A DNA stretch of 64,000 nt from Dermatophilaceae bacterium Sec6.4 (GTDB lineage: Bacteria; Actinomycetota; Actinomycetes; Actinomycetales; Dermatophilaceae): assembly GCA_039636865.1 (NCBI GenBank), contig CP144172.1:1426001-1490000 (forward strand), written 5' to 3'. Below, piece by piece: positions 1-64,000 of the stretch. Numbering within the stretch: the first letter of the stretch is position 1; every line of letters starts with the position of its first letter. Below the pieces are notes generated by a model. It saw only the letters and a program-made list of their open reading frames with translations. It was not told where the DNA came from and made no database searches. Made by a program: the position numbers and the translations under genes.

Positions 1-1
1 C

Positions 2-526
2 CTGGGTACCTTGTGCCGAGTGTCCACCTCGGAGGGTGGATTACTGGGAAATACCATCCTCGACGCGCTGGTAGCCGTGTTCAACACCCTCGTGGGTACA
101 TTGAACCTGGCTGGCGTCACCTTGGGCACCAACTGCAATGCTGGCCTGACCTGCAATCCGATCGTTGGAGAGCGGGTGCGGGTGCGGGTTCCTATCATCG
201 GAACCAAGCTGGCCGATGTGACCGTCGCTATTGGCACCTGCGAGTGCACCGCTCAGCGGGCAGGGGGTGTAGAGAAAGAGGTCACGAACGCTGCCACCGA
301 GCGCGAGTTGAAGCATGCACAACTCACCGGCGAGCCGTTCATAGCTCGCGCCGGTGACAAGACGGTCGCCGTTCCTATGGCCGGCAGCGTTAAGCCGTCA
401 AGCACGTCGTCTACTACCTCGCCGTCGTTGCCTACTACCGCGCCTTCTCCGACGTCCGCACCCACATCGAAGCCTGCACCGTCCACCAGCAGCACCTCGG
501 CCCCGTCCAGTACGGGCACCAACTGA
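2..526 (+). CDS. C-terminal part of a Cys-containing, probably exported protein (cut by window edge)
   Basis: The frame is open from the window edge, so the true start lies upstream; TTG at 11 is only the first start-like codon inside. About 174 residues are visible. A hydrophobic stretch (LLGNTILDALVAVFNTLVGT) is followed by a region with paired cysteines (NCNAGLTCNP and TCECT). The last 45 or so residues are almost only Ser, Thr, Pro and Ala, typical of a surface-exposed or wall-spanning tail. No family was recognised. The MauE/thioredoxin-like membrane protein follows 31 bp downstream, so disulfide chemistry on this protein's cysteines by that neighbour is a reasonable inference and nothing more. 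Confidence 0.55.
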   Translation: MGTLCRVSTSEGGLLGNTILDALVAVFNTLVGTLNLAGVTLGTNCNAGLTCNPIVGERVRVRVPIIGTKLADVTVAIGTCECTAQRAGGVEKEVTNAATERELKHAQLTGEPFIARAGDKTVAVPMAGSVKPSSTSSTTSPSLPTTAPSPTSAPTSKPAPSTSSTSAPSSTGTN

Positions 527-557
527 TCTGCCGAATTTCTCTTAGAAGGACGTTTTC

Positions 558-2090
558 TTGAGCACTATTCACCTAGCCGTCACATTAGTGATGGTGGGGG
601 TTCTCCTACTCAGCGGAATAGCGAAGCTTCGCGATCACGCAGGTACAGTCGCTGCCATCAAGGGCTTTGGCGTCATCCCCGTGCCGGAAGATGCCCGCGC
701 ATTGGTCGCTAGGGTAGTTCCTGTTGTCGAGATCGTTCTGGCGATTGGTCTCTTGGTCACGTCTGGCCCTTCCTTCATCGTTATCGGTACTCTGGTTGTC
801 GCGTTAATGCTCGGGTTCACCGTCCTGGTGAGCGTGACGCTGGCACGCGGCGAAGCGCCGTCGTGTCACTGTTTCGGTGAGTTGACTCCTGAACCAATCT
901 CAAAGTCCACGGCAATCCGTAACGCGGTGCTTACCGTTTTCGCGGTTGTGGTGGCCTATGGGGTACTTCCTGCTACCGGAGTGTGGCGGACAGTCCGCGA
1001 CGAGTCTGGGTGGCAGGTCACGTGGGCATTTACCGTGCTGGTTGCCTCGGCGGCACTCGCGGCGCTTTACTTCCTGTGGCGCCGCGAGGCCTCCCAGAGG
1101 GCAGCGCTTACCGTGGAGCTGGAGTCCCGACCTGTTGGCGTCGTCGCGGAACCGGTGGATATTCCTGACATCGAACTTGTCGATGCTCTGGGGGCTCGAG
1201 TCAATCTGGTGGAGTTGGCACAAGATAAGGCTCAACTGCTGGTCTTCATTTCTCCGACCTGCATCAATTGCCATGATCTCGTCCCCCACGTCCCTATGTG
1301 GTCGGCGGCATTCATGGATCAGGTAGACGTCGCACTGGTCACGATAGGTTCGGTTGAGGACACCTTGGCGGAATTCAACGATGTTATCGGCGATCTGTCG
1401 CTCTATGGCGACGAGAACGCAGTCGCTCAATTGAGTCTCAATGTAGGAGCGACTCCGGCAGCGGTCCTTATCGGCACCAATGGCAAGGTCTCGGCGGGCC
1501 CGGCTCTTGGGGCTGAGCGCATCAGTGAATTGGTCAGCGCGATCGTCCAAGCAGTCGGGGTCAACGTGGTGACAGGTATGGCGCACGCCCCCAGTGACAA
1601 GCAGGTTGCGCAGCAGGAAGAAGTCAACCGCAGCTCACTCCCGGGCGATGACTTCGAGACACTGAACCCGATGGTGGCCCTGGATGATGGCGAAGAGCTG
1701 TTGTTCGCGGATGCCGTTGCGCGCTTCGGCGGCGGCGAACCGGTGCCGGTAGTTGCCTGGCGTGACTCGTGTGGATTTTGCGAGTCGATCACTCCGGCGA
1801 TGCTGGAGCCCAATGCTGCCGGTGATGTGCTGCTGTTGATCAATGAATCGATCAGCACAGTCCGGGCACAGGGCTTCACCGGTCCGGTAATGCAGGTAAT
1901 CGACTCTGATGCCGGATCTGTTCTGGGTGTGCCTGGCACGCCGGCTGGATACCCGGTGTTGAACGGCCGTAAGGCCCCCGGTGGCGGAGTCGGAGGACCG
2001 GACGTATTGAAGATGCTAGGCTTCGTGGTTACCGAAGACGGCCACGTGCACAAGAACATCGAGCTCGAAGCACTGGATCACTCGCACTGA
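558..2090 (+). CDS. MauE-type membrane protein with two thioredoxin-like domains
   Basis: Begins at TTG 558, with AGAAGGA at 544-550 as ribosome-binding site. Residues 1-170 form a MauE/DoxX-like bundle of about four to five membrane segments with the CHCFG motif near residue 102 that is typical of MauE. Two extracytoplasmic thioredoxin-like parts follow: one with CINC at 235-238 in an SPTC context, the second with CGFC at 405-408. MauE proteins are known to supply electrons or disulfide isomerisation to exported proteins such as methylamine dehydrogenase. I infer a thiol-disulfide relay that moves reducing equivalents across the membrane. At 510 residues it is far longer than a plain MauE (about 180). 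It probably forms an operon with the Cys-containing gene upstream. A strong hairpin follows the stop. Confidence 0.8.
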   Translation: MSTIHLAVTLVMVGVLLLSGIAKLRDHAGTVAAIKGFGVIPVPEDARALVARVVPVVEIVLAIGLLVTSGPSFIVIGTLVVALMLGFTVLVSVTLARGEAPSCHCFGELTPEPISKSTAIRNAVLTVFAVVVAYGVLPATGVWRTVRDESGWQVTWAFTVLVASAALAALYFLWRREASQRAALTVELESRPVGVVAEPVDIPDIELVDALGARVNLVELAQDKAQLLVFISPTCINCHDLVPHVPMWSAAFMDQVDVALVTIGSVEDTLAEFNDVIGDLSLYGDENAVAQLSLNVGATPAAVLIGTNGKVSAGPALGAERISELVSAIVQAVGVNVVTGMAHAPSDKQVAQQEEVNRSSLPGDDFETLNPMVALDDGEELLFADAVARFGGGEPVPVVAWRDSCGFCESITPAMLEPNAAGDVLLLINESISTVRAQGFTGPVMQVIDSDAGSVLGVPGTPAGYPVLNGRKAPGGGVGGPDVLKMLGFVVTEDGHVHKNIELEALDHSH

Positions 2091-2107
2091 TCTCAGCCTT
2101 CAAAAGG

Positions 2108-2144
2108 AGTAGGCGCCGTCCCCTCAAGGGGGGCGGCGCCTACT
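2108..2144. terminator. Bidirectional hairpin terminator between convergent genes
   Basis: AGTAGGCGCCG (2108-2118) pairs with CGGCGCCTACT at 2134-2144, and the inner C and G runs extend the stem around a short loop. It lies between a plus-strand stop at 2090 and a minus-strand stop at 2183, where a shared terminator is expected. No long T tract is present. Confidence 0.75.
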
Positions 2145-2182
2145 GGTGTCGCTGGTGGAGATCGTCGTCGAGCGCAGATACC

Positions 2183-3712
2183 TTAGCGTCGGTGGGAGAT
2201 CTGCGGCACGAAATGGTCGGCACTGGCGGCATCCCAGTCATCGGCCCAGGTCGCAGGTCCTTTGGACAATAGCTGCCCGGGCGAAAGCCACTCGTACAGC
2301 TCGTAGTAGGACTGGGTGGTGCCGAAATCGACATTGCGGCGCAGCATATGTGGGCTGAGCTCGTCGGGGCTGGTGGCGCCCAGACTGGCCATCATCCTGG
2401 CCGCCTGAATCACCGTTGCTTCCTGATAGCGCTTGACCCGCATGCTCTTGTCGCCGACATCCAGCGCCCGCGAACGCCGTTCGTTCTGGGTGGCGACACC
2501 TGTCGGGCATTTGTCTGTGTGGCATTTCTGGGACTGGATGCAGCCGATCGCCATCATCATGGCGCGGGCGGAGTTGGTGTAGTCAGCACCTTGGATCAGT
2601 CGTTTGACCACATCACTACCGCCGACGATCTTGCCGCTGGCACCGATCTTGATCCTGTCTCGCAGGCCCGCGCCGACGAGCGCGTTGTGCACGATCATCA
2701 GCCCATCCGTGAGCGGCATCCCGACGTGATCCTCATATTCCAGCGGTGCAGCGGCTGTGCCACCCTCGCTGCCGTCCACGATGATGAAGTCGGGAGCTGT
2801 GCCTACCTGCAGCATTGCCTTGCAGATGGCCAGGAAGTCACGCCGCGATCCCACGCACAACTTGAACCCGACCGGTTTGCCGCCGGTCAGTTCGCGCAGC
2901 CGCGCGATGAACTGGATGAGTTCGATCGGTGTGCTGAACGCCGTGTGAGCGGCCGGGCTCACGCACTTCTGCCCCTCCGGCACGCCACGCACGTCGGCGA
3001 TCTGCCTGGTGACCTTCGCACCGGGCAGCACCCCGCCGATCCCCGGCTTGGCTCCCTGGCTCAGTTTGATGGACACGCACTTGACCTGGTCGCGGTTCGA
3101 TTTCTCGGCGAACTGCTCCTCGTCGAAATGGCCGTCCTTGGTGCGGGTGCCGAAATAGCCCGACCCGATCTCCCAGACCAGATCGCCGCCGTTCTCCTCG
3201 TGATACTTGGACAGCCCGCCCTCGCCGGTGTCGTGCGCAAAGCCACCCATCGCAGCGCCTTTGTTGAGCGCACGGATCGCGTTGGCCGACAATGCGCCGA
3301 AGCTCATCGCAGACACGTTGACCAGCGCCATGCTGTACGGCTTCTTGCAGTCCGGCCCGCCGATCATCACTCGCGGCGGCTGATCCGGTGCTTCCAACGG
3401 CGTGGTGGTGTGGATGAGGTACTCGTAGCCGGGTCTGTACACGTCCCGCTCGGTGCCGAAGGACAGCTCGGCCGCAGTTCCTTTCGCGCGCTCGTAGATC
3501 AACGTGCGGGTGTCGCGATCGAACGGGCGGCCGTCCCAGTTCCGTTCGATGAAGTACTGCTGCAGCTCCGGGCGCAGACCCTCCAGCAGGAACCGGCTGT
3601 GCCCGATCACCGGGTAGTTACGCAGAATGGAATGTCTTTTCTGCAGTAGGTCACGAGCCGCAAGCGCGGCGATCGCCCCTGCTCCGATACCGAGTCCACC
3701 CAGTTTGCTCAC
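2183..3712 (-). CDS. FMN-binding glutamate synthase family protein (stand-alone GltB-type domain)
   Basis: Start taken as GTG 3712 because GAAGGAG lies just upstream; an in-frame extension to 3883 would overlap the divergent gene and has no conserved content. 509 residues. A short hydrophobic N-terminus (residues 4-20) is followed by a TIM barrel of the glutamate-synthase FMN domain: conserved KPGIGGVLPG, the FMN-binding IVDGSEGGTAAAP and GKIVGG segments, and a Cys cluster CIQSQKCHTDKCPTG for an iron-sulfur cluster. The amidotransferase and the C-terminal beta-helix domain of full-length GltB are absent, as in the widespread GltB-like family whose substrate is uncertain. No gltD-like partner is adjacent, so the electron donor is unknown. 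Ammonia-dependent glutamate synthase activity should not be assumed. Confidence 0.85.
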   Translation of the reverse strand: MSKLGGLGIGAGAIAALAARDLLQKRHSILRNYPVIGHSRFLLEGLRPELQQYFIERNWDGRPFDRDTRTLIYERAKGTAAELSFGTERDVYRPGYEYLIHTTTPLEAPDQPPRVMIGGPDCKKPYSMALVNVSAMSFGALSANAIRALNKGAAMGGFAHDTGEGGLSKYHEENGGDLVWEIGSGYFGTRTKDGHFDEEQFAEKSNRDQVKCVSIKLSQGAKPGIGGVLPGAKVTRQIADVRGVPEGQKCVSPAAHTAFSTPIELIQFIARLRELTGGKPVGFKLCVGSRRDFLAICKAMLQVGTAPDFIIVDGSEGGTAAAPLEYEDHVGMPLTDGLMIVHNALVGAGLRDRIKIGASGKIVGGSDVVKRLIQGADYTNSARAMMMAIGCIQSQKCHTDKCPTGVATQNERRSRALDVGDKSMRVKRYQEATVIQAARMMASLGATSPDELSPHMLRRNVDFGTTQSYYELYEWLSPGQLLSKGPATWADDWDAASADHFVPQISHRR

Positions 3713-3861
3713 GATCGACTCCTTCGAGGTATCGGGGGTCGCGGTTCGCTGCGGCGCCCGAGGGGGATATTCGCGTTGTTCCCCGAACCTATCCAAGCCA
3801 CCTGCAAGGGCGCAGGCACTCACGGGCAACAAGCGTCGATGAAGCGGAACCTCGGCATCCG

Positions 3862-3867
3862 TACGAT
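3862..3867 (+). promoter_or_regulatory. Predicted -10 box for a leaderless transcript
   Basis: TACGAT lies 6 nt before GTG 3874 and no Shine-Dalgarno sequence is present. This TANNNT-plus-6-to-8 arrangement recurs through the window. Confidence 0.5.
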
Positions 3868-3873
3868 GAACGC

Positions 3874-4239
3874 GTGTACGCACCCCTGACCTATCTCACC
3901 GGCGCGGTCCTGGTGTTGCTGGCGATCCTGGCCGCCGTGGCCTTGCTTCGCGGCAAACCGATCAACGACCCGATGCTCTGGGCCGGTCTGGGCGCCGAAG
4001 GCTGCATGATCGTGCTGCTGGTCGTCGGGATCGTCTTGTCGGGCAATGGTGCCTCTGGTATGTCGACACCGTTGTTCATCGCCTACCTGGCGGGGATGGT
4101 GGTCGCGCTTCCGGTGGCCGGATTCTGGGCCATCGCCGAGCGGGAGTCGCGTTCCAGTTCCGGAGTCATACTGGTCGCTGCGCTCGGCTTGTTCGTCATG
4201 TTGTTCCGGCTGGTCCAGATCTGGGACGGCCGCCGCTGA
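3874..4239 (+). CDS. Small integral membrane protein
   Basis: 121 residues with four predicted membrane helices (roughly 5-25, 33-56, 65-88, 97-116) and short loops, including a conserved-looking INDPMLW loop between helices 1 and 2. GTG 3874 is supported by TACGAT 6 nt upstream, implying a leaderless mRNA. It is divergent from the GltB-like gene. Similar four-helix proteins are common and uncharacterised in actinobacteria, and no function is assigned. The next gene is also a small four-helix protein, and the two may be co-transcribed across a 68-bp gap. Confidence 0.7.
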   Translation: MYAPLTYLTGAVLVLLAILAAVALLRGKPINDPMLWAGLGAEGCMIVLLVVGIVLSGNGASGMSTPLFIAYLAGMVVALPVAGFWAIAERESRSSSGVILVAALGLFVMLFRLVQIWDGRR

Positions 4240-4307
4240 CCATGCCCCGCTGCGACACGCACCATGTCTATTCATCTTTTGAGACCCACGACGGCGGTTT
4301 GATCTGA

Positions 4308-4727
4308 GTGCGCACCAATACCGGCACCGGCCGCATCCTGGTCGCCGTCTACGCGCTCTTCGCGTTGGCTGCTGCGGGGCGTTCGATCCTGCAGATCGCC
4401 CAGACCTGGCCGCACCCCAATACGCCCTATCTGCTCTCGGCACTGGCCGGCGTCGTGTATGTCGTGGCGACTGTTGCGCTCGCACGCAGTGGCCGGCTGA
4501 GTGCGCGAGTCGCGTTGTACACCATCGCGTTCGAGCTTTTAGGGGTGATCGCTGTCGGCATCTGGAGTTACGCCGACGCGGGTGCGTTCGTCGCTCAGGG
4601 CCAGGCGGGCGACACCACCGTATGGGCACATTTCGGGCAGGGTTACGGGTACGTTCCGCTGGTTCTGCCGATCGTTGGTCTGTGGTGGCTGCGCCACCTT
4701 TCGCGCACCCCGGAGACCGGCGACTGA
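4308..4727 (+). CDS. Small integral membrane protein
   Basis: 139 residues beginning at GTG 4308 (VRTNTGTGR). Four hydrophobic segments are visible (about 9-25, 42-58, 67-90, 113-130), with a polar loop holding AQGQAGDTTVWAHFGQGYGY between helices 3 and 4. No catalytic motif was recognised. It follows another small membrane protein on the same strand and faces the convergent hydrolase gene, with only 20 bp between the stops. Actinobacterial conserved membrane proteins of this size usually have no assigned role, and none is proposed. Confidence 0.7.
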   Translation: MRTNTGTGRILVAVYALFALAAAGRSILQIAQTWPHPNTPYLLSALAGVVYVVATVALARSGRLSARVALYTIAFELLGVIAVGIWSYADAGAFVAQGQAGDTTVWAHFGQGYGYVPLVLPIVGLWWLRHLSRTPETGD

Positions 4728-4747
4728 GCCCTGGAACCGCTCTGCGC

Positions 4748-5503
4748 TCAGACGTCCGATGCGTCGCCGAGGAAGCGGGCGATGGCCTGACCCAGTGCCT
4801 TGTCGGCGACGGCGCTCATGTGATCACCGGGCACCAGTGCCAGGCGCGCGTTCGGCAGAGCGTCGACCAGCTCCTGCGGCGATCCGTTGTCCAGGTCGTG
4901 TTCGCCGCACACCACCAACGTCGGGGCGGTGATGCACGACAGGTCGTTGTCGGGGGTGTCGACGAACGACTCCAGTACGTGCAGCAGCGCGACCGGATCG
5001 CCGCCGGTCTTGCGCAGGAAGGACTGGCTCTTCCACAACGGTGAATACCGCGGGTAGGTCTCTGTCGCGGTCAGCACCTCGCGGAAGTGCTCGCCACGAC
5101 CGCCCGTGCGGGTGATGCCGGACAGTCCCATCCCGCCCAGCACCACGCGTCCGGGAGTGGCGCCACGCACCAGCATTCGGGCGGTCGTGCGGGCACCGAG
5201 GGAATACCCGCCGAGGTCGTAGTCGGTCAGACCGAGCTGCTCGACCAGGGCGAGCCCGTCATCGGCCAGGATGTCGCCCCGGTAGCGCTCGCTGTCATGC
5301 GGTTTTGCGCTGTCGCCGTGACCGCGCAGGTCGGGCATGATCACCCGGTATCCGCGATTTGCGATCAACTGGGCGTGCCCATAGGCGATCCAGTTCACCC
5401 TCGCGGTGGAGAAGTACCCGTGGATCAGGACGAGCGGCCGGCCGTGGCCGACCTCGTGGACGGCGAGCCGCTCGCCGTCGTGCGCGTCGATGTAAGAGAC
5501 CAC
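4748..5503 (-). CDS. Alpha/beta-hydrolase
   Basis: The chosen GTG start at 5503 lies one base after the TGA stop of glgX, so translation is probably coupled; longer in-frame starts run into glgX. 251 residues with the alpha/beta-hydrolase fold: oxyanion HGYF, the PDLRGHGDS segment, nucleophile elbow GGYSLGA (Ser), late acid in CGEHDLDN and catalytic His in PGDHMSA near the C-terminus. No membrane segment or signal peptide, so cytoplasmic. The substrate cannot be read from sequence. Pairing with a glycogen debranching enzyme is positional only. Confidence 0.8.
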   Translation of the reverse strand: MVSYIDAHDGERLAVHEVGHGRPLVLIHGYFSTARVNWIAYGHAQLIANRGYRVIMPDLRGHGDSAKPHDSERYRGDILADDGLALVEQLGLTDYDLGGYSLGARTTARMLVRGATPGRVVLGGMGLSGITRTGGRGEHFREVLTATETYPRYSPLWKSQSFLRKTGGDPVALLHVLESFVDTPDNDLSCITAPTLVVCGEHDLDNGSPQELVDALPNARLALVPGDHMSAVADKALGQAIARFLGDASDV

Positions 5504-5504
5504 G

Positions 5505-7634
5505 TCAGACCCCCCGGAAGACTGCGAGTGTGGCAGCGGGCACCTCGTAGGGCGCACCGAGCGGCGTTCGATCCCGGGTGATCTCTGACGTCTCCTCGAA
5601 GCGGCTGTCCCACAGCAATTCCCATGCTGCGATACCGCTCTGGTCGGGAAGGGTCACGGCCGACTCAGCGGCGCCACCGTGGAAGAGCAGCAGCAGGCGG
5701 TCATCGCCGACAGCCGCCCCGTCGAAGACGACGGACATCGTGCGGGTGCGGCCGTTGTTCCACTGGTCTGCGGTCAGGATCTGACCGTCTGCGGCGTGCC
5801 AGTGCAGGGCCGGAAGTGTCTGGCCTTCGACGGGACCACCGGGGAAGAAGTGTCGCTGCCGCAACACCGGGTGATCGCGGCGTATCTGCACGAGGTGGCG
5901 AACCGTGTGGTTCAGCGCGCTCTGCCACGGCGCGAGATCCCAGTCGTACCAGGATATTTCGCTGTTCTGGCAGTACGGATTGTTGTTGCCGTGCTGCGTA
6001 CGCCCGAACTCGTCGCCGCCGGTCAACATGGGCACGCCCGAAGACAGGATGAGGGTGCCCAGCAGGTTGCGCATCGAGCGTCGCCGCAGTTCGTCCACCT
6101 CGGGCGCCGCGCTCTCGTGGTCCTCCACGCCGTGGTTCCAGGAGGAGTTGTTGTCGGTTCCGTCGCGGTTGCCCTCGCCGTTGGCGTCGTTGTGTTTGCG
6201 GTTGTACGCGGTGAGGTCGGCCACGGTGAATCCATCGTGCGCCGTGATGAAGTTGATGGAGGCCAGCGGACCGCGCCGTGAGTCGTGGAACAGCTCGGCC
6301 GACCCGGCGATACAGGTCGCCAGCTCGCGTACCCCGTGCCCGCTCTCCCCGGCAGCGTCGCGCGCCAGGTCGGGCAGCCAGAAGGTGCGCACCGTGTCCC
6401 GGAACCGGTCGTTCCACTCCCCGAACGGCGTCGGGAACTGACCCGTGCGCCACCCGTGCATACCCAGATCCCAGGGCTCCGCGATCAGCTTGACGTCCGC
6501 GAGTACGGGATCGGTGCGCAGCGCCATCAGGAAGGGGTGATCGGGGTGGAAGCTGTCGTCCAGACCGCGCGCGAGCGCCACCGCCAGGTCGAACCGGAAA
6601 CCGTCGACGTGCATCTCGCACACCCAGTAGCGCAGCGAATCCATCACCATCCGCACGGTGACCGGGTGGCGTAGATCGAGGGTGTTGCCGCAGCCCGTGA
6701 CGTCGATGTCGTTGCCGCGACCATCCAGACGGTAATAGGCGCGACTGTCCAGACCGCGCCAGGACAGGGTGGAGCCGCCGCGGGCGCTCTGCTCGCAGGT
6801 GTGGTTATAGACCACGTCCAGGATGACCTCGATGCCAGCCGCGTGCAGCAGCTTGACCATGCCCTTGAACTCGGCAACGGACTCGACCGGATCGTCGGAG
6901 GCGGCATAGGGCAGGTGCGGCGCGAAGAAGCCGAGCGTGTTGTAACCCCAGTAGTTGATCAGGCCGCGCTGCTCGACCTGCGGCTCCGAAGCGCTGGCCT
7001 GCACGGGCAGTAACTCCACGGTGGTGACGCCGAGCGAGCGCAGGTGCTCGATGGTGACCGGGTGCGCCATCCCCGCGTAGGTGCCGCGCAGGTGCTCGGG
7101 GACGCCGGGCAGGTCGTGGGTCATCCCGACGATGTGCGTCTCGTAGATCACGGTGTCACTCCAGGAGACCATCGGCGCGCTCACCCCACCCCAGTCGAAC
7201 TGGTCATCCACGATGACGCTGCGGGGCACGAAGGCGGCGCTGTCGCGGTCATCGCGCACGTCACCCCCGACGAGTAGTTCGTCCACGACGTTCCCGTAGA
7301 CCTGCGGAGCCCACTGCACCTGCCCGTCGATGGCGCGGGTGTAGGGGTCCAGCAGCAACTTGGCGGGGTTGTGGCGCTGCCCACTGGCCGGATCCCACGG
7401 CCCGTCGACCCGGTATCCGTACCGCTGACCTTCCCGCACCCCCGGGGCGTGCACGGACCAGGTGCCGTGCACGTGAGGCACCATCGGGATTTGCCGCTCG
7501 GTGCCGGAATCGTCGAAGAGACAGAGCCGTACTGCGTTGGCGTGGCCCGCATAGACGGCGAACTCCGCACCGTCGTCGGTGAGCGTCGCGCCGTACGGCG
7601 GTGGGACATGGTCGGGGCGGCGCGGGGCAGGCAT
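5505..7634 (-). CDS. glgX: Glycogen debranching enzyme GlgX (isoamylase type, GH13)
   Basis: 709 residues, the usual size. The N-terminal beta-sandwich (CBM48-like, about 1-130, YGATLTDDGAEFAVYA) is followed by the GH13 barrel with DVVYNHT, nucleophile Asp349 in GFRFDLA, acid/base Glu386 in LIAEPWD, and the third acid in TAHDGF. It hydrolyses alpha-1,6 branches of limit dextrins in glycogen breakdown. ATG 7634 has TAGGCT 7 nt upstream and no ribosome-binding site, so the mRNA is probably leaderless. It is divergent from the YbjN gene and translationally coupled to the downstream hydrolase. A second GH13 enzyme lies at 61.9-63.6 kb but is not linked. Confidence 0.93.
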   Translation of the reverse strand: MPAPRRPDHVPPPYGATLTDDGAEFAVYAGHANAVRLCLFDDSGTERQIPMVPHVHGTWSVHAPGVREGQRYGYRVDGPWDPASGQRHNPAKLLLDPYTRAIDGQVQWAPQVYGNVVDELLVGGDVRDDRDSAAFVPRSVIVDDQFDWGGVSAPMVSWSDTVIYETHIVGMTHDLPGVPEHLRGTYAGMAHPVTIEHLRSLGVTTVELLPVQASASEPQVEQRGLINYWGYNTLGFFAPHLPYAASDDPVESVAEFKGMVKLLHAAGIEVILDVVYNHTCEQSARGGSTLSWRGLDSRAYYRLDGRGNDIDVTGCGNTLDLRHPVTVRMVMDSLRYWVCEMHVDGFRFDLAVALARGLDDSFHPDHPFLMALRTDPVLADVKLIAEPWDLGMHGWRTGQFPTPFGEWNDRFRDTVRTFWLPDLARDAAGESGHGVRELATCIAGSAELFHDSRRGPLASINFITAHDGFTVADLTAYNRKHNDANGEGNRDGTDNNSSWNHGVEDHESAAPEVDELRRRSMRNLLGTLILSSGVPMLTGGDEFGRTQHGNNNPYCQNSEISWYDWDLAPWQSALNHTVRHLVQIRRDHPVLRQRHFFPGGPVEGQTLPALHWHAADGQILTADQWNNGRTRTMSVVFDGAAVGDDRLLLLFHGGAAESAVTLPDQSGIAAWELLWDSRFEETSEITRDRTPLGAPYEVPAATLAVFRGV

Positions 7635-7641
7635 GGGGGTC

Positions 7642-7663
7642 AGCCTAGAGATCCCGGTAACGT
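7642..7663. promoter_or_regulatory. Divergent leaderless promoters for glgX and the YbjN gene
   Basis: On the minus strand TAGGCT (7647-7642) sits 7 nt before the glgX ATG. On the plus strand TAACGT (7658-7663) sits 6 nt before ATG 7670. The gap between the two start codons is only 35 bp, so the -35 region of each promoter must lie at or inside the other gene's start. Confidence 0.5.
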
Positions 7664-7669
7664 GGCGGT

Positions 7670-8191
7670 ATGACTGATCCCACCTCCATGCCCAATTTCC
7701 CGCCTCCCGCCGACGAGCACCCGCTGCGTGGTCGCGTCCTGGACGTGTTGCAGGACATGCAGGCCCAGCCGGACCTCGACACCGACGGCGACGTGACCTA
7801 CTCCGTGCAGGAGCAGCAGTTGTTCGCCCGCTGCACCGAGGGCGACGTCAGTTTGCTGCGCATCTTCGGGCAGTGGCAGATCACCGACGACATGCCCACC
7901 GACATCACGAAACAGCTGCTGGCCTGCAACGACGTCACCCTCAGCCTCAACATCATCAAGACCGGTATCGCCAACGGCACGTTGGTCGTCTCCGGTGAGC
8001 ACCTGGTCCAGGACGGCGACAACCTGGAGATGATGGTCGCCTCCACCACCCAGATGGTGCTGCAGGCCGTGCAGCTGTGGCACCAGACCGTGCTCGGCGA
8101 AGGCCCGCATGTGGCGAATACCGACCCCAGCGAGTTGCCCGGTCCGCCCGAAGGTGGCCCGGAAGGCGACTCCGGCAACGGTCTGGTCTGA
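7670..8191 (+). CDS. YbjN domain-containing protein
   Basis: 173 residues with the YbjN fold (about 20-145): LRIFGQWQITDD and the pattern of short beta strands and helices seen in this family, which is structurally related to type III secretion chaperones. A proline- and glycine-rich acidic tail follows (PGPPEGGPEGDSG). YbjN proteins have been linked to stress and motility in enterobacteria, but the actinobacterial copies are uncharacterised. ATG 7670 is preceded by TAACGT at 6 nt. An enoyl-CoA hydratase gene starts 2 bp after the stop, so the two are probably co-transcribed. Confidence 0.75.
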   Translation: MTDPTSMPNFPPPADEHPLRGRVLDVLQDMQAQPDLDTDGDVTYSVQEQQLFARCTEGDVSLLRIFGQWQITDDMPTDITKQLLACNDVTLSLNIIKTGIANGTLVVSGEHLVQDGDNLEMMVASTTQMVLQAVQLWHQTVLGEGPHVANTDPSELPGPPEGGPEGDSGNGLV

Positions 8192-8193
8192 GC

Positions 8194-8988
8194 ATGACTG
8201 ATAGGACATACGGCGAGTACGTCTCGCTGCAGGTGGCCGACGGGATCGCTGTGATCCGGATCGACCGCCCCAAGATGAACCCACTCGACGCGGCCATCCA
8301 AGAAGGTCTGGCAGCTGCGGCGGTCGAGGTTTCCGGGCGCGACGACGTCGATGCCGTCATCCTGTACGGCGGTGAGAAGGTTTTTGCCGCGGGCGCAGAC
8401 ATCAAAGAAATGCAGCACCTGGACTATGTCGACATGGTCACCCGCGCACCCCGACTGCAGGCCTGTTTCGCTGCGATCGCCGCCATCCCGCAGCCGACCG
8501 TGGCTGCCATCGCCGGATACGCGTTGGGCGGCGGGTGCGAGTTGTCGATGACCTGTGACTTCCGGATTGCCGCCAGCGACGCGAAGCTGGGCCAGCCGGA
8601 GATCCTGCTGGGCATCATTCCCGGTGCCGGCGGCACCCAGCGGCTGACCCGACTGGTGGGTCCGGCCCGCGCCAAGGACATCGTCTTCTCCGGTCGGATG
8701 GTCGACGCGAGCGAGGCGTTGCAGATCGGGCTGGTGGACCAGCTGTGCGAGCCGGGGACGGTGCTCGAATCCGCGAAGGCGCGGATGAGCCGGTACGTCG
8801 GCGGGCCGAAGGTGGCGCTACGGGCTGCCAAGCAGGCCATCGACCGAGGCCTGGACGTCGACCTGGACACCGGGCTGAGTATCGAATCGGCGTTGTTCGC
8901 CGGCCTGTTCGCTACCAGTGACCGAGCTGCCGGGATGGAGTCGTTCGTCACGCAGGGTCCGGGCAAGGCGCAGTTCACCGGCCGCTGA
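8194..8988 (+). CDS. Enoyl-CoA hydratase (crotonase family)
   Basis: 264 residues from ATG 8194, 2 bp after the YbjN stop. All crotonase landmarks are present: the oxyanion-hole loop in FAAGADIKEM, IAGYALGGGCELSMTCDFRIA with the first catalytic Glu, and LGQPEILLGIIPGAGGTQRL with the second. Both acid residues are retained, so true hydratase activity on trans-2-enoyl-CoA in beta-oxidation is likely. The etfBA operon that follows at 9082 would take electrons from the acyl-CoA dehydrogenase step, which fits a fatty-acid or amino-acid oxidation setting. No dehydrogenase or thiolase gene is in the window. Confidence 0.88.
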   Translation: MTDRTYGEYVSLQVADGIAVIRIDRPKMNPLDAAIQEGLAAAAVEVSGRDDVDAVILYGGEKVFAAGADIKEMQHLDYVDMVTRAPRLQACFAAIAAIPQPTVAAIAGYALGGGCELSMTCDFRIAASDAKLGQPEILLGIIPGAGGTQRLTRLVGPARAKDIVFSGRMVDASEALQIGLVDQLCEPGTVLESAKARMSRYVGGPKVALRAAKQAIDRGLDVDLDTGLSIESALFAGLFATSDRAAGMESFVTQGPGKAQFTGR

Positions 8989-9004
8989 GGTCGATGAACG
9001 GGGC

Positions 9005-9035
9005 GTTACTCGCCAGTAACCGGGTGACGTAGAAT
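9005..9035 (+). promoter_or_regulatory. Inverted repeat (possible operator) and -10 box upstream of etfBA
   Basis: GTTACT (9005-9010), CGCC, AGTAAC (9015-9020) form a perfect 6-4-6 inverted repeat. TAGAAT at 9030-9035 is a good -10 hexamer, so the repeat sits where the -35 element would be. The shape resembles operators of TetR-type regulators of lipid catabolism; that identification is inference. Confidence 0.5.
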
Positions 9036-9081
9036 TTTCAGCAGAAGTCGTGAGTACCGCGTCAAAACGAAGGGCTAGGCC

Positions 9082-9861
9082 ATGAACATCGTCGTCTGTG
9101 TCAAGTACGTGCCGGACTCCCAGAGCGATCGCACGTTCAACGATGACCACACCACCGACCGCACGAACGTCGATGGTCTGCTCTCTGAGTTGGATGAGTA
9201 CGCCGTGGAAGAAGCGTTGAAGCTGGTCGAAGGCAGCGAGGGTGAGGTCACCGTCCTGACGGTCGGTCCTGCAGTCGCTCTGGAAGCCATCAAGAAGTCG
9301 CTCAAGATGGGCGCTCACAAGGGTGTGCACGTCTGCGACGACGCGATCCACGGTTCGGACGCCGGTGGCACCTCGCTGGTGTTGGCCAAGGCCATCGAGA
9401 AGATCGGCTCACCAGACCTGGTGCTGACCGGACTGGCATCGACCGACGGCACGATGAGTGTCGTTCCGGCAATGTTGGCCGAGCGCCTCGGGTTGCCTCA
9501 GGTAACCCAGGTGTCGGAGTTGTCCGTTGCGGACGGCGCCGTCAAGGGTCGTCGCGACACGGACGTCGCTTCGGAGACCATCGAAGCGACGATGCCCGCG
9601 CTGGTCGGCGTGACCGATCAGATCAACGAGCCGCGCTATCCCTCGCTGAAGGGGATCATGGCGGCCAAGAAGAAGCCGGTCGAGACCTGGTCCCTGAGCG
9701 ACCTCGGCCTGGATGCGGCGCAGGTCGGCTTCGCAGGCGCATGGACGAAGGTCATCGACGTGACGCAGCGTCCGGCGCGCGCGAAGGGCGAGGTGACGCC
9801 GGACGAAGGTGACGGCGGAACCAAGCTGGTGGAGTTCCTGTCCAAGGCCAAGCTGGTCTGA
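9082..9861 (+). CDS. etfB: Electron transfer flavoprotein beta subunit
   Basis: 259 residues, normal for EtfB. It starts MNIVVCVKYVPDS, carries the LDEYAVEEALKL helix, the AMP-binding ATDG-like segment (here LASTDGTMSVVPAMLAE), and a C-terminal domain-swapping arm. It forms a heterodimer with EtfA that binds FAD and AMP and passes electrons from acyl-CoA and other dehydrogenases to ETF:quinone oxidoreductase. etfA starts 29 bp downstream. Unlike many genes here, it has a 5' leader of about 40 nt after the predicted -10 box, with an inverted repeat over the -35 position. Confidence 0.95.
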   Translation: MNIVVCVKYVPDSQSDRTFNDDHTTDRTNVDGLLSELDEYAVEEALKLVEGSEGEVTVLTVGPAVALEAIKKSLKMGAHKGVHVCDDAIHGSDAGGTSLVLAKAIEKIGSPDLVLTGLASTDGTMSVVPAMLAERLGLPQVTQVSELSVADGAVKGRRDTDVASETIEATMPALVGVTDQINEPRYPSLKGIMAAKKKPVETWSLSDLGLDAAQVGFAGAWTKVIDVTQRPARAKGEVTPDEGDGGTKLVEFLSKAKLV

Positions 9862-9890
9862 CGTGGCGATGAGCGAAGGAAGACAACAAC

Positions 9891-10850
9891 ATGGCTGAAG
9901 TTCTGGTTCTGGTAGATCACACTGACGGAGCGGTCAAGAAGACCTCTGCGGAGTTGCTCACCATCGCGCGCCGGCTGGGTACGCCTGCCGCCGTGTTCAT
10001 CGGTAGCAACGTCGAGGCGGCGCGCCCCCGGCTTGCGCAGTTCGGTGCCGAGAAGGTCTACGTCATCGACAACCCGGACATCGACACCTATCTCGTGGCG
10101 CCGCTTGCCGAGGCGCTGGAAGCCGCGGTCAAGGCGTCCGGCGACGTGGCGGCCGTCCTCGTGACGACCAGCGGTAGCAACAAGGAGGCCGCTGCCCGTC
10201 TTGCGGTCAAGTTGGAGTCGGGTCTGATCACCGACGCGCAGGACGTGCAGGCAAGTGATGAGGGCATCATCGCTACCCAGTCGGTGTTCGCCGGTGGCTA
10301 CACGCTGCAGGGCATCGTCACCCAGGGCACTCCGATCATCACCGTCAAGCCCAACACCACTGCGCCGCAGGCCTCTCAGGCTTCCGCGACTGTGGTGCAG
10401 GTCGAGCTGACCGTCTCCGACAGCGCCAAGGGCGCGAAGATCACCGACATCCAGGAGAAGAAGGCGTCCGGTCGTCCGGAGTTGTCCGAGGCCGCCATCG
10501 TGGTCTCCGGCGGTCGTGGCACCGGCGGCGACTTCTCCCCGGTTGAAGGTTTCGCCGACAGTCTCGGCGCAGCAGTCGGCGCCTCGCGCGCAGCGGTGGA
10601 TGCCGGCTGGTACCCGCACAGCAACCAGGTCGGTCAGACCGGCAAGCAGGTCTCGCCGCAGCTGTACGTGGCGTGCGGGATCTCCGGTGCCATCCAGCAC
10701 CGTGCCGGCATGCAGACGTCCAAGACGATTGTCGCGATCAACAAGGACGAGGAGGCACCGATCTTCGAACTCGTCGACTTCGGCGTCGTCGGCGATCTGT
10801 TCAACGTGCTGCCGCAGGCCACCGAGGCAGTGAAGACCGCCAAGAACTGA
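9891..10850 (+). CDS. etfA: Electron transfer flavoprotein alpha subunit
   Basis: 319 residues. N-terminal ETF fold ([15 protein letters not shown]) and the C-terminal FAD domain with the ETF-alpha signature: [47 protein letters not shown] and [13 protein letters not shown]. It binds FAD at the interface with EtfB. It is the second gene of etfBA, with GAAGGAAG about 10 nt before the ATG. A hairpin at 10870-10900 ends the unit. Together with the enoyl-CoA hydratase upstream it marks an acyl-CoA oxidation setting. Confidence 0.95.
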
Positions 10851-10869
10851 CGCACTGCAATCGCGCCTA

Positions 10870-10900
10870 CGCCCGCCTCGCCGCACCGGTGAGGCGGGCG
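10870..10900 (+). terminator. Hairpin terminator after etfBA
   Basis: CGCCCGCCTC (10870-10879) pairs with GAGGCGGGCG (10891-10900) around an 11-nt loop, 19 bp after the etfA stop. The T tract is weak. Confidence 0.65.
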
Positions 10901-10927
10901 TTCGCGTCTAGGGGCCTGCGACGTTTT

Positions 10928-10997
10928 GGTCGCCAGCGACGCAAACGTCGGGAAAATCGTCGATCGTCCGGCATTCGGGTCGCTAGCGACGCAAACG
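10928..10997 (+). repeat. Two direct 20-bp repeats, each containing a 12-bp palindrome, before the MOSC gene
   Basis: GGTCGCCAGCGACGCAAACG (10928-10947) and GGTCGCTAGCGACGCAAACG (10978-10997) differ at one base and start exactly 50 bp apart. The second contains the perfect palindrome GTCGCTAGCGAC; the first has it with one mismatch. The downstream bases are also similar (GGGAAAATCG and GGGATGATGT), suggesting a diverged tandem duplication of about 50 bp. The position, 18 bp before ATG 11015, suits an operator. Confidence 0.6.
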
Positions 10998-11014
10998 CTT
11001 GGGATGATGTCGCA

Positions 11015-11554
11015 ATGCCCGCAGCAGTGATCGCCGTCCACGTGAGCAGCGTCCACGAATTCAGCAAGGACACGCAAGACCAGATCGTGCTCGACGAAGG
11101 CCTGGGGGTGCGCGGCGACGCGCACTACGGAGCGACAGTGCAACACCGGTCGCGTGTCGCTGTCGATCCCAGCCAACCGAATCTGCGGCAGGTGCACCTC
11201 ATACCGGTGGAGGTTCTGCAGACCGTGCGCGAGGCGGGGTACGACGTGCAGCCCGGTGATCTCGGCGAGAACATCACCACCCGGGGCATCGACCTACGTG
11301 GTCTGCCGGTGGGCACTCGACTGACGATCGGCGATGCAACGGTCACGGTGATGGGACTGCGTAACCCCTGTCACCAGATCAACGGGTTGCGCAGCGGCCT
11401 GCTCAAGCAATTCCTACGCACCGACGCTGCCGGCCATGTCGAACGACTTGCGGGCGTCATGGGCATCGTTTCCCGCGCCGGTACGATCGCGCCCGGTGAC
11501 GTGATCACGATGCAACTACCGCCGCAGCCCATGTTCCCGCTCACGACTGTCTGA
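11015..11554 (+). CDS. MOSC domain-containing protein
   Basis: 179 residues from ATG 11015, which follows a GATGAT box by 6 nt; a longer open frame upstream runs antisense-like through the terminator and repeats and is not used. The MOSC fold is recognised from VRGDAHYG, the HLIPVEVL strand, [14 protein letters not shown] and the conserved Cys in [13 protein letters not shown] proteins are thought to handle sulfur or bind molybdenum cofactor, as in MOSC/YiiM-like enzymes that detoxify N-hydroxylated bases. The exact substrate here is not determinable. A membrane molybdenum oxidoreductase lies at 46.4 kb but is not linked. Confidence 0.85.
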
Positions 11555-11566
11555 CAGGCTGGGGGC

Positions 11567-12031
11567 ATGAGTCCCAGAGCTGCCACGACTACCCGCGTCG
11601 ATGCCACCGAGTTGACCGATTTCGTTCGCCCGAGGCACCAGTTCGTGCTGATCACCACCCGCCATGACGGCTCGCCGCAGGCTTCGCCGGTGACCGGCGG
11701 TGTCGACGCCGAGGGCCGACTGGTGATCTCCTCCTATCCGGAGCGCGCGAAGTCCCGTAACGCAGCTCGGGATGCCCGGGTCAGCGTGCTGGTCCTGTCC
11801 CAGGAGTTCGACGACGAGTGGGTGCAGATCGACGGTACGGCCCAGGTGCTGGCGGGGGAGGAGGCGATCGAGCCGCTCGTGGAGTATTTCCGGGTGATCT
11901 CCGGTGAGCACTCGGACTGGGCGGACTACCGCGACGCGATGCGCCGACAGGGCAAATGCCTGATCCGGGTCACCCCGACGCGATGGGGCCCCATTGCAAC
12001 GGGGGGATTCCCGCCCCGTCTCACCGACTGA
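11567..12031 (+). CDS. PPOX-class F420-dependent oxidoreductase
   Basis: 154 residues of the pyridoxamine-phosphate-oxidase split-barrel fold, with PRHQFVLITTRHDGSPQASPVTGGVDAEGRLVIS and the C-terminal VTPTRWGPIATGGFPPR that characterises the actinobacterial F420-binding branch. Such proteins use deazaflavin F420 to reduce small molecules or serve as F420 carriers; the substrate is unknown. It starts 12 bp after the MOSC gene and probably shares its transcript. The stop is only 15 bp from the convergent lipoprotein stop, and I see no hairpin between them. Confidence 0.82.
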   Translation: MSPRAATTTRVDATELTDFVRPRHQFVLITTRHDGSPQASPVTGGVDAEGRLVISSYPERAKSRNAARDARVSVLVLSQEFDDEWVQIDGTAQVLAGEEAIEPLVEYFRVISGEHSDWADYRDAMRRQGKCLIRVTPTRWGPIATGGFPPRLTD

Positions 12032-12046
12032 CCTGCAAAACCGGAG

Positions 12047-13144
12047 CTACTTCGCGCCGGTCGACCAGGCGGCTACGGCCTTTTTGGACGTCGGTGAGCT
12101 CAGCTCCAACAGCGTCCAACTGTTCGGCAGTCCACCTTTGGGCACCCAGAACACAACCGTGTAGGTGCCGGATTTCCCGGACTTGATGAGTGTGTTGCTC
12201 AGTGTCTCTCCGGGCGAGGGCAGCCCCCCGAAGCGACATGGCCTGCCCTGACCGTCGAGCAGCACGAACTGGCGGCGGTCCACGTACGCGTCCGCACCTT
12301 TCGCGCTGATCTGCAACGAAACCCCCACCCCGCTGACGTCGGCGGGGACCGCATCGGACGCCGGCAGTTCGCGTGGTTTCGGTGCCTGGGCGGTCACGCT
12401 GATCCCGATAGCGTCCTTGACGGTCGAGGCCGGCTTACCGAACGGGAACGTCGCGACACCCTTGCGGTCGTAGCCGACCTGCGGACCGTCGCACGCGTTC
12501 GTGACGGTCCGGCTTGGTGCGGTGCCCTGTGGGGACCACTTCGCGAGCGCCTGCCGGTCGGTAGGGTTGGCGACGTAGACCACCGAGTACTTCGCCAGGT
12601 CTGCATCGGTGGGCACCAGGAATGCAATGTTGCCGTCCGCGCCCGCGCCGCCGCGCACAGTGCTCAGCTGGTAGGGGTCCGGGAGTGGATTGGTAGCCGG
12701 TCGCGGGCAGACCCGCCCACTTTCATCGACCAGGACCACGGACGCCGGGGAGACCGCATACGTCCCGTTCGTGACGACTCGCGCCGAGACGTGCACTGAG
12801 GCGATGCCGTAGTTCTTGTTGCCGGTGGACGCGGTCGACATGGTCGGTGCGCTGGCCTGCGTGGCCACAGCGCTCTGGTCCCGTGTCGTGACCGGCGCGT
12901 CGAATGCCGTGCCCGCACCCTGGTAGGCCGGGGCGGCGCCTCCCGAACAGCCGGCTGGTCCCGCGTTGGTGGTGGTCGTCGGGGACTTGGAAGAACCGGA
13001 CGCCGTGCTGCCGGGAGTACTGCTGCAGCCCGCCAATCCGAGGGCGGCGCAGGAGGCCACGGCGGCGACACCGACGAAGCACGCGCGTGATCGACCAGCG
13101 CGCGATGGTCTGGACGGCACGTTCCGGTAAGCCTCGGTGAACAC
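12047..13144 (-). CDS. Putative lipoprotein with a duplicated beta-rich domain
   Basis: 365 residues from GTG 13144. The N-terminus has an arginine-rich start, a hydrophobic stretch and the lipobox LGLAGC, placing the lipidated Cys at about residue 40. A Ser/Thr-rich linker follows. Two similar units make up the rest: each has a VVLVDESGRVCP or FVLLDGQGRPCR strand pair, then a strand such as IAFLVPTD or VVFWVPKG, and ends in AKWSPQG or AAWSTGAK. This internal duplication suggests two immunoglobulin-like sandwiches facing the cell exterior. No enzyme motif is seen. It is divergent from iscS. Function unknown; substrate binding or an envelope structural role is possible. Confidence 0.7.
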   Translation of the reverse strand: MFTEAYRNVPSRPSRAGRSRACFVGVAAVASCAALGLAGCSSTPGSTASGSSKSPTTTTNAGPAGCSGGAAPAYQGAGTAFDAPVTTRDQSAVATQASAPTMSTASTGNKNYGIASVHVSARVVTNGTYAVSPASVVLVDESGRVCPRPATNPLPDPYQLSTVRGGAGADGNIAFLVPTDADLAKYSVVYVANPTDRQALAKWSPQGTAPSRTVTNACDGPQVGYDRKGVATFPFGKPASTVKDAIGISVTAQAPKPRELPASDAVPADVSGVGVSLQISAKGADAYVDRRQFVLLDGQGRPCRFGGLPSPGETLSNTLIKSGKSGTYTVVFWVPKGGLPNSWTLLELSSPTSKKAVAAWSTGAK

Positions 13145-13243
13145 TGCTGACCTCTCATCGGGATATGGGCAGGGCCCAGTGTGTCAAAGCCCGCCCCGGC
13201 GGGCCTGCGACGCTCGGGTCGGCGTGCACCTCCGCCCGGCTCG

Positions 13244-13249
13244 TAGAAT
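13244..13249 (+). promoter_or_regulatory. -10 box for leaderless iscS
   Basis: TAGAAT sits 6 nt before the second of two consecutive GTG codons (13253 and 13256), favouring 13256 as the start. Confidence 0.5.
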
Positions 13250-13255
13250 CGAGTG

Positions 13256-14461
13256 GTGCGCCACTACCTCGACCACGCCGCGACCACGCCGGCGCTCCCG
13301 CAGGTCGCCACAGCCGTTGCCGAACAGATGGCCGTCGCGGGCAATGCCTCCTCACTGCATGCCTCCGGGCGGGCTGCCCGCAAGGTCGTGGAGGAATCGC
13401 GCGAGATCGTCGCCTCGGCGCTGGGCGCGGGACCCTCGGAAGTCATCTTCACCTCCGGGGGTACCGAGTCGGACAACCTGGCAATCAAGGGTCTCTTCTA
13501 CCAGCGCCGCGCGGATGACCCGCGCCGTACCCGGCTGGTCGTATCCGCGATCGAGCACCACGCGGTGTTGGACTGCGTCGACTTCCTGGTCGCCCACGAG
13601 GGTGCCCAGGTCACCTGGGTACGCCCCGACGGTCAGGGGCGGATCGACCCCGCCGCGGTCCGCGAGGCCATTGCCCTCGACCCGGCGCAGGTGGCGTTGG
13701 TATCGGTGATGTGGGCAAACAACGAGGTGGGCGCCGTGCAACCGATCGCCGAGATCGCGGCGGTGGCGCACGAATTCGACATCCCCGTGCATACCGATGC
13801 GGTGCAGGCGATGAGCACGCTGCCGATCGATTTCTCCGGTGTCGGTACGGATCTGCTGACCGCAACCGGTCATAAGATCGGCGGGCCGATGGGTGTCGGT
13901 GTACTACTCGCCCGTCGCGACATCCGGCTGCGGGCACTGACACAGGGCGGTGGCCAGGAGCGCGGACTACGCAGCGGCACTCTTGACGTCGCGGCCATTC
14001 GCGGGCTGGCAGTTGCGGCAGCCGCCGTCACCGCTGACCTGCCTGCCGAGCAGGACCGGCTGGTGGCGCTACGCGACAAGATGATCCGCGGGTCACTCGA
14101 TGCGGGGTACGACATCTCGGTGAGCGGTCCGCACGAGGTCGGAGATGTCACGCACCGACTGTCCGGCAATGTGCATCTGCTGGTGCCCGACTGTGACGGT
14201 GATTCGCTGCTCTACCTGCTGGATGCGGCCGGCATCGAGTGTTCGACCGGTTCGGCGTGCCAGGCCGGGGTGCCGCGACCCAGCCACGTGCTGCTCGCGA
14301 TGGGGGTGCCGGAGAAGCAGGCCGGCGGGGCGCTGCGCCTCTCACTCGGTCATACCTCCCACGACGCAGACGTGGCCGCCTTCCTGCAAGCGCTACCGGC
14401 GGCCGTCGAACGAGCGCAGCGCGCCCACCATGCCGGACGCACCGGCGAGAGGCGGCGCTGA
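13256..14461 (+). CDS. iscS: Cysteine desulfurase (IscS/NifS family)
   Basis: 401 residues. Of the adjacent GTG codons at 13253 and 13256 the second fits the TAGAAT box. A fold-type I PLP enzyme: YLDHAATTP at the N-terminus, the PLP lysine in ATGHKIGGP (about residue 207), and the persulfide Cys in [16 protein letters not shown] (about residue 335). It removes sulfur from cysteine as an enzyme-bound persulfide. mnmA overlaps its stop by one base (TGATG), so this copy probably feeds tRNA 2-thiouridine synthesis; a role in Fe-S assembly is also possible. The order desulfurase-mnmA is common in actinobacteria. Confidence 0.92.
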
Positions 14462-15597
14462 TGCGCGTCGTGGCCGCCATGAGCGGCGGAGTGGACTCGG
14501 CGGTGGCAGCGGCCCGGATGTTGGATGCTGGGCACGACGTCGTCGGCGTACACCTGGCGCTGTCGCAATCGGCGGCGACGCTGCGTGAATCATCGCGCGG
14601 CTGCTGCACGATCGAGGACGCCGGAGACGCGCGTCGGGTCGCTGATCGACTCGGTATTCCGTTCTACGTCTGGGACATGGCGCAGCGCTTCAAAGAGGAC
14701 GTCATCGAGGACTTCATCGCCGAGTACGCCGCCGGTCGGACACCGAACCCGTGCCTGCGGTGCAACGAGCGCATCAAGTTCGCGGCGCTCTTGGACAAGG
14801 CACTGGCGCTCGGGTTCGATGCCGTCGCGACCGGTCACTATGCGCAGATCGTGCAGGGTCCGCACGGGCGCGAACTGCACCGGGCGGTCGACCCTGCGAA
14901 GGACCAGTCCTATGTGTTGGGGGTGTTGGACGCCGACCAGCTCTCGCGGGCCTTCTTCCCGCTCGGCGACACCACGAAGCCGATGATCCGCCAGGAGGCG
15001 GCAGAGCGCGGTTTCTCGATCGCCAAGAAGCCGGACAGTTACGACATCTGTTTCATCGCCGACGGGGACACCAAAGGCTGGTTGACCTCCCGCCTCGGCG
15101 CTGCACCCGGTGACATCGTCGACGACGCGGGCGAGGTCGTCGGCAGCCACGATGGCGCGTTCGCCTACACCGTCGGCCAACGGCGCGGACTGGGTCTCAC
15201 GGTGCCCCGCGAGGACGGCGCCAAGCGCTATGTCGTCGACGTTCGCCCACAGACCCGGCAGGTCGTCGTCGGGACCCAGGAGCTGCTCGGTATCGACGAG
15301 CTCAGCGCCGATCACGCTCGCTGGTGCGGGCCGCCGCCGTCGGGTGAGATCCGGGTGGGCGCGCAGGTGCGGGCGCACGGTGAGGAGATCCCGGCCTACG
15401 CAACAGCATCCGGCGAACTGGTGCACGTGCGGTTGGACCGGCGTGTCCGAGGAGTGGCGCCGGGACAGTCGGTGGTGTTGTACGACGGCACGCGTGTCGT
15501 CGGATCGGCGACAATCGCGGGAACGGGTCGGGTCTCGCGCTCGTCCAACGACGAAGCCGACGCATCCCGTGCGGCGCATCCGCCGATCAAGGAGTGA
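14461..15597 (+). CDS. mnmA: tRNA-specific 2-thiouridylase MnmA
   Basis: 378 residues. The ATG overlaps the iscS stop. N-terminal PP-loop ATP pyrophosphatase motif [26 protein letters not shown] with the nucleophilic Cys98, and YDICFIADG with Cys197, the persulfide-forming residue, in the middle domain; a C-terminal beta-barrel follows. It thiolates U34 of Lys, Glu and Gln tRNAs after adenylating the base, with sulfur from the adjacent desulfurase. The last residues (about 360-378) are a polar tail without conserved motif. A lipoprotein gene starts 5 bp downstream. Confidence 0.94.
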
Positions 15598-15602
15598 GAA
15601 CG

Positions 15603-16505
15603 ATGAAGAAACCGATCCTGGCAGTGGTGGCTTGCGCGGGGCTCCTCACTGCCTGCGGGGGCGGCGGGAGCGGGCCTACGGTGCAGACATCGGCACCGTC
15701 TGCGCCGTCGAGCAGTTCGTCGTCGGGTTCCTCCTCGCCCAGCGCATCCTCCAGTTCCTCCCCGAATTCCTCGTCCTCCTCCAGTGCCGCCGCCTCGACG
15801 ATCTCTTCGTCCGTCCAAACCGGTCAGTGCCTCGCGGACAAGGACTCCTACGCCGTCGTGCCGTGTACCCAGACCCACATCTACCAGGTGACGGCAGTGA
15901 TCAAGGACGCCAGGGACACCAGCGATCCGAGCGCTCGCCAGGTTCTACGCACCGAGACCTGCAATGCCTCTGTCCTGAAATTCACCGGTGGTGCCCCGGT
16001 GGGGCTGCTCGCCGTCGGTCAGCCGGTCAAACTCCTGGATGACCCGCTGAACGCGAGTCGGATTGTCTGCCTGGTGCACCTGCGCACCGGAGACGACTCC
16101 GCCAACCTCCCGATCAACTACACGCTGGCGGACAAACTGACCGGAGCCAATGCCTTCCAGTACACGTTCTGCGTTGACAAGGCTGCCAAGAACTTCAAGA
16201 TCGTGTCCTGTACGCAACCGCACGGGGCTCAGAGCGTCGGCGGATACCTGTCCGGTCGATATGTCGAGAAGTTTCCAGGCAGGGCGCACCTCGTGGCCCA
16301 GCGCGCGAAGCTGTGCCCGCCCGTCGGCCGAGCCTTTCTCGGCACCGACGGCCGCAGTGATATCGAGATCACCGGCCTCTTCGTGAGCGAAAGCGCATGG
16401 AAGCTGGGCGACCGGTACGCCGCGTGTTTCGTGCAGGTCAAGACCGGAACCGTCAAGAAGTCGCTGCAAGGGATCGGCACGAAGTCGCTGAGTTCCTATC
16501 GTTGA
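15603..16505 (+). CDS. Lipoprotein with septum-formation-type domains
   Basis: ATG 15603 is chosen because AAGGAG (15588-15593) lies 9 nt upstream; GTG 15594 would touch it. 300 residues. The signal peptide ends in the lipobox LLTAC, with Cys at residue 18, followed by a low-complexity Ser linker (about 35-65). Two units with the motif G(Q)C followed by VVPCTQTHIYQV, and FCVDKAAKNFKIVSCTQPH, resemble the septum formation domain found in actinobacterial lipoproteins. The paired cysteines probably form disulfides. Role unknown despite the family name. It follows mnmA closely, so co-transcription is likely. Confidence 0.72.
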   Translation: MKKPILAVVACAGLLTACGGGGSGPTVQTSAPSAPSSSSSSGSSSPSASSSSSPNSSSSSSAAASTISSSVQTGQCLADKDSYAVVPCTQTHIYQVTAVIKDARDTSDPSARQVLRTETCNASVLKFTGGAPVGLLAVGQPVKLLDDPLNASRIVCLVHLRTGDDSANLPINYTLADKLTGANAFQYTFCVDKAAKNFKIVSCTQPHGAQSVGGYLSGRYVEKFPGRAHLVAQRAKLCPPVGRAFLGTDGRSDIEITGLFVSESAWKLGDRYAACFVQVKTGTVKKSLQGIGTKSLSSYR

Positions 16506-16506
16506 T

Positions 16507-17502
16507 CTGCCGCGTGTCACCGGGATCGGGTCGTGGCCGGGCACCGACCCCAGGCGTGCCAACAGGATGATCCGGGATCTGCTCGCCGAGGAGGGGCTAC
16601 CTTTTCTGGCGGAGTTGCCGGCCCGGGGCCCGGGCGCGGACCTGGTCGGTCGTACGGCGGCCGCGTTGCCGGATCTGGCCGTTGATCTGCAACCCAGCGG
16701 GTGGCGGTTGGCCGGCGGTCGGGGCAGGGATTCCGCACGCGGGGCGGCCTACCTGCGGCAGGATCTGGACGAGTTGGCCGAGGCGTACGACGGGTACACC
16801 GGCGAACTGAAGCTGTCGATGTGCGGGCCGTGGACGCTGGCTGCTCAGGTGGCGCTTCCGCGCGGGGAGAAGGCGCTGTCGGACCCGGGCGCGTGCCGGG
16901 ATATCCGGCAGGCGGTGTGCGCCGCAGCGGTGGACCACCTCGCGCAGGTGCAGTCCCTCGTGCCCGGTGCCACGTTGATCCTGCAGTGGGACGAGCCGGG
17001 GTTGACCGCGGTCCTGCAGGGTCGGGTACCCACGGACTCCGGGTTCTCCCGGTTGCGGGCGGTTGATCCGCATACCGCGCGCGAAGCATTCGCCGAGGTG
17101 GTCGCCACGACGGTCGGGATCGCACAGGAGGTGGTGCTGCACAGCTGCGCCGGCACGCCGCCGCTCGCGCTGACAGCGGATGTCGCGGGACTCGGTATCG
17201 CGGTCGACAGCTCGCTGCTGGAGTTCGGGGAGTGGGAGCAGGTGGCAGAGTTGGTCGAAAGCGACCGCGCCCCGTGGCTGGGGATGCTCCCCTCCGACAC
17301 CACAGCGCGTCATCCGCGGGAGTACGTCGAGCGGGTCACGACCCAGTGGGGGCGGCTCGGGCTGCGCCCGGCACAGATGGCCGGGTTGACCATCTCGCCT
17401 GCCTGCGGGTTGGCCGGTAACAGCGAAGAGCACGCTGTCGCAGTACTGAAACTGTTACAGGCTGCAGGCCAGGAACTGGCGGAGGCCGCGCAGAACTCCT
17501 GA
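16507..17502 (+). CDS. MetE-like protein (cobalamin-independent methionine synthase C-terminal family)
   Basis: The conserved N-terminal strand VTGIGSWPGTDP is encoded at 16516-16551, before the first ATG (16567). No ATG, GTG or TTG is in frame between the upstream in-frame stop at 16489-16491 and that ATG, so CTG 16507 is offered as the start; it is uncertain. 331 residues from there. MetE C-domain features: QWDEPGL, Zn-binding HSC in VVLHSCAGTPP, and Cys in TISPACGLAGN. It lacks the N-terminal MetE barrel, like other short actinobacterial MetE-like proteins between mnmA and ligA. It may methylate homocysteine from a different donor; substrate unproven. Confidence 0.78.
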   Translation: MPRVTGIGSWPGTDPRRANRMIRDLLAEEGLPFLAELPARGPGADLVGRTAAALPDLAVDLQPSGWRLAGGRGRDSARGAAYLRQDLDELAEAYDGYTGELKLSMCGPWTLAAQVALPRGEKALSDPGACRDIRQAVCAAAVDHLAQVQSLVPGATLILQWDEPGLTAVLQGRVPTDSGFSRLRAVDPHTAREAFAEVVATTVGIAQEVVLHSCAGTPPLALTADVAGLGIAVDSSLLEFGEWEQVAELVESDRAPWLGMLPSDTTARHPREYVERVTTQWGRLGLRPAQMAGLTISPACGLAGNSEEHAVAVLKLLQAAGQELAEAAQNS

Positions 17503-17531
17503 ACCATTGCGTTGCGTCCTGCTGCAGGTGA

Positions 17532-19757
<2,226 letters not shown>

Positions 19758-19813
19758 GACTCCGTTGGAGTTCTGGGGCGGACGGATGCGCTCACCACTG
19801 CAAAGGAATGCTC

Positions 19814-20677
19814 ATGACGTTGCCTGATATCGAGGTTGCCGGGTCAGTCGCGCTGGTGACGGGCGCTGCGGGTGGGATGGGCGAGCACCTCGCTCTCGGG
19901 CTGGCCCGACGTGGCGCGAGCGTGGTGCTGTTGGACCGCGACGAGCCCGGGTTGGCGCGAGTAGCGGCAGCGATCAAGCGGCAGAGCCCGTCGGTGAACG
20001 CGTCCACCTATGTAGTGGACCTGTCCGATCGAGAACAGACGGATACTGCCATCTCACGGATTGTGGTCGCTCACCCTGACCTGAATCTGCTCTTCAACAA
20101 CGCGGGGGTCGCACTCGGTGGCCGCTTCACGCAGACCAGCGAGGCAGATTTCGATTGGTTGATGCAGATCAACCTGCTGGCACCGATCCGAATCACCCGA
20201 GCGTTGCTACCGCTGCTGATCGAGAACGGAAATGCCCACATCGTCAACACCTCATCGTTGTTCGGGCTCGTCGCTCCACCCGGTCAGACGGCGTACAGCA
20301 CCAGTAAGTTCGGGCTGCGCGGGTTCTCCGAATCGCTGCGTCACGAGCTCGGGGAAGAGGACCTTCCCGTGGGTGTCACCGTGGTTCACCCCGGCGGCAT
20401 CCGCACCAATATCGCTGCTAATGCCCGGGTTGCCGCAGGAGTCACCGCGAGAGAGCGGGTCATGCAGCAGAAATCGTTCGCGGCGATGCTCAGTTACCCT
20501 GCCGACAAAGCCGCCGAAGACATCCTTGCAGCTGCGATACACCGCAAGCCACGGCTGTTGATCGGCCGGGACGCGAAGATGCTGGACGTTATGGCGCGTA
20601 CCCGGCCGGGCAGCTATTGGAAGCTGATGAAAGCCTCGATGACCGTAGTCGCCCAACGAAAGGCCAAGTCCTCATGA
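19814..20677 (+). CDS. Short-chain dehydrogenase/reductase
   Basis: 287 residues. ATG 19814 is preferred over ATG 19808 because AAAGGA (19802-19807) abuts the latter. Rossmann motif VTGAAGGMGEHLA, FNNAGVA, catalytic Ser in VNTSSLFG and YSTSK (Tyr and Lys). The C-terminal 80 residues resemble those of SDRs acting on lipids or hydroxy compounds (PGGIRTNIAANARV). The enoyl-CoA hydratase-like gene overlaps the stop (ATGA), so the two probably work on related acyl substrates. Substrate unknown. The cofactor is probably NAD(H), since an acidic residue (LLDRDE) ends the second beta strand. Confidence 0.85.
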   Translation: MTLPDIEVAGSVALVTGAAGGMGEHLALGLARRGASVVLLDRDEPGLARVAAAIKRQSPSVNASTYVVDLSDREQTDTAISRIVVAHPDLNLLFNNAGVALGGRFTQTSEADFDWLMQINLLAPIRITRALLPLLIENGNAHIVNTSSLFGLVAPPGQTAYSTSKFGLRGFSESLRHELGEEDLPVGVTVVHPGGIRTNIAANARVAAGVTARERVMQQKSFAAMLSYPADKAAEDILAAAIHRKPRLLIGRDAKMLDVMARTRPGSYWKLMKASMTVVAQRKAKSS

Positions 20678-21591
20678 GCACCGAATCCGCCCTCGCCACA
20701 GATGCCGCCGATGCCACAGCTGCCTACGAGACGATCGAATACGACATCGTCGATGGCATCGCGACCATCACCTTGAACCGACCCGACGCGCTGAACTCCT
20801 TCACCGTCGAGATGGCCGATGAGCTGATCGACGTCTTTGCTCGCGCGGGGGCAGACGACGCGGTGCGCGCTGTCATCGTCACCGGATCAGGACGCGCATT
20901 CTGTGCGGGGATGGACCTCACCGCCGACGGCAACGTATTCGGGCTCGACCCGGCACTGAAGCCGACCCCTCAGGACCTTCTCGAGCAGTACGACGACCCG
21001 GCGATGGTCGACGGCGTGCGCGATACCGGCGGCAGAGTGTCGCTGGCGATCTTCGACTGCCCCAAGCCGGTCATCGCGGCGATCAACGGAGCGGCGGTCG
21101 GGGTCGGCGCGACGATGACCTGCGCAATGGACTTCCGACTCGCGTCCACCAAAGCCCGTATCGGGTTCGTCTTCGGCAAGATCGGCATCGTGCCCGAAGC
21201 GTGCTCGACGTGGTTCCTGCCGCGGATCGTCGGCATCCAGCAGGCGCTGGAGTGGGTCTACACCGGTGACATCCTGACCGCCGAGCAGGCACACGACGGC
21301 GGACTGATCCGCTCGATCCACGAGCCGGAGGACCTACTCGCTGCCGCGACCGAGCTCGCGCACCGCTTCACCGATAACCGCAGCCCGGTAGCTGTCGCGC
21401 TCACCCGGTCGATGATGTACCGCAACTCTGCCTCCCCCCACCCGCGCGAGGCGCACAAAGCGGAGTCCCTGGCGATGTACTGGACCAGCTTCGGCGACGG
21501 CGTCGATGGTGTTGCCTCCTTCGTTCAGAAGCGGGCCCCCGAGTTCACCGGCAGAGCATCGGAGCTGCCCGACATCTTTCCCACGGACTGA
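20674..21591 (+). CDS. Enoyl-CoA hydratase/isomerase family protein
   Basis: 305 residues, overlapping the SDR stop by 4 nt. A 30-residue alanine-rich leader precedes the crotonase core: oxyanion loop GRAFCAGMDLTADG, AINGAAVGVGATMTCAMDFRLAS and FGKIGIVPEACSTWFLPR. The first hydratase Glu position is Gly/Ala here (VGVGATM); only the second Glu (GIVPEA) is retained. So isomerase-type or other crotonase chemistry is more likely than simple hydration. The region ending in FVQKRAPEFTG is usual for this subgroup. Forms a two-gene unit with the SDR; possibly lipid or steroid side-chain metabolism. Confidence 0.82.
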   Translation: MSTESALATDAADATAAYETIEYDIVDGIATITLNRPDALNSFTVEMADELIDVFARAGADDAVRAVIVTGSGRAFCAGMDLTADGNVFGLDPALKPTPQDLLEQYDDPAMVDGVRDTGGRVSLAIFDCPKPVIAAINGAAVGVGATMTCAMDFRLASTKARIGFVFGKIGIVPEACSTWFLPRIVGIQQALEWVYTGDILTAEQAHDGGLIRSIHEPEDLLAAATELAHRFTDNRSPVAVALTRSMMYRNSASPHPREAHKAESLAMYWTSFGDGVDGVASFVQKRAPEFTGRASELPDIFPTD

Positions 21592-21656
21592 CGGGTCGCA
21601 GCCTCTGGTGGCCGCGCGCCGGGCATACAGAACGCTGCGGGGACGTTGCACCGCCT

Positions 21657-21911
21657 GTGACTGAGACGACTGACAAGAGCGACGTGACGATCTACTGGCG
21701 ACCGGGGTGCGGCTACTGTTCGCGTCTGCGCGCCGACCTCGGCGCTGCCGCAGACGCCGCCACCTGGCGCAACATCTGGGAAGACGACCAGGCTCGCAGC
21801 TACGTTGCGAGTGTCAACAACGGCAACGAAATCGTGCCGACCGTGGTCATCGCGGGCAAGGCGCACACCAATCCGAAGCCGGACCTCGTGTTGGCGGCGC
21901 TCGTCAGCTGA
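21657..21911 (+). CDS. Mycoredoxin / glutaredoxin-like protein
   Basis: 84 residues from GTG 21657. Thioredoxin fold with the redox motif CGYC in IYWRPGCGYCSRLRADL and the cis-proline in IVPTVVI. This size and motif are typical of actinobacterial mycoredoxins, which reduce protein-mycothiol mixed disulfides. Cytoplasmic. It lies between a crotonase gene and gatC and has no clear operon partner. Confidence 0.82.
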   Translation: MTETTDKSDVTIYWRPGCGYCSRLRADLGAAADAATWRNIWEDDQARSYVASVNNGNEIVPTVVIAGKAHTNPKPDLVLAALVS

Positions 21912-21942
21912 GCGGCCGGGGCGGGGCACTGCGGCCCACCGA

Positions 21943-21948
21943 TAGAAT
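21943..21948 (+). promoter_or_regulatory. -10 box for leaderless gatCAB
   Basis: TAGAAT lies 6 nt before ATG 21955 and there is no ribosome-binding site. Confidence 0.55.
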
Positions 21949-21954
21949 GGCCGC

Positions 21955-22251
21955 ATGCCACAGCTGTCTACCGCCGAGGTTGCGCATCTCGCCTCGTTAG
22001 CCCGGATCCAGCTGTCCGACGCCGAGCTGGAATCGCTCGCCGGACAGCTGGACGACATCATCGGATTCGTCGCCACGGTGGGCGAGATCGCCTCCGATGA
22101 CGTGCCGCCGATGTCGCACCCGTTGCCGCTGGTCAACGTGACCCGCGAGGACGTCGTACGCCCGAGTCTGTCCCGCGTCGATGCGCTCTCGGGAGCACCC
22201 GACGTGCAGGCCGACCGATTCGCCGTCCCCCGCATCCTCGACCAAGAGTGA
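21955..22251 (+). CDS. gatC: Asp-tRNA(Asn)/Glu-tRNA(Gln) amidotransferase subunit C
   Basis: 98 residues, normal for Gat[23 protein letters not shown] at the N-terminus, then the linker with [18 protein letters not shown]. It is the small subunit that wraps around and stabilises GatAB. First gene of gatCAB; gatA begins at a GTG that overlaps the gatC stop. The start codon is preceded by a TAGAAT box at 6 nt. Confidence 0.94.
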
Positions 22252-23798
22252 GTGTGCCTCCCGTGTCTTCAACTTCAGATATCACCACCCGCAGTGCGGC
22301 CGACCTCGGCGCCGCGATCGCCGACGGTTCGCTGTCCAGTGTCGAGGTGACCCAGGCCCACCTGGATCGCATCGCCGAGGTCGACGGTGCCGTCCACGCC
22401 TACCTGCACGTCGACGCCGATGGCGCCCTGGCAGCGGCCCGCGCGGTCGACGAGAGCCGCGCGGACCGTCGCAGCGACGGCCGGATCTCCCCGCTCGCCG
22501 GCGTACCGATCGCGGTCAAGGATGTCGTCGCGACCCGCGGTCTGCCCACCACGGCCGGTAGCAGGATGCTGGAAGGTTGGATCCCGCCGTACGACGCGAC
22601 GCTGGTCACCCGCCTACGCGCCGCCGGTATGCCGATCCTCGGCAAGACCAACATGGACGAGTTCGCGATGGGCAGCTCGACCGAGCACTCGGCGTACGGG
22701 CCGAGCTTCAACCCGTGGGATCTGGAGCGCGCGCCCGGTGGATCCGGTGGCGGTTCCGCCGCGGCCATTGCCGCGTTCGAGGCTCCGCTCGCGATCGGCA
22801 CCGATACCGGAGGCTCGATCCGTCAGCCTGCGGCATTCACCGGCACGGTGGGCGTCAAGCCCACCTATGGCGGGGTGTCCCGTTACGGCCTGATCGCCCT
22901 TGCCAGTTCGCTCGATCAGGCCGGGCCCTGTACCCGCACCGTGTTGGACTCCGCGCTGCTGCACGAAGTCATCGGCGGGCACGACCCGATGGACTCCACC
23001 TCCATCGACGCGCCGATCCCCGGCGTGGTTGCGGCTGCACGTCGCGGCGACGTGGCGGGCCTGAAGGTCGGTGTCGTCCACGAGATCTCCGGCGACGGCT
23101 TCCAGAGCGGAGTCAAGGACCGCTTCGAGGAGTCGCTGAAACTGCTGGAGGCGCGCGGCGCCGAGATCGTTCAGGTCGGCTGCCCCAGTTTCGTGAAGGG
23201 GTTGGCCGCCTACTACCTGATCCTGCCGAGTGAGGCTTCCTCGAACCTGGCCAAGTTCGACGCCATGCGGTACGGCCTGCGCGTCCGTCCCCAGGGAGTG
23301 GACAGCCCGAGCGCCGAGCAGGTGATGGCCGCAACCCGCGATGCCGGCTTCGGTGACGAGGTCAAACGTCGCATCATCCTGGGCACCTACGCACTGTCCG
23401 CCGGGTACTACGACGCCTACTACGGCCAGGCGCAGAAGGTCCGCACCCTGATCGCCCGCGACTTCGCGGCCGCCTTCGAGCAGGTGGACGTGCTGGTCAC
23501 CCCGACTGCGCCGACCACGGCGTTCAAGCTGGGGGAGAAGTTGGCTGACCCGATGGCGATGTACCTGAACGACGTGGCCACCATCCCGGCGAACCTGGCC
23601 GGTGTCCCTGGAATGTCCCTGCCCAACGGCCTGGCAGAAGATGGTCTGCCCAGCGGCCTGCAGATCCTGGCACCGGCGATGCGCGATGACCGGCTCTACG
23701 AAGTCGGCGCAGCGCTTGAATCAGCGCTGCTGGAGCAGTGGGGCGCCCCGATCCTCACCCGAGCACCACACCTTGCCACCATGGAGGCGACCCGATGA
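22248..23798 (+). CDS. gatA: Asp-tRNA(Asn)/Glu-tRNA(Gln) amidotransferase subunit A
   Basis: 516 residues. Amidase-signature enzyme with the Ser-cisSer-Lys triad at Lys91 (IAVKDV), Ser166 ([10 protein letters not shown]) and Ser190 ([10 protein letters not shown]), spaced as in known GatA. It hydrolyses glutamine and sends ammonia to GatB. The start GTG overlaps the gatC stop by 4 nt, and the stop overlaps the gatB ATG. Its presence suggests that Gln-tRNA, and perhaps Asn-tRNA, is made by transamidation. Confidence 0.96.
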
Positions 23799-25297
23799 GT
23801 CTGACCGCCGAAGTCGTCGACTACGACGACGCCGTCGCCCGCTACGACCCGGTCTTCGGGCTCGAGGTGCACGTCGAGCTCAACACCGCGACGAAGATGT
23901 TCTGCGGCTGCGCGACCGGCTTCGGCGCGGAGCCCAACACCCAGACCTGCCCGGTCTGCCTCGCGCTGCCGGGTGCGCTGCCGGTGGTCAACACCATGGG
24001 CATCGAGTCGGCGATCCGGATCGGCCTCGCGCTCAACTGCGAGATCGCCACTTGGTGCCGGTTCGCCCGGAAGAACTACTTCTACCCGGATATGCCGAAG
24101 AATTTCCAGACCAGCCAGTACGACGAGCCGATCGCCTTCGAGGGATACCTCGACATCACCCTTGATGACGGTACCCCGTGGCGGGTGGAGATCGAGCGCG
24201 CCCACATGGAGGAGGACACCGGCAAGTCATTGCACGTCGGCGGTTCGACCGGACGCATCCAGGGCGCCGAATACTCCCTGGTCGACTACAACCGCGCTGG
24301 TATCCCGCTGATCGAGATCGTCACCAAACCGGTCGTCGGCGCGGGCGAGCGGGCCCCCGAGGTGGCCAAGGCATTCGTTGCGACACTGCGCGACCTGCTG
24401 AAGGCACTGGACGTGAGTGACGTGCGGATGGAGCAGGGCTCGGTGCGCTGCGATGCGAACCTCTCGCTCAAACCGCGCGGCGCGCAGCAGCTCGGCACCC
24501 GCACCGAGACCAAGAACGTCAACTCGCTGCGCTCGGTGGAGCGCGCGATCACCTACGAGATCGGTCGGCACGCCGCAGTTCTGGACAGTGGCGAAGCGAT
24601 CTTCCAGGAGACCCGGCACTGGCACGAGGACACCGGCGTCACCACGTCCGGCCGCCCGAAGTCCGACGCCGACGACTACCGCTACTTCCCCGAGCCGGAC
24701 CTGGTGCCGGTCGCGCCATCACGCGAGTACGTCGAGCGGTTGCGCGCGACGCTGCCCGAACCGCCCACGCAGCGCCGCAAGCGACTGCAGCAGGACTGGG
24801 GATACAGCGACCTGGAGATGCGCGACGTGCTCAACGCCGGAGCGACCGAGCTGATCGAACAGACCGTGGCCGACGGTGCGAGCCCGGCCGCCGCGCGCAA
24901 ATGGTGGACCGGTGAGATCGCCCGGCGGGCGAACGTCGAGGCCAAGCCGATCGATGACTTCGGTGTGACGCCGGCACATATTGCCGAGCTTGCCGGACTG
25001 GTCAGTGACGGTCGGCTGAACGATGCGATGGCACGACAGGTTCTGGACGGTGCCCTGGCCGGTGAGGGCACACCGACCCAGGTTGCCGATGCCCGCGGCC
25101 TTGCACTGGTCCAGGACGACGGCGCGTTGGAGGCAGCAGTCGATGCGGTCATCGCCGCGAATGTACCCATCGCCGACAAGGTCCGCGAGGGTAAGTTGAA
25201 CGCGGTCGGTGCCTTGATCGGCGCGGTGATGAAGGAGATGCGCGGTCAGGCGGACGCCGCTCACATCCGCGATCTGATCCTGCAACGACTGACCTGA
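23795..25297 (+). CDS. gatB: Asp-tRNA(Asn)/Glu-tRNA(Gln) amidotransferase subunit B
   Basis: 500 residues from ATG 23795, overlapping gatA by 4 nt. Conserved [18 protein letters not shown] and [13 protein letters not shown] (the Cys pairs bind zinc), [21 protein letters not shown], the helical middle domain, and a C-terminal YqeY-like tRNA-binding domain (about 350-500, ending [10 protein letters not shown]). It phosphorylates the acyl group of Glu-tRNA(Gln) and completes amidation with ammonia from GatA. A GC-rich hairpin follows. Confidence 0.96.
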
Positions 25298-25307
25298 GGC
25301 AACGACG

Positions 25308-25328
25308 GCGAGCCGCCCGGCGGCTCGC
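25308..25328 (+). terminator. GC-rich hairpin after gatB
   Basis: GCGAGCCGCC and GGCGGCTCGC are perfect complements around one base (21 bp in all), 10 bp after the gatB stop. No T tract, so termination is uncertain. Confidence 0.45.
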
Positions 25329-25344
25329 GTGAGAGGCGGACGGC

Positions 25345-26613
25345 ATGGGGCAACCCGGTCTGACGACGCAGGCGAAACTGGCGGGAACGTTCGTCAAGGA
25401 CCTCTACGTCGCTAAGGCGAAGACCCAGTACGCCGCCCGCGTGCAGCACGGACCGCTTGCCCAGGCCATTGTCTGGCCGGGCAAACTGAACCCCTACCCG
25501 TTCTACGACCGGGTTCGTGACATGGCGCCGATCCTGCCGCTGCCCCGGGAAGCCAAGGTGCACGTCGCCTCCGGCCACGCCGTCTGCCGGCAGGTACTCA
25601 AGAGTCACGACTTCGGGGTGGGCGGCCGCACGATTGTCGGCAAGGACGCGTTCGAGTTCAGCATGTCGTTGCTGGAGATGGATCCGCCCGAGCACACCCG
25701 CCTGCGCCGGGTCGCGGCACCGGCCTTCGCGGCTAGCCGGTTGGGTGGGTACGCGACGGCGATCGAGAAGATCGTGCATGAGCGCCTCGACGATGTCGAG
25801 CCCGGTGCGACGTTCGATCTGATCGACCAGTTGGCCGCGCCGCTGCCGATTCGGATCATCTCGGAGCTGCTCGGCGTACCCGATGTCGATGAGCGACGGT
25901 TCCTGCGATGGGGCACGGCGCTGGGCAGCGCTCTGGAAGGACCGCACGGGCTGTGGCATGCGAAGAAGATCCTGGACGCGAAGACCGGCCTGGACGCCAT
26001 GTTCGAGCGAATCGTGCAGCAGCGTCGAGCCGATCCGCGCGACGACATGATCTCGATGCTGGTCGCCGAAGAAGGCGCCGCTGTCCGCTCCGAGGAAATC
26101 CTGCCGCTGTGTGTGCTGCTGCTGGTGGCCGGTTTCGAGACCACCGTCAATTTGATCGGCAACGCTGTGCTCGCCCTGATGCGCAACCCCGAACAGTGGC
26201 AGCTGCTGGTAAAGGACCCCACGCTCGCGGCGCGGGTCGTTGAGGAGACCCTGCGGTACGACCCGCCGATTCAGTTCACTGACCGGATCGCGCAGCGGGA
26301 CAGCGTTATCGAGGGTTATGAAGTGCCGGCGGGGCATCGGGTGCTGTGCTTGCTGGCGGCAGCGAACCGAGACCCTGCCCGGTTCGAACGGCCCAACTTC
26401 TTCGACATCACCCGCACTGACATCGACCACCTCGCCTTTTCCGGCGGGGTGCACTACTGCGTCGGCGCGCCTCTCGCGCGTCTTGAGGCGCAGATCGCCT
26501 TGCGGGTACTCGCCGAGCGGATGCCGAAGCTGCATCCGGGCGGTCCGCCGCGTCGTCGTTCCAGCGTCACCATTCGAGGGCTACGTTCGTTGCCCGTTAC
26601 GGAGGCTCATTGA
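25345..26613 (+). CDS. Cytochrome P450
   Basis: 422 residues. I-helix AGFETT (oxygen activation), K-helix ExxR in EETLRYDPP, and heme-binding FSGGVHYCVGAPLARLE with the proximal Cys372. The class is a bacterial soluble P450 needing a ferredoxin and reductase, neither of which is adjacent. The N-terminus has a 50-residue extension rich in basic residues, without a membrane anchor. GAGAGGCGG precedes ATG 25345. The 2-hydroxyacid dehydrogenase gene overlaps the stop (TGATG), so a shared pathway is possible. Substrate unknown. Confidence 0.9.
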   Translation: MGQPGLTTQAKLAGTFVKDLYVAKAKTQYAARVQHGPLAQAIVWPGKLNPYPFYDRVRDMAPILPLPREAKVHVASGHAVCRQVLKSHDFGVGGRTIVGKDAFEFSMSLLEMDPPEHTRLRRVAAPAFAASRLGGYATAIEKIVHERLDDVEPGATFDLIDQLAAPLPIRIISELLGVPDVDERRFLRWGTALGSALEGPHGLWHAKKILDAKTGLDAMFERIVQQRRADPRDDMISMLVAEEGAAVRSEEILPLCVLLLVAGFETTVNLIGNAVLALMRNPEQWQLLVKDPTLAARVVEETLRYDPPIQFTDRIAQRDSVIEGYEVPAGHRVLCLLAAANRDPARFERPNFFDITRTDIDHLAFSGGVHYCVGAPLARLEAQIALRVLAERMPKLHPGGPPRRRSSVTIRGLRSLPVTEAH

Positions 26614-27542
26614 TGAATCACGTTGTCGCACTGCCCGATGAATCCTGGGCATCGCAATTGAGCGATATCCCCGGCGTCCAGACGGTGGTTTGGGACATGG
26701 ACGGCGACCCGCCCCGCACTGACATCGCCCTGGTCGTGCCGCCCTATATGGGCGCCGGAAAGTCCCGCCTCGAGCGGTTGGCCGGCTGCGCGCAGTTGGA
26801 GGCGGTACAACTGGTCACTGCCGGGTACGAGAATGTGCTGCCCTATCTGCCCACCGGGGTGGCGTTGGCCAACGGTGCAGGGATTCACGACACATCCACC
26901 GCAGAACTCGCGCTGGCCTTGATTCTTTCCTCCCTGCGCGGCGTGCCACAGGCCGTACGCAGCGCGGATCACGGCTCGTGGGAGTCGCTGAACGGGCGTA
27001 GATCCCTGGCCGACCGACGGGTCCTCGTGCTTGGATACGGCTCGATCGGGCATGCGATCGTGCGGCGGCTGGCGCCGTTCGAGGTATCGGTTACCGCCGT
27101 CGCCTCCCGCGCCAGGGACGGCGACGATCTGGTGGACCGGGTCCACGGCACCGACGAACTGCCCAAGTTACTGCCGCACCACGACGTGGTGATCGTCGTC
27201 GTGCCGCTCTCGGATGCGACCCATCATCTGGTGGGCGCCGATTTCCTGGCGGCACTGCCGGACGGCGCGTTGGTGGTGAACGTCGCGCGGGGGGCGGTCA
27301 TTGACACCGATGCTCTGATCAGCGAATGCGCGTCCGGCAGGCTGACCGCGGCCCTGGACGTCACCGATCCCGAACCGCTGCCGCAGGGGCACCCGCTCTG
27401 GAGCACTCCCGGCGTGCTCATCACCCCCCACGTCGGCGGCGCCACCACCGCATTCGAGCCCCGGGCGCTGAGCTTCCTGCGCGGGCAGCTGACCCGCGTC
27501 GGTCGAGGTGAGGAGCTGTCACACGTAGTCGCCACCGGGTGA
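26613..27542 (+). CDS. D-isomer-specific 2-hydroxyacid dehydrogenase
   Basis: 309 residues from ATG 26613, which overlaps the P450 stop by one base. NAD-binding VLVLGYGSIGHAIVRRL, catalytic Arg in VVNVARGAVIDT, Glu in VTDPEPLPQGHPLW and His in ITPHVGGATT. It reduces 2-oxoacids or oxidises D-2-hydroxyacids; specificity is not evident. The 3' end, including the stop, lies within an 18-bp tandem repeat. Translational coupling with the P450 suggests a joint role in oxidising or reducing a small acid. It is not serA: there is no ACT or substrate-binding extension. Confidence 0.86.
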   Translation: MNHVVALPDESWASQLSDIPGVQTVVWDMDGDPPRTDIALVVPPYMGAGKSRLERLAGCAQLEAVQLVTAGYENVLPYLPTGVALANGAGIHDTSTAELALALILSSLRGVPQAVRSADHGSWESLNGRRSLADRRVLVLGYGSIGHAIVRRLAPFEVSVTAVASRARDGDDLVDRVHGTDELPKLLPHHDVVIVVVPLSDATHHLVGADFLAALPDGALVVNVARGAVIDTDALISECASGRLTAALDVTDPEPLPQGHPLWSTPGVLITPHVGGATTAFEPRALSFLRGQLTRVGRGEELSHVVATG

Positions 27543-27581
27543 ACTGTCGCCACCGGGCGAATCGTCGCCATCGGGCGAGCA
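27528..27581 (+). repeat. Three tandem 18-bp repeats across a stop codon
   Basis: Three 18-bp units at 27528, 27546 and 27564 share GTCGCCACCGGGYGA (the third has ATCGGG). The first unit encodes the last residues and TGA of the dehydrogenase; the next two are non-coding and reach to 16 bp before the start of the following gene. The unit length is a multiple of three, so copy-number change upstream of the stop would keep the frame. Confidence 0.8.
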
Positions 27582-27597
27582 GTGACATGCTCGGTGC

Positions 27598-28119
27598 ATG
27601 ACGACTGACCGCCATCGCCTCGTCCTCATCCGACACGCGAAGGCGCAAGAGCCGGGCGCCGTTCCCGACCATGAGCGGGAGCTCGCGCCCAGCGGCCGAG
27701 CGGATGCTGCCGCACTGGGCAGGTGGTTCAAGGAGCACAACGTGCAGGTGCAAGAGACGTGTTGCTCCACAGCGGCTCGCACCAGGCAAACGTGGGCCGG
27801 CGTCGTGGATGCCTCCGGTATCGGTGCGATCGTCGAGCACGACCGCCGGATCTACAACGCCGAACCGCAGGAGCTGCTCGCGGTGCTGCGCGGGATCGAG
27901 GACAAGGTTGAGACGCTCGCGGTGGTGGGCCACGCTCCCGGAGTACCGCTGCTTGCCGCCGAACTCGCTGGGGACGACAGCGATGCTGAGGCTCTCGCAT
28001 CGTTGGCGGCGAGCTACCCGACGTGCACGGTCGCCGTCCTGGAGTTCGACGGTGCCTGGTCAGACCTCGCAGCAGGCTCGGCGACGCTGCTGGCCGTGCA
28101 TACGGCACGCGCCGACTGA
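27598..28119 (+). CDS. SixA-like histidine phosphatase
   Basis: 173 residues. Histidine-phosphatase fold with RHAKA in VLIRHAKAQEPG (catalytic His and Arg near residue 12), CSTAARTRQTW, and the second catalytic His in VVGHAPGV. Length and RHAK motif match the SixA family, which removes phosphate from phosphohistidine on phosphotransfer proteins; other phosphate esters are possible. Cytoplasmic. It is separated from the upstream gene by the 18-bp repeats. Confidence 0.85.
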   Translation: MTTDRHRLVLIRHAKAQEPGAVPDHERELAPSGRADAAALGRWFKEHNVQVQETCCSTAARTRQTWAGVVDASGIGAIVEHDRRIYNAEPQELLAVLRGIEDKVETLAVVGHAPGVPLLAAELAGDDSDAEALASLAASYPTCTVAVLEFDGAWSDLAAGSATLLAVHTARAD

Positions 28120-28183
28120 CCGCAGCGGTTGCTACGCCATGGTCGGCTGACGGACCGCTCGACGGCGGACCGCGGGGCGGGTT

Positions 28184-28189
28184 TAGGCT
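28184..28189 (+). promoter_or_regulatory. -10 box for leaderless ilvD
   Basis: TAGGCT lies 6 nt before ATG 28196 without a ribosome-binding site. The operator element seen at ilvB, leuB and cimA was not found here. Confidence 0.5.
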
Positions 28190-28195
28190 CCCGGC

Positions 28196-29896
28196 ATGCC
28201 TGACACCCCTGATATGAAGCCCCGTAGCCGCGACGTCACCGACGGGCTGGAGAAGGCCGCCTCCCGCGGCATGCTGCGCGCAATTGGGATGGGTGACGAA
28301 GACTTCAAGAAACCGCAGATCGGCGTCGCGAGCTCGTGGAACGAGATCACCCCCTGCAACCTGTCGCTGGACCGCCTCGCGAAGGCATCCAAGGACGGCG
28401 TGCACGCAGCCGGTGGCTTCCCGATGGAGTTCGGCACGATCAGCGTCTCGGACGGCATTTCGATGGGCCACGAAGGCATGCACTTCTCGCTGGTCAGCCG
28501 CGAGATCATCGCCGACTCGGTCGAGACCGTCGTCAGCGCCGAGCGCCTGGACGGCACCGTCCTGCTCGCCGGCTGCGACAAGTCGCTGCCCGGCATGTTG
28601 ATGGCCGCGGCGCGCCTCGATCTGGCCAGCGTGTTCCTCTACGCCGGGTCGATCCTGCCCGGTATCGCCAAGCTCACCGACGGCACCGAGAAGCAGGTCA
28701 CGATCATCGACGCCTTCGAGGCGGTCGGTGCGTGCGCAGCGGGACTGATGAGCCGTGCCGACGTCGACATCATCGAGCGGGCGATCTGCCCCGGCGAGGG
28801 GGCCTGCGGTGGGATGTACACCGCCAACACGATGGCTTCGGTCGCCGAGGCAATGGGTATGTCGCTGCCCGGCAGCGCCGCGCCGCCCGCGACGGACCGC
28901 CGACGTGACGGCTACGCCCGCAAGTCCGGGGAGGCGGTGGTCGAGCTGATCCGTCAGGGGATCACCGCGCGCGACATCATGACCAAGGAGGCCTTCGAGA
29001 ACGCGATCGCTGTCGTCATGGCCTTCGGCGGATCGACGAACGCAGTGCTGCACCTGCTGGCAATTGCGCACGAAGCCGATGTCGACCTGGCGATCGATGA
29101 CTTCCAGCGGATCGGCGCCCGGGTGCCGCACCTGGCCGACGTCAAGCCGTTCGGCAGCTACGTGATGTCTGATATCGACAAGGTCGGCGGGGTGCCCGTC
29201 GTGATGCGCGCGCTGCTCGATGCCGGTTTGATGCACGGTGACTGTATGACGGTCACCGGGCGCACGATGGCGCAGAACCTGTCGGATGTTCCGCCACCGG
29301 ACCTGGACGGCAAGGTGCTGCGCGCGATGAGCAGGCCGATCCACAAGACCGGCGGTCTGACGATCCTGAAGGGTTCGCTGGCACCGGAGGGTGCCGTGGT
29401 GAAGTCCGCGGGCTTCGACAGCGACGTATTCGAGGGAACCGCAAGGGTTTTCAACGGTGAACGGGCCGCCATGGATGCCGTCGAAGACGGTTCGTTGAAG
29501 GCAAACGACGTCGTTGTCATCCGCTACGAGGGCCCGAAGGGCGGCCCGGGTATGCGCGAGATGCTTTCCGTGACCGGTGCCATCAAGGGCGCCGGTCTGG
29601 GCAAAGACGTGCTGCTGCTGACCGACGGTCGCTTCTCCGGCGGTACCACCGGCCTGTGTGTCGGGCACGTCGCACCGGAGGCGGTGGACGAGGGTCCGAT
29701 CGCGTTCGTGCGCGATGGCGACCGCGTGCGGCTCGACGTCGGCAACGCAAGGCTGGACCTGCTGGTCGACGACGCCGAGATGGCACGTCGTCGCGATGAG
29801 GGCGTGACGCACCCGGCGCCGAAGTACACCCGTGGTGTCCTCGCGAAGTACGTCCGCCTCGTGGGCTCGGCCAGCAACGGCGCGGTGTGTGACTGA
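28196..29896 (+). CDS. ilvD: Dihydroxy-acid dehydratase
   Basis: 566 residues. Fe-S dehydratase with Cys ligands in [25 protein letters not shown] and [16 protein letters not shown], and the C-terminal [21 protein letters not shown]. It converts 2,3-dihydroxy-3-methyl-butanoate or -pentanoate to the 2-oxoacids of valine and isoleucine synthesis. It lies 3.4 kb before ilvB, with an ABC exporter pair between; its stop overlaps the ABC ATPase start by 8 nt. In mycobacteria and relatives ilvD is also near ilvBNC. Confidence 0.96.
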
Positions 29897-30689
29897 CCAG
29901 GCTCGACCAGTCCTTCGGGGCGGACCCGGCGGGCCGGCTGTCGTCCTGGACGGACTGGTCAAAGCATTCAACGGGCGCCTCGCGGTGGACCACCTCTCGC
30001 TGCAGATCCCGGCCGGATCCGTCTACGGGATGCTCGGCCCGAACGGCGCGGGCAAGACCACGTCGATGCTGATGATGAGCGGATTGATGCGCCCGGACGC
30101 CGGGAGCGTGCAGGTGCTCGGCCACGACGTCTGGTCCGACCCGGCCGGCGCCAAGGCGCTCTTCGGCGTATCCCCGGACGGGCTGCGGCTCTTCGACATG
30201 CTCAGCGCCGCCGAGTTGCTGCGGTACGTGGGGGAGTTGCGCTCGATGCCGGGGCCGGTGATCGCACAGCGGTCGGCGGAACTGCTGCACGTGCTCGGGT
30301 TGAGCGAAGCGGCCAACGTGGTCGTGGCCGACTTCTCGGCCGGTATGACGAAGAAGATCGGGCTGGCCTGCGCAATGTTGCATGCTCCGCGGCTGCTGAT
30401 CCTGGACGAGCCGTTCGAATCGGTCGATCCGGTCTCGGCGCAGACGATGCGCGGTGTCATCGCCCGGTACGTGGCCGGCGGCGGGACCGTGGTGATCTCC
30501 AGTCATGTGATGGAGCTGGTCGAGACCGTCTGCGACCACGTCGCCGTGATCGTCGCTGGGCGGGTGCTCGCGGCCGGACGCACGGATGACGTACGCGGGG
30601 GGATCAGCCTGCACCAACGGTTCCTGGACCTGGTCGGCGCCGGGCCGGCAGGCGACTTCGACGGCGGGCTGGCGTGGTTGCGGTCCTGA
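29889..30689 (+). CDS. ABC transporter ATP-binding protein
   Basis: 266 residues from GTG 29889, overlapping ilvD by 8 nt. Walker [11 protein letters not shown], Walker [14 protein letters not shown] and switch His in [10 protein letters not shown]. The signature is degenerate: FSAGMTKKI in place of LSGGQ. It energises the membrane protein encoded next, whose start overlaps its end by 16 nt. Substrate unknown. The embedding between ilvD and ilvB might suggest export of something linked to amino-acid metabolism, but that is only position. Confidence 0.87.
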
Positions 30690-32248
30690 TCCGGCTGAAG
30701 CTGAATGTCCTACGACGGACGTTGGGCCGCGAGAGTTCACGCCTGATCAGCTACATCATCGGTGGGATCTTCGCCGGCTTCGTAGCAATCGCCTCCATCC
30801 CAGCGGCTATCGCCCTGCGCAGCGCCTCGGTGGACTCGGCGTCCATCTCGCTGCTGGCCCTCGCCACGATGACCGTGATGTGGATGCTCGCCCCGTTGTT
30901 GACGGTCGGCGTCGATGCGACCCTGGATCCGCAGCGGCTGTCCCTGTTCCCGCTGCGTGCCCGCCAGCTGTTGCCGGGACTTGTCGCAGCCGCCCTGGTG
31001 GGTATTCCGGGTGCTGTGACCATCGTTTTCGCGCTCGCCCACCTGGTCATCTGGAGCCGTTCGATCCCGGCATTGCTGGCTGCATTGTTCGGAGCGGTAC
31101 TGGGGGTCGTGACCGGCGTCGTCCTGTCGCGGGCGATCAGCTCGATGCTGGCGCGATCGTTGTGGAAGAGGCGCTCGCGATTCCTGGTGATGCTGCTCTT
31201 CCCGCTGCTCTATCTGATGCCGGCGCTGTTCAACCTGCTGTTGTTGTCCGGCGGCGGCGGTGCGCTGGGGTCATCGGGTCTGCGGCAGGCCGCCCGAGTC
31301 GCGGCATGGTCACCGTTCGGATGGGCGTGGGCGATGCCGTGGCAGGTGGCGCGCGGCGCATGGGGGTTGGCTCTGCTGGATCTGCTGCTGGCCGCCTGTT
31401 TCCTGGGCGCATTGCTGCTGCTGTGGGCGAGGGTGCTGAGCGTTGAACTGACCAGCACCGCACCTCAGGAGTCGGCGCGGGTGCGTGATCTACGGTCCAC
31501 CGCGTGGGGTTCGCGGGTGCGTTCATCCAATCCGCTCGCCGCGGTGACTAGACGCAGAATGCTCGCGTGGCGGCGCGACACCCGGCTCACGGCGCAGGCC
31601 GTCTCGATGACAACGGTGTCCCTGCTACCGCTGGTCCCCGCTCTGTTCGACAGGACGGGAGACTTTCCCAGCATTCCGGCGCCCACGCTGCTGATCGTCG
31701 CCGCAGGGGTCCTGACGGCCAATGACCTGGCCTACGACGGTTCGTCCTGGTGGATGCAGGTCGTCGCCGGGGTGCCCGGGTGGATCGACCGTGCCGGCCG
31801 GGTCCTGGCGATCGGAATCCCGGTGCTGGTGGTCGCGGTGCTCGTGTCGGTGCTGCAGGCTGCGCTGGGCCAACCCGTCGAGTGGTTGCTCGTCAGTGGA
31901 CCGTTGGCCAGCGCCCTCCTGGTCGCCCTCGGAGTCGGATGCGCGCTCGGTGCGCTCGATCCGGGTCAGGCCCCGCGGCGCGGTAGCAACCCGTTCGCAG
32001 GAAACGCCGGCAACGGTGCGCGCGGATGTCTGACCGCGGCCTCGACCTTCATTGCGCCGGCCCTGTTGTCCGCGCCGATCATCATCGGTGCGGTACTGGC
32101 CCGCGGGTCCGACACAGGCCAGTTCGCCGTGTTGCTCGCCGGTGTTCTCTGGGGTGGCGGTGTCCTCACGCTCGCCATCTGGTGGGGCGGGCAGCACCTG
32201 GATCATCGAGCGCCGGAGATGCTGGACAAGCTGCGCGTCTTCGGCTGA
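30674..32248 (+). CDS. ABC transporter permease
   Basis: 524 residues with about 12 predicted membrane helices in two clusters, separated by a cytoplasmic stretch near residues 255-300 (VRDLRSTAWGSRVRSSNPLAAVTRRRMLAWRRDT). The GTG start lies inside the ATPase gene. Large permeases of this kind in actinobacteria are exporters of unknown substrate. No substrate-binding lipoprotein is adjacent, in line with export rather than import. Confidence 0.82.
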   Translation: MVAVLIRLKLNVLRRTLGRESSRLISYIIGGIFAGFVAIASIPAAIALRSASVDSASISLLALATMTVMWMLAPLLTVGVDATLDPQRLSLFPLRARQLLPGLVAAALVGIPGAVTIVFALAHLVIWSRSIPALLAALFGAVLGVVTGVVLSRAISSMLARSLWKRRSRFLVMLLFPLLYLMPALFNLLLLSGGGGALGSSGLRQAARVAAWSPFGWAWAMPWQVARGAWGLALLDLLLAACFLGALLLLWARVLSVELTSTAPQESARVRDLRSTAWGSRVRSSNPLAAVTRRRMLAWRRDTRLTAQAVSMTTVSLLPLVPALFDRTGDFPSIPAPTLLIVAAGVLTANDLAYDGSSWWMQVVAGVPGWIDRAGRVLAIGIPVLVVAVLVSVLQAALGQPVEWLLVSGPLASALLVALGVGCALGALDPGQAPRRGSNPFAGNAGNGARGCLTAASTFIAPALLSAPIIIGAVLARGSDTGQFAVLLAGVLWGGGVLTLAIWWGGQHLDHRAPEMLDKLRVFG

Positions 32249-32318
32249 TGCGGGCCCGCCAGATCTGCCGTTTACGCGACTCGGGACACAGCCGGATGCG
32301 ATGGGGCACAGTGGGTCC

Positions 32319-32993
32319 ATGACGACCATCGCAATTTTTGGCGGCCACGGCAAAGTGGCGCTCGCCCTGTCCAGAATGCTGGTCGCTGCCGGCCACGACG
32401 TGCGGTCGATCTTTCGTAACGAGGAACACGTGCCCGACGTGCTCGCTACCGGAGCCAAGCCGGCGGTCGGCGACCTGGAGAAGCTGGATGTGCCCGCGAT
32501 GACCGAGATGCTGAACGGTGTCGACATCGTGGTGTGGGCGGCCGGTGCGGGCGGCGGCAGCGATGCGCGGACCTACGCCGTCGACCGCGATGCCGCGATC
32601 CGCAGCATGAATGCGACGGTGGCGGCCGACATCACGCGGTACGTCATGGTGTCGTACTTCGGCGCCGGGCCGGATCACGGCGTACCGCATGACAACTCGT
32701 TCTTCGCCTACGCCGACGCCAAGGCGGCCGCAGACGAGTATCTGCGCGGCACGGGACTGGATTGGACCATTCTGGGACCGAGCACGTTGACCGACGACGA
32801 CGCGACCAGCCGTATCGAGCTCACCGTTGTTGGTCCTGAGTCCACGGATTCCACGATCGAAGGGTCGTCGGTCAGCCGCGCGGACGTCGCAGCGGTGATC
32901 GCCGCAGTCGTCGACCTGAAGGCCTCCTGCGGCAAGGTGATCGACTTCAACAACGGACCGACGCCGATCGGCGAGGCGCTGGACGCTTTATGA
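32319..32993 (+). CDS. NAD(P)-binding protein (atypical SDR, YhfK-like)
   Basis: 224 residues from ATG 32319. N-terminal Rossmann motif IAIFGGHGKVALALSRML, then VVWAAGAGGGS and SFFAYADAKAAADEYL. Tyr and Lys are in the AYADAK context, typical of atypical SDRs that act as NAD(P)-linked isomerases or sensors (NAD(P)H-binding, NmrA-like). The substrate is unknown. It lies before the ilvB leader region on the same strand. Confidence 0.8.
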   Translation: MTTIAIFGGHGKVALALSRMLVAAGHDVRSIFRNEEHVPDVLATGAKPAVGDLEKLDVPAMTEMLNGVDIVVWAAGAGGGSDARTYAVDRDAAIRSMNATVAADITRYVMVSYFGAGPDHGVPHDNSFFAYADAKAAADEYLRGTGLDWTILGPSTLTDDDATSRIELTVVGPESTDSTIEGSSVSRADVAAVIAAVVDLKASCGKVIDFNNGPTPIGEALDAL

Positions 32994-33035
32994 GCACGGT
33001 GACTGTTCGGCGACGGGGTGCACGAGCTCGGTCGA

Positions 33036-33071
33036 TTTCACATAGTGAGATTCGCGTCTCAGTATGTTGAC
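33036..33071 (+). promoter_or_regulatory. Two-part operator-like element A (ilvB)
   Basis: TTTCACATAGTGAGA (33036-33050) is a near-palindrome. A second copy, TCTCAGTATGTTGAC (33057-33071), starts 21 bp later, two helical turns. The same arrangement occurs at 36868 and 39505, and a weaker copy at 37177, all near branched-chain amino-acid genes. The second copy overlaps the -35 hexamer TTGACG. An IclR-type regulator such as LtbR/NdgR, known for leucine genes in actinobacteria, is a candidate by inference only. Confidence 0.6.
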
Positions 33072-33095
33072 GCTGAAGTAACTCCTGGCGAAACT
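33067..33095 (+). promoter_or_regulatory. ilvB promoter (-35 TTGACG, -10 GAAACT)
   Basis: TTGACG at 33067-33072, a 17-bp spacer, then GAAACT at 33090-33095. The predicted transcription start, about 7 nt later, coincides with GTG 33102, the first codon of the leader peptide. Confidence 0.5.
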
Positions 33096-33101
33096 TGCCG
33101 T

Positions 33102-33140
33102 GTGGCCAGTCTCCTAGTACTTCCAAGGCACGCCCGCTGA
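33102..33140 (+). CDS. Leader peptide of ilvB (MASLLVLPRHAR)
   Basis: GTG start, 12 codons, TGA stop. Codons 4-7 are CTC CTA GTA CTT (Leu-Leu-Val-Leu); CTA, GTA and CTT are rare in this GC-rich sequence, so they would sharpen sensing of charged Leu and Val tRNA. The run ends 4 nt before a long hairpin (33127-33161), and the stop lies within the hairpin's 5' arm. A terminator follows at 33160-33196. The predicted mRNA start is at the GTG, so translation would begin without a leader. A longer reading from GTG 33045 is in frame but would begin upstream of the predicted promoter. BCAA attenuation is known for ilvBNC of Corynebacterium. Confidence 0.62.
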   Translation: MASLLVLPRHAR

Positions 33141-33198
33141 CAACCCGTCGGTGAGCGTGCCAGCCCTCAATGCCTGTCAAGGCTGGGGGCCTTTTTCA
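33127..33198 (+). terminator. ilvB attenuator: pause hairpin and terminator
   Basis: GGCACGC (33127-33133) pairs with GCGTGCC (33155-33161); the inner CGCTGAC/GTCGGTG adds seven pairs, two of them G-U, around the loop AACCC. Next, CCAGCC (33160-33165) pairs with GGCTGG (33181-33186), followed by GGGCC and a T5 tract at 33192-33196. The two stems share two bases. I do not see a strong antiterminator pairing by eye. ilvB starts 74 nt after the T tract. Confidence 0.62.
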
Positions 33199-33269
33199 TG
33201 CCACGTTCGGAAGGCTCACGAAGCCTGCACCAGATTCAGGTACGGCCGGATTCGCAACGCGAGGACACC

Positions 33270-35126
33270 ATGACCAACGTGAAGCAGCAATCGTTCGCTC
33301 CAGTGCCGACGGCTCCCGCCGGTGCGGGCAAGGTGACGCCGGCCGTGCCGGTCACGCCGGTAGAGGTGCTCACCGGAGCGCAGAGCCTGGTGCGCACCCT
33401 CGAACTGCTCGAGGTCGATACTGTCTTCGGGATTCCCGGCGGGGCAATTCTTCCGGCGTACGACCCGCTGATGGATTCCACCAAGGTGCGTCACATCCTG
33501 GTGCGTCACGAGCAGGGCGCCGGGCACGCGGCCCAGGGATACGCCGCAGCCAGCGGCAAGGTCGGTGTGTGTATGGCGACCAGCGGACCCGGCGCGACCA
33601 ACCTGGTCACCGCGATCGCCGACGCCTACATGGATTCGGTGCCGATCGTGGCCATCACCGGGCAGGTGGCGTCCCGGGTGATCGGGACGGACGCCTTCCA
33701 GGAAGCGGATATCCGTGGCATCACGATGCCGATCACCAAGCACAACTACCTGATCACCAAGTCAGCGGACATCCCCCGTGCACTGGCTGAGGCGTTCCAC
33801 ATTGCAGGCACGGGTCGACCCGGTCCGGTACTGGTCGACATCAGCAAGGACGCCCTGGTCGGCACGGCCGAATTCAGCTGGCCGCCGGTGTTCGATCTGC
33901 CCGGATACCGCCCGGTCACCAAACCGCATCACAAGCAGATTCGCGCTGCTGCCGAGCTGATCGCCGGCGCTGCGCGTCCGGTGCTCTACGTGGGTGGCGG
34001 AGTGATCCGCGCGGAGGCTGCCCGTGAACTCGCGCAGCTGGTCGAGTTGTCCCAGATCCCGGTGGTCACCACGTTGATGGCACGGGGCGTCTTCCCCGAC
34101 AGTCACCCCTTGCACCTGGGCATGCCGGGTATGCACGGATCAGTGGCAGCCGTGACGGCACTGCAGAAAGCCGATCTGCTCATCGCGCTGGGCACCCGGT
34201 TCGATGACCGGGTGACCGGCGAGATCTCTTCGTTCGCTCCCGAGGCGAAGGTGATCCACGCGGATATCGACCCCGCCGAGATCTCCAAGAACCGGGCCGC
34301 CGACGTGCCGATCGTGGGGGACTGCAAAGAAGTCATCAGCGAGCTGATCATGTCGATACGCGCCGATCAGGAAGCCGGTCGCGGCGGTGACTACGCCGAA
34401 TGGCGCACCCGCACGCAGGGGTGGGCCGCTACGTTCCCGCTCGGTTACACCCCGGACGACAACGCCACGGCAATCGCGCCGCAGTACGTCATCGAGCGGA
34501 TCGGCGCACTGACCGGACCGGAAGCCGTCTACGCCTCGGGTGTCGGGCAGCATCAGATGTGGGCCGCTCAGTTCGTGCAGTACGAGCGCCCCAACGCGTG
34601 GCTGAACTCCGGCGGACTCGGCACCATGGGGTACGCAGTGCCGGCCGCGATGGGCGCGAAGGTGTCCCAGCCCGACCGCGTGGTGTGGGCGATAGACGGT
34701 GACGGATGCTTCCAGATGACCAATCAGGAGTTGGCGACCTGCGTCATCAACAACATCCCGATCAAGATCGCCATCATCAACAACTCCAGCCTCGGCATGG
34801 TGCGGCAGTGGCAGACGCTGTTCTACAACCAGCGTTACTCCAACACCGACCTGAACACCTCGGTAGGTTCGCGGGTGCCCGATTTCGTCAAACTGGCGGA
34901 CGCGTACGGGTGCGTCGGTCTGCGCTGCGAGCGCGCCGAGGACGTCGACGCGACGATCCTGAAGGCGCTGGAGATCAACGACGCGCCGGTCGTGATCGAC
35001 TTCGTGGTCGAACGCGACGCGATGGTCTGGCCGATGGTCCCCTCGGGTGTCAGTAACGACATGGTGACGGTGGCGCGGGCGATGACCCCCGTCTGGGACC
35101 GCGACAGTGACGACGGCCAAGAATGA
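33270..35126 (+). CDS. ilvB: Acetolactate synthase large subunit
   Basis: 618 residues from ATG 33270 with GAGG at 33261-33264; an in-frame extension to 33198 would enter the attenuator and is not used. TPP enzyme: [10 protein letters not shown], catalytic Glu in [20 protein letters not shown], central FAD domain, and the TPP/Mg motif [15 protein letters not shown] with [12 protein letters not shown]. It condenses pyruvate with itself or 2-oxobutyrate, the first common step of valine, leucine and isoleucine synthesis. First gene of ilvB-ilvN-ilvC, with an attenuator and shared operator upstream. Confidence 0.96.
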
Positions 35127-35175
35127 CCGCCACGAGTAGAGCACTGCAGGCATTCAGGCGACGAGGAGAACTCTG

Positions 35176-35688
35176 ATGGCGCGGCACACCCTTTCGGTGC
35201 TGGTGGAGAACAACCCCGGCGTCCTGGCACGTATCGCGGGCCTGATCTCGCGGCGCGGATTCAACATCGACTCGCTGGCAGTCGGCCCGACGGAGCACCC
35301 CACGATGTCGCGGATGACGATCGTGGTCGATGTCGAGCAGGTCGCCCTGGAGCAGGTCACCAAGCAGCTGAACAAGCTCATCGAGGTACGCAAGGTGGTC
35401 GAGCTGGAGTCGGATGCTTCGGTGCAGCGCGAGATCGTGCTGATCAAAGTGCGCTGCGACGCCGGGAACCGAGCAGAAATCGTGCAGATCGCCGAGTTGT
35501 TCCGGTGCAATGTGGTGGACGTGGCCAACGACTCGCTGGTCATCGAAGCGACCGGCACACCCGGCAAGCTGACGGCACTGCTGAATATTCTGGAGCCGTA
35601 CGGTGTGCGCGAGCTGGTGCAGTCGGGGTTGGTGGCCGTGGGTCGGGGCGGTAAATCCATTACCGACCGCTCCCGGCGCTCGGCCTGA
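35176..35688 (+). CDS. ilvN: Acetolactate synthase small (regulatory) subunit
   Basis: 170 residues, GAGGAG before ATG 35176. N-terminal ACT domain (HTLSVLVENNPGVLARIAGLISRRGFNIDSLAVGPTE) that binds valine for feedback control, and a C-terminal domain that activates IlvB. Second gene of ilvBNC, 49 bp after ilvB. Confidence 0.95.
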   Translation: MARHTLSVLVENNPGVLARIAGLISRRGFNIDSLAVGPTEHPTMSRMTIVVDVEQVALEQVTKQLNKLIEVRKVVELESDASVQREIVLIKVRCDAGNRAEIVQIAELFRCNVVDVANDSLVIEATGTPGKLTALLNILEPYGVRELVQSGLVAVGRGGKSITDRSRRSA

Positions 35689-35717
35689 GTTGACCGCGAG
35701 CCACCCGACACACTTGA

Positions 35718-36785
<1,068 letters not shown>

Positions 36786-36794
36786 GTTACCACC

Positions 36795-36844
36795 ATTTGG
36801 ACATGCTCAACGGGGCACATATGCCCCGTTGAGCATGTCCAAAT
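36795..36844 (+). terminator. Perfect 23-bp inverted repeat after ilvC (loop CATA)
   Basis: The arms at 36795-36817 and 36822-36844 are exact complements around a 4-nt loop; the centre reads GGGGCACATATGCCCC. It starts 10 bp after the ilvC stop. The stem would terminate transcription, but there is no T tract, and such perfect arms are longer than needed. It shares the core ACATATG with palindromes at 47962-48039 and 51289-51320. Confidence 0.7.
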
Positions 36845-36867
36845 CGGGAGAGTCAGTCCGACTGCTT

Positions 36868-36903
36868 TCTCAAAATGTGAGATGCGGGTATCGAAGTGTG
36901 GAT
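36868..36903 (+). promoter_or_regulatory. Two-part operator-like element B (after ilvC)
   Basis: TCTCAAAATGTGAGA (36868-36882) is almost a perfect palindrome. The second copy, TATCGAAGTGTGGAT, is at 36889-36903. Spacing is the same 21 bp as in elements A and C. TATTCT (36913-36918) is a possible -10 box, giving a transcript start near 36925. Confidence 0.6.
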
Positions 36904-37034
36904 ACCCGGGCCTATTCTCGATCCAGGTTCGGCGCCGACCGGCGTCCCCAGACTCACCAGCCCACCTGACTGTCATCAGCGGTTACCCCCGCATCGACGG
37001 CGCGCGGCTCACGCATCGATTACCTGGGAGAGAC

Positions 37035-37097
37035 ATGTCTGAGAATCAGCTCGAAATGCAACGCGCTCTGCAAGAATCAATGGATCTGCGCGACTGA
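37035..37097 (+). CDS. 20-codon ORF (possible microprotein or leader)
   Basis: ATG 37035 is preceded by GGGAG at about 8 nt and encodes MSENQLEMQRALQESMDLRD, then TGA. Residues fit an amphipathic helix. There is no run of Leu, Ile or Val codons, so it is not a classical attenuator peptide. It lies between operator element B and a strong terminator, where serA stands in related genomes. It could be a microprotein of the branched-chain regulon, a leader of leuB, or fortuitous inside a small RNA of about 215 nt (36925-37140). Confidence 0.4.
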   Translation: MSENQLEMQRALQESMDLRD

Positions 37098-37114
37098 CGA
37101 CGCGGATACGAAGC

Positions 37115-37145
37115 AAGCCCCGGACATCTGGCCGGGGCTTCTTCA
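37115..37145 (+). terminator. Strong intrinsic terminator upstream of leuB
   Basis: AAGCCCCGG (37115-37123) pairs with CCGGGGCTT (37132-37140) around 8 nt, followed by CTTCTTC-type pyrimidines. It separates the 20-codon ORF from the leuB promoter. Confidence 0.78.
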
Positions 37146-37176
37146 TGTTCCGGACGCATGACCGTCGGCTCGGATG

Positions 37177-37225
37177 TCTTGCCATGCGAGATCGCTGTTT
37201 CGAATGCCAAGACAGTGATTAGCGT
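37177..37225 (+). promoter_or_regulatory. Weaker operator-like element D and leaderless leuB promoter
   Basis: TCTTGCCATGCGAGA (37177-37191) and TTTCGAATGCCAAGA (37198-37212) match elements A-C in layout (second copy 21 bp after the first) but with more differences. TAGCGT at 37220-37225 is 8 nt before ATG 37234, and no ribosome-binding site is present. Confidence 0.45.
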
Positions 37226-37233
37226 GCGCGGGT

Positions 37234-38310
37234 ATGACGATCAACCGCACGGATCCCTCAGCAGTCTCATTGCCCGACGCGATCAACCTGGCGGTCATCG
37301 GCGGTGACGGGATCGGCCCGGAAGTCGTTGCCGAGGGCTTGAAGGTGCTGGACGCGGTAACGACCGCGCGCGTTTCGCGCAACGAATACGACCTCGGCGC
37401 GCGTCGCTGGCACGCGAGCGGCGAGATTCTCCCGGACTCGGTCGAGACCGAATTGCGTGGCCATGACGTCATCCTGCTGGGTGCGATCGGCGACCCGAGC
37501 GTGCCGAGTGGGGTCCTGGAGCGCGGCCTGCTCCTGAAGTTGCGGTTCGATTTCGACCACTACATCAATCTGCGCCCGGCGAAGCTGCTTCCGGGTGTCC
37601 GCTCACCGCTCGATGTGGACAGCGTCGCTCCCGGTGGGATCGACTTCGTGGTCGTGCGGGAAGGGACCGAGGGCCCCTACACCGGCAACGGCGGAGCGCT
37701 GCGCGTCGGTACGCCGGGCGAGCTGGCTACCGAGGTGAGCGTCAATACCCGCTTCGGCGTCGAGCGGGCGGTGCGTGACGCGTTCGCCCGTGCCCAGGCC
37801 CGCCCACGCAAACACCTGACGTTGATCCACAAGCACAACGTGCTGGCCTACGCAGGTCACCTGTGGCGCCGCACCTTCGAAGAGGTGGGTGCGCAGTTCC
37901 CCGATGTGACGACCGCCTACTGCCACGTGGACGCGGCCACCATCTACCTGGTGACCGATCCAGGCCGGTTCGACGTGATCGTCACCGACAACCTCTTCGG
38001 AGACATCGTCACCGACCTGGCAGCCGCGGTGACCGGGGGTATCGGCCTGGCCGCCTCGGGCAATATCAACCCCGAAGGCACCGCGCCGTCGATGTTCGAG
38101 CCGGTTCACGGGTCAGCACCCGACATCGCCGGCCAGGCCAAGGCCGACCCCACCGCGACGATCCTGTCGGTCGCCATGCTCCTGGAGCACCTGGGGCGGC
38201 CAGACGAAGCCGCCCGGGTGCACGCAGCGGTCGCAGCCGACCTCGTCTCGCGCGGTGCTGTCCCGCGCTCGACCAGTCAGGTCGGCGACGCCATTGCCGC
38301 TGGAGTATGA
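37234..38310 (+). CDS. leuB: 3-isopropylmalate dehydrogenase
   Basis: 358 residues. Beta-decarboxylating dehydrogenase: [18 protein letters not shown], the Arg-containing substrate loop [34 protein letters not shown], catalytic Lys in LIHKHNVL, and metal-binding Asp in [16 protein letters not shown]. It oxidises 3-isopropylmalate in leucine synthesis. Residues 1-18 precede the fold. Start ATG 37234, likely leaderless. ilvE follows after 85 bp. leuA, leuC and leuD are not in the window. Confidence 0.95.
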
Positions 38311-38395
38311 GCGTGCGGCGTAGCCTGATCCCACCCCAGCCCCAGTAACGCGCGTCACACCCAGCACGCGCGGCACGCACTCCGAGGAGACCGAC

Positions 38396-39490
38396 ATGGC
38401 CCTGACCTTCGACGTGACCGAGCGCCCCGACCCCGTCAGCGACCAGCAGCGCGCCGCCGTGCTGGCCGACCCGGGCTTCGGTAACTACTTCACCGACCAC
38501 ATGGTCACGGTGACGTGGACGAAGGGTGTCGGTTGGCACGATGCGCGCGTCACCCCCTACGGTCCGATCGCCATCGATCCTTCTGCGGCTGTGCTGCACT
38601 ACGCGCAGGAGATCTTCGAGGGGATGAAGGCCTACCGGCATGCCGACGGCTCGGTCTGGACCTTTCGGCCGGAGCGGAACGCTGCCCGATTCGCCCGCAG
38701 CTCTGCCCGGATGGCGTTGCCGGTCATGGACGAGACGGACTTCATCGATTCGTTGCGGGCGCTGGTTACCGTCGACAAGTCGTGGGTGCCCGAGGCCGAT
38801 GGCGCCGAAACCTCGCTCTACCTACGTCCGTTCATGTTCGCGTCCGAGCCGTTCCTCGGGGTTCGTCCCTCGAACGTGGTGACGTTCTGTGTGATCGCCT
38901 CACCGGCCGGCGCGTATTTCAGCGGGGGCGTCAAGCCCATCTCGCTGTGGATCTCCACAGATTTCGCGCGTGCGGGCGACGGGGGAACCGGTGCAGCCAA
39001 GTGCGGTGGCAACTACGCGTCCTCGCTCGCGGGCCAGCTCGAAGGTAATGAGCAGGGCTGTGACCAGGCCGTCTTCCTGGACTCCTCGACGCATACCTAC
39101 ATCGAGGAGCTCGGCGGGATGAATCTGTTCTTCGTCTACCGCGATGGTCGCCTGGTCACGCCCTCGCTCACCGGATCGATTCTGGAAGGGGTGACCCGCG
39201 ACTCGATTCTCACGCTGGCCAAAGAGCTGGACCTTCGTCCCGAAGAACGCCGTATTCCGATCCAGGAATGGAAGGACTGCGCCGCGTCCGGGGAGATCGC
39301 GGAGGTGTTCGCCTGCGGCACCGCGGCCGTCATCACACCCGTCGGTGAACTGAAATGGGATGGTGGATCGTGCGATCATCGCCGCGCGGGACACACCGAT
39401 GAGGTGGCCCTGAAGCTGCGGTCGGCACTACTGGACATCCAGTACGGCCGAGTGGAGGACACCCGCGGCTGGATGACGCGGCTCGCCTGA
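38396..39490 (+). CDS. ilvE: Branched-chain amino acid aminotransferase
   Basis: 364 residues with GAGGAG 7 nt before ATG 38396. Fold-type IV PLP enzyme: YAQEIFEGMKAYRHADGSVWTFRPERNAARFARS, the PLP Lys within AAKCGGNYASSLAGQLEGNEQGCDQ, ELGGMNLFFV and FACGTAAVITPVG. It makes valine, leucine and isoleucine from 2-oxoacids with glutamate. It lies between leuB and the cimA leader, so it serves the final common step of the pathway encoded here. Confidence 0.95.
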   Translation: MALTFDVTERPDPVSDQQRAAVLADPGFGNYFTDHMVTVTWTKGVGWHDARVTPYGPIAIDPSAAVLHYAQEIFEGMKAYRHADGSVWTFRPERNAARFARSSARMALPVMDETDFIDSLRALVTVDKSWVPEADGAETSLYLRPFMFASEPFLGVRPSNVVTFCVIASPAGAYFSGGVKPISLWISTDFARAGDGGTGAAKCGGNYASSLAGQLEGNEQGCDQAVFLDSSTHTYIEELGGMNLFFVYRDGRLVTPSLTGSILEGVTRDSILTLAKELDLRPEERRIPIQEWKDCAASGEIAEVFACGTAAVITPVGELKWDGGSCDHRRAGHTDEVALKLRSALLDIQYGRVEDTRGWMTRLA

Positions 39491-39504
39491 CGACGCAAGA
39501 GATT

Positions 39505-39540
39505 GTTCACATGGTGAGACGATCGTGTCGAAGTGTGGAC
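39505..39540 (+). promoter_or_regulatory. Two-part operator-like element C (cimA)
   Basis: GTTCACATGGTGAGA (39505-39519) plus TGTCGAAGTGTGGAC (39526-39540), with the same 21-bp offset as elements A and B. From position 3 of the first copy onward it matches A or B at most columns. Confidence 0.6.
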
Positions 39541-39564
39541 GGGAAAAGCCTGAGGCGAGATAGT
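39536..39564 (+). promoter_or_regulatory. cimA promoter (-35 TGGACG, -10 GATAGT)
   Basis: A 17-bp spacer separates TGGACG (39536-39541) from GATAGT (39559-39564), exactly as in the ilvB promoter. The predicted start falls on GTG 39571. Confidence 0.5.
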
Positions 39565-39570
39565 CGGCGG

Positions 39571-39621
39571 GTGATGACCTTCCGGTTCGCAGCCACCGCT
39601 GCGACGACGATTACCGACTAG
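39571..39621 (+). CDS. Leader peptide of cimA (Thr/Ala-rich)
   Basis: GTG ATG start, then codons reading MMTFRFAATAATTITD and TAG. Five Thr, four Ala and one Ile (ATT, a rare codon here) in 16 residues. Thr- and Ile-rich leaders are the hallmark of attenuation in isoleucine-related operons, which suits citramalate synthase. The GTG is at the predicted transcription start, so the peptide would be translated from a leaderless RNA. A small stem (CCGAC 39614-39618 / GTCGG 39625-39629) and a terminator with a T6 tract follow. Which amino acid is sensed is uncertain. Confidence 0.5.
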   Translation: MMTFRFAATAATTITD

Positions 39622-39644
39622 CGCGTCGGACCACCCGGCGCGCG

Positions 39645-39671
39645 ACCTCCCGTTACCTCGGGAGGTTTTTT
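39645..39671 (+). terminator. cimA attenuator terminator
   Basis: ACCTCCCG (39645-39652) and CGGGAGGT (39659-39666) pair around TTACCT, followed by a T6 tract (39666-39671). It lies 85 bp before cimA and after the leader peptide, where it would stop transcription unless prevented. GCGCG (39621-39625) and CGCGC (39640-39644) could form a competing stem. Confidence 0.78.
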
Positions 39672-39755
39672 GCTCCCCGGGCATCACCCACGCACCGGAG
39701 GCGAGCGCCGGCCAGAGGTTTCACCGCACCTCGCCAGCACCCGGAAAGGCCCGCG

Positions 39756-41363
39756 ATGAGCGGTTTCGACCTGTACGACACCACCTTGCGTGACGGCGCA
39801 CAGCAGGAAGGTCTGCAGTTGTCCGTCGATGACAAGCTGTCGATCGCCCGGCTGCTGGACGAGCTCGGTGTCGGCTTCATCGAAGGTGGCTGGCCCGGTG
39901 CCAACCCCAAGGACACACTCTTCTTCGCGCGAGCCGTCACTGAACTATCGCTGCAGAATGCGCGCCTGGCGGCGTTCGGCAGCACCCGGCGAGCCGGTAT
40001 GAGCGTCGACGAGGATCCGCAGGTGGCCGCACTGCTCGCGGCCGGCACGCCGGTCGTAACCCTGGTCGGCAAATCGCACCCCCGCCACGTGACCGACGCG
40101 TTGCACACCACCCTCGAGGAAAATCTCGCGATGATCGCGGACACCGTCGGCTATCTCGTCTCGGCCGGCCGGGAGGTCTACCTGGATGCCGAACACTATT
40201 TCGACGGATTCGGTCACGACCACGGGTACCCGCTGGAGGTTGTACGGGTTGCGACTCAGGCCGGCGCAACGGCTGTCGCTCTGTGCGACACGAACGGCGG
40301 GATGCTGCCGCACGACGTCGAGACCATCGTTACTGAAACCATCCTGGCCACGGGGGCGCGGGTGGGCATCCACGCGCACAACGACAGCGGTTGTGCCATC
40401 GCCAACAGCATCGCTGCTGTCCGGGCCGGCGCGATGCATCTGCAGGGGACCGTCAACGGCTACGGCGAACGCACCGGCAACGCCGACCTGATCGCGGTGG
40501 TCACCAATCTGCAGCTCAAGCTCGGTATGCAACTGGTGACCGGTGACCAACTGGCCGGCGCCCATCACGTCAGCCATGCGGTCAGCGAGATCACCAACAT
40601 TGCGCCGTTCGAGCGGGCGCCGTATGTCGGATCGAGCGCCTTCGCGCACAAGGCCGGTCTGCACGCCAGCGCGCTGCGGGTGGATCCCGACCTCTACCAG
40701 CACATCGACCCGGCGCTCGTGGGCAATCGGATGCGCACCCTGGTCTCGGACATGGCAGGGCGCGCGAGCATCGAGTTGAAGGGCCGCGAGCTCGGGATCG
40801 ACCTCGCGGGTCATCCGGAACTGCTGACCAGGGTGCTGAACCGGGTGAAAGAACTGGAATGCGCGGGGTGGAGCTTCGAGGCCGCCGATGCGTCGTTCGC
40901 GCTGCTGTTGCACGAAGCGCTGCACGGTTCGCCCGCGTCATTGTTCGAAGTGCAGAGCTGGCGGGTGGTGACCGCCGGCGAACCTGATCGCGGGGCACTC
41001 TGCGAGGCCGACGTCGTGCTGCAACTCGCAGGCGGCAGCGCGAGCGCGAAGGGGGCGGGCAACGGCCCGATCAACGCCCTCGACCACGCGCTGAGGGGGG
41101 CGCTGATGCCGACTTTCCAGCAGTTGAAGACGTTCGAACTGATCGATTTCAGGGTGCGCATGCTGGACAGCCAGCAGGGCACGGATGCCACGGCCCGCGT
41201 GATGATCGACACCACGGACGGCGAGCGCACCTGGACCACGGTCGGGGTCGCGCCGAACCTGGTGCACGCCAGTTGGTTGGCACTGGTCGACTCCTTCACC
41301 TTCGGCTTGCTGTATCCGGACACAACCACCGCCTCGATGTCCTATCCTGCCAAAGCGATGTGA
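39756..41363 (+). CDS. cimA: Citramalate synthase
   Basis: 535 residues. DRE-TIM metallolyase: LYDTTLRDGAQQEG, FIEGGWPGANPKD, HAHNDSGCAIANSIAAV (metal-binding His pair), GTVNGYGERTGNADL and AHKAGLHASAL. The C-terminal LeuA-type allosteric domain (about 400-525) is present. The signature FEGGWPGANPKD and overall length match CimA, which condenses acetyl-CoA with pyruvate to start the threonine-independent route to isoleucine. Alpha-isopropylmalate synthase is less likely from these motifs. Preceded by leader peptide and attenuator. Confidence 0.9.
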   Translation: MSGFDLYDTTLRDGAQQEGLQLSVDDKLSIARLLDELGVGFIEGGWPGANPKDTLFFARAVTELSLQNARLAAFGSTRRAGMSVDEDPQVAALLAAGTPVVTLVGKSHPRHVTDALHTTLEENLAMIADTVGYLVSAGREVYLDAEHYFDGFGHDHGYPLEVVRVATQAGATAVALCDTNGGMLPHDVETIVTETILATGARVGIHAHNDSGCAIANSIAAVRAGAMHLQGTVNGYGERTGNADLIAVVTNLQLKLGMQLVTGDQLAGAHHVSHAVSEITNIAPFERAPYVGSSAFAHKAGLHASALRVDPDLYQHIDPALVGNRMRTLVSDMAGRASIELKGRELGIDLAGHPELLTRVLNRVKELECAGWSFEAADASFALLLHEALHGSPASLFEVQSWRVVTAGEPDRGALCEADVVLQLAGGSASAKGAGNGPINALDHALRGALMPTFQQLKTFELIDFRVRMLDSQQGTDATARVMIDTTDGERTWTTVGVAPNLVHASWLALVDSFTFGLLYPDTTTASMSYPAKAM

Positions 41364-41380
41364 CCCACGTCGCATCGCTT
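41353..41380 (+). terminator. Hairpin overlapping the cimA stop
   Basis: AAGCGATG (41353-41360) pairs with CATCGCTT (41373-41380). The pyrimidine tract after it is short. Probably ends the cimA transcript. Confidence 0.5.
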
Positions 41381-41397
41381 CTGCAAGGAGACTCCCC

Positions 41398-42303
41398 GTG
41401 CGCTTTTCCTCCCGTTCTGCCGTTGTGGCGACCATTGCACTGACAGCCACTGCCGTTGTCCCGATCGCGTCCGCGTCGTCGCGGCACAACACGTCGACGC
41501 CTGTCGCGCCACACGGGGTCTCCAATTCCCGCGGCGCGTGGTCCCCGTCGTACTACGTGGCGCTCGGAGATTCACTGGCAGCCGGTTATCAGCCCGGCAA
41601 GGGTGACAACAAGACCGGCGGGTACGTCGGTGGTGTCTACAACACCTTGAAGAGGACCACTCCCGGTCTGCGGCTCGCGAACCTGGGGTGCAGCGGGGAG
41701 ACCAGCGCGACCTTCATCAACGGCAGCCGGTGCTCCTACGGCGCCGACGGTCGCAGCCAGCTCAAGTCGGCGCTGTCCACGCTGAGCAAGATCAAGGGTC
41801 ACGTGAAGCTGGTGACCCTCGACATCGGCGCGAACGACGTCCAGACGTGTGTCTCCAAGACCGGTGACATCGACTACACCTGCATCGCCAACGGGCTGGC
41901 GGCGGTGGCCGCGAATCTGCCGAACATCACCAAGCAGCTGCGTACCGCGGTCGGTCCGAACACCAGGATCGTGCTGCTCAACTACTACAACCCGTTCCTG
42001 GTCACCTACCTGCAGGGCGGCGACAAGAAGCAGGTCGCGCAACTGTCCAGCGGGCTGCAGGGTGTCCTGAACGCCGCTATCGGCTACGGCGCCGCCACGG
42101 GCGATGGCCAGGTTGCCGACGTCGCCGGTGCGTTCGACAGCCTGAACTGGTTCACCATGGTCAAGACGTCCTACGGCATCCTGCCGCAGAATGTCGCGAA
42201 CATCTGCAACCTCACCTACATGTGCGCGAAGGGCGACATCCACGCCAATGACACCGGCTACGCGGTGTTGACCAAGACCGTCCTGGCGGAGTTGCAGAAG
42301 TAA
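41398..42303 (+). CDS. Secreted SGNH/GDSL hydrolase
   Basis: 301 residues from GTG 41398 (AAGGAG at 41385-41390). A signal peptide with a hydrophobic core and a probable AxA cleavage near residue 27 (PIASASS). GDSL block I YVALGDSLAAGYQPG with nucleophile Ser, block II Gly in NLGCSGET, block III Asn in DIGANDV, and block V DIHANDTGY with Asp and His. Cysteines in pairs suggest disulfides. It is an extracellular esterase or lipase; the substrate is unknown. It stands alone between cimA and the FAH gene. Confidence 0.86.
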   Translation: MRFSSRSAVVATIALTATAVVPIASASSRHNTSTPVAPHGVSNSRGAWSPSYYVALGDSLAAGYQPGKGDNKTGGYVGGVYNTLKRTTPGLRLANLGCSGETSATFINGSRCSYGADGRSQLKSALSTLSKIKGHVKLVTLDIGANDVQTCVSKTGDIDYTCIANGLAAVAANLPNITKQLRTAVGPNTRIVLLNYYNPFLVTYLQGGDKKQVAQLSSGLQGVLNAAIGYGAATGDGQVADVAGAFDSLNWFTMVKTSYGILPQNVANICNLTYMCAKGDIHANDTGYAVLTKTVLAELQK

Positions 42304-42372
42304 CCGTCCCGGCGGCATGACCGACATGTGGGCTGGCCCGGGATCCAACGGGCGAGGTGCACCTGCATCGCC

Positions 42373-42378
42373 TATCGT
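42373..42378 (+). promoter_or_regulatory. -10 box for leaderless FAH-family gene
   Basis: TATCGT lies 6 nt before GTG 42385; no ribosome-binding site. Confidence 0.5.
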
Positions 42379-42384
42379 GCGAAC

Positions 42385-43167
42385 GTGCGCATTGCGAGAT
42401 ACACCACAGGCGAAGATCCGACGTACGGGCTGGTAGACGGTGCGGGGGAGAAGATTGCCCAGATCTCCGGCGACCCGCTCTATTCCAAGATCGAGTTGAC
42501 CGGAGTCACCACGACCGTCGAGCAGGTGCGATTGCTCGCGCCGGTCATCCCGCGTTCGAAGGTCATCGGGATTGGTAAGAACTACGCAGCACACGCGCGT
42601 GAGATGGGCGGGGAGCCCCCGACCGAGCCGTTGATGTTCCTGATCCCCAATACCGCCGTCATCGGCCCGGATGACCCGGTGGTGATGCCCCCGCAGAGCG
42701 ACCAGATCGCGTACGAGGGAGAGCTCGCGGTCGTCATCGGCTCGATGTGTCGCAATGTCAGCGTGCAGGACGCGTTGTCGGTGGTCTTCGGCTACACCTG
42801 TGCCAACGATGTGACCGCTCGGGACCTGCAGACCACGGACGGCCAGTGGGCCCGAGCCAAGGGCTTCGACACCTTCTGCCCACTCGGTCCGTGGATCGAG
42901 ACCGACCTGGACACCTCCGACCTGCGGATCCGCACGCATCTGGCCGGTGAGCTGGTGCAGGACGGCACCACCGCAGACATGATCCATGATGTGCCCTCGC
43001 TCATCTCCTATGTCTCGCAGGCTTTTACGTTGCTACCCGGTGACGTGATCCTTACCGGCACGCCCGCAGGGGTCGGGCTGGTCGAGCCCGGTCAGCGGGT
43101 GCAGGTCGAGGTTCAACACATCGGGACCCTCAGCAATCCGTTCGTGCGCCACGACGACGGGGAGTGA
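42385..43167 (+). CDS. Fumarylacetoacetate hydrolase family protein
   Basis: 260 residues from GTG 42385. Catalytic FAH domain (about 60-255) with GIGKNYAAHAREMGGE, metal-binding Glu residues in YEGELAVVIG, NDVTARDLQ, RAKGFDTFCPLGPW and LTGTPAGVGLVEPGQ. Members hydrolyse or decarboxylate aromatic-degradation intermediates or oxaloacetate; actinobacterial copies in this position are often annotated without a defined substrate. The 5' arrangement suggests a leaderless mRNA. Confidence 0.88.
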   Translation: MRIARYTTGEDPTYGLVDGAGEKIAQISGDPLYSKIELTGVTTTVEQVRLLAPVIPRSKVIGIGKNYAAHAREMGGEPPTEPLMFLIPNTAVIGPDDPVVMPPQSDQIAYEGELAVVIGSMCRNVSVQDALSVVFGYTCANDVTARDLQTTDGQWARAKGFDTFCPLGPWIETDLDTSDLRIRTHLAGELVQDGTTADMIHDVPSLISYVSQAFTLLPGDVILTGTPAGVGLVEPGQRVQVEVQHIGTLSNPFVRHDDGE

Positions 43168-43223
43168 CGAAGGTCTCCGGTTACCCGCCGGTAGAGGCGC
43201 GTTTGTGAAAGTAAAGTGGGGTG

Positions 43224-44075
43224 GTGTCTGATGCGCCGATCGGGATCTTCGACAGCGGGTACGGCGGTCTGACCGTTGCGCGTGCTGTCCTGGACCAGTT
43301 GCCGCATGAATCGGTTGCCTACCTGGGTGACACCGGCCGCGCTCCGTACGGGCCGAGGCCGATCGCCCAGACCCGCGAGTTCGCGCTGCAGTGTCTGGAT
43401 CGTCTCGCCGACCACGGCGTCAAGATGTTGGTCATCGCGTGCAACACCGCCAGTGCAGCCGTCCTGCACGATGCCCGCGAGCGCTACGACGTGCCGGTCG
43501 TCGAAGTCATCCGACCTGCCGTCCGCCGTGCTGTGCGGGCGACCCGCAACGGCCGGGTCGGCATCATCTCCACACAGGGCACCCATCAGTCCGGTGCCTA
43601 CCTCGACGCGTTTGCGGCAGCCCCCGAGCTGGCGGTGACCAGCGAGCCGTGTCCTCGTTTCGTGGACCTGGTGGAGTCCGGTGTCACCGGCGGCGCGCAG
43701 ATGTTGTCTCTGGCGCGGGAGTATCTGCAGCCGCTGCGCGAACGCGATATCGACACCCTGGTCCTGGGTTGTACGCATTACCCGCTGCTGACTGCGGTCA
43801 TCTCCTATGTGATGGGCGACGGGGTCACGCTGGTGTCCTCGGCCGAAGAAACCGCGAAAGACGTCTACCGGGTGCTGGCTGACCTGCAGGATCTACGACC
43901 CGATGACCTGGCCCCTCCCGGACATTCGTTCACCACCACCGGTGATCCCGAGCAGTTCAAGGCACTCTCGAAACGATTCCTCGGGATGGGTCCGGAGTTC
44001 GATCACGTCTTTGTCAACAATTTCGGTCAGCAGCCTGTCGTGGTCACTGCAGAGACGGCAGGGGCACGCCGATGA
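43224..44075 (+). CDS. murI: Glutamate racemase
   Basis: Two GTG codons (43221 and 43224) are possible; the second is 6 nt after TAAAGT (43212-43217) and is preferred, giving 283 residues. [13 protein letters not shown], Cys73 in [10 protein letters not shown] and Cys183 in LGCTHYPLL are the two acid/base thiols. It supplies D-glutamate for peptidoglycan. The MBL hydrolase gene overlaps its stop (ATGA). The cluster murI-MBL-rph-rdgB is conserved in actinobacteria. Confidence 0.94.
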
Positions 44076-44860
44076 AACTCACCGTCGTGGGATGTTCCGG
44101 ATCCTTCCCGGGCCCGGATTCGCCGGCCTCCTGCTATTTGCTCCAGGAGCAGCACAACGGGCGGGTGTGGAATCTGTTGCTCGATCTCGGCAACGGCGCA
44201 CTCGGTCCGCTGCAGCGGCACATCGGGCTGCACCAGATCGATGCGATCGTGATCAGTCATCTGCATCCTGACCACTGCATGGACCTGTGCGGGCTTTTCG
44301 TGGTGCAGAAGTACGACCCGATCGCGTTGGGTGAGCAGCGCCCTCCGATCCCGGTCTTCGGTCCGCAGGACACCGGTGCGCGGATCTCCCGGGCGAACGG
44401 AGTGACGGTCGCCGAGACGCGGGATGTGCACGGGCTGGATCCGCAGTTCGATTTCAAGACGTTGCGCTCGGGGATCACCTTCCGGGTAGGTCCGTTCACG
44501 ATCACCCCGACGAGAGTGAACCACCCCGTCGAGGCCTACGGCGTGCGGGTCGAGGCGGGCGGTCGTTCGCTGGCCTATACAGGTGACACCGACGCGTGCC
44601 CGGCGCTCGCGGGCCTGCTGGGCGGCGCCGATCTCGCATTGGCCGACGCCGCGTTCGTCGAGGGCCGCGACACCATCGAGGGAATCCATTTGTCCGGTGC
44701 CCGGGCGGCGCAGGCGGCACTGGACGCCGGCGGAGTCGCTCGGCTGATGTTGACGCACATACCGCCGTGGAACGACCCCGAGGTGTGCCTCAAGGAAGCC
44801 TCGGGTATCTGGCTCGGCGAGGTCGAGTTGGCGCGCGCCGGAGCCACCTACGACGTCTGA
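44072..44860 (+). CDS. MBL-fold metallo-hydrolase
   Basis: 262 residues, start overlapping murI. Metal motif HLHPDH at residues 63-68 and further ligands in [16 protein letters not shown] and THIPPW. The domain resembles RNase Z-type and cyclic-phosphodiesterase-like MBL proteins. No tRNA-binding arm is seen. Its setting between murI and rph is widely conserved, but substrate and role are not established. Confidence 0.85.
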
Positions 44861-44982
44861 CCGCACGCCTGCTTCCGTCCAGCGGCGGTGTCCGGCGCCC
44901 GGCGGCGGGGAAATTCGTACGCCGCTCGCCTACGGTGGCCGCCGCTCGACGGCCGGGATGTGGCGGTGTCAGGTGCGGCTTC

Positions 44983-44988
44983 TATCGT
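44983..44988 (+). promoter_or_regulatory. -10 box for leaderless rph
   Basis: TATCGT lies 6 nt before ATG 44995. Confidence 0.5.
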
Positions 44989-44994
44989 TGGGGT

Positions 44995-45771
44995 ATGACG
45001 GAATCCCACTTCGGCACGACGACGGTCCCACTTCGCCACGACGGGCGCGCACCCGATGAACTACGCGACGTCCGGTTCACCCGCGGCTGGTTGGACCACG
45101 CCGAGGGCAGCGTGCTGGTGGAGTTCGGCAAGACCCGCGTGCTGGTTGCCGCATCCTTCACGCAGGGCGTGCCGCGCTGGATGAAGGGTCGCGGCACCGG
45201 GTGGATCACCGCCGAGTACGAAATGCTGCCGCGCGCGACCAACACCCGCTCGGACCGGGAATCGCGCAAGGGCAAGGTCGGCGGGCGTACCCATGAGATC
45301 TCGAGGCTGATCGGCCGTAGTCTGCGGGCCATCATCGACATGGAGGCGCTCGGCGAGAACACCATCGTGCTCGACTGCGACGTCCTGCAGGCCGATGGCG
45401 GCACCCGTACCGCTTCTATCACCGGGGCCTACGTCGCGCTCGTCGACGCGATCGAGCATGCCCGCAGCAAGGGCCTGATCGCGAAGGACGCCCAACCACT
45501 CACGGGCACCATCGCCGCGATCAGCGTCGGCATCGTGCAGGGCAGCCCGGTGCTGGACCTGGACTACCCGGAGGACTCGACCGCTCAGACCGACATGAAC
45601 GTCGTGATGACGGGAGCCGGTGGGTTTGTGGAGGTGCAGGGGACGGCCGAGGGCGCGCCGTTCAACCGTTCCGAGCTGGACAGCCTGCTGGGGCTGGCAG
45701 CTGGGGGCATTGCGGATCTCACGCGTATGCAGCGGGGCGCGCTGTCAGCGCCGCTACCGGATCGCTCTTGA
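44995..45771 (+). CDS. rph: Ribonuclease PH
   Basis: 258 residues from ATG 44995. RNase PH core: [53 protein letters not shown] (RNA-binding Arg residues) and [19 protein letters not shown]. It trims tRNA 3' ends phosphorolytically. rdgB begins at an ATG overlapping the stop (TGATG). Confidence 0.95.
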
Positions 45772-46373
45772 TGACGACGGTCGTCCTTGCCACACGCAAC
45801 GCAGGCAAACTGCGAGAGTTCCAGGCACTGATCGCCGACGATGATGCCCTGGCAGCAATCCAGGTGGTCAATGTCTCCGAATTCACTGGTGTGCAGGACG
45901 TGATCGAGTCCGGGGTGACGTTCGAGCAGAACGCCGCCCTGAAGGCATGCGCTGTGTGCGAGGCGACTGGCCTGCCCGCCATCGCTGACGATTCGGGCCT
46001 GTGCGTGGACGTACTCGGTGGTTCTCCCGGTGTGTTCAGCGCCCGATGGGCCGGTGTGCATGGCGCAGACCAGGACAATATCGATCTGCTGCTGGCCCAG
46101 ACCGGCGACGTCGATATCCCGATGGCCGCCCAGTTCGTCTGCTGCGTGGTGCTGGCCCTGCCCGGCGGCGAGGTACACACCCGGCGCGGGGAACTGCACG
46201 GCACCATCACGCGAGAACAACGCGGCGCCGACGGTTTCGGGTACGACCCGATCTTCGAACTGCCCGACGGACGCACGCTTGCTGAGCTCCCGGCCGCCGA
46301 AAAGAATCAGATCTCTCATCGAGCGATCGCAATGCGTGCCATGCGCGTGGAAATGACAGATGTGCTGACATGA
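45771..46373 (+). CDS. rdgB: Non-canonical purine NTP pyrophosphatase (RdgB/HAM1)
   Basis: 200 residues. LATRNAGKLREFQAL at the N-terminus, FEQNAALKA, DDSGLCVDVLGGSPGVFSARW, FGYDPIFELPDGRTLAEL and SHRAIAM. It hydrolyses dITP and XTP to keep them out of DNA and RNA. Overlaps rph by one base and the next gene by 4 nt; part of murI-MBL-rph-rdgB. Confidence 0.94.
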   Translation: MTTVVLATRNAGKLREFQALIADDDALAAIQVVNVSEFTGVQDVIESGVTFEQNAALKACAVCEATGLPAIADDSGLCVDVLGGSPGVFSARWAGVHGADQDNIDLLLAQTGDVDIPMAAQFVCCVVLALPGGEVHTRRGELHGTITREQRGADGFGYDPIFELPDGRTLAELPAAEKNQISHRAIAMRAMRVEMTDVLT

Positions 46374-47956
46374 GCGCCGACACCGACATCGAGCACGTCA
46401 CCGCGGCCCCGGCGGCATCTCGCAGTTGGTTGGCGGTCCTCGGGGGAGTTGCCGCTGGCGCCGTCACCATTGGCGTGGCTGAATTTCTGGCGGGGGTCAC
46501 CGAGCGCTTCGGCTGGAGTGGTGGCACACCGTCGCCGGTCATCGCCGTCGGGGAAGCGTTCATCGATCGCACTCCGCCGTGGTTGAAAGATTTCGCGGTC
46601 AGCAACTTCGGTACCAACGACAAAACGGTGCTGCTCGTCGGGATCGCGGTGGTGCTGCTGCTCCTCTCATGCGGTATCGGCTACCTGCTGAGGCGCTCAC
46701 CGGTCGGGGCACTGGTCGGGTTCGTCGTGTTGATCGCAATCGCGATGGCCGCCGTGCTGACCCGGGCAGGCGCCCGACCGGCGGATCTGGTGCCGACAGT
46801 GATCGGTGGTCTCGCGGGCCTGTTCATGCTCCACCGGTGGCGTGGCCTACTCGACATCGATACCGGGCGTCATGACATCGGGGTGGCCGATCGTCGGCAG
46901 GTGTTGACCTGGACGGCGCTGAGTGTGGTCGGCGGGGCACTGGCGCTGGCTGCCGGTCGCGCCATCAGCGGCAGTGCGCGGGCTGTGCAGGCCGCGCGCG
47001 CGACGTTTGTCGCACCGTCGGTCGCCAAGCCGGTGACGGTGCCCGCGGGAGCCTCGGTCGGGGTGCCGGGAGTGACGCCGTTCATCGTCCCGAACGACCA
47101 GTTCTACCGCATCGACACTGCCCTGCAGGTGCCGCAGGTGGAGGCGGCCAGCTGGAAGCTGAAGGTCACCGGGATGGTCGACCGGGAGATCGAGATCGAC
47201 TGGGAGACACTGCTCTCCAAGCCGATGCAGCAGGCGATGGTGACATTGATGTGCGTCTCGAACGAGGTCGGCGGCAGCCTCAACGGCAACGCGATCTGGA
47301 CCGGATGGCCGATCCGGGAGCTGTTGAAGGAAGCCGGCGTCAAGCCGGGTGCGGACATGGTCCTGTCCACCAGCGTCGACGGGTTCACGGCCGGTTCGCC
47401 CATCGAGGCGCTGACCGATGACCGCAATGCGCTGCTGGTCGTGGCGATGAACGGTAAGGCGCTGCCGGTCGAGCATGGTTACCCGGTCCGACTGGTGGTG
47501 CCAGGTCTCTACGGATATGTCAGCGCCACCAAGTGGGTCAGCCAACTGGAGGTGACCACCTTTGCGGCGAGCCAGGGCTACTGGACCCCGCGCGGCTGGT
47601 CGGCACTGGGCCCGGTGAAGACCTCATCGCGTATCGACGTGCCGGTCAGCGGGCGGTCCGTGTCAGCCAGCAACGGCAAAGTGGCGATAGCGGGAGTGGC
47701 CTGGGACCAGCACACCGGCATCAAGGCCGTGCAGGTCCGTATCGATGACGGTCCGTGGCAGGCAGCTCGGCTCGGCACCGACGCCACACCGGACGCATGG
47801 CGGCAATGGGTGCTGGCATGGGAGGCGACCAAGGGCCGTCATACGGCCACCGTGCGCGCAGTGAACGCCGAGGGGAAGATCCAACTCGCTGCGGAGGCCC
47901 AGCCGGCGCCGAACGGTTCGTCCGGTCTGCACTCGGTCACCTTCACCGTCACCTGA
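46370..47956 (+). CDS. Membrane-anchored molybdopterin-dependent oxidoreductase (sulfite-oxidase family)
   Basis: 528 residues. About five membrane helices in residues 15-195, then an extracytoplasmic sulfite-oxidase-type Mo domain (about 215-420) with the Mo-ligating Cys295 in VTLMCVSNEVGGSLNGNAIWTGWPIRELL. The C-terminal dimerisation domain (about 430-528) contains IAGVAWDQHTGIKAVQVRIDDGPWQ. Heme domain absent, so electrons leave by another carrier. The start overlaps rdgB. Sulfite, or another sulfoxide- or oxyanion-type substrate, is possible. The minus-strand neighbour's frame overlaps the last 294 bp. Confidence 0.87.
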   Translation: MSADTDIEHVTAAPAASRSWLAVLGGVAAGAVTIGVAEFLAGVTERFGWSGGTPSPVIAVGEAFIDRTPPWLKDFAVSNFGTNDKTVLLVGIAVVLLLLSCGIGYLLRRSPVGALVGFVVLIAIAMAAVLTRAGARPADLVPTVIGGLAGLFMLHRWRGLLDIDTGRHDIGVADRRQVLTWTALSVVGGALALAAGRAISGSARAVQAARATFVAPSVAKPVTVPAGASVGVPGVTPFIVPNDQFYRIDTALQVPQVEAASWKLKVTGMVDREIEIDWETLLSKPMQQAMVTLMCVSNEVGGSLNGNAIWTGWPIRELLKEAGVKPGADMVLSTSVDGFTAGSPIEALTDDRNALLVVAMNGKALPVEHGYPVRLVVPGLYGYVSATKWVSQLEVTTFAASQGYWTPRGWSALGPVKTSSRIDVPVSGRSVSASNGKVAIAGVAWDQHTGIKAVQVRIDDGPWQAARLGTDATPDAWRQWVLAWEATKGRHTATVRAVNAEGKIQLAAEAQPAPNGSSGLHSVTFTVT

Positions 47957-48859
47957 TCCCACCCCCGAGTGGCATACATATGTTTCTAGTGGCGCACTCC
48001 TAACTGGACCACTGGAAACATATGTATGCCACTCGGGGGAGGGCAGAGCGCGCCAGGCCTGATAGTCCGCTGACTGTCGGAAACCGATCGCGTGGTCGTG
48101 CTCGCGCGCCCACTGCACGAGCAGCACGTAACGCGAGGGGTGCTCCAGCGAGCGGACCAGCCGCACCGAGCGGCATCCCACCTGACGGCCGATGATCGGC
48201 GCAGCCAGCTCGAACGCCGCCTCGTACGCCGCCTCCTGGCCCTCTCGCACCCTCAGTTCCACCTGCTCCAGCACCGGTTCAGCGGGTCGAGGGTCACCTG
48301 GATGGATGGCCATGAGGTGTTCGGCGTACCAGTCGCCGTCGAACTGCAACGCCCGCCGGACGGTGCCCTCGATCGCGAAACCGGCCCGTTCGTAGACCCT
48401 GATGGCGCGGGTGTTGAAAGTGAAGACGGTCAAGGTGATTCGTTCGATTCCGACCGCGAAGGCATGCTCGAGAAGCAGTGCGAGCGCCTCGCTGCCGCGG
48501 CCACGGTTCTGCCCGTTCGGGGCCAGCAGTGTCCGGAAGTTACAGCTGCGGGCGGCTGGGTCCCACTCGTTGAGGACGACCTCGCCCACGCACTTGCCGC
48601 TGGCCAGGTCGACCACCGCCAGATCGAGCCGGTCGAGTTGAGCGGCGCGGGTCAGATACCACTCACGTAGCTTCTCCGGACCGTCATCGCCCGGCGCGTT
48701 TGCTTCCTCGCTGCTCGCCACGCTCCCGGTCAGGCGGCGGATGTCGGGATCTGCAATCGCTGCCGTCATGGCCGGCAGATCGTTTTCCCGGAACGGGCGC
48801 AGTTGTACCCGCACACCGGTCAGGATCGGTTTCGGGGCCAGCGGATGGTCTGGGGTCAC
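47663..48859 (-). CDS. GNAT acetyltransferase fused to an ABM-type domain, with run-on C-terminus
   Basis: 398 codons from GTG 48859 (TAGTGT box 6-7 nt upstream). Residues about 1-190 are a RimJ/RimL-type GNAT acetyltransferase: VRVQLRPFRENDLPAM, GEVVLNEWDP, NRGRGSEALALLLEHAF, VYERAGF and WYAEHLMAI. Residues 198-275 resemble the antibiotic-biosynthesis monooxygenase fold (VELRVREGQEAAYEAAF, VLLVQWAREHDHAIGFRQSADYQAWR). Just there a 78-bp palindrome interrupts the gene. The frame reads through it with no stop and continues antisense to the oxidoreductase gene to 47663. The last 100 or so residues are therefore unlikely to be native. The natural end has probably been lost. Confidence 0.72.
   Translation of the reverse strand: MTPDHPLAPKPILTGVRVQLRPFRENDLPAMTAAIADPDIRRLTGSVASSEEANAPGDDGPEKLREWYLTRAAQLDRLDLAVVDLASGKCVGEVVLNEWDPAARSCNFRTLLAPNGQNRGRGSEALALLLEHAFAVGIERITLTVFTFNTRAIRVYERAGFAIEGTVRRALQFDGDWYAEHLMAIHPGDPRPAEPVLEQVELRVREGQEAAYEAAFELAAPIIGRQVGCRSVRLVRSLEHPSRYVLLVQWAREHDHAIGFRQSADYQAWRALPSPEWHTYVSSGPVRSAPLETYVCHSGVGSGDGEGDRVQTGRTVRRRLGLRSELDLPLGVHCAHGGRMTALGRLPCQHPLPPCVRCGVGAEPSCLPRTVIDTDLHGLDAGVLVPGHSRYRHFAVAG
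47962..48039. repeat. 78-bp palindromic element (31-bp arms)
   Basis: The arms at 47962-47992 and 48009-48039 are complementary except for one G-T-type difference, around a 16-nt loop. Each arm contains ACATATGT, rare in such GC-rich DNA. It starts 6 bp after the stop of the plus-strand oxidoreductase and lies inside the frame of the minus-strand gene. It could act as a bidirectional terminator, but its length and position within a coding frame suggest an inserted element. Confidence 0.75.
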
Positions 48860-48973
48860 TCGCAGACACTAACGTTCTGCAGAACCCTCGGAACGGGCGC
48901 AGTGGGTGTCACCGTGTCGCCGCCAGCTCCTTGGACTCCGAGCTCTGCGCACTCATCTCCCGGGAGCACCACT

Positions 48974-49861
48974 ATGACGAGTACTGCCATGACCCTGCTG
49001 GAACTTCCCGACGGGCGCCACCTGGACGTGCTGGTGGACGGGCCGGATATGGCCCCGACTCTGCTGTTCCACCACGGCACGCCGGGCTCGGCTGCGCAGT
49101 ACCGGTTCATCACCGGTGCGGCCCGGGCTCTCGGTCTGCGAACGGTCACCTACTCCCGACCCGGGTACGGAGGCTCATCCCGCCACGCCGGTCGTACGGT
49201 CGCCGATGCCGTCCCGGACGCACTGGCGGTCCTGGACCACGTCGGGGCCGCTGACTGCGTGACCGCGGGATGGTCCGGTGGCGGGCCGCATGCGCTGGCG
49301 TGCGGGGCGCTCGCCCCGGACCGGGTGCGGGGCGTGTTGTCGATGGCGGGTGTCGCGCCGTACGACGCTGCAGACCTGGATTTCCTCGCCGGCATGGGAG
49401 CGGAGAATGTCCAGGAGTTCGAGGCGACGCTCGCAGGCGAGCAGCGGCTACGCGAAATCCTCACCCCCGAGGCCGAGCACCTCGGTCAGGCGACCACTGA
49501 GGTCATCGCCGCAGAGATGGCCACGTTGTTGTCGGCATCCGACCTTGCTGTCCTCAGCGACGACTTCGGTGCCGATCTGGCTGCCAACTTCCGCGAGGGC
49601 CTGCGAAACGGACCGGACGGCTGGATCGACGATGACCTCGCCTTCGTTCGGCCGTGGGGTTTCGATCCTGCTGCGATCGGCGTACCGACATCGGTATGGC
49701 AGGGCAGCGAAGACCTGATGGTTCCCTACGCGCACGGTCAGTGGCTCGCCCGAAATGTAGGGCGAGCCACAGATCGGGCACACCTGCTGGAGGGTGAGGG
49801 TCACCTGTCGGTGATCATCGGCAGCATCGAGGCAATGCTCACCGAGCTGGTTGCCGGATAA
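48974..49861 (+). CDS. Alpha/beta-hydrolase
   Basis: 295 residues from ATG 48974 (GGGAG 8 nt upstream); ATG 48989 is an alternative. Oxyanion HHGTPGS, nucleophile Ser in AGWSGGGPHAL, Asp in WQGSEDLMVPY and catalytic His in EGEGHLSV. A helical lid occupies about residues 125-210. Typical of proline-iminopeptidase- or esterase-like hydrolases; substrate unknown. It is divergent from the GNAT-ABM gene and ends 31 bp before tRNA-Leu. Confidence 0.82.
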   Translation: MTSTAMTLLELPDGRHLDVLVDGPDMAPTLLFHHGTPGSAAQYRFITGAARALGLRTVTYSRPGYGGSSRHAGRTVADAVPDALAVLDHVGAADCVTAGWSGGGPHALACGALAPDRVRGVLSMAGVAPYDAADLDFLAGMGAENVQEFEATLAGEQRLREILTPEAEHLGQATTEVIAAEMATLLSASDLAVLSDDFGADLAANFREGLRNGPDGWIDDDLAFVRPWGFDPAAIGVPTSVWQGSEDLMVPYAHGQWLARNVGRATDRAHLLEGEGHLSVIIGSIEAMLTELVAG

Positions 49862-49892
49862 CACCGGCATACCGAACCCGGCGGTACGTCAG

Positions 49893-49974
49893 TGCGCGAG
49901 GCGGGACTCGAACCCGCACACCCGAAGGCACCAGGACCTAAACCTGGCGCGTCTGCCAATTCCGCCACTCGCGC
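49893..49974 (-). tRNA. tRNA-Leu (anticodon UAG)
   Basis: 82 nt. Acceptor GCGCGAG/CTCGCGC plus A, long variable arm as expected for Leu, anticodon loop TTTAGGT and T-loop GGTTCGAGTCC. CCA is not encoded. Confidence 0.95.
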
Positions 49975-50039
49975 GCGCCGCACCATCGTAGGGTGCCGCC
50001 GGGCCCGCGACCACCGCGGCGGCTACCCAGGCGGCGTGG

Positions 50040-50507
50040 TCAGCCGATCTTGAGGGCCTTACGCAGTGCGGCGACGTGTCCGGTGGCCTTGACGTTGTAC
50101 TTCGCCAACTCGACGTTGCCATCCGGGTCGATCACGATCGTCGAGCGGATCACGCCGGTGACCGTCTTCCCGTAGAGGTTCTTCTCACCCCATGCGCCGT
50201 ACGCCGTCAGCGTCGCCTTGTCCGGGTCGGCCAGCAGCGGGTAGGACAGCAACTCCTGCTCCGCGAACTGGGTGAGTTTGTCGGTCGTGTCGGGGGAGAT
50301 GCCCAGGACGGCGTATCCGGCGGCTTTCAGCGGCTCCAGCGAGTCGCGGAAATCGCACGCCTCGGTCGTGCAACCGGGGGTCATCGCCGCCGGGTAGAAG
50401 AAGAGCACCACGTGCTGACCGGCGTAGTCGGACAGTGCGACCTGCTCTCCGGTGTGGGAGGTGAGTTCGAAGGTAGGTGCCGGCGTACCGGTGTCGAGTC
50501 GTGACAT
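50040..50507 (-). CDS. bcp: Thioredoxin-dependent peroxiredoxin (Bcp type)
   Basis: 155 residues. AhpC/TSA fold: peroxidatic Cys46 in MTPGCTTEACDFRD and resolving Cys51 five residues later, the usual Bcp (PrxQ) pair; GVIRSTIVIDPDG near the end. It reduces hydrogen peroxide and organic peroxides with thioredoxin. ATG 50507 is preceded by GGGAG. It is divergent from the DUF3618 gene. Confidence 0.93.
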   Translation of the reverse strand: MSRLDTGTPAPTFELTSHTGEQVALSDYAGQHVVLFFYPAAMTPGCTTEACDFRDSLEPLKAAGYAVLGISPDTTDKLTQFAEQELLSYPLLADPDKATLTAYGAWGEKNLYGKTVTGVIRSTIVIDPDGNVELAKYNVKATGHVAALRKALKIG

Positions 50508-50609
50508 GCGGTTCTCCCGAAGGTTTGAGGGCTGGTTTGCGTTATCGTCTCAGGCAGAGCAGTACGCCGGTTCAGGCACTTCCACCAGACGCCTTCTTCA
50601 AGGAGAACC

Positions 50610-50888
50610 ATGGCCGACAAGTCCAAGCCCGCAGCACCCACCGCCAAGGACATCGAAGCGGACCTCGCTGCGAGTCGCGAACGCCTGGCCAGCACGATCG
50701 ATGAGCTGGCGTTCCGCGCCCAGCCCAAGGAAATTGCCCGTCGTGGCGCGGAGGACGTGAAGTTGAAGGTCAACGCCGCGACCCGGACCCCCGACGGCAA
50801 CCTCGCGACAGACAAGATCGGCTACGCCGTCGGCGGCATCGGAGCGGTCTCCCTGTTACTGGGTCTGATCCGGCGCGCGCGCTCCTGA
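50610..50888 (+). CDS. DUF3618 domain-containing membrane protein
   Basis: 92 residues with AAGGAG before ATG 50610. An N-terminal helix DIEADLAASRERLASTIDELAFRAQP is the DUF3618 core, followed by a polar linker and one membrane segment (about 71-87, VGGIGAVSLLLGLI) with a basic tail. Often paired with YtxH-type or BrkB-type proteins in actinobacteria; a YihY/BrkB gene is 0.6 kb downstream. Role unknown. Confidence 0.82.
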   Translation: MADKSKPAAPTAKDIEADLAASRERLASTIDELAFRAQPKEIARRGAEDVKLKVNAATRTPDGNLATDKIGYAVGGIGAVSLLLGLIRRARS

Positions 50889-50890
50889 CG

Positions 50891-51238
50891 TTGAACTCCC
50901 ACGGTCCGCTCGGGCCCGCTCCGGGGCGGTTGCCGATCCGGATGCTGCACGACCGCGTCCTGGTTTCTACCGGGGGCGAGGCCGGCGAACGACGCTCCGG
51001 GGGCGGCATCGTCATACCTGCGACTGCGAGTGTCGGTAAGCGACTGATGTGGGCGCAGGTGATGGCCGTCGGTCAGCACGTACGGCAGGCACAGGTGGGG
51101 GATCGGGTGCTTTTCGATCCTGAGGAGCGTGCCGAGGTGGAGCTGTCCGGGCGGGACTACATCCTGCTACGTGAGCGCGACCTGCATGCAATCGCCCAGG
51201 ACGACAGCGACCAGGGCGGCACAGGCCTGTATCTGTGA
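50891..51238 (+). CDS. GroES-like co-chaperone
   Basis: 115 residues from TTG 50891; ATG 50942 (MLHDRVLVS) is a plausible shorter start. GroES fold: LHDRVLV, GGGIVIPATA, mobile-loop region, VGDRVLFDPEERAEVELSGRDYILLRERDLHAI. No groEL is near. It resembles the additional GroES-like proteins of actinobacteria, not the canonical groES. It starts 2 bp after the DUF3618 stop. Confidence 0.8.
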   Translation: MNSHGPLGPAPGRLPIRMLHDRVLVSTGGEAGERRSGGGIVIPATASVGKRLMWAQVMAVGQHVRQAQVGDRVLFDPEERAEVELSGRDYILLRERDLHAIAQDDSDQGGTGLYL

Positions 51239-51288
51239 GCTGGGGCCGGCCGCGAACATCGGCTCCCAGAGGTTCGACACCGCAGCAC

Positions 51289-51320
51289 GAAGCGCCCGGC
51301 ACATATGTACCGGGCGCTTC
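51289..51320. terminator. Hairpin between the GroES-like gene and tRNA-Lys (ACATATGT core)
   Basis: GAAGCGCCCGG (51289-51299) and CCGGGCGCTTC (51310-51320) are exact complements around CACATATGTA, which contains ACATATGT. CTGTTATTTC follows. It would terminate both flanking units. Confidence 0.75.
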
Positions 51321-51337
51321 CTGTTATTTCGAAGTGG

Positions 51338-51410
<73 letters not shown>

Positions 51411-51535
51411 AACGGGGAGAGACTCTAGCAGGGGCTCTGCGCCAGAGCGAAATCGCTTCCGCTACCGAGTATTCGACGCCCCGGCGGGTAAGTTTCCCCG
51501 CAGTGACCCCAGCCCCGATCGCGAGGACCTCCCCG

Positions 51536-53308
51536 ATGAGCGTCATACCGTATCTGCCCGTCGAACGACCACAGGAAGAGATCCCTGCGACCGCGCAGAA
51601 GCCCGACTGGTCCGTAGCGTTCAAGCGGGCGCGCACCAGGTTTTCCCAGGACGAGTGCACCGACAAGGCCGCCTCGCTCACCTATTACGGGATGCAGTCG
51701 ATTTTTCCGGCGCTGATTGCCTTGCTGTCGTTGATCAATGTTTTCGGCAACGGCAAGGAGACCACCACCAAGCTGGTCAATATCCTGGCTCAGATTGCCG
51801 GTAAGAAACCGGGTGACCTCTCGGCGATCACCACCTTCATCAACAGCGTCAACACAGCGGGCGGAGGCACCATCGCGCTGGTCGTGGGTATCGGCGGCGC
51901 AATCTGGTCCGCGTCCGGGTATGTCGGTGCCTTCGGGCGGGCGCTGAACCACATCTACGACATCGGCGAGGGCCGCCCGTTCATGCGGCTGCGTCCGGTG
52001 CAGCTGTTCGTGACCATTGTCGATCTGGTGCTGGTCATCGTGGTGATTTTTGCGATCACCACGACTGGTGCCGTTGCTACCTCGATCGCGGGCGAGGTCG
52101 GCATCCCCAGCCAGGCCGTTCTGATCTGGGACATTGCCAAGTGGCCCTTCGTCGCTCTCATCGTGGTGTTCCTCATCTCGCTGCTCTACTGGTCCACCCC
52201 GAACGTCCGCAAGACCAAACGGATGCTGATCAGTTGGGGCGCGCTCATCGCATTCGTGATCTGGGTGATCGGTAGTTTCGCGCTGCTCACCTACTTCCTG
52301 CTGACCAGCGGTTCCAGCTACACCAAGACGTACGGCGCGTTCGCCGGCGCGATCATGTTCCTGCTGTGGCTGTGGATCACCAACCTGGCGATGCTGTTCG
52401 GTGCTGAGATGGATGCGGAGCTGATCCGCACCAGGCAGCTCAAGTCCGGGATGCCGGCCGAAGAGCTGATCCTGCTGCCTGCGCGCGACGAGAGCGGGCT
52501 GGAGAAGAAATCCGACAAGCAGTTGGACATCGTGGAGCAGGCACGCGGTCTTCGAGCCGAGGCGGAGCGTGATCTGAAGACGCCGCACAGCGATGCGCTG
52601 GATGCGTTCATCAAGGATCAGGCAGACTCCAAGGACAAGAAGAATCCCTACGGGCCTGACGTACGCACGATGCGGGTCACCGAACAGGAAAGCGTTACCG
52701 ACACGATGATCGAGATGGGCAACGTCCGGCTGGACCGCGACGAGGCCTCCGGCAAAGCGAAGAAGGAGGCTGTTATGACACGTAGCACCGGTGATCCTGA
52801 GCAGGATCGCGAACAGGTCGAGAAGTCGCGCGCGCAGCGCACGGCGGTTGCAGTGGCCCACTCCAAGCGGGAAAGGGTCGTGCGCGACCGCCTGGCGGCC
52901 GCTGAGGCCAAGGCGGCCACGAAGCGTGCAGCACAGCAGAAAAAGCAGCAGGAGCAGCTGCAGGCGTCAGCTCAGGCTCTCCCGCAGAGCAAGCGGTGGG
53001 AAGCGGTGGAGGCCGTCCGGGCGCAGCTTGCACCGACGGAGTCCGTCGACCGCGACCACATCGAAGCCGAGCGGGCCGACCGCCGGTCGCAGTTCTGGGC
53101 GCGGACGAAGGAAGCCGCCAAGGTGAAGGCCCGTCAGGACCGCGAGGCGCCGGCGCCGCTGCCTGCAAGCGGCTCACACGCCGCCGGTGAGCACGAGATC
53201 CCCTTGCGCGCCGAAGACGTCGATCATCGCGAGAGCGCGGCCCAGGCAGTGCTGGGAGCCGAGCGTGCGCATCGTCGCGACGACTGGTACGCCAGCCACC
53301 AGCGATAG
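51536..53308 (+). CDS. YihY/BrkB family membrane protein with a long charged C-terminus
   Basis: ATG 51536 is used; GTG 51503, 8 nt after TAAGTT, is a leaderless alternative adding 11 residues. 590 residues. The first 310 form the YihY/BrkB unit: DKAASLTYYGMQSIFPALIALLSL, six membrane helices and GAIMFLLWLWITNLAMLFGAEMDAEL. The remaining 280 or so are hydrophilic, rich in Arg, Glu, Lys and Ala, with probable coiled coil (SKRERVVRDRLAAAEAKAAT). Usual family length is about 300-400. The C-terminal region has no recognised domain. Despite old names, family members are not RNase BN; function unknown. Confidence 0.85.
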   Translation: MSVIPYLPVERPQEEIPATAQKPDWSVAFKRARTRFSQDECTDKAASLTYYGMQSIFPALIALLSLINVFGNGKETTTKLVNILAQIAGKKPGDLSAITTFINSVNTAGGGTIALVVGIGGAIWSASGYVGAFGRALNHIYDIGEGRPFMRLRPVQLFVTIVDLVLVIVVIFAITTTGAVATSIAGEVGIPSQAVLIWDIAKWPFVALIVVFLISLLYWSTPNVRKTKRMLISWGALIAFVIWVIGSFALLTYFLLTSGSSYTKTYGAFAGAIMFLLWLWITNLAMLFGAEMDAELIRTRQLKSGMPAEELILLPARDESGLEKKSDKQLDIVEQARGLRAEAERDLKTPHSDALDAFIKDQADSKDKKNPYGPDVRTMRVTEQESVTDTMIEMGNVRLDRDEASGKAKKEAVMTRSTGDPEQDREQVEKSRAQRTAVAVAHSKRERVVRDRLAAAEAKAATKRAAQQKKQQEQLQASAQALPQSKRWEAVEAVRAQLAPTESVDRDHIEAERADRRSQFWARTKEAAKVKARQDREAPAPLPASGSHAAGEHEIPLRAEDVDHRESAAQAVLGAERAHRRDDWYASHQR

Positions 53309-53319
53309 CCGCTGAATGA

Positions 53320-53358
53320 CAATTGCCCGACACGACGTGATGTCGTGTCGGGCAATTG
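53320..53358. terminator. Perfect 17-bp hairpin terminator
   Basis: The arms at 53320-53336 and 53342-53358 pair exactly around GTGAT, 11 bp after the YihY stop and 8 bp before the 3' end of tRNA-His on the other strand. Probably bidirectional. Confidence 0.82.
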
Positions 53359-53366
53359 CCGTGTGG

Positions 53367-53439
53367 GGTGAGTGACGGGACTTGAACCCGCGACCACCGC
53401 GACCACAACGCGGTGCTCTACCAGCTGAGCTACACCCAC
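53367..53439 (-). tRNA. tRNA-His (anticodon GUG)
   Basis: 73 nt. Acceptor GTGGGTG/CACTCAC with discriminator C, and an encoded G at the -1 position (53440), typical of tRNA-His. Anticodon loop TTGTGGT. Confidence 0.95.
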
Positions 53440-53535
53440 CATGGTGTTGCGCCGACCGCTGCGACAGACGTAAACGAAAGCAGCGGCGGCAGCGCAGGCA
53501 ACGCGGACGATCATACCTGCCGCGCAGCCCCCGCC

Positions 53536-54180
53536 CTACACCCCTGCGGCTGGGGTCTGCTTCGCCTCGTACTCGGCCGCGATGCCGCGTGCTGTCTTTG
53601 TGTCCGGACCGGGAGGAGCCACGAAAACGGCCTGGCGCCAGTAGCGCAGCTCATCGATCGACTCGCGGATGTCGGCCAGCGCGCGGTGCCCGCCGTTCTT
53701 GGCAGGAGCAGCGAAATACGCCTTGGGGTACCACCGGCGAGAGAGTTCCTTGATCGAGGACACGTCGATGATCCGGTAGTGCAGATGTGCTTCCAGGACG
53801 GGCATGTCACGAGCCAGGAAGCCGCGATCGGTGCTGACGGTGTTCCCGGCGAGCGGCCAGCGGCGCTCTTCGGGGGCGAACTCGTTGATATAGGCCATCA
53901 CCTGCTCCTGGGCGGCCGTCATACTCAACCCGGCATCCAGTTCCGCCAGCAGACCGCCGGTGGTGTGCATGGTGCGCACGAAGTCGTTCATCTGCTCCAG
54001 AGCCTGCGCGGGCGGCTTGATGATCACGTCGACGCCGTCGCCGAGCTGGTTGAGGTCGAAGTCGGTGACCAGCGCCGCCACCTCGATCAGGGCGTCGTGC
54101 TCCAGGGACAGGCCGGTCATCTCGCAGTCGATCCACACGATGCGGTCGGTGCGTGCTTTGTCTTCGCTCACACCGGACAC
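53536..54180 (-). CDS. orn: Oligoribonuclease
   Basis: 214 residues. DEDDh exonuclease: WIDCEMTGL, HDALIEVAALVTDFDL, GNTVSTDRGFLARDMP and HRALADIRESIDELRYWR. It degrades two- to five-nt RNAs and pGpG. A 35-residue tail (PGPDTKTARGIAAEYEAKQTPAAGV) extends past the fold. Lies between two tRNA genes on the minus strand. Confidence 0.94.
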   Translation of the reverse strand: MSGVSEDKARTDRIVWIDCEMTGLSLEHDALIEVAALVTDFDLNQLGDGVDVIIKPPAQALEQMNDFVRTMHTTGGLLAELDAGLSMTAAQEQVMAYINEFAPEERRWPLAGNTVSTDRGFLARDMPVLEAHLHYRIIDVSSIKELSRRWYPKAYFAAPAKNGGHRALADIRESIDELRYWRQAVFVAPPGPDTKTARGIAAEYEAKQTPAAGV

Positions 54181-54404
54181 CCTAGGGGCGCGACATTCCG
54201 GCCCCCATCCTCACCCGCTGCGGGGGGCGTGCGTCGCAGTATCTGACCCTTGCGCACTGCACCATCCGATCCTGCGGCGGACTGCACGTGTGCCGGACGG
54301 GGACGGACGGGCCTGGGTGAAGGAAAGGAGCTCCACAAAGCTCGTTACCGAGCCATCCGCAGCCCTGTCTCCTTCCTGCAGGCACACCCGGTGAAGCCGG
54401 ACAG
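54181..54404. other. Intergenic region between orn and tRNA-Arg
   Basis: About 220 bp without a convincing coding frame. It should hold the orn promoter (minus strand). I see short purine/pyrimidine runs (GAAGGAAAGGAG near 54320, TCTCCTTCCTG near 54369) but no clear hairpin or RNA gene. Confidence 0.4.
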
Positions 54405-54478
54405 TGCCCCCGGCAGGATTCGAACCTGCGACCTAGGGATTAGAAGGCCCTTGCTCTATCCATCTGAGCTACGGGGGC
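54405..54478 (-). tRNA. tRNA-Arg (anticodon UCU)
   Basis: 74 nt. Acceptor GCCCCCG/CGGGGGC, anticodon loop CTTCTAA, T-loop GGTTCGAATCC. The C-T pair at the base of the anticodon stem is a slight irregularity. Confidence 0.92.
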
Positions 54479-54555
54479 GAGCGCAGCAAGTGTAGGACGC
54501 GCGGCGGCCGGCCGGGTGAGTTGAGTATGACGATCCGACGCGCGAGACTTGCGCC

Positions 54556-56271
54556 GTGACACGAGCGCTCGAGGCAACAGTGCTGCACGCGGCGCTGCAG
54601 GCCCTGCGCGCGCAGGTGCAGAGCGTCGCGTTGCCCTTGGACGTGCAGGGGGCGCCGGCCGTTCGGCATACCCGCCGCGAGTTGCTCGCCCAGCTCGATG
54701 ACTACCTGATACCGCGGTCTGCAGCGTTGGATGCACCGCTGCTCGCCGTGGTCGGTGGATCCACCGGCGCCGGAAAGTCGACCCTGGTCAACTCGGTGGT
54801 CGGGGAACAGGTGAGCAGAAGCGGTGTGCTGCGGCCGACGACGATGTCGTCCACGCTCGTACACCACCCGCAGGACGCCCGCTGGTTCAGCGACGACCGC
54901 GTGTTGCCCGGTCTGGCGCGGATCACCGGTGATCACGGCGATGTGAGCGACCCGGGCTCGCTCCGACTGGTGGACTCCAACGGGATACCTCAGGGAGTCG
55001 CGCTGCTGGATGCGCCCGATATCGACTCGGTCGTCTCGGCGAACCGGGATCTGGCGCGGCAGTTGATGTCGGCGGCCGACCTGTGGATCTTCGTCACCAC
55101 AGCGACCCGCTACGCAGACGCCGTTCCGTGGCAGTTGCTGCACCAGGCCATCGAGCGCGGTACGTCCGTGGCGATCGTGCTCAACCGGGTCCCCACCGTC
55201 GCGATGGAAGACGTGCGGGCCCACTTCGCGGACATGTTGACGCAGCAGGGGCTGGGTAGATCTCCGGTCTTCGCGATCGTCGAGACGGCGCTGGAGGATG
55301 ACCGGCTGCCGGTCCCGGAGATTGCCCGACTACGCAGCTGGCTGCATTCGCTCGCCGGCGACGCCCACGCACGCAACATCGTCATCCGCCGCACCCTGGA
55401 TGGTGCGCTGGACTCCCTGGAGCAGCGGACCGGTCAGCTACAGGATGGTGTGAACGCACAGGCGCTTGCCGCGAACCGGTTGCGGGGCGGCGTCCACCAG
55501 GGCTTCGCCGGCGCGTTGGGCGGTGTGCAGGAGGGGATGAAGGATGGTTCCCTGCTGCGCGGCGAGGTCTTGGCCCGCTGGCATGAGTACGTCGGCACCG
55601 GAGAGGTGCTACGCCAACTGGAGGAGCAGGTCGGCCGCGCCCGGGACCGCATTGCGTCCTACCTGCGGGGGCGCGGCAAGGTCGCTCCTGCGGCACAGGA
55701 TCTGGGCGATGCTTTGCAGTCCGGTGTCGTGGTGCTCGTGCATTCGCACGCCCAGACCGCGGTGGACGGCATTGCCCGCGGATGGCGCAACAGCGCCGAG
55801 GGTGCGCCGTTGATTGCTGCAAACCCGCAGCTGGCGCGTTTGTCACCGGACTTCACGACGCGGGCGGAGCAGCTGACTCGGCGTTGGCAGGGTGACGTGT
55901 TGCAGATGGTGCGTGATGAGGCAGCCGGTAAGCGCACGACGGCCCGGTTCCTTGCGTTCGGTGTCAACGGGCTGGGCGTGATGGTGATGCTGATCGCGTT
56001 CTCTGCCACCTACGGACTCACCGGTGCGGAGGTCGGTATCGCGGGCGGTTCGGCCGTCCTGGCCCAGCGGCTGCTCGAGGCGCTGTTCGGTGATCAGGCG
56101 GTGCGCAGCCTGTCCCTGCGGGCGCGGACGCTGCTGTTGGAAGCCACGGGTGAGCTGTACGCGCAGGAGAGGTCGAGGTACGAGAGCGTGCTCGACGACG
56201 GGGCCGCCACCATTCACTCCGATGAAGGTCTGAGGCAGGCAATCCGTACCTTGAAGAAGGCCAGACGATGA
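54556..56271 (+). CDS. Dynamin-like GTPase, first of a tandem pair
   Basis: 571 residues from GTG 54556. G1 GGSTGAGKST (about 68-77), Thr in RPTTMSS (G2), G3 LLDAPDIDS; the G4 position reads LNRVPT, lacking the NKxD Asp, so guanine specificity may be weakened. Helical regions follow and two hydrophobic segments (about 470-510, FGVNGLGVMVMLIAF and GAEVGIAGGSAVLAQ). The C-terminal helix has basic residues. It overlaps the next gene by 4 nt. Membrane remodelling or cell-envelope roles known for bacterial dynamin-like pairs are possible; nothing here proves it. Confidence 0.78.
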   Translation: MTRALEATVLHAALQALRAQVQSVALPLDVQGAPAVRHTRRELLAQLDDYLIPRSAALDAPLLAVVGGSTGAGKSTLVNSVVGEQVSRSGVLRPTTMSSTLVHHPQDARWFSDDRVLPGLARITGDHGDVSDPGSLRLVDSNGIPQGVALLDAPDIDSVVSANRDLARQLMSAADLWIFVTTATRYADAVPWQLLHQAIERGTSVAIVLNRVPTVAMEDVRAHFADMLTQQGLGRSPVFAIVETALEDDRLPVPEIARLRSWLHSLAGDAHARNIVIRRTLDGALDSLEQRTGQLQDGVNAQALAANRLRGGVHQGFAGALGGVQEGMKDGSLLRGEVLARWHEYVGTGEVLRQLEEQVGRARDRIASYLRGRGKVAPAAQDLGDALQSGVVVLVHSHAQTAVDGIARGWRNSAEGAPLIAANPQLARLSPDFTTRAEQLTRRWQGDVLQMVRDEAAGKRTTARFLAFGVNGLGVMVMLIAFSATYGLTGAEVGIAGGSAVLAQRLLEALFGDQAVRSLSLRARTLLLEATGELYAQERSRYESVLDDGAATIHSDEGLRQAIRTLKKARR

Positions 56272-57911
56272 CTGTTGAGAAGGACGGCGGCCGACCCGTG
56301 CCCGCAGTCCCCGACGATCAACTCCTGGCGCGTACCCAGCATCTGCGGGATGCGTTGGAGCACGGCGGCGCACGACTGCCGGTCGGGCAGGTCGACGCGG
56401 CCAGGGTGGTACTGGACAAGGTCGCCGCGCGCACGGCGCTCGGCGGCACCCGCACAGTGGTGGCGCTCGCAGGGGCGACCGGGTCGGGCAAGTCCACGCT
56501 GTTCAATGCACTGGTGGGGGAGCCCGTTTCGCGGATCGGCGCCCGTCGCCCCACCACCTCCCGCCCGGCGGCTGCGGTATGGGGCGCCGAAGCAAGCTCT
56601 GACCTGCTGAGCTGGCTGCAGGTGGATACCCGCCATCAGGTTGCCGAGGACACCCCGCATGCTGCTGAACTGGACGGCATGGTGCTGTTGGACCTGCCCG
56701 ATTTCGACTCGCATGTGGGTGCGCATCGGATGGAGGCCGACCGGGTGCTCGACCTCGCCGATGTCTTCGTGTGGGTCACCGACCCGCAGAAGTACGCCGA
56801 CGCCGTCATGCACCGCGACTACGTGTCCAAGCTGTCCGGACATGACGCGGTCACCATTGCGGTGCTGAACCAGGTCGATCTGCTCCCGCGTGACCAGGTC
56901 CGCAGCTGCGTCGACGATTTGCGACGGCTGATGTTGGCCGACGGTCTGGACGACGTGCAGATCATCCCCGCGTCGGCCGCACACAACCGAGGTGTCGACG
57001 AGATCGTTCTGGCGATCGCCCACGTGGTGCGGGCCCGCAACGCCGCCGAGCAACGACTGCTCGGGGATCTAGCCGTCCGGGCCGAACGGCTGCGCGAGCA
57101 TGTTGCCGATCGCGAGCCTGCGGTCCAGGACGCGAGCCTCGAACTGGATCGCGCGTTGGGGAAGGCAGCGGCGGTGCCCGTCGTCCTCGACGCGGTCGAG
57201 CGGGATTTCGTCATGCATGCCACCCAGCACGGTGGCTGGCCGTTCACTCGATGGGTGACCCGGTTGCGCCCGGCACCGTTGTCGAGGTTGGGCCTGGACA
57301 AGGTCGTCAAAGGCGCGTTGAGTCGCCAGGAGAGCAGTACCGTGCTGGGCCGCTCATCGCTGCCGCCGGCCTCTCCCGCTGCGCGCGCCGGCGTCGATCT
57401 CGCGACCCGCACGTTGAGTGAGCAGGCCTCGCAGGGTTTGCCACCGCTGTGGGCCGATGACGTGCAGGACGCCGCCGTACCGGACGAACAGCTCTACGAC
57501 GAACTGGATCGCGGCGTGATGGGGGTCTCCCTGCGCGGACGCGAACCCGGGTGGTGGGCTGCGGTGAGCCTGCTGCAATGGCTGTTCGCCGTGCTGGCGA
57601 TCGTGGGTGCGGCCTGGTTGCTCGGACTGTGGATACTGCGGCTGGGCCAGATCGAGGTGGCTACGCCCACTCAGGGCGTGTTCCCCGTCCCGCAGTTGAT
57701 GCTCGTGATCGGGGTGGTCCTCGGGGTGGGGCTCGCTGCCTTGTCCCGATGGCTGGCGCGGCAGGGCGCGCGACGTCGTCGTCGGGTGGTCGCAGCCGAA
57801 CTCGGCGCCCGGATCAGCACTGTCGCGGCGCAGCAGATCACCGATCCGGTCAACCGCGTGCTGACCGATCATCGACTCACCCGAACAGCGTTGGACGAAG
57901 CCACCCGCTGA
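56268..57911 (+). CDS. Dynamin-like GTPase, second of a tandem pair
   Basis: 547 residues. G1 GATGSGKST, G2 RRPTTSRP, G3 LLDLPDFDS and intact G4 LNQVD. Two membrane helices near the C-terminus (about 429-452 and 470-490). Related to the preceding gene along its length, but with different helical content. The start overlaps it (ATGA), so the two products are made in step and may form a heteromer. Streptomyces has a tandem dynamin pair (DynA/DynB) acting at sporulation septa; orthology is not claimed. Confidence 0.8.
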   Translation: MTVEKDGGRPVPAVPDDQLLARTQHLRDALEHGGARLPVGQVDAARVVLDKVAARTALGGTRTVVALAGATGSGKSTLFNALVGEPVSRIGARRPTTSRPAAAVWGAEASSDLLSWLQVDTRHQVAEDTPHAAELDGMVLLDLPDFDSHVGAHRMEADRVLDLADVFVWVTDPQKYADAVMHRDYVSKLSGHDAVTIAVLNQVDLLPRDQVRSCVDDLRRLMLADGLDDVQIIPASAAHNRGVDEIVLAIAHVVRARNAAEQRLLGDLAVRAERLREHVADREPAVQDASLELDRALGKAAAVPVVLDAVERDFVMHATQHGGWPFTRWVTRLRPAPLSRLGLDKVVKGALSRQESSTVLGRSSLPPASPAARAGVDLATRTLSEQASQGLPPLWADDVQDAAVPDEQLYDELDRGVMGVSLRGREPGWWAAVSLLQWLFAVLAIVGAAWLLGLWILRLGQIEVATPTQGVFPVPQLMLVIGVVLGVGLAALSRWLARQGARRRRRVVAAELGARISTVAAQQITDPVNRVLTDHRLTRTALDEATR

Positions 57912-57989
57912 TTCGTCGTGGGCGACCTGCACGCTGGGGCCCACGATTGCGGAGCAGGCACTCGATTCGGCGGGAGTGCGCGTCCCGAC

Positions 57990-57995
57990 TAGCCT
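57990..57995 (+). promoter_or_regulatory. -10 box for leaderless ettA
   Basis: TAGCCT lies 7 nt before ATG 58003. Confidence 0.5.
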
Positions 57996-58002
57996 CTGCC
58001 CT

Positions 58003-59685
58003 ATGCCTGAGTTCATCTACACCATGACCAAAGCGCGCAAAGCAGTCGGCGACAAGGTCATCCTCGACGACGTCTCGATGTCGTTCTACCCGGGCGCCAA
58101 GATCGGCGTCGTCGGTCCCAACGGTGCCGGCAAGTCGACCATCCTGAAGATCATGGCGGGCCTTGACCAGCCCTCCAACGGTGAAGCGCGCCTATCGCCC
58201 GGCTACAGCGTCGGCATCCTGCTGCAGGAGCCGCCGCTGACCGAGGACAAGGACGTGCGCGGCAACGTCGAGGAGGGCATGGGCCAGATCAAGGCCGATG
58301 TCGATCGCTTCAACGCCATCTCCATGGAGATGGCCGAGCCGGACGCCGACTTCGACGCGCTGATGTCCGAGATGGGCACCCTGCAGGAGAAGATCGACGC
58401 CGCGAACGCCTGGGACCTGGACTCCCAGCTGGAGCAGGCGATGGACGCGCTGCAGTGCCCTCCCGGCGATGCCGACGTCACTGTGCTCTCCGGTGGCGAA
58501 CGCCGCCGCGTCGCGCTCTGCAAGCTGTTGCTGTCCAAGCCGGATCTGCTACTGCTGGATGAGCCCACCAACCACCTCGACGCAGAATCGGTGAGCTGGT
58601 TGGAACAGCACCTCGCTGCCTACCCCGGCACCGTTCTCGCCGTAACTCACGACCGGTACTTCCTGGACAACGTGGCCCAGTGGATCGCGGAGGTCGACCG
58701 CGGCCGCCTCTACCCCTACGAGGGCAACTACTCCACCTACCTGGAGAAGAAGGGCGAGCGGCTCAACGTCCAGGGCAAGAAGGACGCCAAGCTCGCCAAG
58801 CGCCTGAAGGCCGAGCTGGAATGGGTGCGCTCCAACGCCAAGGCCCGCCAGGTCAAGAACAAGGCCCGCCTCGCCCGGTACGAGGAGATGGCTGCGGAAG
58901 CCGACCGCACCCGCAAGCTGGACTTCGACGAGATCCAGATTCCGCCGGGTCCGCGTCTGGGTTCGCAGGTCATCGAGGTCAAGGATCTGAAGAAGGGCTT
59001 CGGCGACCGGGTCCTGATCGAGGGGTTGTCGTTCACGCTGCCGCGTAACGGGATCGTGGGAGTCATCGGCCCGAACGGTGTCGGTAAGACCACGCTCTTC
59101 AAGACCATCGTCGGCCTGGAGAAGGCGGATGCAGGTGAAGTGAAGGTCGGCGAGACAGTCGAAGTCTCCTACGTCGACCAGAGCCGTGGTGGGCTGGACG
59201 CCGAGAAGTCACTGTGGGAGCTGGTCTCGGACGGGCTGGACTACATCAAGGTCGGCAAGGTGGAGATTCCTTCGCGCGCCTACGTGTCACAGTTCGGCTT
59301 CAAGGGACCGGATCAGCAGAAGAAGGCCGGCATCCTGTCCGGTGGGGAGCGCAACCGCCTCAATCTGGCGCTGACGCTGAAAGAGGGCGGAAACCTGCTG
59401 CTGCTGGATGAGCCGACCAACGACCTGGACGTGGAGACGCTTGGATCGCTGGAGAATGCGTTGCTGGAGTTCCCCGGCTGCGCCGTCGTCATCAGTCACG
59501 ACCGGTGGTTCCTGGACCGGGTCGCGACCCACATCCTGGCCTACGAAGGCACCGAGGCGAACCCGGCGAGCTGGTACTGGTTCGAGGGCAACTTCGATGC
59601 CTACGAGGAGAACAAGGTCGAGCGGCTCGGCGTCGAAGCCGCCCGCCCGCACCGCGTGACGCACCGTCGCCTGACCCGCGACTGA
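58003..59685 (+). CDS. ettA: Energy-dependent translational throttle protein EttA (ABC-F)
   Basis: 560 residues from ATG 58003. Two ATPase domains: Walker A GPNGAGKST and GPNGVGKTT, signatures LSGGERRRVALCKLLL and LSGGERNRLNLALTL, Walker B LLLLDEPTNHLD and LLLLDEPTNDLD. Between them lies the EttA arm and linker (LEKKGERLNVQGKKDAKLAKRL). No membrane domain: it binds the ribosomal E site and gates entry to elongation by ATP/ADP ratio. Some other ABC-F proteins confer antibiotic resistance, but length and sequence match EttA. Confidence 0.94.
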   Translation: MPEFIYTMTKARKAVGDKVILDDVSMSFYPGAKIGVVGPNGAGKSTILKIMAGLDQPSNGEARLSPGYSVGILLQEPPLTEDKDVRGNVEEGMGQIKADVDRFNAISMEMAEPDADFDALMSEMGTLQEKIDAANAWDLDSQLEQAMDALQCPPGDADVTVLSGGERRRVALCKLLLSKPDLLLLDEPTNHLDAESVSWLEQHLAAYPGTVLAVTHDRYFLDNVAQWIAEVDRGRLYPYEGNYSTYLEKKGERLNVQGKKDAKLAKRLKAELEWVRSNAKARQVKNKARLARYEEMAAEADRTRKLDFDEIQIPPGPRLGSQVIEVKDLKKGFGDRVLIEGLSFTLPRNGIVGVIGPNGVGKTTLFKTIVGLEKADAGEVKVGETVEVSYVDQSRGGLDAEKSLWELVSDGLDYIKVGKVEIPSRAYVSQFGFKGPDQQKKAGILSGGERNRLNLALTLKEGGNLLLLDEPTNDLDVETLGSLENALLEFPGCAVVISHDRWFLDRVATHILAYEGTEANPASWYWFEGNFDAYEENKVERLGVEAARPHRVTHRRLTRD

Positions 59686-59716
59686 TCAACCCGCCGAGCG
59701 GCGGCGTCCACCACCC

Positions 59717-59742
59717 AGCGGCGAGGTAATAACCTCGCCGCT
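59717..59742. terminator. Bidirectional hairpin terminator
   Basis: AGCGGCGAGGT (59717-59727) and ACCTCGCCGCT (59732-59742) pair around AATA, between the convergent ettA and thioesterase genes. Confidence 0.78.
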
Positions 59743-59789
59743 CGGCGTCGGAGCCCGCCGCTGGACGGACCGACGACGGTCAGCGGTCA

Positions 59790-60752
59790 TCACGCCTGGG
59801 GCTTGACCCGGACCATCCCCTCTTGTGCGACCGAGCAGATGAGCGTGCCGTCCAGGCCGAACATCTTGCCCAGCCCGAGACCCCGACCGCCGGACGCCGA
59901 GGGCGACTCCTGCTCGTACAGGACCCAGTCGTCGATCCGACCCGGCCGGTGGAACCACATCGCGTGATCCAGTGAGGCGGGCCGAAGCCCGGGGGAGGAC
60001 CACACCAGGCCGTGGCGCCGCAGCACCGGCTCCAGCAGGGAGTAGTCCGAGGCGTAGGCGAAGACGGCAGCCTGCAGCAGCGGATCTGCCGGCAGTTCGC
60101 GCAGCGCCTTCATCCACACCATCTGGTGAGCTGACTGCTGCCGTCCGGGACGGATGAAGAGCGCCCCTTCGACGTTTCGCACGTCCATCGCCCGCTGACG
60201 CCAGTGGTGTGCTGTCGGATGGTCGATACCGGCCAGCTCCTGCTCGGTCGTCCAGGCGCGCTCGGGGTCCGGGGCGGCGGGCATCGGTGCCTGGTGGTCC
60301 AGTCCGTCGGCCGGCTTCTGGAAGGACAGCGTCGCGGACAGGATCGTCTCGCCGTACTGCATCGCGTGCACCCGGCGTACCGAGAATGAGTTGCCGTCGC
60401 GCAGGTTCTCGACCGCGAAACGGATCGGGTGTCTGGAGTCGCCGGCCCGCACGAAATATGCGTGCAGCGAATGGATCTGGCGGTCTTCGGGGGTCGTACG
60501 ACCGGCGGCGATGACGGTCTGCGCGAGCACCTGGCCACCGAATGCCCGCCCGTGCGGCGTGACCTGTGAGCGCCCGATGAATGCGTCCAGGGTGCGCACC
60601 GAGACGTCTGCGTCGATGGCCCCGTCACTCGCCGTCGGTTGGAACGACGTGCTGCCGGCCGGTTGCAGGTCAAGGATCTGCAGTAACGCGCCCACCGGGT
60701 CCTGCTCGGCTTGAGCTGCGCTGATTGCGGGGAGGTCGTCGGCATCGGTCAC
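59790..60752 (-). CDS. tesB: Acyl-CoA thioesterase II (TesB type)
   Basis: 320 residues from GTG 60752, which is 7 nt after TAGAGT; an in-frame extension to 60875 overlaps the divergent gene and is not used. Double hotdog: VTPHGRAFGGQVLAQTVIAAGRT, HSLHAYFVRAGDSRHPIRF and, in the second half, SLDHAMWFHRPGRIDDWVLYEQES with catalytic Asp. It hydrolyses medium- and long-chain acyl-CoA. The second thioesterase gene is divergent from it. Confidence 0.92.
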   Translation of the reverse strand: MTDADDLPAISAAQAEQDPVGALLQILDLQPAGSTSFQPTASDGAIDADVSVRTLDAFIGRSQVTPHGRAFGGQVLAQTVIAAGRTTPEDRQIHSLHAYFVRAGDSRHPIRFAVENLRDGNSFSVRRVHAMQYGETILSATLSFQKPADGLDHQAPMPAAPDPERAWTTEQELAGIDHPTAHHWRQRAMDVRNVEGALFIRPGRQQSAHQMVWMKALRELPADPLLQAAVFAYASDYSLLEPVLRRHGLVWSSPGLRPASLDHAMWFHRPGRIDDWVLYEQESPSASGGRGLGLGKMFGLDGTLICSVAQEGMVRVKPQA

Positions 60753-60759
60753 GCGGGCG

Positions 60760-60802
60760 ACTCTATCCGGGGCACCGGTAGGACCCGGGGACCGGCGATA
60801 AT
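60760..60802. promoter_or_regulatory. Divergent promoters of the two thioesterase genes
   Basis: TAGAGT (60765-60760, minus) is 7 nt before GTG 60752; GATAAT (60797-60802, plus) is 7 nt before ATG 60810. Both transcripts would be leaderless. Confidence 0.5.
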
Positions 60803-60809
60803 CATGGGT

Positions 60810-61268
60810 ATGGCGACACATCCCTTCTTCGTTCGCGTCCCGCTGCGCTGGTCCGATATGGACGCGCTGCGCCATATCAACAACGTGCAGTTCGTTCGGT
60901 TGCTGGAGGAGGCACGCATCATGGCGTTCCAGGAGTGGTTCGCAGCTGCAGACCAGGAAAACCTGCGGCCCCGGCTGTTGATGGCGCGCTGCGAGATCGA
61001 CTACCTACGCCAGCTGCAGTACCGCAGCGAGCCGATCGTGATCACCACCTGGGTCACCCGTATTGCCGGCGCGTCGTTCGACATGGGGTACGAGGTGCGT
61101 GAATCACCAGACGGTGACGAGGTGTTCGCGACGGCGGAGACGACCCAGGTCGCGTTCGATATGGACACCCAGCGGCCGACCCGGCTGACCGGATATGCCC
61201 GTGAGGTGCTGCAGCAGTACGCCGGTGGGCCGGTCACGATGAAGCGCCGCCCGGCAGGGCACATCTGA
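60810..61268 (+). CDS. Acyl-CoA thioesterase (4HBT family)
   Basis: 152 residues from ATG 60810; ATG 60804 is an alternative but the GATAAT box favours 60810. Single hotdog fold with the 4HBT motif RWSDMDALRHINNVQFVRLLEEAR (Asp near residue 17). Divergent from tesB, suggesting joint control of acyl-CoA hydrolysis. Followed directly (2 bp) by a hypothetical gene. Confidence 0.87.
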   Translation: MATHPFFVRVPLRWSDMDALRHINNVQFVRLLEEARIMAFQEWFAAADQENLRPRLLMARCEIDYLRQLQYRSEPIVITTWVTRIAGASFDMGYEVRESPDGDEVFATAETTQVAFDMDTQRPTRLTGYAREVLQQYAGGPVTMKRRPAGHI

Positions 61269-61270
61269 GC

Positions 61271-61903
61271 ATGGCCATCATTCAACTGGCCGATGCCGAC
61301 ACCTGGGCCGACCTGAGCACCTTCTGTGCGCGAGCTCGCACCCTGGATGCGGACGGCGCGATGCGGCTGCAAGCGAGTGGGACAACGCTCGCGGTGTGGG
61401 TGGGGGTCACGTCGGGGCAGGACCTGTCCGGGCGCGGTACAACGCTCGGGCTGCGGGTGCTGGGCCTCGCCGAGCCCGCCCAACTGGATGCCATCGTGCC
61501 GATCGGCGCCGTCGGAGACCGGCTGGCGCGTGCGTCGAACGGCACCGAACTTGACGTCCCCCCGCAGGAGGTACGAGCGGCGTGGGCCTCGGTGAGTCCA
61601 CCTCGCGAGGGGTGGACACCGGCCGGGTCGGTGGCTGTCACCGTGTTGAATGACGCCGCAGCGCAGGGCATAGCGGAGATTGCGCAGGGTGCACCGACCG
61701 GATCGGGCAGCGCCGCCGTGCAGGATCTGCGGCGCCGGGTGTGGGGTCGCGCGCTGCCGGGTGAGCGCCCGGAGACCTTGCCTGCCTCGGTGGCATTTGC
61801 CGCCTACACCCTCGGATTCCTCGTCGGCGACACCGCGCAGGTCTTCACCGCCGGGCGGTGGCACCGGGTGAGCACCTCTGCCGGTCACGTGCTGTGCCGT
61901 TGA
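61271..61903 (+). CDS. Conserved hypothetical protein
   Basis: 210 residues from ATG 61271, 2 bp after the thioesterase stop. No signal peptide, membrane helix or catalytic motif is recognised. It has alternating short strands in the first half and a C-terminal segment GFLVGDTAQVFTAGRWHRVS. Proteins like this occur next to 4HBT thioesterases in other actinobacteria; role unknown. The stop faces the convergent glucosidase gene 26 bp away. Confidence 0.65.
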   Translation: MAIIQLADADTWADLSTFCARARTLDADGAMRLQASGTTLAVWVGVTSGQDLSGRGTTLGLRVLGLAEPAQLDAIVPIGAVGDRLARASNGTELDVPPQEVRAAWASVSPPREGWTPAGSVAVTVLNDAAAQGIAEIAQGAPTGSGSAAVQDLRRRVWGRALPGERPETLPASVAFAAYTLGFLVGDTAQVFTAGRWHRVSTSAGHVLCR

Positions 61904-61929
61904 TCAGCCGGCTCTGATCGGTCCGCGTT

Positions 61930-63579
61930 TCATCTCGTAGAACTGTCGCCGGTCAGCCACACTGTCGTATCGGTGGGGATCGACCCGCCTGTAAGTGGAC
62001 CACTGGACGCAACCACCGTCCATCCGGACGGAAGCGCAGAGAGCGTGTCGCCGAAGTTGGTGACTGAGCGCACCGGCCCGTTGTCGAAGACAAGCACAGC
62101 TGCGGATGCCTCGACCCACTGCACGACGCCGGCGCCGAGCCCGTGCTCTCGGCGCACTCGCAGCAGGGTGCGGTACAGCTCCAGGGTCGAACCCCGCACG
62201 CCCACCTGCTGATCCACAGCCAGTGCGGGGTACGACGCCGGTTGCGGCAGCCACGACTCACCGGTGTCGTTGAACCCGGCGGCCGGCGCATCCCGAACCC
62301 AGGGCATCGGCACCCGGCAGCCGTCCCGGCCACGGATCGTGTGCCCGGTGCGGGCGTACGTCGGATCCTGCCGATCCTCATCCGGCATCGTGGTGTGCTC
62401 GGGCAGCCCGAGTTCCTCGCCCTGATACAGGTAGGCACCGCCCGGCAGCGCGAGCATCATTGCGGTGGCGGCCCGGGCCCGCCGCAGACCGAGCTCGGCA
62501 TCCGGCTGCGGGTCCTGCGCGCCGATGCCGTTCAACGTCGCCGACTCGGGTGGCAGACCCATCCGGGTGGCATGGCGGACCACGTCGTGATTGGACAGCA
62601 CCCAGGTCGTCGGTGCTCCGACGGCGGCGTTGGCCTCCGACGTACCGTCGATGACATCACGCAGTGCAGTCGCCGACCACGGTGTTTCGAGGAATTCGAA
62701 GTTGAACGCCTGATGGAACTCGTCCGGCCTCACGTATTTGGCGAGCCGGTCCGGCGGGACCACCCACGCCTCGGCGCACATCATCGGCTCGGTGCCGGAC
62801 TGCGCGCCATGCTCGTCCAGCAGGGCGCGCCACTCGGGGTAGATCTCGTGCACCCCGGGCTGGTCCCACATCGGCTGACTGCCGTCGGCCACGTGCGACG
62901 TACCGTTCGAATCGGGCAACCCCGACTCTTTGACGAGGCCGTGCGCGACATCCACGCGGAACCCGTCGACCCCGCGATCCAGCCAGAACTGCAGGACGCG
63001 CTCGAATTCCGCGTGTACTTCGCTGTTTTCCCAGTTCAGATCCGGCTGCTTGACGTCGAAAAGATGCAGATACCACTGGCCGGGAGATCCGTCTGCCTCC
63101 CTCACCCGCTCCCAGGCGGGGCCGCCGAAGACGCTGTCCCAGTTGTTCGGCGGCAGTGCGCCATCCAGGCCCGACCCGTCGCGGAACAGGTAGCGGGCGC
63201 GCTGCGGTGACCCCGGCGCGGCCGCCAGTGCGGCTGCGAACCAGACGTGCTCGTCGGAGGTGTGGTTGGGCACCAGGTCCACGATCAGCCGCAGGCCCAG
63301 GTCGTGCGCGGTGTCGATGAGCGTCTCGGCATCCGTCAGCGACCCGAAGAGCGGGTCCACGTCGTAGTAGTCGGCTACGTCATACCCGGCGTCGGCCTGC
63401 GGTGAGGTGTAGAACGGCGAGAGCCACACGGCGTCGACGCCCAGGTCGCGAAGGTAGGGCAACCGGGCGATGATGCCCGGCAGGTCGCCGATTCCATCGC
63501 CGTCAGCGTCCGCCCAGGAGCGCGGATAGATCTGGTAGACGACGGCCGATCGCCACCACGGCGCGGTCAGGTCATTCAT
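61930..63579 (-). CDS. GH13 alpha-glucosidase (oligo-1,6-glucosidase type)
   Basis: 549 residues. VVYQIYPRSWADADGDGIGDLPGI, GYDVADYYDVDPLFGS, LVPNHTSDEH, nucleophile Asp210 in DGFRVDVAHGL, acid/base Glu in MCAEAWVVP and LSNHDVVRHATR. The QPDLNWENSEV segment is typical of the alpha-glucosidase/oligo-1,6-glucosidase subfamily. Cytoplasmic; cleaves terminal alpha-1,4 or alpha-1,6 glucose from oligosaccharides. The start overlaps the globin stop by 8 nt, so translation may be coupled. Confidence 0.9.
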   Translation of the reverse strand: MNDLTAPWWRSAVVYQIYPRSWADADGDGIGDLPGIIARLPYLRDLGVDAVWLSPFYTSPQADAGYDVADYYDVDPLFGSLTDAETLIDTAHDLGLRLIVDLVPNHTSDEHVWFAAALAAAPGSPQRARYLFRDGSGLDGALPPNNWDSVFGGPAWERVREADGSPGQWYLHLFDVKQPDLNWENSEVHAEFERVLQFWLDRGVDGFRVDVAHGLVKESGLPDSNGTSHVADGSQPMWDQPGVHEIYPEWRALLDEHGAQSGTEPMMCAEAWVVPPDRLAKYVRPDEFHQAFNFEFLETPWSATALRDVIDGTSEANAAVGAPTTWVLSNHDVVRHATRMGLPPESATLNGIGAQDPQPDAELGLRRARAATAMMLALPGGAYLYQGEELGLPEHTTMPDEDRQDPTYARTGHTIRGRDGCRVPMPWVRDAPAAGFNDTGESWLPQPASYPALAVDQQVGVRGSTLELYRTLLRVRREHGLGAGVVQWVEASAAVLVFDNGPVRSVTNFGDTLSALPSGWTVVASSGPLTGGSIPTDTTVWLTGDSSTR

Positions 63580-63994
63580 CGTCGAGGGAATTCACCAACG
63601 AGTAGGCCGCGCGGGTGAGGTAGTCGCGCAGCAGGAGGTCGTGGCTCTCGTCCAGGTGCAGGGTGTCGACTGCATTCAGCATGTGCAGCAGCCAACGGTC
63701 CCGCTGAGTGGGCGTCACCTGGTAGGGCACATGCCGCATCCGCAGTCGCGGGTGGCCGCGTTGCTCGCTGTAGGTCGTGGGCCCGCCCCAGTACTGCTCC
63801 AGGAATCCGAGCAGCCGGTCTTCGGCGGGGCCCAGATCCTGCTCGGGATACAGGGCGCGCAACGGCTGGTCACCCGCGACCCCGACATAGAACTCGTGGA
63901 CGAGTTTCGCGAAAGTCTCGTGTCCGCCGACCTGCTCGTAGAACGACTGCTGCTCCGGTGGGGGGGTAGACGGTGTCGAGGGTGTCAGCGGCAT
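63572..63994 (-). CDS. glbO: Truncated haemoglobin, group II (GlbO type)
   Basis: 140 residues. A 17-residue Pro/Thr leader precedes a 2/2 globin: SFYEQVGGHETFAKLVHEFYVGVAGD, ALYPEQDLGPAEDRLLGFLEQYWGGPTTYSEQRGHPRLRMRHVPY (with the proximal His within HPRLRMRH) and RDRWLLHMLNAV. Group II truncated haemoglobins bind oxygen and are linked to oxygen or NO handling. It overlaps the glucosidase gene by 8 nt, a coupling also seen in other actinobacteria. Confidence 0.93.
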   Translation of the reverse strand: MPLTPSTPSTPPPEQQSFYEQVGGHETFAKLVHEFYVGVAGDQPLRALYPEQDLGPAEDRLLGFLEQYWGGPTTYSEQRGHPRLRMRHVPYQVTPTQRDRWLLHMLNAVDTLHLDESHDLLLRDYLTRAAYSLVNSLDDE

Positions 63995-64000
63995 GGGTGG

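Follow-up and report, generated by a model that had tools for sequence, protein, structure and literature searches.

Four related elements in a branched-chain amino acid region

The DNA analyzed here, the window, is a stretch of 64,000 nucleotides from Dermatophilaceae bacterium Sec6.4. Related two-part elements lie at four places in it: at ilvB, after ilvC, at leuB and at cimA. The locus therefore raises the question of which regulator would recognize these elements, and of what is controlled by the one that follows ilvC. The operators, candidate promoters and genes described at these places lie on the forward strand.

The elements at ilvB (33036..33071), after ilvC (36868..36903) and at cimA (39505..39540) align without gaps, with pairwise identities of 23, 24 and 25 out of 36 positions. 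The leuB element (37177..37212) is weaker, and is identical to the three strong elements at 13, 18 and 14 of 36 positions. The shared, ungapped 36 bp elements proposed in an earlier sequence-only reading are thus real, including the lesser likeness at leuB. Of the 12 fixed positions of TCTCANANNGTGAGA, 11 are matched at ilvB, 12 after ilvC, 10 at cimA and eight at leuB; the second copies, 21 bp downstream, match seven of the 12 in each case.

We took 27 relatives outside the genus and constructed a 15 bp matrix solely from the palindromes that they have upstream of leuC. Among 63,986 positions in the window it places the site at 36868 first, 33036 third, 37177 14th and 39505 20th; rank 2 (19492) is inside a ligA coding region. 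Ranks as high as these exceed what chance would give. A two-part model built from relatives, with the leuC-ndgR site kept out of the training set, was then scanned over the organism's own genome. The best matches were 36868 (E = 3.3e-5), 33036 (E = 3.9e-4) and 39505 (E = 0.0017), with leuC-ndgR fourth (E = 0.17). Just six matches have E ≤ 10, the remaining two at E = 0.65 and 1.9. Taken together, the matrix ranks and the genome scan rule out chance as the origin of the elements. The published consensus KTYCRSMWYSYGRRM is matched at 14 of 15 positions at ilvB and cimA and 13 of 15 after ilvC and at leuB, but 206 matches in the window reach at least 13/15 on the two strands, and we dropped it as a search motif because of this poor discrimination.

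The elements are most likely NdgR/LtbR operators

The genome has a leuC gene (G000:C2:3078849-3080213), followed by leuD as read by eye. Divergent from leuC is a gene (L001:2965-3720) that matches PF01614 and PF09339 above cut-off, placing it in the IclR family. Between the two genes is the palindrome TCTCGCTTGCTGAGA, and the intergenic motif TCTCAGCAAGCGAGA scores 17.0 bits on the leuC-trained matrix. A palindrome is present upstream of leuC in all 27 relatives outside the genus. In Streptomyces coelicolor, the ChIP-seq study of NdgR gives peaks at ilvB, leuB and ndgR-leuC with a 15 bp imperfect palindrome (PMC4340878). The divergent IclR gene, the leuC palindrome, the genome scan and the S. 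coelicolor targets all support LtbR/NdgR, the candidate named in the sequence-only reading, and the elements of the window are most likely sites of this regulator, a known kind of operator.

The gene arrangement resembles that of the NdgR regulon of S. coelicolor and of LtbR of Corynebacterium glutamicum, where an IclR gene is divergent from leuC, and the 15 bp imperfect palindromes at ilvB, leuB and ndgR-leuC are a further likeness to the former (PMC4340878). There are also differences from those systems. The arms here are mostly TCTC/GAGA rather than GTCC/GGAC, the sites are two-part with a half-site over the −35, and the predicted targets include cimA and the short gene described below, whereas leuA lacks a match. 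In the scan of the organism's own genome none of the matches with E ≤ 10 falls at leuA (G000:C2:2795118-2796797), so that of the further sites expected genome-wide the leuC-ndgR region was found and leuA was not. NdgR binds weakly at S. coelicolor leuA, yet this gene is outside the ChIP-defined regulon. The predicted operators would widen the known regulon and, within this family, lend it a clear-cut two-part signature.

Operators and promoters of ilvB, cimA and leuB

At ilvB the palindrome occupies 33036-33050. The second half-site, 33057-33071, overlaps the −35 sequence TTGACG (33067-33072, letters verified). Reading of the sequence gives a weak candidate −10, GAAACT, at 33090..33095, 17 nt past the −35. 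Nine of 29 other ilvB loci show a two-part form with TTGAC or TTTGAC at its end.

The predicted operator of cimA (39756..41363; citramalate synthase, TIGR00977 above cut-off) similarly runs with its second half into the −35, TGGACG at 39536-39541 (letters verified), followed by a spacer of 17 nt, the same as that of ilvB, and then GATAGT. The expectation that the second copy would cover the −35 with identical spacing to the −10 in these two promoters was therefore borne out. The cimA site is conserved in the genus only: of 24 other cimA loci searched, two have it, and one more gave a weak partial match (E = 0.61). We found no paper in open-access PMC text that joins NdgR with citramalate or cimA.

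The predicted operator of leuB is weak, its two parts having matrix ranks of 14 and 49 and a score of 11.3 bits at 37181-37205. Judged by eye, the element better kept in relatives is that at 37198-37212 (TTTCGAATGCCAAGA), over the leuB promoter, rather than that at 37177. A candidate −10, TAGCGT (37220..37225), read from the sequence, is only 8 nt before the ATG of leuB (37234..38310; 3-isopropylmalate dehydrogenase, NF002898 above cut-off), so the leuB mRNA is probably leaderless. The TAG of this −10 is kept in four of five distinct relatives compared (L086/L005, which are alike, L087, L088 and L089, but not L091).

A conserved micro-ORF follows ilvC

The strongest site of the window, at 36868, lies after ilvC. 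It occurs in the same place in G001, G002 and G020, and is borderline in G005. A candidate −10, TATTCT, can be read at 36913..36918; scanning 36780-37260 with the sigma-70 consensus gave no promoter. Downstream is an open reading frame of 20 codons plus stop, MSENQLEMQRALQESMDLRD (37035..37097), preceded by GGGAGAG, and a terminator-like hairpin (37115..37140) starts 17 nt past its end. The sequence-only reading had the regulator acting on the RNA after ilvC; the site itself was confirmed at rank 1, but it precedes a conserved micro-ORF that had been missed. It is the micro-ORF that is new here, the operators being of a known kind.

The core pattern of the micro-ORF is found in 66 of 186 genomes of the family, with one match each and none for the reversed-pattern control, although the match in G015, with Thr for Ser and on a contig other than that of leuB, is possibly due to chance. 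At the order level the pattern was found in two of 297 genomes when a stop was demanded right after the core, a demand absent from the family search. A micro-ORF profile matches 89 of 246 sampled genomes of the class at E ≤ 0.01 (73 at E ≤ 1e-4). It also matches 40 of 41 named Streptomycetaceae loci, and 46 of 80 named leuB loci at E < 1e-6. The gene is thus a conserved component of the branched-chain region in Streptomyces and many actinomycetes, including antibiotic producers.

The micro-ORF is under purifying selection at the protein level. For 39 distinct Streptomycetaceae sequences pN/pS is 0.17 when read in frame; the other two frames give 1.8 and 4.1. The codon test within the family also indicates protein-level selection, with a bias because the pattern search fixes the core residues. 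The peptide has no match in Pfam or NCBIfam, and we found no description of the micro-ORF in open-access PMC text.

From its position, the 36868 site appears to drive the gene of this tiny conserved protein. Of 58 loci outside the genus, 35 have their best match to the leuC-trained matrix at a distance of 60-600 bp before the micro-ORF, compared with 17.5% expected by length, these loci being related rather than independent. The site is weak at the Streptomyces-like micro-ORF, with 9.8 bits. The ChIP-seq table of S. coelicolor has no peak between those that we take to be ilvB and leuB (PMC4340878), which leaves NdgR control of the micro-gene unsupported in that species.

Many relatives have a LEU-type leader before the micro-ORF

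We built a model of the LEU element from 28 leuA leaders, leaving out two of 30 (L286 and L289) that did not match the anchor pattern. At E ≤ 0.002 this model finds the element in 43 of the 69 loci that have the micro-ORF; the best of 48 control loci reaches 0.018. Excluding the Streptomyces-like loci, a LEU-type leader is present at 43 of 62. At E < 0.01 the element was not found in 26 of the 69, including all seven Streptomyces-like loci and the organism's own genus, and in the window there is no match to the model near 36.9 kb. Nor does the leader of the micro-ORF in the window fold in a remarkable way (z-score −0.71). Known structured RNAs were rejected: the two Rfam matches in 32900-40000 of the window are both below gathering scores, and six related loci scanned gave only cobalamin riboswitches, located elsewhere.

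The covariation score of the LEU hairpin was reached by none of 500 shuffles, in an alignment fitted to the model; the number of further pair types was not above that of the shuffles (197/500). Pairing of the hairpin loop with a downstream strand to form a pseudoknot has a mean helix score of 6.40 in 42 leaders, compared with 5.39 on permutation (0/500). Of 35 matched loci, 34 have an ORF that extends over the hairpin, with adjacent Val, Ile or Leu codons in 33. Sequestration of the Shine-Dalgarno sequence cannot be taken as established, since in 48 of 500 permutations the leader codons pair as well with the ribosome site of the micro-ORF. The short uORF, hairpin and pseudoknot are shared with the LEU element at leuA (PMC1262725). 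In contrast to that one, the element here stands before the micro-ORF near leuB and is not found in the window, and its uORF has Val, Leu and Ile codons (e.g. MTRRLVLIASRGESG) with no run of Leu.

Alternative explanations

A regulator other than NdgR/LtbR with a similar palindrome might occupy the sites. The assignment draws on genome position and motif, IclR-type palindromes look alike and the published consensus is degenerate. Yet the palindrome common to the region upstream of leuC in the 27 relatives corresponds to the leuC-IclR intergenic region here, and NdgR binds ilvB and leuB in S. coelicolor (PMC4340878); we consider another regulator very unlikely. How NdgR would sit on the DNA is less clear-cut. 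The second copy is a poor palindrome, a half-site that fuses with the −35; the second copies rank 352, 667 and 1017 on the leuC-trained matrix (49 at leuB). The offset of exactly 21 bp proposed in the sequence-only reading stands. A single regulator, most likely NdgR/LtbR, is supported as well, but with the second copy in half-site form, cooperative binding to two full sites is not. It could be that the second copy is merely a conserved −35 region, with NdgR on a single palindrome. Besides the low ranks, this would fit relatives that keep the distance from palindrome to −35 without a second copy, such as L136 with GTCCATATAGCGAGA..TTGAC. Against it, the nearest relatives have a second copy with a complete left half, TCTCACATTGTTGAC or TCTCGAAGTGTTGAC, and PMC8222616 reports tandem sites with 18-22 nt between centers in 94 orthologous groups, predicted for many IclR regulators. 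The 21 bp offset resembles these in placing both parts on the same face of the helix, while the second copy here differs in not being a good palindrome. We give the single-palindrome explanation somewhat less than an even chance.

The ORF after ilvC could alternatively be the leader peptide of an attenuator of leuB, with ribosome stalling deciding read-through at 37115-37140. It precedes leuB and stops just short of the terminator-like hairpin, and actinobacterial branched-chain amino acid operons have such leaders at ilvB and leuA (PMC1262725). However, a weak operator and a candidate −10 that belong to leuB itself lie beyond the terminator, and Ile, Leu or Val codons form no run among the conserved residues, ALQESMDLRD. 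A classical attenuator leader would always be followed directly by a structural gene on its own strand, which is not so in three loci. In L250 and L258, from one genus, serA and leuB are on the other strand from the micro-ORF, and in L293 it is separated from leuB by a 524-codon ORF in the opposing direction. In addition some 1.7 to 6.4 kb lie between it and leuB in 17 of 40 Streptomycetaceae loci, and 43 of 69 loci have a LEU-type leader of their own before the micro-ORF. An attenuator is thus unlikely, and the evidence argues for a stand-alone micro-gene.

A model for the control and role of the micro-gene

We think it likely that the region has NdgR/LtbR operators, one of which drives a stand-alone micro-gene that in many relatives also has a LEU-type leader. 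NdgR would bind the 15 bp palindrome, which is placed some two helical turns before the −35, and at the two-part sites may also touch the half-site over the −35; placed in this way it could hinder or help RNA polymerase. The operator after ilvC would direct transcription of the micro-gene up to its own terminator, and the 20-codon ORF would be translated into a small peptide. In many relatives a LEU-type leader, in which a uORF with codons for Ile, Leu and Val is combined with a hairpin and pseudoknot, may add a second control as at leuA, and expression of the micro-gene would then be tied twice to the supply of branched-chain amino acids. In the organism's own genus the leader is undetectable and the operator is retained. 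This second set of LEU elements, before a different gene, opens leucine sensing by the element to comparison and test.

More broadly, actinomycetes may possess a conserved, apparently unnamed micro-protein gene in the ilv-ser-leu region, under NdgR operators and often a second, leuA-type LEU element. Its product of 20-44 residues, with an ALQxxxDxRD core, might be made when branched-chain amino acids are short and regulate an enzyme or pathway of their metabolism, a proposal that we regard as evenly balanced. A small ORF tied to an amino acid pathway has a parallel in trpM (SCO2038), whose product modulates tryptophan biosynthesis in S. coelicolor (PMC7042404); trpM has experimental support there, whereas the micro-ORF is known from its sequence.

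Operator elements of the branched-chain amino-acid genes

The three strong elements of the window lie at 33036 (ilvB), 36868 (after ilvC) and 39505 (cimA), as the sequence-only reading proposed; their ungapped 36-bp alignment gives 23, 24 and 25 identities. At 37177, the leuB element is indeed the weaker one, with 13, 18 and 14 identities to the three strong elements. At both ilvB and cimA the second copy runs into the −35, and a 17-nt spacer separates the latter from the proposed −10. Chance was assessed using a symmetric 15-bp matrix made from palindromes upstream of leuC in relatives outside the genus, the palindrome being obtained from 27 of 27. Over the 63,986 positions of the window this matrix ranks 36868 first, 33036 third, 37177 14th and 39505 20th; rank 2 is 19492, within a ligA coding region. 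The second copies of the strong elements rank 352, 667 and 1017, and that of leuB 49. The operators are real. A short, terminator-like hairpin (36844-36861) lies directly 5′ of the 36868 operator, and a long inverted repeat occupies about 36800-36845 after ilvC.

The scan of relatives used a matrix derived from the window's three strong sites, taken as 36 bp without gaps and terminating in the −35. Upstream of ilvB the two-part pattern scores above 20 in 9/29 other loci; a tenth ilvB locus, L138, reaches 20.2 in a different register. Second copies in these sites of relatives include TCTCACATTGTTGAC, and in some other ilvB loci just the palindrome remains, at the same distance from TTGAC. The pattern after ilvC is clear in the genus mates G001 and G002 and in genome G020, and borderline in G005 (19.8). 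Of 24 other cimA loci, just two, both within the genus, were found to have the site; locus L182 gave one weak partial match (E 0.61).

The regulator

In the genome that holds the window, leuC (G000:C2:3078849-3080213, minus strand) has a divergent neighbor carrying IclR_C and HTH_IclR domains, the position expected for ndgR/ltbR, and the region between the two contains TCTCGCTTGCTGAGA. A model of the two-part site was built from 14 sites of relatives, none from the genome of the window and none from a leuC-ndgR region, and scanned across that whole genome, 150 of 1182 first-look candidates being scored. The top four among these were 36868 (E = 3.3e-5), 33036 (3.9e-4), 39505 (1.7e-3) and the leuC-ndgR region (0.17), the window sites not being fully independent of the model because it includes orthologous same-genus sites from G001 and G002. 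Fifth and sixth matches had E = 0.65 and 1.9. The match predicted near leuC and an ltbR/ndgR-like gene was recovered in fourth place; at leuA, also predicted, the scored candidates gave no match.

In Streptomyces coelicolor, NdgR targets include ilvB, leuB, ndgR-leuC and ilvD, and a 15-bp imperfect palindrome is present in 18 of 19 NdgR-bound regions (PMC4340878). Tandem sites 18-22 nt apart are predicted for IclR regulators of 94 groups (PMC8222616). The operators thus belong to a known kind, of which they are a two-part variant. One regulator, with NdgR/LtbR as candidate, is a supported proposal: given the divergent IclR gene, the shared palindrome and the scan, the window operators most likely belong to NdgR, whose binding here is predicted.

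A micro-ORF ahead of leuB

Downstream of the 36868 site, a 20-codon ORF (37035-37097) reads MSENQLEMQRALQESMDLRD; GGGAGAG precedes its ATG, and a terminator-like hairpin lies at 37115-37140. Relatives whose sequence was inspected here have the same ORF ahead of leuB. Its core DNA pattern occurs in 66/186 family genomes, with one match each (reversed-pattern control, 0), and its profile matches 89 of 246 class-sampled genomes at E ≤ 0.01 (73 at E ≤ 1e-4), spanning 35 of 104 genera. Among named leuB loci, which extend at most 6.5 kb either side, it is found at E < 1e-6 in 46/80; it is present in 40 of 41 from Streptomyces, Kitasatospora and Streptantibioticus, and in 0/16 at E < 1e-6 from Nocardia, Rhodococcus, Mycobacterium, Mycolicibacterium, Williamsia and Dietzia. 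The Streptomyces form of the predicted peptide ends in AAAALQRALDRRDNGGSTGH. No credible match to the peptide came from Pfam or NCBIfam, four weak, chance-level matches (E 0.05-0.17) being counted as none. In genome G088 (L297:3738-5579) a gene read by eye as ilvD follows the micro-ORF, and then leuB.

For 39 distinct sequences of Streptomycetaceae, pN/pS of the ORF is 0.17 in frame, compared with 1.8 and 4.1 when the other frames are read. Ungapped identity, 0.90 in the core, drops to about 0.3 farther out, past 60 nt on the 3′ side and past 90 nt on the 5′ side. The family set gives 0.17, biased downward because the search pattern fixed core residues, and the remaining set 0.41. At loci L250 and L258, serA and leuB flank the micro-ORF, which is on the strand opposite to theirs. 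At L293, classed as Streptomyces-like from the micro-ORF peptide, an opposing ORF separates it from leuB; the gene preceding it is presumably pruA. The leuB of the window has its own weak operator and a candidate −10 past the 37115-37140 terminator. The micro-ORF thus looks like a gene rather than a leuB leader; we infer its translation and function.

Of 58 micro-ORF loci outside the genus, 35 have the locus's highest-scoring NdgR-matrix match 60-600 bp upstream of the micro-ORF (length alone would give 17.5%), and 45 have one of the top three matches there; the loci are related, and some of the matches score low. In the S. coelicolor NdgR ChIP-seq table there is no peak between the two taken here as ilvB and leuB (PMC4340878); because of this and the weak Streptomyces-like site, the link of NdgR to the micro-gene is unsupported in that species. 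One matrix match, TCTCAGATAGTAGGA, located 204-257 nt ahead of the micro-ORF, has the same sequence in all seven Streptomyces-like loci (L249, L252, L253, L255, L256, L260 and L261). It is unlike the site of other families; longer flanks are similar in the three compared.

A LEU-type leader before the micro-ORF in relatives

A 2005 paper describes the LEU element at leuA and in one transposase gene (PMC1262725). A covariance model built from 28 leaders of leuA, after two more loci had been dropped, matches 43 of 69 micro-ORF loci (genome G014 counted twice) at E ≤ 0.002, the best at 1.7e-11; among 48 controls, taken from ilvB, leuC and cimA loci, the lowest E was 0.018. All 35 matched loci with a mapped micro-ORF start have the match upstream on the same strand. 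An ATG or GTG ORF crosses the leader hairpin in 34 of these, and 33 have adjacent Val, Ile or Leu codons, as in MRFVLILRCRDGA or MTRRLVLIASRGESG; the leuA uORF of S. lividans is the related MRFGLLLLSCRGEGL (PMC8079986).

In the hairpin 28 cells are changed on both sides, and its covariation score is reached by 0/500 shuffles; the number of further pair types is unexceptional (197/500 shuffles), and the alignment used was one fitted to the model. Pairing joins the loop to a downstream strand, the distal end of which is 17-28 nt past the hairpin in 39/42 leaders (14, 37 and 41 nt in the others), and loop and strand types co-vary as GTCAGC/GCTGAC, GGTCGGC/GCCGACC and GGCTGGC/GCTGGCC (0/500 permutations). 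Codon pairing with the ribosome site was not significant. The covariance model found no such element in the window, the two genus mates or the seven Streptomyces-like loci. The micro-gene and its LEU-type leader are the part that goes beyond descriptions found in the literature.

In an Actinomadura locus (L065:8996-9070) the model matches directly upstream of cimA (E = 0.0034); a third gene may thus have LEU-like elements ahead of it. By eye, leuA leaders L263-L292 have a recurrent GTGGAC −35-like hexamer and CATAC/CTAC −10-like boxes upstream of the uORF, resembling the cimA and micro-gene promoters.

Other elements

The ilvB leader (about 33127-33197) has two hairpins, GGCACGC..GCGTGCC and CCAGCC..GGCTGG plus a T run; it gave no Rfam match, and inspection by eye revealed no clear branched-chain leader peptide. 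The interval separating the cimA operator from cimA holds a short ORF, MTFRFAATAATTITD (39574-39621), and after it a terminator-like hairpin (about 39645-39672), possibly a cimA leader. Upstream of leuB in Actinomadura, on the opposite strand, are cobalamin riboswitches (L065:5676-5866 and L082:6152-6341).
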